From Bacteroidales bacterium (GTDB lineage: Bacteria > Bacteroidota > Bacteroidia > Bacteroidales > UBA932), in contig JAQWAL010000012.1 in assembly GCA_028707695.1 (NCBI GenBank), positions 10,321 to 43,360 on the forward strand: DNA of 33,040 nucleotides, in the 5' to 3' direction. The translations under genes were made by a program, and so were the position numbers. The notes below the pieces were generated by a model. The model was not told the origin of the DNA. It made no database searches and saw nothing but the letters and a program-made list of their open reading frames with translations. Shown here piece after piece: positions 1 to 33,040 of this stretch (the first letter of the stretch is position 1; the number at the start of each line of letters is the position of its first letter).

Positions 1-2
1 TG

Positions 3-1832
3 ATTCCATTTCGTTGCATTGCCGCAGATATTGCCAATAAAAAACCTTACACTCTCAGGAAAGGGGACCTTGGCTCTGCGGTAAGAGCCTCCATGACATA
101 CCCTTTCCTTTTCAAACCAATCATAATAGACTCCATACTTATGTTTGACGGAGGCTTCTACAACAACTTCCCATGGGATGTCATGGTAGAGGATTTTGAT
201 CCCGACTTCATTATCGGCTCCAAATGTTCCAACAATAGCCTCCAGCCAGATTCCGAAGATATTATCAGTCAAATAGAGAACATGTTGATGGTAGAGACCG
301 ACTACTCCATCCCGGAAGATCTTGGAATACTTATAGATGTCAAATTCCAGGACGTTGCCATAATGGATTTCCACAAACTAGACCAAATAGCAGAGGTGGG
401 CTACAATACTGCTCAAAAATATATAAAAGCAATAAAGGAGAAGGTCCCTAGGTTGGTCACACCCAAAGAGCTTTCGGAAAAAAGGATGGGATTCCGGATA
501 AACACATTGCCTCTCAGGTTCCGGGATATAGAATTCGTTGGGGACGGGCTTGACCAAAAAGAAGAGGAATTCATAAGGAGAACCATTAAAAACAACCGGC
601 CCGGGATATCCGACCACGAACAAATAAAACGAGGTTTCTACAGGGTTGTTGCTACCGGTTTGGTTAACACAATGTACCCACAAGCTGTGATAAATCCGGA
701 CTCCACATTCAACCTGCATCTGAGGGTAACCAAGAAAGCTCCCGTCCAGCTTTCCATTGGTGGCAATATCTCTTCATCTTCACTCAACCAGGGCTACATT
801 GGATTACAGTACAAACAGTTTGCTGCAAACCCATGGAGAATCAACGGCGATTTCAATCTTGGCAGGTACTATTCAGGGCTGAACATTGGATACAGGCAAG
901 ATGTGGGTATCAATCCACTATGGTTTTACGAAGCCAATTTCACCGTCCACCGCTTCGATTATTTCGGTGGAAGCCAAACTGAGTTCTTTGCCAACAGGAT
1001 TCCCAGCAACATCCAGGAATCGGAAGTCTTTACCACAATCAGCGCAGGTACTCCCGTGAATATAGAAAAAAACATGTTGGCCAAATTCAGCCTTTACATC
1101 GGGAAAAATTTCTACGAATACTACCAGGACGACAACTTCACAACCTACGACACACCCGACCGTACACGGTTTTCATATATATCCCCAACCGCCAGGATAC
1201 TGCGCAACACAACCAATTACAAACAATACCCCACAGAGGGAATAGTCCAGGAACTCTCTGCCAGGTACACTCATTTCCGTGAAAACCACATCCCGGGAAG
1301 CACTTCGCTCTCCAGGACAGAAGAGAGCAACAACAGCCATAACACCATCTCTGTGAAAGCATACTTCAAACAATATTTCAACCTGGCAAACTTCCTGACA
1401 CTTGGGGTCTCTGCAGACCTTACACTCTCCAACAGGACCTATTTGGGAGATTACACCTCTACCCTGCTGTACATGCCGGCATTCCAGCCAAACCCCCACA
1501 GCAAAACACTATTGCTAAGCCAATACAAAGCACCTTCGTACCTGGGTGTTTCGCTCTCACCTATAATAAAGATTTCCAATTCGCTTTTTGTACACTTCCA
1601 GGCCTCCTATTTCCAGCCACATAAAAAACTGGAGCAGACCCCGGAAGGTTTGCCCCAATTTGGAAAAAGATTCCCATTGGGCTCATTCATGGGTAACTTT
1701 GCATTTGTTTGGCAATCTCCGGTTGGTCCAATATCACTCTCTACTGCATATTACGACAAAGAAGAGGTAAAATGGTATCCTCAGTTCAACATCGGCTTCC
1801 AGATCTACAAACCAAAGGCCCTTGCCAATTAA
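3..1832 (+). CDS. Patatin-like phospholipase with C-terminal POTRA and outer-membrane barrel (5' end outside window)
   Basis: The reading frame is open from the first complete codon at position 3, so the gene starts upstream of the window; 609 residues are visible. The first part is the end of a patatin lipase domain: the DGG motif at 147-155 supplies the catalytic aspartate of the Ser-Asp dyad, and the nucleophile serine must lie upstream. After it come a POTRA-like stretch (roughly 480-740) and a long beta-rich region to the stop, resembling the Omp85/BamA surface-antigen barrel. This order is that of PlpD-type (type Vd) autotransported phospholipases. The likely role is membrane-lipid hydrolysis at the cell surface or in the periplasm; substrate and release of the lipase domain are unknown. 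It is followed after 10 bases by the flippase gene, so probably co-transcribed. Confidence 0.88.
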   Translation: MPFRCIAADIANKKPYTLRKGDLGSAVRASMTYPFLFKPIIIDSILMFDGGFYNNFPWDVMVEDFDPDFIIGSKCSNNSLQPDSEDIISQIENMLMVETDYSIPEDLGILIDVKFQDVAIMDFHKLDQIAEVGYNTAQKYIKAIKEKVPRLVTPKELSEKRMGFRINTLPLRFRDIEFVGDGLDQKEEEFIRRTIKNNRPGISDHEQIKRGFYRVVATGLVNTMYPQAVINPDSTFNLHLRVTKKAPVQLSIGGNISSSSLNQGYIGLQYKQFAANPWRINGDFNLGRYYSGLNIGYRQDVGINPLWFYEANFTVHRFDYFGGSQTEFFANRIPSNIQESEVFTTISAGTPVNIEKNMLAKFSLYIGKNFYEYYQDDNFTTYDTPDRTRFSYISPTARILRNTTNYKQYPTEGIVQELSARYTHFRENHIPGSTSLSRTEESNNSHNTISVKAYFKQYFNLANFLTLGVSADLTLSNRTYLGDYTSTLLYMPAFQPNPHSKTLLLSQYKAPSYLGVSLSPIIKISNSLFVHFQASYFQPHKKLEQTPEGLPQFGKRFPLGSFMGNFAFVWQSPVGPISLSTAYYDKEEVKWYPQFNIGFQIYKPKALAN

Positions 1833-1842
1833 GCACTATCAA

Positions 1843-3321
1843 ATGAAGAGTACAAATCCACTAAGGAAACTTGCCGGAGAAACTGCAATCTATGGATTCA
1901 GCACCATTTTTGCCCGTTTCATAAATTTTGTATTTGTTCCCATATACACATATACACTCTCTACACAAAGTTACGGCGTTGCCGCAGAATTCCTGGCCTA
2001 TATTGCAATACTGCAGGTTCTCTTCACAATGGGGCTGGAAACCGGATGTTTCCGTTATGCCAATAAAACCGGCAACCCTCAAACAGTTTTTTCCAATGCT
2101 CTGTTGACTACTGCAGTAGCATCGGGGTTGTTTTTCCTGTTTACAATCCTTTACAACCAAAGCATTGCACAAATGCTGGGTTATGAAGAGTATGGGCTGG
2201 TTATCATATATGTGTCTGCTATATTGATGATAGATTCGGTTACGGCAATACTCTTTGCCAGGCTAAGGTTCCTTAACCGTCCCGTAAAATTCACGGTTTT
2301 CAAAAGCATAAAGATACTTGGCGAGACAATATTCAACCTTTTGCTCTTTTTTGTGGTGCCATCTTACCTGTTGGAAAATCCCGGTTCCTTTGTCACTGTA
2401 TTTATTTCTGAAACCCCCGATTTCACTTACATCCTCTTTGCAATCCTGCTAAGCGGGATAGTTTCGTTGGTGGTTTTCATACCCGATATGGTAAAAGTCA
2501 AATTGAAGTTCACACCTGCCCTATGGAAAGAGATGATGAAATACTCCCTGCCTATAATGATAGCAGGACTGCCAGGCATCCTAAACGATTTCATTGACCG
2601 CCCTCTTTTCAGGTTTTTCACTCCCCAGGGGCAGAGCTGGGAATCGAACCTTGGAATATTCCAAGCCGGCGTGAAGATTTCCATGCTAATGATGCTTTTC
2701 ATACAAATGTTCCGTTTTGCAGCAGAGCCTTTTTTCTTCTCCAGGGAGGGCAAAAACGACTCAAAACAACTATATGCCAAGGTTATGGAACATTTTACCG
2801 CATTCGGGATGCTAATATTCCTGGGTATAATGTTTTACCTTGATATATTGCAATACCTCATTGGAAAAGATTTCAGAGAAGGTCTCTCAATTGTACCTGT
2901 GATGCTTTTTTCTTACCTGCTCCTGGGTATCTCCTTTAATGTCTCCATGTGGTACAAACTCTCAGGCAAAACCAACTATGCAATTATAATCACAGCATGC
3001 GGGCTGCCTGTGACACTGGCAATAAACATATTGTTGATGCCCCTGTTCTCTTACCACGCAGCTGCCTGGGGTCATCTGTTAAGCTACCTTACAATGCTGG
3101 CAGTCAGCATATACTTGGGAAACAAACACTATCCCATACCATACAACTGGAAAAGAGTCATACAATACATGGCAACCGGACTCATCTTTTATGCAATCAC
3201 ACTTCTATTACCGCAGGATGGACCAATCCTTAAATATTCCGTCCGGACAGCACTTGTATTGGCATACATATACATCTACTTGAAAACAGAAAAAATTTCT
3301 ATATGGAAGTTAAAATTGTAA
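1843..3321 (+). CDS. Polysaccharide/oligosaccharide flippase (MOP superfamily, Wzx-like)
   Basis: A 492-residue, strongly hydrophobic protein with about 12-14 predicted membrane helices, typical in length for the polysaccharide biosynthesis (Wzx/MurJ-like, MOP) exporters that move lipid-linked sugars across the inner membrane. The N-terminus ([18 protein letters not shown]) with its basic stretch before the first helix is characteristic. A TTG at 1822 would extend the frame into the upstream gene; the ATG at 1843 is preferred because it lies just past the upstream stop and gives the usual family N-terminus. The 3' end overlaps dut by 19 bases, so translation is probably coupled. The substrate cannot be read from sequence. 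Confidence 0.88.
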
Positions 3322-3737
3322 ACAAATCCAACTACGGGCTACCCGAATACGCAACCCAACACTCAGCAGGCATGGATTTAAGGGCAAACACCCAAGAACC
3401 TTTGACCATAAACCCATTGGACAGGGTGTTGATTCCAACAGGAATATTCATAGAGCTTCCGGAGGGATACGAAGCTCAAATAAGGCCCAGGAGCGGGCTC
3501 GCCATAAAACATGGTATTGGACTTGTAAACAGCCCGGGCACAATAGATGCCGATTACAGGGGAGAAATCAAGGTTATTGTGGTCAACCTATCCAACCAGC
3601 CTTTTGTGCTGCAACCAGGTGAAAGGATAGCCCAAATGGTTGTTGCCCAATATCAAAAGACAGAATGGAAAGAGTGTGAAACCCTGGAACAGAGCCAAAG
3701 GGGCAAAGGCGGGTTTGGCTCTACCGGAACCAAGTAA
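3303..3737 (+). CDS. dut: dUTP diphosphatase
   Basis: Hydrolyses dUTP to dUMP and pyrophosphate, keeping uracil out of DNA and supplying dTMP synthesis. At 144 residues it is full length for the homotrimeric family, and all five motifs are present: AGMDLRA (22-28), PRSGLA (62-67), [17 protein letters not shown] (73-89) with the catalytic Asp, PGERIAQMV (105-113) and the C-terminal [10 protein letters not shown] (133-142). It begins inside the end of the flippase gene and is followed after 17 bases by murF. Flippase next to dut is, as I recall, a common arrangement in Bacteroidales. Confidence 0.97.
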
Positions 3738-3754
3738 GCAACATAAAGATCAAA

Positions 3755-5065
3755 ATGGAAAACATAAGCTACCTATACGGGCTGTTCCTCTCATCTGCAG
3801 GTATATCTACCGACAGCAGGTCTATTGTACCCGGCTCCCTGTTTTTTGCACTGAAAGGAGAAAATTTTGACGGGAACAAATTTGCATCAAAAGCTTTGGA
3901 ATCGGGGGCAGCATATGCCATTGTAGATGATCCCGATGTTCAGCAGGGAAAAAACCACATATTGGTCAAAGATGTGCTGTATACCTTGCAACAACTGGCA
4001 ATGTACCACAGGAAACAATTCAATATCCCGGTTTTCGCCCTCACCGGGTCAAACGGCAAAACAACCACAAAAGAACTAATTACCAAAGTACTTTCTGTCA
4101 AATACAACGTACTTTCCACAACCGGCAACCTGAACAACCATATTGGCGTACCACTCACAATATTGAAAATAGACAACACTATCCAGGCAGCTGTCATTGA
4201 GATGGGGGCCAGTGCCCCCGGAGAGATAATGACCCTTGCAAAAATTGCTCAGCCTACTGCAGGGCTGGTAACCAATGTGGGAAAGGCACACCTTCTTGGT
4301 TTTGGATCTTTTGAAGGTGTCAGGAAAACAAAAGGGGAGCTTTACGATTATATTGCCCAAACAGGAGGAACAGCACTCTACAACACAGACAACCCAATAA
4401 CCAAAGAGATGGCTGCAAGCAGAGGCAACCTCGCAGCTATTCCATACGGTGTATCCATCTCCGGGTCAAGAATACTGGAAACAACCCCACAAGAGCCCTA
4501 TCTAAGGGTTATGATGGGTACCGGAGAGACGCTGAATACAAAAATCATTGGCTCATACAACATTGACAACATACTTGCCGCACTGGCGGTTGGCGAGCTT
4601 TACAAATGCGACCGGTTGCTCTCGATAAAAGCCATAGAATCTTACATCCCCTCCAACAATCGCTCACAACTGGTAAAAGGAGAAAACAACAACCTTGTTG
4701 TAGACGCCTACAATGCAAATCCCACAAGCATGAAGGCCGCCCTTGAAAATTTCGGTTCTATGAAAACCCCTGTCAAAGGAGTAGTGCTGGGAGATATGCT
4801 GGAACTGGGTAAAGACTCTGCAAAAGAGCACCTTGAAATATTAAGGATGTTGGAAAACATGAATATGGAGCATATATTCCTGGTAGGTAAAGAATTTGCA
4901 CAAGCAGCCCAAGGATACAGTTATTACCAGAAGAGAGCCCTTATAACCGAAAACTCCTTACAGTTGAAAGATTACCTGGACAACCACAAAACAAAAGGAG
5001 TAACTTACCTGATAAAAGGGTCAAGAGGCATCAGGCTGGAAAGGATAATTGAGAGCCTCAGCTGA
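3755..5065 (+). CDS. murF: UDP-N-acetylmuramoyl-tripeptide--D-alanyl-D-alanine ligase
   Basis: Cytosolic Mur ligase that adds D-Ala-D-Ala to UDP-MurNAc-tripeptide, the last soluble step of peptidoglycan precursor synthesis. The 436-residue length fits MurF. The N-terminal part has STDSRSIVPGSLFFALKG (18-35), typical of the MurF/MurE UDP-binding domain; the ATP-binding loop is GSNGKTTTKE (98-107); DAYNANPTSMKAAL is the MurF signature in the C-terminal region. It is 17 bases downstream of dut. Its stop codon lies in an 8-bp palindrome shared with the convergent glycosyltransferase. Confidence 0.96.
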   Translation: MENISYLYGLFLSSAGISTDSRSIVPGSLFFALKGENFDGNKFASKALESGAAYAIVDDPDVQQGKNHILVKDVLYTLQQLAMYHRKQFNIPVFALTGSNGKTTTKELITKVLSVKYNVLSTTGNLNNHIGVPLTILKIDNTIQAAVIEMGASAPGEIMTLAKIAQPTAGLVTNVGKAHLLGFGSFEGVRKTKGELYDYIAQTGGTALYNTDNPITKEMAASRGNLAAIPYGVSISGSRILETTPQEPYLRVMMGTGETLNTKIIGSYNIDNILAALAVGELYKCDRLLSIKAIESYIPSNNRSQLVKGENNNLVVDAYNANPTSMKAALENFGSMKTPVKGVVLGDMLELGKDSAKEHLEILRMLENMNMEHIFLVGKEFAQAAQGYSYYQKRALITENSLQLKDYLDNHKTKGVTYLIKGSRGIRLERIIESLS

Positions 5066-6080
5066 TTTTCTGGCCAATATTGATGAATTTCAATTTCTTG
5101 AAAGAGAGGAAAAAGGTAAGTACAATACTCCCTTTGTAAATTCCCGACAACTTTGCACTTTTCCTGTTTGGACTCCTGGCAACCTCTTTGCGGAGTACCA
5201 TGAACTCTTTGTGGGCCCTTACAACACTGTCAAAAAAAGGTTTTTGCCCTTGCAGCAAATAGAGCAAGGCCGAAACCCAGTCCAGGAAAATCCTGACCGG
5301 CAATAACAGGCACAAGGTACCGGAAGGTAAATTCTTGTAAAGCATCAAAAGATTGTTCCGGTAATTCAGGAACAATTTGCCCGGTGAATTATTGGGTAAA
5401 GTGCCCCCTCCTACATGATATACCTGGGAATCAGGATAAACCCACACCTGCCAACCCTGCAGTTTTGCCCTCCAGCACAAATCTATCTCTTCCATATGGG
5501 CAAAAAACTTATTGTCAAACCCTCCAAGGGAATGGAACAAAGAGGACCTTACCATAAAAGCAGCACCAGATGCCCAGAAAATCTCAAGGTCCGAGTTATA
5601 CTGCGCACAATCCCTCTCTATGTTGGAAAGGATACGGCCCCTGCAAAAGGGATACCCCAACAGGTCAATGAATCCTCCCGATGCTCCAGCATATTCAAAA
5701 CTATCCTTGTCAAAAGCAGATTTTATTTTGGGCATGCAAATTCCAACCTCCTTGTTGTTTTCCATGGAGTTTACCAGAGGCTCCAGCCAACCCTCACACA
5801 CTTCCACATCGGAATTGAGAAGGATGTAGTAATCTGACTCTACCATTGCCAGGGCAATATTATAACCACCGGTAAAACCATGGTTGTAACCCATCTCAAT
5901 CACCCTTACATTCTCATTGAAATTCTCTTTGAGCCACTCCACAGAACCGTCAGTAGAGCCGTTGTCGGCAACCACAACAAAAGCCCCGGGAAGGGAGCTT
6001 CTCTCTATCAAAATATCCAGGAATCTCTCCAGATAATTTTTACCGTTCCAATTAAGTATTACAATGGCAGTTGAAGGCAC
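5058..6080 (-). CDS. Family 2 glycosyltransferase
   Basis: A 340-residue inverting GT-A glycosyltransferase of the GT2 (WcaE/rhamnosyltransferase-like) group, probably building cell-surface glycan. It shows the N-terminal VILNWNGKNYLERFL, ADNGSTDGS (38-46) for nucleotide binding, the metal-binding NSDVEV (89-94) and the acceptor-side HMEEIDLCWR motif (195-204) with candidate catalytic acids. A hydrophobic segment near 250-275 may anchor it to the inner membrane. The start is GTG at 6080, giving the normal family N-terminus, and a TATCTTTG box lies 14 bases upstream. It follows the anti-sigma-like gene by 33 bases and could be read from that operon as well. Donor and acceptor are unknown. Confidence 0.9.
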   Translation of the reverse strand: MPSTAIVILNWNGKNYLERFLDILIERSSLPGAFVVVADNGSTDGSVEWLKENFNENVRVIEMGYNHGFTGGYNIALAMVESDYYILLNSDVEVCEGWLEPLVNSMENNKEVGICMPKIKSAFDKDSFEYAGASGGFIDLLGYPFCRGRILSNIERDCAQYNSDLEIFWASGAAFMVRSSLFHSLGGFDNKFFAHMEEIDLCWRAKLQGWQVWVYPDSQVYHVGGGTLPNNSPGKLFLNYRNNLLMLYKNLPSGTLCLLLPVRIFLDWVSALLYLLQGQKPFFDSVVRAHKEFMVLRKEVARSPNRKSAKLSGIYKGSIVLTFFLSFKKLKFINIGQKIS

Positions 6081-6094
6081 GAATCTGTTTTTTG

Positions 6095-6102
6095 CAAAGA
6101 TA
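6095..6102 (-). promoter_or_regulatory. Candidate -7 box for the glycosyltransferase gene
   Basis: TATCTTTG on the minus strand fits the Bacteroidota -7 consensus TAnnTTTG and sits just before the GTG start at 6080. No TTTG element is seen about 19 bases further upstream, so this is a weak call; it would put the transcription start within about 10 bases of the coding start. Confidence 0.4.
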
Positions 6103-6113
6103 ATGAAAGAATA

Positions 6114-7334
6114 CTACAGATGAAACCTTAATCCAACCTCAAATTTGAATTGCAGTTGCTGGGCAGTCCTAATGCTCAAAGGTTGGTTGTTGTCAAAATA
6201 GTAGGCAAACGAAGGATCGAAATAGAGCCCCAAAGAGTTGTTGACAACAAATTCTGCCCCCACACCACCATTTAGAGACCATTGAAGCCCGTCTATCATT
6301 TGGCCGTAAGAATCCGGCACACCATTTTCCATGACCTTGTAAAAGGCATACAAACCTTTCTCTACCATTACTCCGCCCGATGCATAAAGCCTCAGGTTAT
6401 CATTCTTGTAAAAGGAGTAGTACAGGTTCAGAGGAAATCCGAGGTAATGCAAAGTCTGTTGTGTTTCACGGGTAGCATCCCTTGAAATTGCATCGTAATG
6501 AGAAAACAACATGGTATAGACAACACCGGTAGCAGCAGATATACGGTCAGAGAGAGGCAGCTGCATTTGCAATCCAACCGAAACCGGCATCAGGAACTTG
6601 GTATTGGAGATAACCTCCTGCGGAACATATGCCTTTTGTATGGTAGAGACAACATTGCTTGGAGCATATCCGCTTTGCATCTGGCTCATAGCCATCAATG
6701 ATACCGAGTGGCTGGAAGTAGATGGGGAAATATTGGTGCTCAAAGCAAAAGACGGAGACCTTCTTTTGTGACCGTCCCCCTCCTGACTCAAATACAAATT
6801 GTACTCCCCACGCCTTTGGGAAGATATCTCTTTTACGGTTGGTTCTTCATTTTTAGCAGGCTCTTCTTTAATCTCCCGACGAGGCTCTTCTGCAATCTCT
6901 TTGCCAGGCAAAGATGTGACTTTGCCGTTTTGTGAACCGGAAATATGGACGGTTTGTTCCGGCCCTGTCCAAGACTCATTATTTATTGGCTTACCTGCAG
7001 ATCCGGACAACAAACGACGGTTTCCCAAAATAATTGAGACCGGTTTTTCGGGAGAGTCTGCAACCTCATCTTGTTGCGGAGTACGCTCTACTACCACAAT
7101 ACTTTCGGGGACAAGCAAATCCCTTCCGGCATCTCTCTTGTCCAAAACAAGGAACAGCACAAAAGATGCAGCAATGGCAATTGCAGAATAGACTGCCCTG
7201 CGCATGAACACCACACCAAATTTATTCCTTTTGTCCAAGGAAGATTCAATAGCATCCCAAGAACCAATGCCGGGAGTCTCTGTAAACTCCCCGATCAGTT
7301 CCCGGATTTTTTTATCGAATTCCTTGTTATCCAT
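6114..7334 (-). CDS. Probable dual membrane-spanning anti-sigma factor (inner-membrane helix plus outer-membrane beta-barrel)
   Basis: A 406-residue protein encoded 13 bases after an ECF sigma gene. Visible parts in order: a charged, soluble N-terminus (1-46) with SWDAIESSL at 25-33; a single hydrophobic helix (about 47-64, YSAIAIAASFVLFLVL region) with basic residues just before it, placing the N-terminus in the cytosol; a long linker (65 to about 190) rich in Pro, Glu and Lys; and a C-terminal region (about 192-406) of alternating beta strands ending in GLRFHL, typical of an 8-stranded OMP barrel. This matches the Dma family described in Bacteroides thetaiotaomicron, where one chain links both membranes and holds the sigma factor. 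That it inhibits the adjacent sigma factor is inferred from architecture and position. ATG 7334 is preferred to a TTG at 7346. Confidence 0.75.
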   Translation of the reverse strand: MDNKEFDKKIRELIGEFTETPGIGSWDAIESSLDKRNKFGVVFMRRAVYSAIAIAASFVLFLVLDKRDAGRDLLVPESIVVVERTPQQDEVADSPEKPVSIILGNRRLLSGSAGKPINNESWTGPEQTVHISGSQNGKVTSLPGKEIAEEPRREIKEEPAKNEEPTVKEISSQRRGEYNLYLSQEGDGHKRRSPSFALSTNISPSTSSHSVSLMAMSQMQSGYAPSNVVSTIQKAYVPQEVISNTKFLMPVSVGLQMQLPLSDRISAATGVVYTMLFSHYDAISRDATRETQQTLHYLGFPLNLYYSFYKNDNLRLYASGGVMVEKGLYAFYKVMENGVPDSYGQMIDGLQWSLNGGVGAEFVVNNSLGLYFDPSFAYYFDNNQPLSIRTAQQLQFKFEVGLRFHL

Positions 7335-7347
7335 ATAATTATTCAAA

Positions 7348-7899
7348 CTAATAATTCTTGTTTGTCAACTTTTCCTGCAACCACTGCCTGGCCCTGCTCA
7401 GTTGTGATCTGGAACTACCCTCGGATATTCCCAGTTTCAAAGCAATCTCGTTGTGGCTGAACCCCTCCAACACATACATATTGAAAACAGTCCTGAACCC
7501 TGATGGCATTGAAGAGACTAGCCTCATCAACTCCCTGGAGCCGATACCTTCCAAAACATCCGAGCTTGCAGTAAACTCTTTTGCAGTATCACAAATCTCT
7601 TCCGAAAACCTGAGCACATCCCCTTTCCTGAGCGACATCAAAGCAGTATTCACAAACACCCTTCTTAGCCATCCCTCGAAAGAGCCGTTCCCGGAAAAAC
7701 TTCCAATTTTTTCAAATACAGTGATGAATCCATCCTGAAGAATATCCCTGGCACGCTCCCGTTCCCCTGCATACCTCATACACACAGCGAACATCTTTGG
7801 CGAATATATCTCATAAAGTAATCGTTGAGCTTGCCTGTCCTGCCGGACACAAGCCTCCAACAACTCTTTTTCGTCGGAAAATTCCTTGTGTGTAATCAT
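7348..7899 (-). CDS. ECF-type RNA polymerase sigma factor
   Basis: A 183-residue sigma-70 family protein with only regions 2 and 4, hence extracytoplasmic-function type. Region 2 spans about residues 25-90 (ARDILQDGFITVFEKIGSF, WLRRVFVNTALMSLRK); region 4 spans about 120-178, with the helix-turn-helix EGFSHNEIALKLGISEGSSRSQLSRARQWL. It directs RNA polymerase to a stress or envelope regulon that cannot be read from this window, though its own upstream region has an ECF-like promoter. The next gene is a membrane-spanning partner that probably sequesters it. Confidence 0.95.
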   Translation of the reverse strand: MITHKEFSDEKELLEACVRQDRQAQRLLYEIYSPKMFAVCMRYAGERERARDILQDGFITVFEKIGSFSGNGSFEGWLRRVFVNTALMSLRKGDVLRFSEEICDTAKEFTASSDVLEGIGSRELMRLVSSMPSGFRTVFNMYVLEGFSHNEIALKLGISEGSSRSQLSRARQWLQEKLTNKNY

Positions 7900-7911
7900 T
7901 CACCGCATTAA

Positions 7912-7940
7912 TAAGATGCAAAAAAGCATGGTTTCGTTGC
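7912..7940 (-). promoter_or_regulatory. Candidate ECF-type autoregulatory promoter
   Basis: Read on the minus strand, GCAAC (7940-7936) is followed 17 bases later by CATCTTA (7918-7912), resembling the AAC ... CGTC layout of many ECF-recognised promoters at normal spacing. It lies 13 bases upstream of the sigma start codon. The same stretch contains a 7-bp inverted repeat, GATGCAA at 7915-7921 and TTGCATC at 7937-7943. Autoregulation is an inference. Confidence 0.4.
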
Positions 7941-7985
7941 ATCAAAAATAAAAAGATTTCCCTTACCACAGACAGTGGATTGATA

Positions 7986-8015
7986 TTTGTAAAGGTAATA
8001 AATTAATTAACTTTG
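7986..8015 (+). promoter_or_regulatory. Bacteroidota-type promoter of the TPR-envC operon
   Basis: TTTG (7986-7989), an 18-base spacer and TAACTTTG (8008-8015) match the Bacteroidota housekeeping promoter (TTTG about 19 bases before TAnnTTTG). Transcription would start near 8021, leaving a roughly 17-base A-rich leader before the ATG at 8038. It diverges from the ECF-like promoter of the sigma gene in the same 138-bp intergenic region. Confidence 0.7.
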
Positions 8016-8037
8016 TAGTAAACTAACCTTAAAAAAA

Positions 8038-9756
8038 ATGTCCTCTACCTTGATTAGCAACAGATTGGCAATCATCTTACTTACTCTGGCAATTATTACA
8101 ACACTCTCAATTCCAACCAAATCATACTCACAAACTGAGAATTCCGCTTCCCTTCCAATGTACCTGGAAGCACTGAAACATTACCACAACGGCAACAACG
8201 CAGAGGCCTACAAGCTATTCAAACAAATCACAATCAACGATAAATCCAACGATGCCGCCTATTACTACCTGGCCAACCTGCAACTCAAACAAAGGGACCT
8301 TGACGGAGCCATAACCTCTGTGAACAAAGCCCTTGAGACCGACCCCTCCAACAATTGGTACAAACAACTGCTGGCCAGCCTTTACACCTTTGCAGGAAAA
8401 AACAACAAAGCCATCGAAATCTATAACCAGATAAGGGAAAGCGAACCAACAAGGAGTGAATTCTACGACGGCCTCATAGAACTTTACATCCAGGAAAAAG
8501 AGTATGGCAAGGCAAGGGAAATTCTGGATGAAATTGAACAATCGGTTGGTATAAACGAAGCAACAGGTCTTACAAGGTTCAACCTGCTGATATTTGAAGG
8601 GAGTCAGGAAGAGGCATACAGATATCTGGAAGAGTTTGACAAAAACTACGGGACACCCAGGACAGCCACAATACTTGGAGATTACCACGCCGAGAACCAG
8701 AACAACGCCTCTGCCCTGCAATACTACATCAAAGCCCTTAACATGGCTCCCGACTATGTACCGGCCAGTTTCGGGTTGGCAGAGATATACCGGATCCAGG
8801 GCAAATACGACCTCTATTTTGCCAGGATGTACCCGTTTATGGAGGACCCGAATGTAGATCCGTTCATGAAAACAGGCTACATGAAACAGATAATGGGAAA
8901 CATCAGGTTTGTACAGACATTCCTGCCGCAAGTGGACACCATGATGCAAAACATGTACAAAGCACACCCCAGGGACAGCTCTGTTGTATACAGTTACTCC
9001 CTCTTTTTGGTACAAAGCGACAAAAGCCGGCAAGCGCTTGAGGTACTGGAGCAGAACCTGGAATTTTACCCAACCTCAAAAGAGGCACACAGGCAATACC
9101 TTTCGCTGCTTTACTACCTGGAAATGTGGGACAGTCTACACCAAAACAGCTCCAAAACACTGGAGATATTCCCCGACAACCCCGATTTTTTACAATTCAA
9201 GGCAATAGCGCAGCTCCAAAACGGGAATCTGCAAAACTCCATAGCCACCTTCCACCAGATCCTGAAACACGCACAGGGTGACAGCACCACAATAGTAAAC
9301 ACACTCACAACCATAGGAGACCTCAACTACCAGGCCGGCAACCATAAGGAGGCATACAAATATTACCAAAAGGTGATCCGCAAAGAGCCACGCCACCTGC
9401 CGGCACTCAACAATTATGCATACTACATTTCCCTTGAAGGTAAAAACCTCAAGAAAGCATACAAAATGAGCAAAATCACAATTGAGGCAGAGCCAAACAA
9501 CTCCACCTACCTGGACACTTTTGCATGGATTCTGCACTTGATGGGAAACAATATTGAGGCAAAAGCTGTTTTCAAACACGCAATGCTTTACGGGGGCAAA
9601 GAGAGCGCAGATATAATGGACCACTATGCCCATGTCCTTTACGAACTCAAAGAGTATGACCTGGCATTCATGTACTGGAGCCAGGCAGACAAACTGGACC
9701 CATCCAAAGGAATTGAACAGAAAGTCGAAACACTCAAAGCCAACCTTCCCAAATAA
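8038..9756 (+). CDS. Exported tetratricopeptide-repeat protein
   Basis: A 572-residue protein starting with a signal peptide (hydrophobic core about residues 9-27, likely cleavage after SYSQ near 32), so periplasmic or outer-membrane associated. The rest is made of tetratricopeptide repeats: A/Y/L-spaced helical pairs with P-N/P-S turns, e.g. AYKLFKQITINDKSNDAAYYYLANL, AITSVNKALETDPSNNWYKQL, ALQYYIKALNMAPDYVPASFGLAEI and several more up to the C-terminus. TPR arrays are protein-binding scaffolds; no enzymatic domain is visible. It ends 4 bases before the EnvC-like gene, implying an operon and a possible role in envelope biogenesis or division. Confidence 0.88.
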   Translation: MSSTLISNRLAIILLTLAIITTLSIPTKSYSQTENSASLPMYLEALKHYHNGNNAEAYKLFKQITINDKSNDAAYYYLANLQLKQRDLDGAITSVNKALETDPSNNWYKQLLASLYTFAGKNNKAIEIYNQIRESEPTRSEFYDGLIELYIQEKEYGKAREILDEIEQSVGINEATGLTRFNLLIFEGSQEEAYRYLEEFDKNYGTPRTATILGDYHAENQNNASALQYYIKALNMAPDYVPASFGLAEIYRIQGKYDLYFARMYPFMEDPNVDPFMKTGYMKQIMGNIRFVQTFLPQVDTMMQNMYKAHPRDSSVVYSYSLFLVQSDKSRQALEVLEQNLEFYPTSKEAHRQYLSLLYYLEMWDSLHQNSSKTLEIFPDNPDFLQFKAIAQLQNGNLQNSIATFHQILKHAQGDSTTIVNTLTTIGDLNYQAGNHKEAYKYYQKVIRKEPRHLPALNNYAYYISLEGKNLKKAYKMSKITIEAEPNNSTYLDTFAWILHLMGNNIEAKAVFKHAMLYGGKESADIMDHYAHVLYELKEYDLAFMYWSQADKLDPSKGIEQKVETLKANLPK

Positions 9757-9760
9757 AACA

Positions 9761-10942
9761 ATGAAAAGAATATTGCTCATACTCCTTTTGGTCACTGCCA
9801 CGGTTTCGACAGGCAGTGCACAAAGCATTGAGCAACAAACAAAAAAAAGAGAAGCCATAGAGAGGGAGTTGGAACTGCTGGACAAACAGCTCCAAACCAC
9901 AAAAAGCCAGCAAAAAACAAGCACCAGGGAGCTAAACCTCATCCAACAAAAGGTATCAAACCGCAGGCGTCTGCTCTCTCAAATTGAGGCAGACATACAG
10001 TACATAGACCACCAATCCAGGCAAAAGGAGCAGGAGGTCAAAAAGCTGGAAAAAGAGCTGGAAAACCTTAGGGACAAATACAAGCATCTGGTATACAATG
10101 CATACAAAAACAGGGACAAAACATCCTGGATCTTGTATGTGCTTGCAAGCAAAAACGTGGAACAGGGCTACAGAAGGTGGAGCTACCTCAGGAGCTACTC
10201 ACAAACCATGAAAAACACAGCCCAAACCATAAGGGACAAAACACAGGGGCTGCAAAAAGAGATGGAAAAACTGGCCGACATGAAATTAGAATCAGTTTCC
10301 ATGAAAACCCAAAGGGAAAAAGAGTACCGCTCCCTTGCCCAAGAAGAGAAGAAAGCAAAAGAGATAATAACCACCCTTTCCAGAAGGGAGAGGGAATTCC
10401 GCAGCCAAATCACTGCCAAAAGAAAGGAGGTAGAGCGCCTTAACAGGGAAATAGAGAGGATACTTGCAGAGGCAGCCAAAGCCAACGACAATGCAGGAGC
10501 CACGGAAATTGCCAAAGCAAGGGTATTGTCCGGCATTTTTGCAGAGAACAAAGGCAAATTACCTTGGCCGGTAAAAGAGGGAGTAATAATAGAAAAATTC
10601 GGTCAGCACAACCACCCTGTATTCAAACATATAAAACTTCCTTTCAACAACGGGGTAAACATTGCTACTTCGCTAAACTCAGAGGTAATGGTAGTGTTTG
10701 ACGGCGTGGTGAAACAGATTCTGGTAATGCCCGGTTACAACCAATGCGTCCTTGTACAACACGGGAACTACTACACTTTCTACACAAAAATGGAAAAAGT
10801 AAGGGTTAGCGCAGGGGACCAGGTAAAAACAGGAGAAGTACTGGGAATCCTCACAGAGAGCGAGGGAAACTCAGTACTTCATTTCCAGTTATGGCAAGGG
10901 ACCTCCAAACAGAATCCCGAACATTGGATTTCCAAAAACTAA
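9761..10942 (+). CDS. EnvC-like murein hydrolase activator (degenerate LytM/M23 domain)
   Basis: A 393-residue exported protein: signal peptide (1-20, cleavage near TGSAQ), long coiled coil (about 22-240) and C-terminal LytM/peptidase M23 fold (about 268-390). The zinc and catalytic residues of active M23 enzymes are mostly gone: the HxGxD motif reads NNGVN (296-300) and the His of the YxH motif is replaced (YTKM, 341-344), whereas the HFQ His (374) remains. Loss of catalytic residues with a coiled coil is the hallmark of EnvC-type regulators, which bind and activate N-acetylmuramyl-L-alanine amidases at the septum. The ATG at 9761 gives a clean signal peptide; the frame is open further upstream inside the TPR gene. 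Its stop overlaps the end of the convergent nucleoside kinase gene by 4 bases. Confidence 0.88.
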   Translation: MKRILLILLLVTATVSTGSAQSIEQQTKKREAIERELELLDKQLQTTKSQQKTSTRELNLIQQKVSNRRRLLSQIEADIQYIDHQSRQKEQEVKKLEKELENLRDKYKHLVYNAYKNRDKTSWILYVLASKNVEQGYRRWSYLRSYSQTMKNTAQTIRDKTQGLQKEMEKLADMKLESVSMKTQREKEYRSLAQEEKKAKEIITTLSRREREFRSQITAKRKEVERLNREIERILAEAAKANDNAGATEIAKARVLSGIFAENKGKLPWPVKEGVIIEKFGQHNHPVFKHIKLPFNNGVNIATSLNSEVMVVFDGVVKQILVMPGYNQCVLVQHGNYYTFYTKMEKVRVSAGDQVKTGEVLGILTESEGNSVLHFQLWQGTSKQNPEHWISKN

Positions 10943-10951
10943 TATTGGAAA
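10929..10951. other. Inverted repeat across convergent gene ends
   Basis: TTTCCAA (10929-10935) and TTGGAAA (10945-10951) flank a 9-base loop that holds both stop codons (TAA on +, TAG on -). It could form a weak hairpin in both transcripts and serve as a shared 3' end, but there is no T-tract. Confidence 0.3.
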
Positions 10952-12633
10952 CTACTCCCGCCTATGAACTCCCTCATGATGGATGTCGGGGGAATCAAAG
11001 CAATTTCCGATGGTTGTAGCTCCTGCACATAAGAGAGGAACTTTAGTAACCTTATACTCTCTATGGAAGCGGGTGAATTGGCAGGGATCCTTCTGAGCAA
11101 TGGCTCTGCATAGTACTTCAAAAGAGGAAGTTCGTACAACAAAGCCGAATTGAACATGATATGGGCATTCTCCTGGAAAGGGAAAATATTGTTTATCTCT
11201 CCCCTGCGCACGCTCGGCCACCTGAGAATGGTGCTTTCCGGGGACATCCCCCTGAAATTCCCGTCCCTCACAATCCTTCGCAACAAACGGCAATCGGAAG
11301 TGGAAATATTGTTGTTCTCGTCCAGAGACAGGGAGGTAAGGGCAGAGGCATAAATACGGTAAATCTTATCCTCTGCAACATGGGAAGTGAGCCTCGGATT
11401 CAACCCGTGTATACCCTCCATTATCAATATATCCTTCTCTTCAAGCTTAATCACATTGCCATTGAAAACACGCTTTCCCTGGGCAAAATCGAACTTTGGA
11501 ATCTCCACACTCTTTCCATCGAAAAGATCGTTGAGCTGTTGGTTCAAAAACTCCACATCCATTGCCTCAAGCACCTCAAAATCGTAATTCCCCTCGCTAT
11601 CCCTTGGAGTCTTGTCCCTGTCCACAAAATAGTTGTCCATCTCAATTATCACAGGATTCAACCCCAACACCTTGGCCTGCAAGGCGATCCTTTTGGAAGT
11701 GGATGTCTTTCCACTACTGGAAGGGCCGGCAATAAGCACCAACCTTACCTTGTCCCTGCGGCTAAAGATTTCATCTGCTATACGTATGTATTTGCGCTCA
11801 TGCAAAGCCTCCGAAATCTGGATAAGATCATTTGCCTTGCCATCCATAATGGTTTTGTTGACAGAGCCTACTCCCCTTACATCAAGAATGCTGCACCAGT
11901 CCGAATACTCTTTGAAAACATCAAACAACTTGTATTGGTAGGGGGTCCGGACTATCTCATAAGGTTTTGTAATGGACGGGGAACGCAACATCATCCCCCT
12001 GCTGAATGTCTCAATATCCCATGAGGTAATTGCCCCTGTAGATTGCACCAAGGGTCCGTAGTAATGGTCTGCATAGCCGTCCAGGAAATATACAGTAGTA
12101 AAAAACTTTCCCCTCAATTCATGCAGCAAAGCCTTTTCGGGTCGGCCATTGGCCCTGAACATCTTCACCGCCTCCTCTGTGCGTATCTTTTGACGGGAGA
12201 AGGGAAGGTCGGCATCAATTATACCCTGCATCCTTCTCTTAAGGGTGCCCATCTCTTCCTCTGTAAGTGTTACCTCTGCAGGGGTGCCATCGTTGCCGTT
12301 CTCCTTTTCACGGAGCTCTGCATACATCCCGTTCTGGAGGTTGTAGTCAATCACCAGGGAGTACTCGGGATACAGCTCGGCTGCAGCCTTTTGCAAAATG
12401 AAATTGAGTGACCTGATATAGGTCCTGGCACCATCGGGATGGGAATAATCTATGAATTCTATATTATGTGGCATGTACACAGGGAAAGTGAGCTCCTTGA
12501 GCTGGTTGTCTACAATTGCAGCCAACACGGGCCATTTTAAAGGAAGCTGGTTTGCAGAGACAAGCTGGCCCAAAGTGGTACCAGGTTCACAATGCAAAGT
12601 CTTCCCGAGGTTTTGGCAATAAACTTTTATCAT
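10939..12633 (-). CDS. TGS-domain nucleoside kinase (uridine kinase/phosphoribulokinase family)
   Basis: A 564-residue fusion. The N-terminus (1-60, MIKVYCQNLGKTLHCEPGTTL) is a TGS domain; the middle (about 70-240) resembles the second additional domain of threonyl-tRNA synthetase; the C-terminal half is a P-loop kinase of the PRK/uridine kinase group, with Walker A AGPSSSGKTS (302-311) and IIEMDNYFVDRDKTPRD, where the DNYF acid is typical of uridine kinases. It probably phosphorylates a nucleoside or related sugar; the true substrate is not evident. ATG 12633 is chosen because it begins the TGS domain; the frame is open 17 codons upstream. It lies 51 bases after uvrA on the same strand. Confidence 0.85.
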   Translation of the reverse strand: MIKVYCQNLGKTLHCEPGTTLGQLVSANQLPLKWPVLAAIVDNQLKELTFPVYMPHNIEFIDYSHPDGARTYIRSLNFILQKAAAELYPEYSLVIDYNLQNGMYAELREKENGNDGTPAEVTLTEEEMGTLKRRMQGIIDADLPFSRQKIRTEEAVKMFRANGRPEKALLHELRGKFFTTVYFLDGYADHYYGPLVQSTGAITSWDIETFSRGMMLRSPSITKPYEIVRTPYQYKLFDVFKEYSDWCSILDVRGVGSVNKTIMDGKANDLIQISEALHERKYIRIADEIFSRRDKVRLVLIAGPSSSGKTSTSKRIALQAKVLGLNPVIIEMDNYFVDRDKTPRDSEGNYDFEVLEAMDVEFLNQQLNDLFDGKSVEIPKFDFAQGKRVFNGNVIKLEEKDILIMEGIHGLNPRLTSHVAEDKIYRIYASALTSLSLDENNNISTSDCRLLRRIVRDGNFRGMSPESTILRWPSVRRGEINNIFPFQENAHIMFNSALLYELPLLKYYAEPLLRRIPANSPASIESIRLLKFLSYVQELQPSEIALIPPTSIMREFIGGSSFQY

Positions 12634-12684
12634 ACAAAATGTTTTTAGTAAAGTAAAGATACTAAAAACAGCACACCCAAACAA

Positions 12685-15507
12685 TCAAAGATATGCCCCT
12701 GTTGCAGAATCCTTGTTATGCCTGAGCTGCTCCGGAGTACCGGTTGCAACAATACGGCCACCCTTCATACCCCCCTCGGGTCCCATGTCAATCAAATAAT
12801 CGGCAGCTCGCAAAACATCGGTATTGTGCTCTATAACAATAACCGTATTACCCTGGTCAACTATTTTTTGCAAAACTCCCAGCAACACCCTCACATCTTC
12901 GAAATGCAATCCGGTGGTAGGTTCGTCAAGTATATAAAGGGAATTCCCGGTAGCCCTTTTGGAAAATTCGGCAGCAAGCTTTACCCGCTGGCTCTCCCCC
13001 CCGCTCAGGGTAGTGGAAGATTGACCCAGTTTCACATAACCCAGCCCCACATCTTCCATGGCTTTAAGCTTGTTGACAATGGTGGGTACATGTTCAAAAA
13101 ACCGGATGGATTGTGAGATTGTCATCTCCAGCACATCGTTTATGGAATGTCCCCTGTATTTTACAGCAAGGGTATCCGGTGTATACCGTTTGCCATTGCA
13201 AGTTTTGCAAGTGACATTTACAGATGGCAAAAAATTCATCTCCACAACCTGCACTCCCGCACCTTTGCACTCTTCGCAACGCCCCCCCTTGATGTTGAAC
13301 GAAAACCTGCCCGGCTTGAACCCACGTATCTTGGCATCCTGCGTCTCACCAAAAAGCTTCCTGATATCAGCAAAAACATTTGTGTAGGTAGCCGGGTTGC
13401 TCCTTGGTGTCCTTCCGATGGGTGACTGGTCTATCTCTATAAGTTTATCTATATTTTCCAGACCCTCAATGGATTCATAAGGCAGAGGATTTTGCAGGGA
13501 ACGGTAAAAATGTTTGCTGAGTATAGGCATCAAGGTTTCATTAATCAAAGAAGACTTGCCACTGCCACTCACCCCGCTCACACCCACAAAACAGCCCAGA
13601 GGAATCCTCACATTAATCTGCTTTAGGTTATTGCCACTGGCACCCTTCAATTCCAAGAACTTACCATTGCCTTTCCGTTTTTCTGCCGGCACCTCCAAAG
13701 ATCTTATCCCTTTCAAATAATCCAGCGTATAAGAACCAATGGCACCAGCCTCTGCTTCACTCATTGCAGCTATTTTGGAAGGCTCCCCGGAAAAAAGCAC
13801 TTTCCCACCCTTATCCCCGGCACCGGGACCCATATCTATAAGCCAGTCTGCAGAGGTGATCATCTCCTGGTCATGTTCCACAACCATAATAGAATTTCCC
13901 TCGTCCCTGAGCTTTTTCAAGGAGTCAATCAGCTTCATGTTATCCCGTTGATGCAGTCCGATACTTGGTTCGTCCAGAATATAAAGGACATTCACCAATT
14001 TGGACCCGATTTGTGTAGCCAACCTTATACGCTGGCTTTCCCCACCGCTCAAACTACGGGTACTCCTGTCCAAAGAGAGGTATTCAAGACCAACCTCAAT
14101 CAAAAAAGAGCTCCTGTCCTTAAGCTCCTTGAGCACATCCCTTGCAATCAATGCCTCCCTTTTTGCAAGTTTACCCTCCAGGCTGCAGATCCACTGGTGC
14201 AATGCATCCATCTCCATGGCAGATACCTGGGAAATATCCAGGTTATCTATCTTGAAATTGAGGGACTCTGCCTTCAAGCGGGAACCATTGCAAACAGGAC
14301 AAACCACCTCCTCTACAAAACGGCTCCTGCGTTGGGTCAAATCATCTCCCTCATCTTCACTCTTCTCAATCATTGCTATCACCCCCCCGAATGAAACCAT
14401 TTGCGAAGATGAATAGCCGTTTTTGTCCGAAGAAGCCGCTGAAACCCTTATCAACTCATCGGACCCATAAAGTATAAGGTTCAAAGCCTCTTCCGGGATA
14501 TCCTTGACAGGATCGTGAACAGAGAAATCATATTTTTTTGCAATACCCTCCAACTGCCTAAAGACATAAGTATTGCGCATATCCCCGACTGGTTTTATGC
14601 CTCCTTTGGCAATTGAGATGCTCATATCGGGGATAATCTTTGAAATATCTGCCCTGCTTATCATTCCCAGACCTTTGCAATGTGGGCAGGCTCCTTGTGG
14701 AGAGTTAAAAGAGAAGGTGTGCGGAGCAGGCTCCGAAAAAGACAACCCACTCTGCGGACACATCAGGTTCTTGCTAAAATGCCGCACCTCACCACCATCC
14801 ACAAGCAAAAGGGCAAGCGAACCCTTGCCGTGATGCAAGGCAGAGGCAACAGACTCCTGCAACCTTTTCTCGCTTTTTTTGTCAGGAACAATTTTGTCCA
14901 CAACCAACTCTATGAAATGGGATTTGTACCTGTCCAATGGAGTAATTGTGGCAAGGTCAAGCACCTGCCCGTCTACCCTCACCTGCTGGAACCCTTTCCT
15001 GACAAGGTTTTCGAAAAGGTCCCGGTAATGCCCTTTACGACCCTTTACCAAAGGAGAAAGCAACAACCCCTTTTGTCCGGAATACTCTTCAATTATCAAA
15101 GAGACTATTTGTGTGTCGGTATATTTTACCATCTCCAGCCCTGTAGCCGGGGAATATGCCTTAGAGGCCCTTGCATACAAAAGCCTGAGGAAATCGTAGA
15201 TTTCGGTTATTGTACCTACAGTAGAACGTGGATTGCGGCCGGTGGTCTTTTGCTCTATCGCAATAATCGGGCTCAATCCGGTAATGCTGTCCACATCGGG
15301 ACGTTCCAGCGCCCCCATGAACTGCCTGGCGTAGGCAGAGAGAGTATCCAGGTAACGTCTTTGCCCCTCTGCATAAATTGTGTCGAAAGCCAGCGAAGAT
15401 TTTCCGCTCCCGCTCAAACCTGTGAGCACAACCAGTTTGTTGCGCGGAATATCTACACTTATGTTCTTTAGGTTATGTACCCTTGCTCCTGTTACCTCTA
15501 TATTCAT
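12685..15507 (-). CDS. uvrA: Excinuclease ABC subunit A
   Basis: A 940-residue UvrA, the damage-recognition ATPase of nucleotide excision repair that works with UvrB. Both ABC modules are complete: Walker [10 protein letters not shown] and GVSGSGKSS, signature motifs [14 protein letters not shown] and [15 protein letters not shown], and Walker [16 protein letters not shown] and [15 protein letters not shown]. The second zinc module (CEECKGAGV ... CKTCNG) is intact. The first, near 14665-14765, reads CPQS ... CPHC, so one of the four Cys ligands of the E. coli protein is absent. ATG 15507 gives the usual [15 protein letters not shown] start, 4 bases after the stop of the lytic transglycosylase gene; a longer frame would overlap it. 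Confidence 0.97.
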
Positions 15508-15511
15508 TTTA

Positions 15512-16435
15512 CTATTTTCCTTCCCGGAAACCCTTAAGCGGTACCTGTACAATGTACCTGCGGCGCATCTTGTTGTCCAGTTGGTTGGCCCTTATCCACT
15601 GGTTGAAAATTTTGAGCACCTTAAAGTTGGTACCATGCTCCCTTGCAAAATCAGACCAGTTTGCAACCGCACCTGTAATCTCCACCTCTTTATATTCCAA
15701 TGGCTTATATAAATCTTCCCGATCCAGGTAAAACCCGTAAGTTTCCCTGTTATTCAAAATTGTCTTGAAAGCCAAAGCCCTAAAAACATACCTGCCGGTC
15801 TCTTCCAGGAACTGCATGTCGTAATAATTGTCAAGTGATTGGATATCCATCCTGTACCTTACGTTGCTAAACCCCGTGTTGTAGGATGCCGCAGCCATGG
15901 TCCATGAACCAAACTCTTCATAAGCCTTTTTGAAATAGGCGGCGGCAGCCCGGGTAGATTTCTCTATGTTGTACCTTTCGTCTACCTCACTATCCACTAC
16001 CAGCCCGTACTCCCTTGCCGTGGAAGAGAGGAACTGCCAGTATCCGGCTGCATTTGCAGGGGAAACCACGGGCTGTATGCCACTCTCTGCAATACATATG
16101 TAATAAAGGTCCTGCGGAACACCCTCCTCTTCCAGTATCCTTTTGATTGTAGCTCCATACCTGCTGTCCAGCTGCATGGTGTATATCATGGTGCCGTGGA
16201 AATAACTGAGGCTGGTGATTTCACGTTTGAAAGACTCCTGCACATCTGTATAGTGCAAAGGAACCTCTTCTCCGCAAAAATCGGCCTGCTCCGGTATTGG
16301 AGGAACCCTTACCTCTTGTGAAAATCCCTCCCCTCCGTCAAATCGGGTAACAGGCCCGATGGAATCGGCACTGGAGCAAAATGTCAACAATGGTATCGAT
16401 GCAAAAATAAAACGAGCTAGCTTGTTATTGGTCAT
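15512..16435 (-). CDS. Membrane-bound lytic murein transglycosylase (MltD-like, GH23 fold)
   Basis: A 307-residue exported enzyme that cleaves peptidoglycan glycan strands to 1,6-anhydro ends. The N-terminus is a signal peptide; LLTFC (16-20) looks like a lipobox but has Phe before Cys, so lipidation is uncertain. The SLT domain covers about 95-220: catalytic Glu117 in IAESGIQP, then AAGYWQF (129-135) and AAASYNTG (181-188). Unlike MltD of enterobacteria it has no C-terminal LysM repeats. It lies between the metallo-hydrolase (31-base gap) and uvrA (4-base gap). Confidence 0.9.
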
Positions 16436-16466
16436 CTTTGTTTGGTTTGTGGTTTTTAGAAGCGGT

Positions 16467-17111
16467 CTATTCGTAGCGTAAAAAGGGGTTTGAAGCCAAT
16501 TCCTGCCCTATTGTGGTAACAGGCCCGTGGCCGGGGTAAACTTTGTAGTTGTCTCCCAGCTTCACAAGTTTGTTCAGAAGGCTGTCCATAAGCTGGTCAT
16601 AATCGCCCCCCGGCAAATCTGTCCTGCCAATGCTTCCTGCAAAAAGGGCATCACCTGTAACCACAAATCCTTCTTCTTTGTTGTAAAAAGATACCCCGCC
16701 CCGCGTATGTCCAGGGGTCTCCATAACTGTAAGCGACGAGTTGCCAAACTCCAGTACATCACCCTCTGCAATTTCCACAATATCCAAAGGAGGCTGCTCT
16801 ATTGTGTAGCCAAACATTTCGCTGTATTTCACTGCCCTTTCCAAATGGGGTTTGTCTTGTGGATGGATATAGGTTTTGAGCCCCCATTTGCCTGCAACAA
16901 AAGCATTACCCATTATATGGTCAAAATGACCATGTGTATTCAATAGCTTTACAGGTTTAAGATTGTTTTCCTCTATGAACCTGACAAGCCTCTCCTTTTC
17001 GCTGCTGCTATGGCATCCCGGGTCAATAACCACACAATCAGCTGTCTGGTCCCAAAGAATGTATGTACACTCCCTTAAATCGTTAAAATAAAATGTCTTG
17101 ATTTGTATCAT
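16467..17111 (-). CDS. Metallo-beta-lactamase fold hydrolase (glyoxalase II-like)
   Basis: A 214-residue cytosolic protein with the complete binuclear zinc motif: THGHFDH (59-65; His60, His62, Asp64, His65), His135 in TPGHTRGG, Asp154 in TGDALF and His195 in PGHGP. Together with GSIGRTDLPGGD (159-170) this resembles glyoxalase II-like thioester hydrolases and the YcbL subgroup; it lacks the long C-terminal domain of true GloB. The physiological substrate is unclear. It sits 9 bases downstream of pcm and 31 bases upstream of the transglycosylase. Confidence 0.9.
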   Translation of the reverse strand: MIQIKTFYFNDLRECTYILWDQTADCVVIDPGCHSSSEKERLVRFIEENNLKPVKLLNTHGHFDHIMGNAFVAGKWGLKTYIHPQDKPHLERAVKYSEMFGYTIEQPPLDIVEIAEGDVLEFGNSSLTVMETPGHTRGGVSFYNKEEGFVVTGDALFAGSIGRTDLPGGDYDQLMDSLLNKLVKLGDNYKVYPGHGPVTTIGQELASNPFLRYE

Positions 17112-17120
17112 TTCTATAAT

Positions 17121-17768
17121 CTATTCTGTTCCTTGTAACATAGGAACAAATTTGTAATCGCCATGTTCACTCCTTTCAAAAGCATTGTCCGATACCCTGT
17201 CAATGACCACCATCTTTTGGGTACACTCCCCAACCGGGACAACCATCCTCCCCCCTACCTCTAGCTGCAACAACAGCCCTTGGGGAATATCAGGAGCACC
17301 GCAAGTGATCAAGATCCCTTTGAAAGGTGCAAATTTAGGCAAACCTGCAAAACCATCGCCATAATAGAGCAGTGGAGAGTGGTACTCCAGCCTTGCCAGG
17401 TTCTTTTGTGCCTGCATATACAAAGACCTCTGCCTTTCTATGCTGAAAACCCTGAATCCCATTTGGGCCAAAACAGCAGTCTGGTAACCACATCCTGTGC
17501 CAATCTCAAGAACTTTTTCAAATTTACCCACCTTCTGGTGCAACAAATGGGTTTGCATTGCAACTGTGTAGGGTTGTGAAATGGTTTGCCTGGCCCCTAT
17601 GGGCAATGGCTTGTCCAGGTAGGCCAAGTGGTCAAGCCCGTAATCTACAAACATATGCCTTGGGATTTTGAACATTGCCTCTATCACACCTGCATGGAAT
17701 TCGTGTTTTTGTGAGATTTGTGCCAGCATCTTCTTCCGCCGGCCTTTGTGTTGCAAACTATCTAACAT
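17121..17768 (-). CDS. pcm: Protein-L-isoaspartate O-methyltransferase
   Basis: A 215-residue SAM-dependent methyltransferase that methylates L-isoaspartyl residues to start repair of aged proteins. It has the PCMT signature PIGARQTISQPYTVA (56-70) and SAM motif I VLEIGTGCGYQTAVL (86-100). The N-terminus (LQHKGRRKKMLAQI) and IPRHMFVD (35-42) are typical. The ATG at 17768 lies only 4 bases after a TAATTTTG box, so the message may be leaderless. It is the first gene of a probable minus-strand operon reaching to the nucleoside kinase. Confidence 0.95.
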   Translation of the reverse strand: MLDSLQHKGRRKKMLAQISQKHEFHAGVIEAMFKIPRHMFVDYGLDHLAYLDKPLPIGARQTISQPYTVAMQTHLLHQKVGKFEKVLEIGTGCGYQTAVLAQMGFRVFSIERQRSLYMQAQKNLARLEYHSPLLYYGDGFAGLPKFAPFKGILITCGAPDIPQGLLLQLEVGGRMVVPVGECTQKMVVIDRVSDNAFERSEHGDYKFVPMLQGTE

Positions 17769-17772
17769 GGGG

Positions 17773-17802
17773 CAAAATTACTAAAAGATTTTCTTAATTT
17801 TG
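17773..17802. promoter_or_regulatory. Mirror-image pair of divergent -7 boxes between pcm and the deoxynucleoside kinase
   Basis: CAAAATTA (17773-17780; TAATTTTG on the minus strand) and TAATTTTG (17795-17802, plus strand) form an inverted repeat, 9 bp if the flanking G/C is included, with a 14-base spacer. Each half fits TAnnTTTG and points outward, one toward pcm and the other toward the kinase. No TTTG element is found at the expected upstream distance for either. Confidence 0.5.
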
Positions 17803-17840
17803 CAGGGCTCCACACCTACCTTAACCTTGAATTTTTTATT

Positions 17841-18455
17841 ATGCATATAGCTGTTGCAGGAAACATCGGAAGTGGTAAAACCACACTCACCAGGCTTTTG
17901 TCCAAAAACTACAACTGGGAAGCAAAATACGAATCCGTAGAACACAATCCATATTTGTCCGATTTTTACAACGACATGGAAAGATGGTCTTTCAACCTGC
18001 AAATCTATTTCCTGAAAGAACGTTTCAAAGGGATAGTAGATATCCAGCGGGAAGCAAACCACGTGATCCAGGACCGCACCATCTACGAAGATGCCCGTAT
18101 TTTCGCACCCAACCTGCATAGTATGGGATTGATGAGTTCCCGCGATTTTGACAATTACAACTCCCTTTTTGACCTCATGCTTTCACTTGTGAAACCACCA
18201 GACCTTTTGATATACCTCCGCTCTTCCATCCCCAACCTGGTATCCCAAATCCACAAAAGAGGGCGTGAATACGAAAGCGGAATAAGGATAGATTACCTTT
18301 CGGGGCTCAACGACCGTTATGAACAATGGATTTCTGAATACTCCGACGGCAAACTGCTTATAGTGGATGTGGACAAAGTGAAGTTCGAAGACAACCAGGA
18401 GCATCTAAGCCATGTGATTGACCGGATAGATGCCCAGTTACACGGCCTGTTTTAA
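17841..18455 (+). CDS. Deoxynucleoside kinase
   Basis: A 204-residue cytosolic kinase of the deoxyadenosine/deoxyguanosine kinase group that salvages deoxynucleosides to monophosphates. Visible are the P-loop GNIGSGKTT (7-15), VEHNPYLSDFYND (33-45) with the substrate-side residues, QDRTIYEDARIF (77-88) carrying the D-R pair, and RGREYESGIRIDYL in the lid region. Specificity cannot be set from sequence alone. The gene stands alone between divergent pcm and convergent PfkB genes, with a candidate -7 box 38 bases upstream. Confidence 0.92.
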   Translation: MHIAVAGNIGSGKTTLTRLLSKNYNWEAKYESVEHNPYLSDFYNDMERWSFNLQIYFLKERFKGIVDIQREANHVIQDRTIYEDARIFAPNLHSMGLMSSRDFDNYNSLFDLMLSLVKPPDLLIYLRSSIPNLVSQIHKRGREYESGIRIDYLSGLNDRYEQWISEYSDGKLLIVDVDKVKFEDNQEHLSHVIDRIDAQLHGLF

Positions 18456-18475
18456 TATAATAGCGGGAACACCGT

Positions 18476-19468
18476 CTATTTTAACAACCCGGTAAGATCC
18501 CTGATTTGCTGTTTGGCTAGTTTCCAGCGCGGTATGTCAATTTTTGGGCCTATCACCTCCACAACCTTTGCTGCAACAATAGAACCCACCTCCCCGCAAT
18601 CTTTCAGGGACAACCCGTGGGCATGGGCAAACAAAAATCCTGCAGCATAGGTATCACCTGCCCCGGTAGCATCAATGGTATCTGCGGGCCAAGCCTCAAT
18701 GTAGTGGTACTCATCTCCCCTTTTGACCATTGAGCCATCCTTGCCAATTTTGACAATTGCCGTATCACAAATCTTTGCCAATTGGTCCAATGCCTCACGT
18801 GGCTCTTTGTTTGTGAAAACCTGAGCTTCCGTTTCATTGGCAAAAACAATATCCACATAATTCTTTATTATATCATGTAAAAAGGCATAATTGCTCTCTA
18901 CAACATTGTAGCTTGCCATATCAATGGAAATGACCATACCCTGTGCGCGAGCCAGCTCAAGTGCCTTCCTGAGCAGAGCCTGGTTTTGCACCAAATAGCC
19001 CTCTATATGGAAATAGTCATGCCCCCGGAACTGCTCCGGAGACAAATCTTCCGGCCCCATCTCTATGGAAGCTCCCAGATAGACTGCAAAAGTCCGCTCT
19101 GCATTGGGGGCGGTGATGAACACCATTGCCCTGCCGGAAGCTGCTTTTCCTTTGAACAATGTAGATTTTATACCATTGCGTGAAAGGTCCGACTTGAACA
19201 AAGAACCCAGTTCGTCGTTACCCACCTTTCCTATAAATGTAGAGGGCATTCCCAACACAGAAGTTGCAGTTATTGTATTTGCAGCTGAGCCTCCTGCCAC
19301 ATACTGCACTCCCATCCCCTTTAATGTTTCCCAGATTTTTTCTCCGGTCTCCCTGTCCACATGCTGCATGCTGCCTTTTGGCAAATGGTAAGTTTCCAGC
19401 AATGAATCATCTTCCAAAACAGCAAGTATATCTGTCAAGGCATTGCCTATTCCTAATATTGATTTCAC
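18476..19468 (-). CDS. PfkB-family carbohydrate/nucleoside kinase (adenosine kinase-like)
   Basis: A 330-residue ribokinase-fold enzyme. It shows the N-terminal GIGNALTDILA, the substrate-side GGSAANTI (59-66), GKVGNDELG (80-88) and the PfkB signature DATGAGDTYAAGF (266-278) with catalytic Asp272. The sequence is closest by eye to the adenosine kinase-like/sugar kinase branch widespread in Bacteroidota; the substrate is not established. The start is GTG at 19468, giving the normal N-terminus. It lies 39 bases downstream of the racemase gene on the same strand and ends 20 bases from the convergent kinase gene. Confidence 0.88.
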   Translation of the reverse strand: MKSILGIGNALTDILAVLEDDSLLETYHLPKGSMQHVDRETGEKIWETLKGMGVQYVAGGSAANTITATSVLGMPSTFIGKVGNDELGSLFKSDLSRNGIKSTLFKGKAASGRAMVFITAPNAERTFAVYLGASIEMGPEDLSPEQFRGHDYFHIEGYLVQNQALLRKALELARAQGMVISIDMASYNVVESNYAFLHDIIKNYVDIVFANETEAQVFTNKEPREALDQLAKICDTAIVKIGKDGSMVKRGDEYHYIEAWPADTIDATGAGDTYAAGFLFAHAHGLSLKDCGEVGSIVAAKVVEVIGPKIDIPRWKLAKQQIRDLTGLLK

Positions 19469-19507
19469 TTGTAAAAATTTTTCAAAAAAGTAAACATAAC
19501 AAAGAGT

Positions 19508-20257
19508 TTAACCGTAAAGTCCGTTGGAGGCAACATGCACAGCTTTACGTGCCAGCACCTCCATGCTATTGACCAATGGGACCTCTACCATCTGCTTCGA
19601 CAGCACCAGCGGAATCTCGGTACAACCTGCAATAATGTAACCGGCACCCCTGGATGCAAGGATTGCTGCCGCTTCTGCCAGTAAATTTGCCGGCTTTTGG
19701 TGGTACCCGGCTTTTACTCCCTCCTTTCCATACACCGCTTCCATAACAAGCGACTCCTGTTCTTCCTCTGTTGGCAAGAGAGGGCAGAGTCCGTTTTTAT
19801 CCATGAACCCTTGGTACAATCCCGTATGGATAGTACCGGTAGTTGCCAGTATTCCCACCGGGATCCTTTTCTCTTGCAAGGATTCGCCCGGCAGCTTTGC
19901 AATTTGTGCAATATGGTCACAAGTGAGCCGGGGCATGTTAAGTATTGGAATACCAACACTCTTTTCCATTTCGGGAACATAAAAATGAGCAGTATTGCAA
20001 GGTATAAGTATCATGTCTGCACCCGACTGCTCCAATTTATGTGCTCCTGCAACCAAATAGGGCAAAGGGGACTCCTCTTTGTAAACTATATGCCTTGTCC
20101 TGTCCGGAATAGAGGGATTGTTAAAAATGATGACCGGAATATGATCCTGGTCTTTCTTGGCCGGGGTGGCCTTTATTATTTGGGCAAAAAGAGATAATGT
20201 GGCTTCCGGCCCCATTCCTCCCAAAATGCCTATTGTCCTGAATTTATTATCTTCCAT
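19508..20257 (-). CDS. Aspartate/glutamate racemase family protein
   Basis: A 249-residue PLP-independent racemase of the Asp/Glu/hydantoin racemase superfamily, YgeA-like. The two catalytic cysteines are present: Cys87 in IPCNTAHFY and Cys212 in IAGCTEIPLV; the N-terminal TIGILGGMGPEAT (8-20) is the family hallmark. It likely interconverts L- and D-amino acids, possibly for peptidoglycan or D-amino acid metabolism; broad-specificity relatives exist, so the substrate is open. ATG 20257 is preferred to ATG 20290 because a GAACTTTG box (20288-20281) overlaps the longer N-terminus, and the family start is just before TIGILGG. Confidence 0.9.
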   Translation of the reverse strand: MEDNKFRTIGILGGMGPEATLSLFAQIIKATPAKKDQDHIPVIIFNNPSIPDRTRHIVYKEESPLPYLVAGAHKLEQSGADMILIPCNTAHFYVPEMEKSVGIPILNMPRLTCDHIAQIAKLPGESLQEKRIPVGILATTGTIHTGLYQGFMDKNGLCPLLPTEEEQESLVMEAVYGKEGVKAGYHQKPANLLAEAAAILASRGAGYIIAGCTEIPLVLSKQMVEVPLVNSMEVLARKAVHVASNGLYG

Positions 20258-20280
20258 AAAACCATTGGGTGCATCACCTG

Positions 20281-20311
20281 CAAAGTTCATATTTTTTTGT
20301 AGGTTTGCAAA
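20281..20311. promoter_or_regulatory. Overlapping divergent promoters of the racemase and panC
   Basis: For the racemase (minus strand): TTTG (20311-20308), a 19-base spacer and GAACTTTG (20288-20281), one mismatch to the Bacteroidota consensus. For panC (plus strand): TAGGTTTG (20300-20307) 15 bases before the ATG, without a clear upstream TTTG. The panC -7 box abuts the racemase upstream element within the palindrome TTTGCAAA (20304-20311), so the two promoters probably compete. Confidence 0.5.
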
Positions 20312-20322
20312 AAAATTACAAG

Positions 20323-21168
20323 ATGATTATTTGCAGCAAGCTGGCTGACTTTGAACGCGCAATGTGCCAGCTGCCAAAAGATTGCGAAATAGGTTTTGTC
20401 CCAACAATGGGTGCATTGCACAACGGGCATGTTTCCCTGGTAAAGAAAGCTCTTAAAAGGACAAAATATGTGATAGTGAGCATATTCGTAAACCCGACAC
20501 AATTCAACAACCCCATGGACCTGGAAAAATACCCCAGGACATTGGAAGAGGACTGCAACAAGCTTGAACAGGCAGGAGCATATTTGGTTTTTGCACCCGG
20601 CACCCACGAAATATACCCGGACACACACAGCAAACAATTTGACCTTGGAGGGTTGGACAAATATGGAGAGGGTCCTTCAAGACCAGGCCATTTCAATGGG
20701 GTCGCCCAGGTTGTGACACGTTTATTTGATATAGTTAAGCCCACATTTGCCGTTTTTGGCCAAAAAGATTTCCAACAACTTGCAATCATAAAGCATCTTG
20801 TGCAATCCTTGGGTTACAACACACAAATAGTGACAGGCAATACAGTCCGGGAAAAAGACGGGCTGGCCATGAGCTCCAGGAACATGTTGCTCACCAAAGA
20901 ACAAAGGGAGGCGGCTCCCCTTATTTACAAGACTCTCCGGAAAGCCTCTGCCATGGCGGCACAAAATTTGTGTTCTCCAAACGAACTATGCAAATGGGTT
21001 ATTGAACAGATTGATTCAAATCCTCTGCTAGAGACCGAATATGCGCAAATACTGGATGGTTCCAGCCTTGTACTTGCCACCAGTTGGCAAGGGCACAAAG
21101 AATTACAGCTATGCGTTGCTGTAAACGCAAAACCTGTAAGGTTAATTGACAATATAAAAATCAAGTAA
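20323..21168 (+). CDS. panC: Pantothenate synthetase (pantoate--beta-alanine ligase)
   Basis: A 281-residue cytosolic ligase that condenses pantoate and beta-alanine with ATP, the last step of pantothenate (coenzyme A precursor) synthesis. Key motifs: [14 protein letters not shown] (26-39) with the HxGH nucleotide site, FVNPTQF (55-61), FGQKDFQQL and the KMSKS-equivalent [10 protein letters not shown]. The ATG at 20323 matches the family N-terminus; an upstream in-frame start at 20269 would run across the promoter region. It lies 5 bases before panD, which makes its beta-alanine. Confidence 0.97.
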
Positions 21169-21173
21169 TTGGG

Positions 21174-21524
21174 ATGTTGCTAGAGATAATGAAATCCAAG
21201 ATACACCGGGCCCGTGTCACAGAAGCCAACCTTCACTATGTGGGAAGCGTCACTATAGACCAAGACCTTATAGAGGCTGCCGGATTGTATCCAAACGAAA
21301 AGGTATCCATCGTGAACATAGACAACGGCGAGAGGATAGAGACATATGTGATTGAAGGCGAGAGAGGTAGTGGAAAAATAGGAATAAACGGTGCAGCGGC
21401 ACACAAATTTTCCGTTGGTCACCTTGTTATCATAATGTCATATGCCTTGATGGCTCCGGAAGAGGCAGAGGGGTTCAAACCCTCGGTAATATTTCCTGAC
21501 TCCAACACCAACAAACTGGTATAG
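21174..21524 (+). CDS. panD: Aspartate 1-decarboxylase (pyruvoyl enzyme precursor)
   Basis: A 116-residue proenzyme that decarboxylates L-aspartate to beta-alanine for PanC. The self-cleavage site is Gly24-Ser25 in [11 protein letters not shown]; the Ser becomes the pyruvoyl cofactor. The start at 21174 aligns position by position with the E. coli protein and puts the cleavage serine at residue 25; a later ATG at 21189 would shorten the N-terminus by five residues. [19 protein letters not shown] is the conserved C-terminal block. Confidence 0.97.
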
Positions 21525-21536
21525 AGATTTTCCCTC

Positions 21537-22523
21537 ATGAAAAAACTTTACTCTGCCATCAAATACATTCTGCTTTTATCTGTTGCTGCAATCTTGTTGT
21601 GGGCATCTTTCCGCGGAGTACACTGGAACGATTTCAAAGAGGGTCTCAGGAGTGCCAACTTCCATTGGATTGGGGCTTCCATGCTTGCCAGTGTTGCAGC
21701 ATTCTGGTTCAGGGCAATGCGTTGGAGGCTGGTGATGATGCCCCTTGGGTACAAGATTGGCAAATCGGATGCATGGGACGGCATCAACATTGGCTATATC
21801 ACCAACTTTGCTGTCCCCCGTGCAGGTGAATTTGCCCGTTGCGGGGTTATCACAAAAAAGACAGGCCTCCCATTCGAAACAGTAGCAGGCACAGTGGTGC
21901 TTGAAAGGAGTGTAGATTTGTTATCGCTTGCACTTGTCACCATATCTGTGTTGTTTTTCCAGTGGGACAAATTCGGTGCATTTGTAAACCGTGAAATCTT
22001 GCAGGCAGTGGGCAAAAGCATGTCGGTCAATTTTGCATGGATAGCATTTGCCGTGCTCTTTGCCGCGGGGGTTTTCCTCTACATTGTATACCATTTCCGC
22101 AAGACTAACCCAATCTTCAGGAAAATGGCAGATATTGCAAAAGGGGTCATAAACGGGGTGGTTTCCGGCTTCCGTATGCCACAAAAATGGATGTTCCTGT
22201 TATACACGGTGGCCATTTGGTTTTGTTACTGGCTCATGAGCTATACTACAATCCTTGCATTCCCGGCAGTAAATGGGTTAGGTGCATCTGACGCGCTTTT
22301 CCTGATGATGATTGGCGGTTTTGGTTGGGTGATCCCGGTGCAGGGAGGTATAGGGGCATACCATTTCATAATTTCGCTTGCACTTGCATCCATATATGGC
22401 ATTGACCAGACCACCGGTGTTGTCTTTGCCACAATATCACATGAGTCACAAGCTATCACCATGCTTTTGTTTGGGACCCTGTCCTTAATCTCTTTTTATT
22501 TCAAAAAAGGCACTGTTAAGTAA
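21537..22523 (+). CDS. Flippase-like integral membrane protein (LPG synthase TM / UPF0104 family)
   Basis: A 328-residue protein with about 8 hydrophobic helices. PRAGEFARC (95-103) and VVLERSVDLLSL are hallmarks of the lysylphosphatidylglycerol synthase TM / AglD-like (UPF0104) family, whose members lie in the inner membrane and handle lipid-linked substrates. It lacks the soluble aminoacyltransferase domain of MprF, so lysyl-PG synthesis is not expected. It starts 12 bases after panD and is probably co-transcribed with the pantothenate genes although no metabolic link is apparent. Function unknown. Confidence 0.85.
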   Translation: MKKLYSAIKYILLLSVAAILLWASFRGVHWNDFKEGLRSANFHWIGASMLASVAAFWFRAMRWRLVMMPLGYKIGKSDAWDGINIGYITNFAVPRAGEFARCGVITKKTGLPFETVAGTVVLERSVDLLSLALVTISVLFFQWDKFGAFVNREILQAVGKSMSVNFAWIAFAVLFAAGVFLYIVYHFRKTNPIFRKMADIAKGVINGVVSGFRMPQKWMFLLYTVAIWFCYWLMSYTTILAFPAVNGLGASDALFLMMIGGFGWVIPVQGGIGAYHFIISLALASIYGIDQTTGVVFATISHESQAITMLLFGTLSLISFYFKKGTVK

Positions 22524-22541
22524 AGTTTTGCATTTTTTCAT

Positions 22542-22549
22542 TAAATTTG
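22542..22549 (+). promoter_or_regulatory. Candidate -7 box for the histidine kinase gene
   Basis: TAAATTTG fits TAnnTTTG, 19 bases before the ATG at 22569; no matching upstream TTTG at normal spacing. Directly downstream a 6-bp inverted repeat, GTTGCA (22549-22554) and TGCAAC (22562-22567), spans the predicted transcription start and ends next to the ATG. It could be an operator or a start-site hairpin. Confidence 0.4.
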
Positions 22550-22568
22550 TTGCAATTGAGCTGCAACT

Positions 22569-24482
22569 ATGAAAAACTTACTGACCAAGGCCATTGCTGT
22601 CATACTGGCTGTTACCTCTTTTCACCAACCATGCAAAGGAGATGAATTTGACAAGGAACTTGAAGTTTTCCTTGTGATATCTTCTTTCAACCCCGACACA
22701 GAGAGAACCCTGGGTTTTATCAATGAATTAAGCCAAACGTTGCAGGAATCTTATCCTGCAAAACATGTGATCTTGATAGAAGACCTTGCAGCAAAAAGTT
22801 TTTCGGGGGACTCACACTGGTGGAAGGGTCGGGTCAGAAGGCTCATAAGCCGGTACAAAGACCGTAACCTCAAGGCAATAATTGCAATTGGCCAGGAAGC
22901 CTGGGCAGCTTTGTCATCACAGGACAGCATTCCCGGCAAGATTCCTATTTTCGGATCGTTCATCAGCTCCAACGGAATAGATTTGCCCGACCACAAGATA
23001 GACGAAACATGGGAACCTGAATGGATCAACTCTTCACGCAAAGCTCGCAGGAAAACATACTCAGGGGGCACTTTGGTCTCTTACAGCCCATACAAGAATG
23101 TGGACATTATCCTTTCACTTTTCCCAAAGACAAGGACCGTTGCCTTCATTTGTGACAACACCTACGGCGGCCAATCTTTGAAGGCCTATATGAAAAAGGT
23201 TATGCCAATGATGGCCCAGCTGGACTACAGGATATTTGACAGCCGCAAGCTCTACGTAACACAAATAGAAGACAGCATCAGGGCGCTACCCCAAAATTCT
23301 GCAATTTTGATTGGCACCTGGAAAGTGAACAAAGACGGTCAATACTACACAGAAAACTCCTTGCAGAACCTACTCTCTGCAAGGCCGGACATACCTGTCT
23401 TTTCCCTTGCCGGCACAGGCATAGGCAGCGTGGCAATTGGCGGTTACATCCCGCAATACAACCACAATGCGAACAACATTGCAAAACAAATTGTCAACTA
23501 CAAACTGGGGGAAATTGACTCGCTCAGGTTCATAAACGAAGGGGGTTGGTACAATTTCGATTCCAAACAACTGATCAAATTCGGGATAAGCCCGGCAGAG
23601 CTTCCCTCACACAGCAAACTTATAAATGTACCTGACCCTCGGGTGCAAAAATACCGCAGCTACCTGTTGGTGGTCTCTGCAGTGGTTGCATTGCTTACAA
23701 TATTCATAGTGGCTCTTTTCATACTTTTTTACCACAACAAGAAGCTCAAGGACTCCCTTCAAAAAAACACAACAGAACTTTTGGAAGCCAAAGAGATGGC
23801 AGAAGAGAGCAACCGGCTCAAAAGTGCTTTCCTTGCAAACATGAGCCATGAGATAAGGACTCCTTTGAATGCAATAGTAGGGTTCTCCAACCTTCTTGCC
23901 GAACCCGATTTTCCCGAAGAGGAAAAAAAGAACGTCACTTCCATAATTGCCAGGAATTCCGAACTTTTGCTCACTCTCATCACAGATATCCTGGACTTTT
24001 CCAGGCTGGAAACCGGCAAACTCAATTTTATATACAAAGAGGTTAATGTCTACGAACTATGCAACCAGGTAATCAAAACCTCTGCACATATGAAAAAAAA
24101 TGATGTCAAATATGAAGTGGTTGACGGAGAGCCTGGTCTTTTCATCAGAAGCGATGCCCACAGGCTTTCACAGGTTCTGTTGAACCTTGTGACAAATTCA
24201 GCCAAATATACCGAGAAAGGATCCATCAAAATTGAATACAAGATTACAGAAAAGAGAGGATTCAAAGAGCTACTGTTTATGGTAACCGACACCGGCAAAG
24301 GTATTCCCGAAGAGAAACACAGCAAATTATTCGAACGGTTCGGGAAACTGGACGACTTCAAACAGGGTGCAGGGCTTGGTTTGGCCATATCAAAACAAAT
24401 TGTAACCAAACTTGGAGGTGAAATATGGATTGACCCTCATTACAAACACGGCGCACGATTCTGCTTCACCCACCCCTTATAA
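22569..24482 (+). CDS. Orphan sensor histidine kinase with periplasmic binding-protein-like sensor
   Basis: A 637-residue inner-membrane kinase. Order: signal peptide/first membrane segment (1-24), a large periplasmic domain (about 27-360) resembling ABC-type substrate-binding proteins (VFLVISSFNPDTERT, AIIAIGQEAWAAL, RTVAFICDNTYGG, VAIGGYIPQYNHNANNIAKQIV), a membrane helix (365-388), a short coiled coil, the HisKA domain with phospho-acceptor His427 in FLANMSHEIRTPLNAI, and the HATPase domain with N box NLVTNSAKY (539-547), D574 in DTGKGIP and GAGLGLA (600-606). There is no receiver or DNA-binding domain, and no response regulator gene in the window, so its partner is elsewhere. Confidence 0.9.
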   Translation: MKNLLTKAIAVILAVTSFHQPCKGDEFDKELEVFLVISSFNPDTERTLGFINELSQTLQESYPAKHVILIEDLAAKSFSGDSHWWKGRVRRLISRYKDRNLKAIIAIGQEAWAALSSQDSIPGKIPIFGSFISSNGIDLPDHKIDETWEPEWINSSRKARRKTYSGGTLVSYSPYKNVDIILSLFPKTRTVAFICDNTYGGQSLKAYMKKVMPMMAQLDYRIFDSRKLYVTQIEDSIRALPQNSAILIGTWKVNKDGQYYTENSLQNLLSARPDIPVFSLAGTGIGSVAIGGYIPQYNHNANNIAKQIVNYKLGEIDSLRFINEGGWYNFDSKQLIKFGISPAELPSHSKLINVPDPRVQKYRSYLLVVSAVVALLTIFIVALFILFYHNKKLKDSLQKNTTELLEAKEMAEESNRLKSAFLANMSHEIRTPLNAIVGFSNLLAEPDFPEEEKKNVTSIIARNSELLLTLITDILDFSRLETGKLNFIYKEVNVYELCNQVIKTSAHMKKNDVKYEVVDGEPGLFIRSDAHRLSQVLLNLVTNSAKYTEKGSIKIEYKITEKRGFKELLFMVTDTGKGIPEEKHSKLFERFGKLDDFKQGAGLGLAISKQIVTKLGGEIWIDPHYKHGARFCFTHPL

Positions 24483-24543
24483 CATTTTAGAACCAAGGAT
24501 TAACCTTACCCTATATAGATTATAAGCTTTTTTAAAAAAAATA

Positions 24544-24573
24544 TTTGCAGATTTAAAAAAATTCATAACTTCG
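24544..24573 (+). promoter_or_regulatory. Bacteroidota-type promoter of the leu operon
   Basis: TTTG (24544-24547), 18-base spacer and TAACTTCG (24566-24573), one mismatch to TAnnTTTG. The spacing equals that of the TPR operon promoter at 7986. The box ends 7 bases before the ATG of the leader peptide, so the transcript would begin at or within a few bases of the start codon. Confidence 0.6.
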
Positions 24574-24580
24574 CACCATT

Positions 24581-24655
24581 ATGAGAAGACAACATTTCCT
24601 ATTATCACTAAACCTGCTGGGTCTGATGGCACCGGACAGGGTAGTTTGTGTATAG
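24581..24655 (+). CDS. leuL: Leucine-rich leader peptide of the leu operon attenuator
   Basis: A 24-codon open frame, ATG to TAG, with six leucine codons packed in residues 7-15 ([10 protein letters not shown] segment: CTA, TTA, CTA, CTG, CTG, CTG). It precedes an alternative pair of RNA hairpins and leuA. Such a peptide serves as a sensor: ribosomes stall on the Leu codons when charged leucyl-tRNA is scarce. The gene symbol is by analogy with enterobacterial leuL; the sequence itself is not homologous. Confidence 0.8.
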
Positions 24656-24690
24656 GAAACAGAGAAATAATATTATATGCAGGCTGCCCT
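24638..24690 (+). promoter_or_regulatory. Antiterminator hairpin of the leu attenuator
   Basis: Bases 24638-24655 can pair without interruption with 24673-24690 (18 bp, including six G-U pairs; 17-base loop). The 5' arm holds the last codons and the stop of the leader peptide, and the 3' arm contains the whole 5' arm of the terminator (24682-24688), so the two structures exclude each other. A ribosome stalled on the Leu codons (24599-24625) would leave the 5' arm free; one at the stop codon would cover it. Confidence 0.7.
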
Positions 24691-24709
24691 TTAAAGGCGG
24701 CCTTTTTTT
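24682..24709 (+). terminator. Rho-independent terminator of the leu attenuator
   Basis: GGCTGCC (24682-24688) pairs with GGCGGCC (24696-24702) in a 7-bp G+C-rich stem (one G-U) with a 7-base loop, followed at once by seven T (24703-24709). It lies 20 bases before the leuA ATG and would stop transcription when leucyl-tRNA is plentiful. Confidence 0.85.
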
Positions 24710-24729
24710 ATTTACAAACCGTAACAAAA

Positions 24730-26223
24730 ATGGAAAAACTTCATGTATTTGACACAACGCTCAGGGACGGCGAACAAGTCCCAGGTTGCCAACTGAATAC
24801 AATAGAAAAAATAGAACTTGCAAAAGCCCTGGAACAACTGGGTGTAGATATTATAGAGTGCGGCTTCCCTATCTCCAGCCCCGGAGATTTCAATTCGATA
24901 GTAGAGATCTCAAAGGTGGTGAACGACTCCGTTATATGCGCCCTTACCAGGGCTGTGGAGAAGGACATTGATGTTGCAGCAGATGCACTCCATTTTGCAA
25001 AAAGGAAAAGGATACATACAGGAATAGGCACTTCCGATTTCCATATCCTGCATAAATTCCGCTCCAACCAGGATGATATTTTGCAAAGGGCTGTCAATTG
25101 CGTCAAATATGCCCGCAGGTATTGCGACGATGTGGAGTTTTATGCAGAAGATGCCGGACGGACCAACAACGAATACCTGGCCAGGGTAATAGAAGCAGTA
25201 ATTGCGGCAGGGGCAACCGTTGTGAATATCCCCGACACCACAGGCTATTGCACACCCTTTGAGTACGGAGAGAAAATCGCATTTTTGCGCAACAATGTAC
25301 CAAACATAGACAAGGCCATAATCTCTACCCACTGCCACAACGACCTGGGAATGGCAACCGCCAACACAATTGCCGGAATAATGAACGGAGCAAGGCAGGC
25401 AGAGGTTACCATAAACGGAATAGGAGAAAGGGCAGGCAATACAGCCCTGGAAGAGGTTGTCATGGCGGCCAAATGCCGCAAAGACATTCCTGTTTTCACA
25501 AATATCAACACCACCCTGCTGGCAAAGACATCCCGCCTTGTCTCTACTTTGATGCGTATGCCTGTGCAACCAAACAAAGCAATAGTAGGCAGGAACGCAT
25601 TTGCCCACTCCTCCGGGATACACCAGGACGGGGTACTCAAGAACCGTGAGAGCTATGAGATAATGGATCCTTCAGAGGTTGGAGTTAACGAAAGCACGAT
25701 TGCACTTACTGCCCGCAGCGGAAGGGCTGCACTAAACCACCATTACAAACGGCTGGGGATGGAGTTAAGTGCTCAGGAGATGGACGATGCTTATGACAAG
25801 TTCCTTAAACTGGCAGATGTGAAGAAAGAGATCAACGACGAAGATTTGATGGTGATTGCCGGAGTAACCCGCTCCAAACAAAACCAAAGGATACGCCTAA
25901 AGTTCCTGCAGGTAGTATGTGGCAAGGGTTCGGTTCCCATGGCCACACTCAAACTTGTGATTGACGGCGAAGTATGTTGCGCCACCAGCAGCGGCAACGG
26001 ACCTATTGATGCAGCATTCAGTGCAGTAAAGACTCTTATACACCGCAAGTTTACCTTGGAAGAGTTTTTAGTGCAGGCAATTACCCGCGGAAGCGACGAT
26101 GTGGGCAAGGTTCATATACAAATAGAAAACAAAGGGAACATCTATTACGGGTTCTCTGCAAACACAGATATTGTGACTGCTGCAGTGGAAGCCCTTGTAA
26201 ATGCAATCTCAAAGATAATTTGA
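24730..26223 (+). CDS. leuA: 2-isopropylmalate synthase
   Basis: Condenses acetyl-CoA with 2-oxoisovalerate, the committed step of leucine synthesis. The 497-residue protein has the HMGL-like TIM barrel with [14 protein letters not shown] (9-22), [15 protein letters not shown] carrying metal-binding His residues, and [40 protein letters not shown] and the C-terminal LeuA dimer domain (about residue 365 onward), the site of leucine feedback in the family, are complete. ATG 24730 gives the canonical [16 protein letters not shown] start; the frame is open back to 24646 through the terminator. Controlled by the upstream attenuator. Confidence 0.95.
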
Positions 26224-26228
26224 CAAAA

Positions 26229-27608
26229 ATGGCAAAAACAATATTCGATAAAATCTGGGAGAGGCATGTGGTAAAGCAGATTCACGATGGACCCTCTGTC
26301 CTTTACATAGACCGGCACTTCATTCACGAGGTAACCAGTCCACAGGCATTTGCCGGGCTGGATAAAAGAGGTCTCAAAGTATTCCGTCCTTTGCAAACCT
26401 TTGCAACATGTGACCACAACGTGCCTACCCAAAACCAGCACCTCCCCATAGAAGACCCCTCCTCACGTATCCCGGTGGAGCAACTCGCCAAAAACACAAA
26501 GGCACATGGGATCAAATATTTCCCGCTTGGCCATCCCGGGAACGGTATAGTGCATATAATAGGACCAGAGCAGGGAATCACCCAATGTGGCATGACAATA
26601 GTATGTGGCGACAGCCATACCTCTACCCACGGGGCATTCGGCAACATTGCCTTTGGGATTGGTACCAGCGAGGTAGAGATGGTACTTGCAACCCAAACAC
26701 TTATGCAAACCAAACCCAAACAGATGCTGATAGAGGTAAACGGATCTCTTGGCAAAGGTGTGTGTTCCAAGGATTTGATTCTGCATATAATCTCCTCTTT
26801 GGGAAGTTCAGGAGGAACAGGGTATTTCCTGGAATTTGCAGGCAGCACAATTGAAGCTCTTGGCATGGAAGAACGCATGACAATTTGCAACATGAGCATA
26901 GAGATGGGGGCCCGTGGCGGGTTGATCGCCCCGGATCAAAAAACCTTTGACTACCTGAATGGGAGGAAATACTCCCCCAAAGGCTCAGTATGGGATAATG
27001 CGGTTTCTTCCTGGAGGTTACTCAAAAGTGATGCAGGCTGTAGTTACGATGTTGTGCACAGTTTTGATGCATCCAGTGTGGAGCCTATGGTAACATACGG
27101 GACCAATCCCGGGGCAGCAATTGCTGTAAACAAAACTATCCCATCTGTTGCAGGAGAGGAAAAAGCACTGGCATACATGGGTTTTAAAGCGGGTGAGAAA
27201 ATTTGTGATTTGAAAATTGATTATGTTTTTGTGGGGAGCTGCACAAATGGCAGGATAGAGGATTTCCGTCTGTTTGCCAATGCTGTAAAAGGGAAGCATA
27301 AACATCCCGATGTGGTTGCTTGGCTGGTACCCGGATCCAAAGAGGTAGAAAGGCAAATCCATGACCAAGGGATTTTTGATATCCTTGACCAGGCGGGGTT
27401 TGAGCTGAGGCAGCCGGGATGCTCTGCATGCCTTGGTATGAACCAAGACAAGATTCCGGAAGGAAAATATTCCCTCTCTACTTCAAACCGCAATTTCGAG
27501 GGCAGGCAGGGACCGGGGGCGCGAACAATCCTTGCCGGGCCATTGGTTGCCGCTGCAGCTGCAATCACCGGACAAATCACAGACCCACGCACATATTTCA
27601 AATTATAA
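26229..27608 (+). CDS. leuC: 3-isopropylmalate dehydratase large subunit
   Basis: With LeuD, isomerises 2- to 3-isopropylmalate. The 459-residue aconitase-family subunit has the [13 protein letters not shown] block and the three 4Fe-4S ligands Cys338 (GSCTNGR), Cys398 and Cys401 ([11 protein letters not shown]). ATG 26229 is used because it is 5 bases after the leuA stop; a TTG at 26220 would overlap leuA. Third-party aconitases are distinguished by the LeuC-type N-terminus [12 protein letters not shown]. Confidence 0.96.
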
Positions 27609-27641
27609 GGCATTCCTGTAACCAAATAAAGGTAAATCAAA

Positions 27642-28244
27642 ATGAGTTCAAAAAAAATCACTGTAATTGAATCTGCCGCAGTACTGATGCCGGCAGAGAA
27701 CATTGACACCGACCAGATAATCCCCGCCCGTTTTTTAAAGACCACTTCCCGCGAAGGCTTTGGTGCCAATCTTTTCCACGACTTGCGGTACAATCCTTCG
27801 GGAGAACCAAACAATGAATTTGTGCTGAACACCCATGAGGGTGGCTGCAAAATACTGGTGGCAGGGCACAACTTTGGATGTGGATCCAGCCGGGAACATG
27901 CAGCCTGGGCTTTGAGCGATTATGGATTCATTGCTATTGTATCTAGCTTCTTTGCCGATATATTCCGCAACAATGCATTGAACAACGGACTTTTGCCTGT
28001 CCAGGTAAGTGAGCAGTTCCTGGAAAGGATTTTCAAAGAGTGCTCTTTGGACAAAACCTCAACATTAAAAATAGACCTTATGAAAAAAGAGATTGAAATT
28101 ACCACGACCAAAGAAAAGCAGAGTTTCCAGATTAACTCCTACAAACAAGAGTGCCTTATAAAGGGGTTCGACGACATCGACTACCTGCTGGACAATCTGG
28201 ATGCAATTGAAAAATACGAGCAATACAGGGTTTCTGCTTATTGA
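27642..28244 (+). CDS. leuD: 3-isopropylmalate dehydratase small subunit
   Basis: The swivel-domain partner of LeuC, 200 residues, full length. ENIDTDQIIPARFLK (17-31) and GHNFGCGSSREHAAWAL, the substrate-binding loop, are present. It starts 33 bases after leuC and is followed by a 90-base spacer before leuB. Confidence 0.96.
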   Translation: MSSKKITVIESAAVLMPAENIDTDQIIPARFLKTTSREGFGANLFHDLRYNPSGEPNNEFVLNTHEGGCKILVAGHNFGCGSSREHAAWALSDYGFIAIVSSFFADIFRNNALNNGLLPVQVSEQFLERIFKECSLDKTSTLKIDLMKKEIEITTTKEKQSFQINSYKQECLIKGFDDIDYLLDNLDAIEKYEQYRVSAY

Positions 28245-28334
28245 GCAGGTCTGCTGAATATTAGACCGGATCCTTCCGGATAACAAAATGGGAAAAAATT
28301 TTCAAGAAACGTTAAAAAACCTAAAAAGAGAAAT
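28245..28334 (+). other. leuD-leuB spacer with two small hairpins
   Basis: No gene is visible. It contains AGCAG/CTGCT (28244-28248 with 28251-28255, overlapping the leuD stop) and CCGGA/TCCGG (28266-28270 with 28275-28279, 4-base loop), neither followed by a T-tract, and then an A-rich run before the leuB ATG. Confidence 0.4.
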
Positions 28335-29426
28335 ATGCAAAAACAAATTGCTGTTTTACCTGGTGACGGTATCGGGCCCGAAATCACGGCAGAGGCGGTG
28401 AAATGCCTAAAGGCTGTTGCCGGTAAATTCGAACATCAATTCAAATTCGAATATGGGTTGGTTGGTGCTGCCGCAATAGAAAAAACCGGAGAACCATATC
28501 CATTGGAAACCCATCAATTGTGCCTTAGGTCAGATGCCGTATTGTTCGGGGCTATAGGCGACCCCAAATATGACAACAACCCCTCTGCCAAAGTACGTCC
28601 AGAACAAGGGCTTCTAAAGATGCGGCAAGATTTGGGCCTGTTTGCAAATATCCGCCCAGTAGAGCTTTTCCCCTCCCTCTCTGCCCGTTCCCCTCTCAAA
28701 CCAGAGAGGATCAAAGGGGTCAGCCTGACGGTGGTAAGGGAACTTACAGGTGGTATTTATTTTGGCGAACCTAGAGGGCGCAACCAGGAGGGCAATGTTG
28801 CATTTGACACTTGTTTGTACAGCATTGCAGAGATCGAGCGGATTTCACGTGTGGCATTCAAGATAGCCCTGGACACTTTTGCAACTGGGGAACGACTGGC
28901 AGCAAACCCCAAAGTAACCCTGGTTGACAAGGCTAACGTGCTTGCAACCTCCAGGTTGTGGAGAGAAGTGGTAACCCGGCTCCATGCAGAGGAGTTTCCA
29001 GAGGTGACACTCGAATTCATGTTTGTGGATAATGCTGCCATGCAACTTGTAACCGCTCCTGCCAACTTCCACGTGATTCTTACCGAAAACATGTTCGGGG
29101 ACATATTGAGCGATGAGGCAAGTGTGCTCACAGGTTCCATAGGGCTATTACCCTCTGCCTCCTATGGGGCCAATGTACAATTGTTTGAACCCATACACGG
29201 ATCATTTCCTCAGGCAGCCGGGAAAAACATTGCAAACCCGTTGGCCACAATACTATCTGCTGCAATGATGTTGCAAAATGCATTTTCGATGGACAAGGAG
29301 GCTGCAGCTTTAAAAAAATGTTGCATTACCGCCATAGAGAACAATATTTTGACGGAAGATTTGGGGGGAACCTGCACCACTTCCCATGTGGGAGATTACA
29401 TCTCTCGGCAGTTGGAAGATTACTAA
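28335..29426 (+). CDS. leuB: 3-isopropylmalate dehydrogenase
   Basis: NAD-dependent oxidative decarboxylation of 3-isopropylmalate to 2-oxoisocaproate, the last dedicated leucine step before transamination. The 363-residue protein has the N-terminal VLPGDGIGPEI, VLFGAIGDPKYD, LLKMRQDLGLFANIRP, GGIYFGEPRGR, VDNAAMQLV and NMFGDILSDEAS with the metal-binding Asp residues, and LFEPIHGSFPQAAGKNIANPLA, the NAD-binding block. It completes the leuACDB operon; no clear terminator follows. Confidence 0.96.
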   Translation: MQKQIAVLPGDGIGPEITAEAVKCLKAVAGKFEHQFKFEYGLVGAAAIEKTGEPYPLETHQLCLRSDAVLFGAIGDPKYDNNPSAKVRPEQGLLKMRQDLGLFANIRPVELFPSLSARSPLKPERIKGVSLTVVRELTGGIYFGEPRGRNQEGNVAFDTCLYSIAEIERISRVAFKIALDTFATGERLAANPKVTLVDKANVLATSRLWREVVTRLHAEEFPEVTLEFMFVDNAAMQLVTAPANFHVILTENMFGDILSDEASVLTGSIGLLPSASYGANVQLFEPIHGSFPQAAGKNIANPLATILSAAMMLQNAFSMDKEAAALKKCCITAIENNILTEDLGGTCTTSHVGDYISRQLEDY

Positions 29427-29451
29427 TTTTAAGTTTTATTCACCATTTTCA

Positions 29452-29459
29452 TATCTTTG
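29452..29459 (+). promoter_or_regulatory. Candidate -7 box for the small membrane protein gene
   Basis: TATCTTTG matches TAnnTTTG and lies 67 bases before the ATG at 29527. No strong TTTG lies at the expected distance upstream. The leader between is AT-rich with a short direct repeat of CAATTTA. Confidence 0.4.
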
Positions 29460-29526
29460 CAAACTTCCCAAAAGACAATTTACAATTTACAATATAGCAA
29501 ATTATCATTTATCAAAAGGAAAAACA

Positions 29527-30234
29527 ATGGCAGCAGATACAAAACAAACAAAGAGATTCATTTTTGGCACACCTATCTGGATTGGGACATTGGCTATCAT
29601 TGCCCTCTTTTTGCTCTTGCCCGCCACCAAAAACATGTTTTTATCGGCAACTGCATCACATCCATATCTAATGGGGTTTGTGAAATTTGCAATTCTCTCG
29701 ATTATGGGCGAGTTCCTGGCAAAACGTATAGTCACCGGACAATGGCAAATGGTTGAGGGAGTGCTGCCCAAAATGTTTGTATGGGGAGTTCTTGGAGTTG
29801 CAATAGTGCTCATGTTTGCACTATACACAGGCGGTGTAGACAGTGCTTCTGCCTCGGGTTTGCTTTATACGGGATATCCCGATATTAAGATCTTGCGTGC
29901 ATTTTATATCTCTGCAATCATGAACCTTACCTTTGGTCCGGTATTCATGGCAGCACACCGCATTACCGATACTTGGATTGATTCCAGGGTCAATGCAAAA
30001 AAAAGGAAGAGTGTAGAAACAGTAACGGAAAATCAAATGCCTTCATTGGGTCAGGTGGTATCTTCCATAGATTGGCCCGGCTTCGTGAAATTCGTGGTAG
30101 GAAAGACCATTCCTTTGTTTTGGATTCCGGCACACACAATCACATTCCTGCTTCCCGACCAATACAAGGTTATTTTTGCCGCATCACTCTCGATTGTGTT
30201 GGGGCTTATACTCTCAATTGCAAAAAACAGATAA
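29527..30234 (+). CDS. Small integral membrane protein, possibly Mpv17/PMP22-like
   Basis: A 235-residue protein with about four to five hydrophobic segments (near 17-33, 45-63, 78-98, 118-140 and 205-232). By eye it resembles the Mpv17/PMP22 family: SHPYLMGFVKFAILSIMGE near the second segment recalls the family's HP...GD block, and the C-terminal FWIPAHTITFLLPDQYKVI recalls its WP..Q..NF..VP motif. This is a tentative resemblance and the function is not known. The frame is open upstream to 29386 inside leuB, but ATG 29527 is preceded by an A-rich AAAGGAAAAACA and a candidate promoter. Convergent with the hydrolase gene, with a 60-base gap lacking a clear terminator. Confidence 0.65.
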   Translation: MAADTKQTKRFIFGTPIWIGTLAIIALFLLLPATKNMFLSATASHPYLMGFVKFAILSIMGEFLAKRIVTGQWQMVEGVLPKMFVWGVLGVAIVLMFALYTGGVDSASASGLLYTGYPDIKILRAFYISAIMNLTFGPVFMAAHRITDTWIDSRVNAKKRKSVETVTENQMPSLGQVVSSIDWPGFVKFVVGKTIPLFWIPAHTITFLLPDQYKVIFAASLSIVLGLILSIAKNR

Positions 30235-30294
30235 ACCGGATACCTTTTGGGTAAACCGGGTTATACATTGGATCCTGGATGTTACAAGCGCTAC

Positions 30295-31089
30295 TTATTT
30301 TTTGGCGTCTCGGTAAGCTCCGGCCTCTTTTACAAGATGCTGGAAAACCCCTATGAATGTGTCTATTCCTTTGGAAGTAAATCCCTCCGGGTGGAACTGA
30401 ACTCCAAATACACGGTTGCTTCCAATTTTTTCGATAGCCTCAACCACTCCGTCCACGGCAAAGGCAGTTGCTTTGAAGCCTGGGGCCAAATCTTTGACTG
30501 CCTGGTGGTGGAACGAATTCACTGCCACTTTTTCCAATCCTATTTGTTTGTTCAGCAACGACCCCTTCTCTATGTTGATAGTGTGTGTACCATATGAGCT
30601 TGTGGCGCGTTGGCTGTGTTTTACCTTGGAACCTTTTACCTGAGAAGGGATATCCTGTATCAAGGTGCCTCCAAAAGCAACATTCATAAGCTGATGGCCC
30701 CGGCAAATACCCAAAACCGGCATGTTCTTTTCTACAGCCATTTTAATTAAAAGGATATCAAACTCATCCCTGTCGGGAACAATTGAACCCATTGCGGGCA
30801 GAGGCTCTTCGCCATACCATTTCAAAGGATCGATATCCTCTCCGCCTGTCATTATCACAGCATCAACCCTCTCAAGCATTGCCGCAAGAAGCTCAGGATC
30901 CTGGGTAAGCGGGATTACCATAGGCACACCACCGGCACGTATTACCGACTGAACATAAGTTAGTGAAACAGATGTAGAAGTACCCTCTCCCCAATTAGAT
31001 GAGATACCAATAACAGGCTTGGTGCTGTTTTGGGCAATTGCCAAAATTGCTACAAGCAAAAGAGTAACGAGTGTAGATAACCTTTTCAT
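30295..31089 (-). CDS. Exported class I glutamine amidotransferase-like hydrolase (PuuD/gamma-glutamyl hydrolase family)
   Basis: A 264-residue protein with a signal peptide (1-20, ending LAIAQ) followed by a complete class I GATase-like hydrolase domain. The catalytic triad is visible: Cys129 in GICRGHQLMNV, His233 and Glu235 in VQFHPEG. MTGGEDIDPLKWYGEE (80-95) is typical of the peptidase C26 / gamma-glutamyl-gamma-aminobutyrate hydrolase branch. Because of the signal peptide it should act in the periplasm, unlike cytosolic PuuD, perhaps on gamma-glutamyl peptides. ATG 31089 is chosen for the signal peptide; the frame extends upstream to 31167 across a terminator and a promoter box. Confidence 0.88.
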   Translation of the reverse strand: MKRLSTLVTLLLVAILAIAQNSTKPVIGISSNWGEGTSTSVSLTYVQSVIRAGGVPMVIPLTQDPELLAAMLERVDAVIMTGGEDIDPLKWYGEEPLPAMGSIVPDRDEFDILLIKMAVEKNMPVLGICRGHQLMNVAFGGTLIQDIPSQVKGSKVKHSQRATSSYGTHTINIEKGSLLNKQIGLEKVAVNSFHHQAVKDLAPGFKATAFAVDGVVEAIEKIGSNRVFGVQFHPEGFTSKGIDTFIGVFQHLVKEAGAYRDAKK

Positions 31090-31107
31090 ATCAAAAAATT
31101 TTTCAAA

Positions 31108-31115
31108 CAAATATA
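31108..31115 (-). promoter_or_regulatory. Candidate -7 box for the exported hydrolase gene
   Basis: TATATTTG on the minus strand fits TAnnTTTG, 18 bases before the ATG at 31089 and just past the terminator of the upstream gene. The nearest TTTG upstream is only 14 bases away, shorter than usual. Confidence 0.45.
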
Positions 31116-31126
31116 GCAAAAGTTTA

Positions 31127-31161
31127 CAGCAAAAAGAAAGCCCACCCCAAAAGGGGCAGGC
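31127..31161 (-). terminator. Rho-independent terminator of the small secreted protein gene
   Basis: On the minus strand GCCTGCCCC (31161-31153), loop TTTT, GGGGTGGGC (31148-31140) form a 9-bp stem with two G-U pairs, followed by the T-rich run TTTCTTTTTG. It lies 54 bases after the stop at 31215 and insulates the downstream hydrolase gene. Confidence 0.85.
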
Positions 31162-31214
31162 CTTCACTGCAACACATCACTCAACACTTAACTTTTGTTG
31201 CTTAAACAATCCAA

Positions 31215-31652
31215 CTATTTTGAATTTACTGCTCCGTGACCTGTTCCGTCCATAGGACGACGAACATTGCTTTCTTTCCTGTAACTTCTGTTACCGGTAC
31301 CATCTGCCGGGCCATAACCACCGGACCTTCTGCCACCTCTGTTACCCCTGACAGCTGCACGACCACGACCATCACGAACATATCCATCTACTCGGCCACT
31401 GCCATCGCGACGTCCTGCTCCGGAGCCATCCCTAAGGCCTTGCCTGTTACCGGAACCATCCCTAAGGCCTTTTCCGTTTCCAATTGTGCAAGTACCATTT
31501 TCGAAATTATCGCACAAACCGTTATTGTCCTTATCTACAAAACAAGCCCTTTTCTCCTGAGTTGTCTTTACCTCGTTTACTTTTTCCTGAGCCATTCCTG
31601 TTGCTGCAAATGCAGTCATTGCCAATCCTACTAAAAATAATTTTGCTTTCAT
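31215..31652 (-). CDS. Small secreted Asp/Gly/Arg-rich protein with a calcium-loop-like motif
   Basis: A 145-residue protein of unknown function. Residues 1-21 are a signal peptide (FAATGMAQ). Next is KRACFVDKDNNGLCDNFENGTC (three cysteines, 37, 47, 55): the acidic spacing DKDNNGLCD resembles EF-hand/thrombospondin type 3 calcium loops. The rest is low-complexity, built of GLRDGSG-type repeats (62-90; about 10 residues per unit, 30 bases in DNA, near-identical copies at 31421-31440 and 31451-31470), then RG/GG-rich and DGTG units. The mature protein is strongly basic overall outside the loop. It has a strong terminator downstream and a separate leader upstream, so it is probably a single-gene unit. 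Confidence 0.75.
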   Translation of the reverse strand: MKAKLFLVGLAMTAFAATGMAQEKVNEVKTTQEKRACFVDKDNNGLCDNFENGTCTIGNGKGLRDGSGNRQGLRDGSGAGRRDGSGRVDGYVRDGRGRAAVRGNRGGRRSGGYGPADGTGNRSYRKESNVRRPMDGTGHGAVNSK

Positions 31653-31759
31653 GATTTTTGATTTTTGATTTATTAAATTTTGGTTTCTTGTTCCTTTTTC
31701 TGTCTATAAGACATCTCACCTCAAAATTTCCTACGTTTCCACGCAAAAGCAAGACAGCC

Positions 31760-31781
31760 CCAAGGAAGCACCAAGGAAGCA
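31760..31781. repeat. Two tandem copies of an 11-bp unit
   Basis: CCAAGGAAGCA occurs at 31760-31770 and again at 31771-31781. The second copy runs into the left arm of the palindromic element. Confidence 0.9.
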
Positions 31782-31922
31782 CCTCTCACCTTTTTTCACA
31801 TATTGCTGAACAAGTGATTGTTAAGCAAGACAACTTTGCCAAAACCATTTAGTTTTGGCAAAGTTGCCTAGTTTAACGCGCTTAAAAACAAGCACATGTA
31901 AAAAAAGGTGAGAGGTGCTTCC
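31775..31922. repeat. 148-bp palindromic element with 27-bp inverted ends (MITE-like or RNA-structure element)
   Basis: The left arm (31775-31801, starting GGAAGCACCTCTCACC) and right arm (31896-31922, ending GGTGAGAGGTGCTTCC) are reverse complements over 27 bases with one mismatch. Inside are a second nested pair, TTAAGC (31821-31826) with GCTTAA (31880-31885), and a perfect 15-bp hairpin (31831-31845 with 31852-31866, loop CATTTA). No open frame and no clear target-site duplication. Confidence 0.85.
31831..31866. terminator. Perfect 15-bp hairpin at the centre of the palindromic element
   Basis: CAACTTTGCCAAAAC and its exact reverse complement are separated by 6 bases. It lies between the end of the AbgT gene and the small-protein leader and could end AbgT transcription on the minus strand, but neither side has a proper T-tract, so the terminator role is uncertain. 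Confidence 0.4.
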
Positions 31923-31967
31923 CCTGCCCCATGCCTGCCAGCCAGCAGGCAAAGCCAGGAAAAGCTG

Positions 31968-33040
31968 TTAAGGAGCTACCGGCAGATGGATTGGGCCGTC
32001 AAAACCGACCGGTATGCCCAGCCACATCCACAGTGACATCATTACCGCCCATACCAGCAAGAACACCACAGTATATGGTATCATCAAAGAGATGATTGTT
32101 CCTATCCCGTTTTTTTCGTCATATCGCTGAGCATAAGTAACAATCAAAGCAAAATAACTCATCATTGGGGTAATCACATTGGTCACGGAGTCACCAATAC
32201 GGAAAGCAGCCTGTGTAAATCCGGGATGGTAGCCCAACAACATGAACATAGGAATAAACACAGGAGCCATGATAGCCCACTTTGCAGAGGCACTCCCCAT
32301 GAACATGTTCAGAATAGCAGACAACAAAAGGAAAGCCAAGATCAAAGGAATTCCCGTAAAACCAATATGGCTCAAAAACTGGGCACCATCAATTGCAACC
32401 ACCAAACCCAAATTGGAATAATTGAACCAGTAGATGAACTGCGCCGCAAAGAAAACCAACACAATGTAACCACCAAGCCCTTTCATGGAATGGGTCATAT
32501 GCTTTACAACATCTTTGTCACTCTTGACACTCCCCACTATTATACCGTAAATTATACCAGGCACAAAGAATAAAAGCAGGAGTCCCACAACTATCCCGGA
32601 GAAGAAAGGAGAGCGCAGCACCCCACCTGTTTCCGGATCACGAAGCAAACCATTTTCCGGAATAATGGTCCAGGCCATCAAAGCAATGAATACCAAAGTA
32701 CCGATCCCGGCCCAACGAAGCCCCTTCTTTTCCAATGGAGTAATCTGCTCAATTTCCAAAGGTTTCTCGGTACCCATATATTTGCCAAGCCTCGGCTCCA
32801 CAATTTTCTCTGTTATCCAGGTACCCACAAATGTAATCATGATGGCACTGGCAACCATGAAGAAATAGTTTACCATAGGATTGATATTCATCTCAGGATC
32901 TATTATTTGCGCGGCAGAGGTAGAGAGACCCGCAAGGATAGGGTCCACAGAACCAATCAAGAAGTTAGATCCAAAACCGGCACTCACACCGGCAAAAGCA
33001 GCAGCAAAACCAGCCATGGGATGCCGGCCAAGCGCGTGGA
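31968..33040 (-). CDS. AbgT family transporter (5' end outside window)
   Basis: The C-terminal 357 codons of a polytopic inner-membrane protein; the frame stays open to the window edge, so the start is missing. GRHPMAGFAAAFAGVSAGFGSNFLIGSVDPILAGLST is the conserved AbgT block, and YAQRYDEKNGIGTIISLMIPY near the C-terminus is another. Family members such as AbgT and MtrF carry p-aminobenzoyl-glutamate or export antimetabolites; in Bacteroidota the substrate may instead be small peptides. The role here is unassigned. It is followed by the palindromic element. Confidence 0.92.
   Translation of the reverse strand, partial: HALGRHPMAGFAAAFAGVSAGFGSNFLIGSVDPILAGLSTSAAQIIDPEMNINPMVNYFFMVASAIMITFVGTWITEKIVEPRLGKYMGTEKPLEIEQITPLEKKGLRWAGIGTLVFIALMAWTIIPENGLLRDPETGGVLRSPFFSGIVVGLLLLFFVPGIIYGIIVGSVKSDKDVVKHMTHSMKGLGGYIVLVFFAAQFIYWFNYSNLGLVVAIDGAQFLSHIGFTGIPLILAFLLLSAILNMFMGSASAKWAIMAPVFIPMFMLLGYHPGFTQAAFRIGDSVTNVITPMMSYFALIVTYAQRYDEKNGIGTIISLMIPYTVVFLLVWAVMMSLWMWLGIPVGFDGPIHLPVAP

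Follow-up and report, generated by a model that had tools for sequence, protein, structure and literature searches.

The leuACDB operon of this Bacteroidales genome is very probably preceded by a classical ribosome-mediated transcription attenuator, in which the supply of charged leucyl-tRNA would set transcription of leuACDB. This reading was built on the sequence, predicted folds, a modelled switch and conservation, and it is supported by a codon cluster, a predicted terminator, an antiterminator and a protector helix at fitting spacings. The promoter and start site, leader translation, termination and leucine response are all inferred. Leader-peptide attenuation is textbook knowledge for the leu, his and trp leaders of enterobacteria. 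The mechanism is rarely described in the bacterial group studied here, and the conserved element is absent from Rfam. In the window (the whole stretch of 33,040 nt that was analysed), the leader and operon comprise the following features:

24581..24655, + strand, leader peptide ORF of 24 codons with stop codon TAG at 24653-24655, from the sequence; a Leu-rich counterpart occurs in 15/15 LeuA-bearing genomes of the genus
24595..24659, + strand, predicted 1:2 (protector) hairpin between the Leu-codon segment and the 5′ arm of the antiterminator, in the MFE structure of the full leader
24599..24625, + strand, control-codon cluster, six Leu codons in nine, from codon reading; modelled terminator probability 0.00 at codons 8-16
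24638..24690, + strand, predicted 2:3 antiterminator, 18-bp helix 24638-24655/24673-24690, from RNAfold
24681..24709, + strand, 3:4 intrinsic terminator in the predicted fold, 8-bp stem 24681-24688/24696-24703 and T7 at 24703-24709
24730..26223, + strand, leuA, 2-isopropylmalate synthase (TIGR00973, 659.1 bits, cut-off 598.7)
26229..27608, + strand, leuC (TIGR00170, 617.4 bits, cut-off 560.25)
27642..28244, + strand, leuD (TIGR00171, 183.8 bits, cut-off 116.25)
28335..29426, + strand, leuB (TIGR00169, 446.7 bits, cut-off 353.2)

The leader frame and its predicted helices

An earlier note on this DNA had described a 24-codon leader with six Leu codons in nine, and rereading of the sequence showed its coordinates to be right. 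The Leu codons are codons 7 (CTA), 8 (TTA), 10 (CTA), 12 (CTG), 13 (CTG) and 15 (CTG), so that the short leader ORF carries a cluster of codons for the operon's own product, as is expected of an attenuator. Also as described in the note, 12 bases separate the end of the last Leu codon (24625) from the antiterminator 5′ arm (24638), and the stop codon of the leader falls inside that arm (24638-24655). The operon downstream had been named leuACDB, and all four genes scored above the cut-offs of curated models. An in-frame TTG at 24646 offers leuA an alternative start that would lengthen the gene across the terminator (24646-24729); it is a possible source of leuA starts annotated too far upstream, which annotation tools may overcall, and annotators gain an element that Rfam does not hold. 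An ORF located 3′ of leuB (29386-30234) had no NCBIfam match at E <= 0.001 and showed hydrophobic stretches when inspected by eye.

When 24638-24709 was folded with RNAfold, the 18-bp helix proposed in the note was returned exactly, at -23.2 kcal/mol, and 1/200 shuffles was as good. The antiterminator piece without the terminator 3′ arm (24638-24692) gave a z-score of -5.5 with 0/200 shuffles as good, and the terminator alone was modestly better than shuffles (z -1.9, 11/200 as good). The run of seven T claimed for the terminator was found, but the stem was one pair longer in the predicted fold than the 7 bp that had been claimed. The entire 129-nt leader folded at -40.0 kcal/mol (z -3.2, 0/200 shuffles as good). 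The 1:2 hairpin is a third helix that was absent from the note; its pairs were present in the MFE structures of 17/17 leaders, with 8-16 pairs in each (15 leaders of the genus together with L003 and L009). The 5′ arm of the terminator is common to the terminator and the antiterminator, and with the 1:2 helix the predicted folds have the arrangement of an attenuator, with an intrinsic terminator predicted between the leader and the first structural gene. Folding with and without the upstream part flipped the predicted structure between terminator and antiterminator, as had been proposed.

In the proposed mechanism, transcription would start a few nucleotides before the leader ATG, and the first ribosome would load on a nearly leaderless message. 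When leucyl-tRNA is short, the ribosome would stall at codons 8-15 and cover segment 1, leaving segment 2 (24638-24655) free; pairing of segment 2 with segment 3 (24673-24690) would then prevent the terminator from forming, and leuACDB would be transcribed. When leucyl-tRNA is plentiful, the ribosome would reach the stop codon inside segment 2, the 3:4 helix would form and transcription would end at the T run. Without a translating ribosome on the leader, the 1:2 helix would form and the terminator would again be allowed.

The switch was modelled with the leading edge of the ribosome 13 nt past the first base of the A-site codon, and the equilibrium probability of the terminator was computed for the RNA ahead. 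For the window, this probability was 0.97 without a ribosome, 0.70 with the A site at codon 7, 0.00 at codons 8-16 and 0.93-0.97 from codon 17 to the stop codon. In this equilibrium model, a ribosome stalled at the control codons of the window frees segment 2 and a ribosome at the stop codon masks it. Across the 17 leaders, the probability averaged 0.92 when no ribosome was present, 0.68 for Leu codons and 0.96 for the stop codon. The value at the stop codon exceeded the Leu-codon mean in 15/17 leaders and the value without a ribosome did so in 16/17; for L119, the value without a ribosome was 0.29. In 7/17 leaders, at least one Leu codon brought the probability under 0.5; in 10/17, none did. 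These ten leaders would either depend on an antiterminator that forms ahead of the terminator during transcription or have a weaker switch.

Recurrence of the leader and competing explanations

LeuA was found in 15 of the 25 genomes of the genus, the window's own included, and 10/25 had no match at E <= 0.001. A Leu-rich leader followed by a terminator was present in every one of the 15 LeuA-bearing genomes. As the note had anticipated for close relatives, the Leu-rich frame and both helices recurred with changing sequence, although the modelled switch was weak in the ten leaders described above. In the window's family, a LeuA match was absent from 246/398 genomes at E <= 1e-150, a cut that misses broken genes; leucine auxotrophy may be frequent in this family, although several of the genomes are incomplete.

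The antiterminator was predicted in 17/17 leaders, beat shuffles at p<0.05 in 12 of them and not in the other five, and its 5′ arm began 0-20 nt (median 12) past the last Leu codon. A MAFFT alignment of the 17 leader tails left the helices out of register, and no pairs were counted on it; the pairing energy of each arm with its own terminator was therefore compared with that after random reassignment. Own pairings averaged -17.75 kcal/mol compared to -13.85 kcal/mol (sd 0.71) for reassigned ones, and 0/10,000 permutations were as good (p about 1e-4). The same type of result was obtained with 12 less redundant leaders and with 40 leaders of other groups, the latter including one identical pair (L031 and L128). 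Relatedness was crudely controlled, with near-duplicates dropped in one of these three tests, and L099, L103, L075 and L079 were left out because of their odd geometry. Antiterminator arms change together with their own terminator across leaders. In the other groups, the antiterminator on its own beat shuffles at p<0.05 in 13/40 leaders.

Leu-rich short frames can arise by chance in 33 kb. Six Leu codons in nine occurred in 2/396 short ORFs of the window, and at least one such frame was present in 12/50 shuffled windows, so a Leu-rich short ORF alone is not rare; its combination with a terminator directly before leuA exceeds chance. This was seen in a screen of 165 leuA upstream regions. Of these, 161 contained no N; genomes of the same family supplied 83 and named public contigs 78. 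The screen asked for a frame with six or more branched-chain residues in 12 and with 3 Leu in a stretch of 12, and for a terminator no more than 150 nt away. It omitted 12 loci without a usable LeuA start and the upstreams with N (L019, L020, L033 and L042), took in three upstreams below 500 nt (L074, L082 and L108) and counted one sequence twice (L031 and L128). It passed 68/161 leuA upstreams (34/83 same-family and 34/78 named contigs), compared to 2/1610 dinucleotide shuffles and 0/446 upstreams of other ORFs from the same loci, these controls being ORFs called mechanically on either strand with a minimum of 150 residues, some of which are perhaps not genes. With a stricter threshold of at least seven branched-chain residues in 12, 57/161 leuA upstreams passed and neither the 1610 shuffles nor the 446 controls did. 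The window's cluster, with six branched-chain residues in 12, passes the looser screen and fails the stricter one. By the screen criteria, the pair of leader and terminator was not found in 93/161 leuA upstreams.

The chance frames leave room for a constitutive terminator, either the end of an upstream transcript or that of an sRNA, lying behind a fortuitous Leu-rich frame. We consider this very improbable given that leader and terminator precede leuA throughout the LeuA-bearing genomes of the genus and none of the control ORFs, and that the arms change together; in addition, a constitutive terminator directly 5′ of leuA would be expected to silence the gene unless a second promoter followed.

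The leader could also be an attenuator that senses something other than leucyl-tRNA, such as a general slowdown of translation or arrest by the nascent peptide. Arrest-based leader regulation exists in other systems, and Ile is also present in the leaders of several relatives. In the genus, however, the peptide varies outside the cluster while the Leu cluster is kept, and CTA, which is rare in the genes of the window (46/887 Leu codons in 23 genes), is frequent in the leaders (25/90). The leader count covers 14 of the 15 genus leaders, L122 being left out, with near relatives counted apart. Codon differences between close leaders were too few to show selection on leucine. The variable peptide, the kept cluster and the CTA frequency fit codon reading better than a peptide motif, and we regard sensing of another signal as improbable.

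Control of the terminator by a T-box or a metabolite-binding riboswitch rather than by a ribosome appears the least probable of these alternatives, and we give it hardly any credence. T-boxes and riboswitches likewise use competing terminators, but none of the 4227 Rfam models, among them leader, T-box and Bacteroid-trp families, matched the window at the gathering score. With E up to 10, there were 14 matches in the window, each far below its gathering score and none of them a T-box; the sole amino-acid leader among them was Phe_leader (14.8 bits compared to a gathering score of 55). In 20 related loci, nothing beyond two 5S rRNA matches reached the gathering score. The stretch from leader to terminator is also short and weakly conserved, with a mean column identity of 54% over the 17 leaders. 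Leucine-codon reading by a ribosome remains the preferred explanation.

A putative promoter close to the leader start codon

Bacteroidota-type promoter boxes, which the note had not mentioned, are located upstream of the leader:

24544..24547, + strand, putative -33 promoter element TTTG, from the sequence; consensus TTTG/TAnnTTTG (PMC7366714)
24566..24573, + strand, putative -7 promoter element TAACTTCG, with its end 7 nt upstream of the leader ATG

In Bacteroides thetaiotaomicron, the promoter element with the consensus TTTG/TAnnTTTG is centred at -7, and about 3.7% of 5′ UTRs have a length below 10 nt (PMC7366714). Within the genus, a TAnnTTYG box lies 8 nt before the leader ATG in 13/15 genomes and 7 nt before it in one, that of the window; the fifteenth genome, L120, has TAACTTAG at 7 nt. 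The box is also 8 nt before the ATG in L003 and L009. An element centred at -7 and a distance of 7-8 nt from box to ATG would place the start about 0-5 nt before the ATG, and the leader message of the genus should be nearly leaderless. In other groups, a box was found within 45 nt of the leader ATG in 32/44 leaders, at 18-28 nt in 26 of these and at 10 nt or less in two, with each ATG chosen by a script and perhaps not the real start in every case. A sigma-70 promoter scan gave no site at the leader on its strand; the phylum uses another promoter type. The near-leaderless start is the least ordinary feature of the leader. As a variant it would be new for this phylum, but its principle would not be new.

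Among the closest known systems is the attenuator of the enterobacterial leu leader (leuL), which we take to be Rfam Leu_leader RF00512. As in leuL, a Leu-rich peptide with rare CTA codons, the 1:2, 2:3 and 3:4 helices and an intrinsic terminator precede leuA; unlike leuL, the window gave no covariance match at the gathering score, and its leader has a predicted nearly leaderless start and a Bacteroidota-type promoter. Attenuator leader messages that begin at the start codon have been reported for trpL of Sinorhizobium meliloti (PMC7298713) and for the ilvB leader of Corynebacterium diphtheriae (PMC5784534). These belong to other phyla and concern other amino acids, and their start sites were determined, whereas the start proposed here comes from the promoter box. 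The literature matches listed included no leaderless-leader attenuator in Bacteroidota.

Within the phylum, strong clues for leader-peptide attenuation upstream of amino-acid operons have been described in Flavobacterium psychrophilum (PMC9723704), and short ORFs in long 5′ UTRs, reminiscent of leader peptides, in B. thetaiotaomicron (PMC7366714); the portions of these two papers available to us contain no leuA case and no helix analysis. Bacteroid-trp RNA (RF01692), a cis-regulatory candidate RNA of Bacteroidetes (Table 1 of PMC2864571), is named for trp and had no match in the window. The actinobacterial LEU element is a leader with a Leu-codon run before leuA, and it differs from the leader studied here, as far as the available part of its description goes, in a conserved pseudoknot whose base stem is formed by the leucine codons and the Shine-Dalgarno box of leuA (PMC1262725). 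A survey from 2010, in its available part, gave leader-peptide systems as known only in Proteobacteria and Actinobacteria, apart from an atypical ermC leader, until it added a case of its own from Firmicutes (PMC2965389). No recognisable study of a leuA attenuator in Bacteroidota was among the literature matches listed, and comparative work naming Bacteroidetes may exist.

Isoleucine codons and leaders elsewhere

In the window's genus, the leader cluster is mainly leucine. Ile and Leu are mixed in other leaders, one of which, from Bacteroides gallinarum (L084), contains MIQNFTYILLCGIIILLAKFSGSEYCA. The Ile content was compared with the presence of a second LeuA-like gene downstream, which was sought by tblastn in the loci and with a citramalate-synthase model over 34 genomes. 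The latter gave no match at its cut-off; the second gene is perhaps a citramalate synthase. The comparison took in 46/61 leaders, the other 15 being duplicates or leaders whose operon could not be assessed (L039, L048, L053, L075, L079, L124, L127, L128, L130, L144, L146, L147, L157, L169 and L174). The densest 14 residues held 2-6 Ile in the 24 loci with a second gene; in the 22 loci without one, they held 0-3 Ile in 21 and 7 in one. With kinship ignored, the difference gave a Mann-Whitney p of 4e-7, and of 0.0015 without the window's genus, the latter with eight values for loci without a second gene, including a zero for L005 that was read by eye.

L035 was a clear exception, with 7 Ile in the densest 14 residues and a single LeuA-like gene in its genome, and L111, L112, L114 and L121 each had 3 Ile without a second LeuA-like gene. 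Two pairs of loci may also count against the association, namely L075 and L079, with 4 and 3 Ile and without a second gene in the 3 kb examined, and L124 and L127, which have 5 and 4 Ile and lay outside the second-gene search. Judged from these sequences, the association of leader Ile with a second LeuA-like gene in the operon is a tendency and not a rule. In two Salinivirgaceae MAGs (L099 and L103), the leaders end in RSLLLSLSLSLRLRRR and RSLLLLLSLRLRRR, with a dense part that holds Leu without Ile, and each genome has two LeuA-like genes on different contigs.

A broader reading, to which we give slightly less than an even chance, is that, in the genus, the leader on which the sensing ribosome loads is essentially leaderless (5′ UTR predicted at 0-5 nt, spacing fixed at 7-8 nt) and that the sensor is re-specified with the operon across Bacteroidales, with Ile and Leu codons where the operon contains a second LeuA-like gene, perhaps a citramalate synthase gene, and mainly Leu codons otherwise.

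Attenuation by ribosome position requires a ribosome close behind RNA polymerase, and Bacteroidota largely do without Shine-Dalgarno initiation. The named loci with leader and terminator before leuA (34/78) are nearly all labelled Bacteroidota. An attenuator that is intact across the genus, together with a leader and terminator in these loci, suggests that translation and transcription are coupled in these bacteria, on leader messages at least.

Leaders were also observed before other amino-acid genes. All four genomes inspected at hisG, those of the window (L182) and of three congeners (L183-L185), have upstream of this gene a leader of 29 codons that includes four consecutive His (MNLYSNIHSVHHHHLRLNGRRDLLCVYSG in the genome of the window), as well as a strong terminator-like stem with a T run. 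Upstream of ilvD, a frame of between 41 and 59 codons with many Ile, Leu and Val residues was present in the window's genome (L181; 58 codons) and in L178-L180, but a terminator-like stem with a T run was clear only in the former. Leaders at hisG and ilvD in the same genome make a lone chance leader before leuA less likely. The N-terminal domain of anthranilate synthase had no match in 4/4 genomes searched, so the trp operon could not be compared. Finally, two MAGs labelled Lentisphaeria/Lentisphaerae (L075 and L079) carry a leuA that is 67% identical to that of the window. About 430 to 80 nt before this gene, inspection by eye revealed two tandem branched-chain-rich leaders, with a terminator-like stem and T run behind each of them; these are possibly two attenuators in series.
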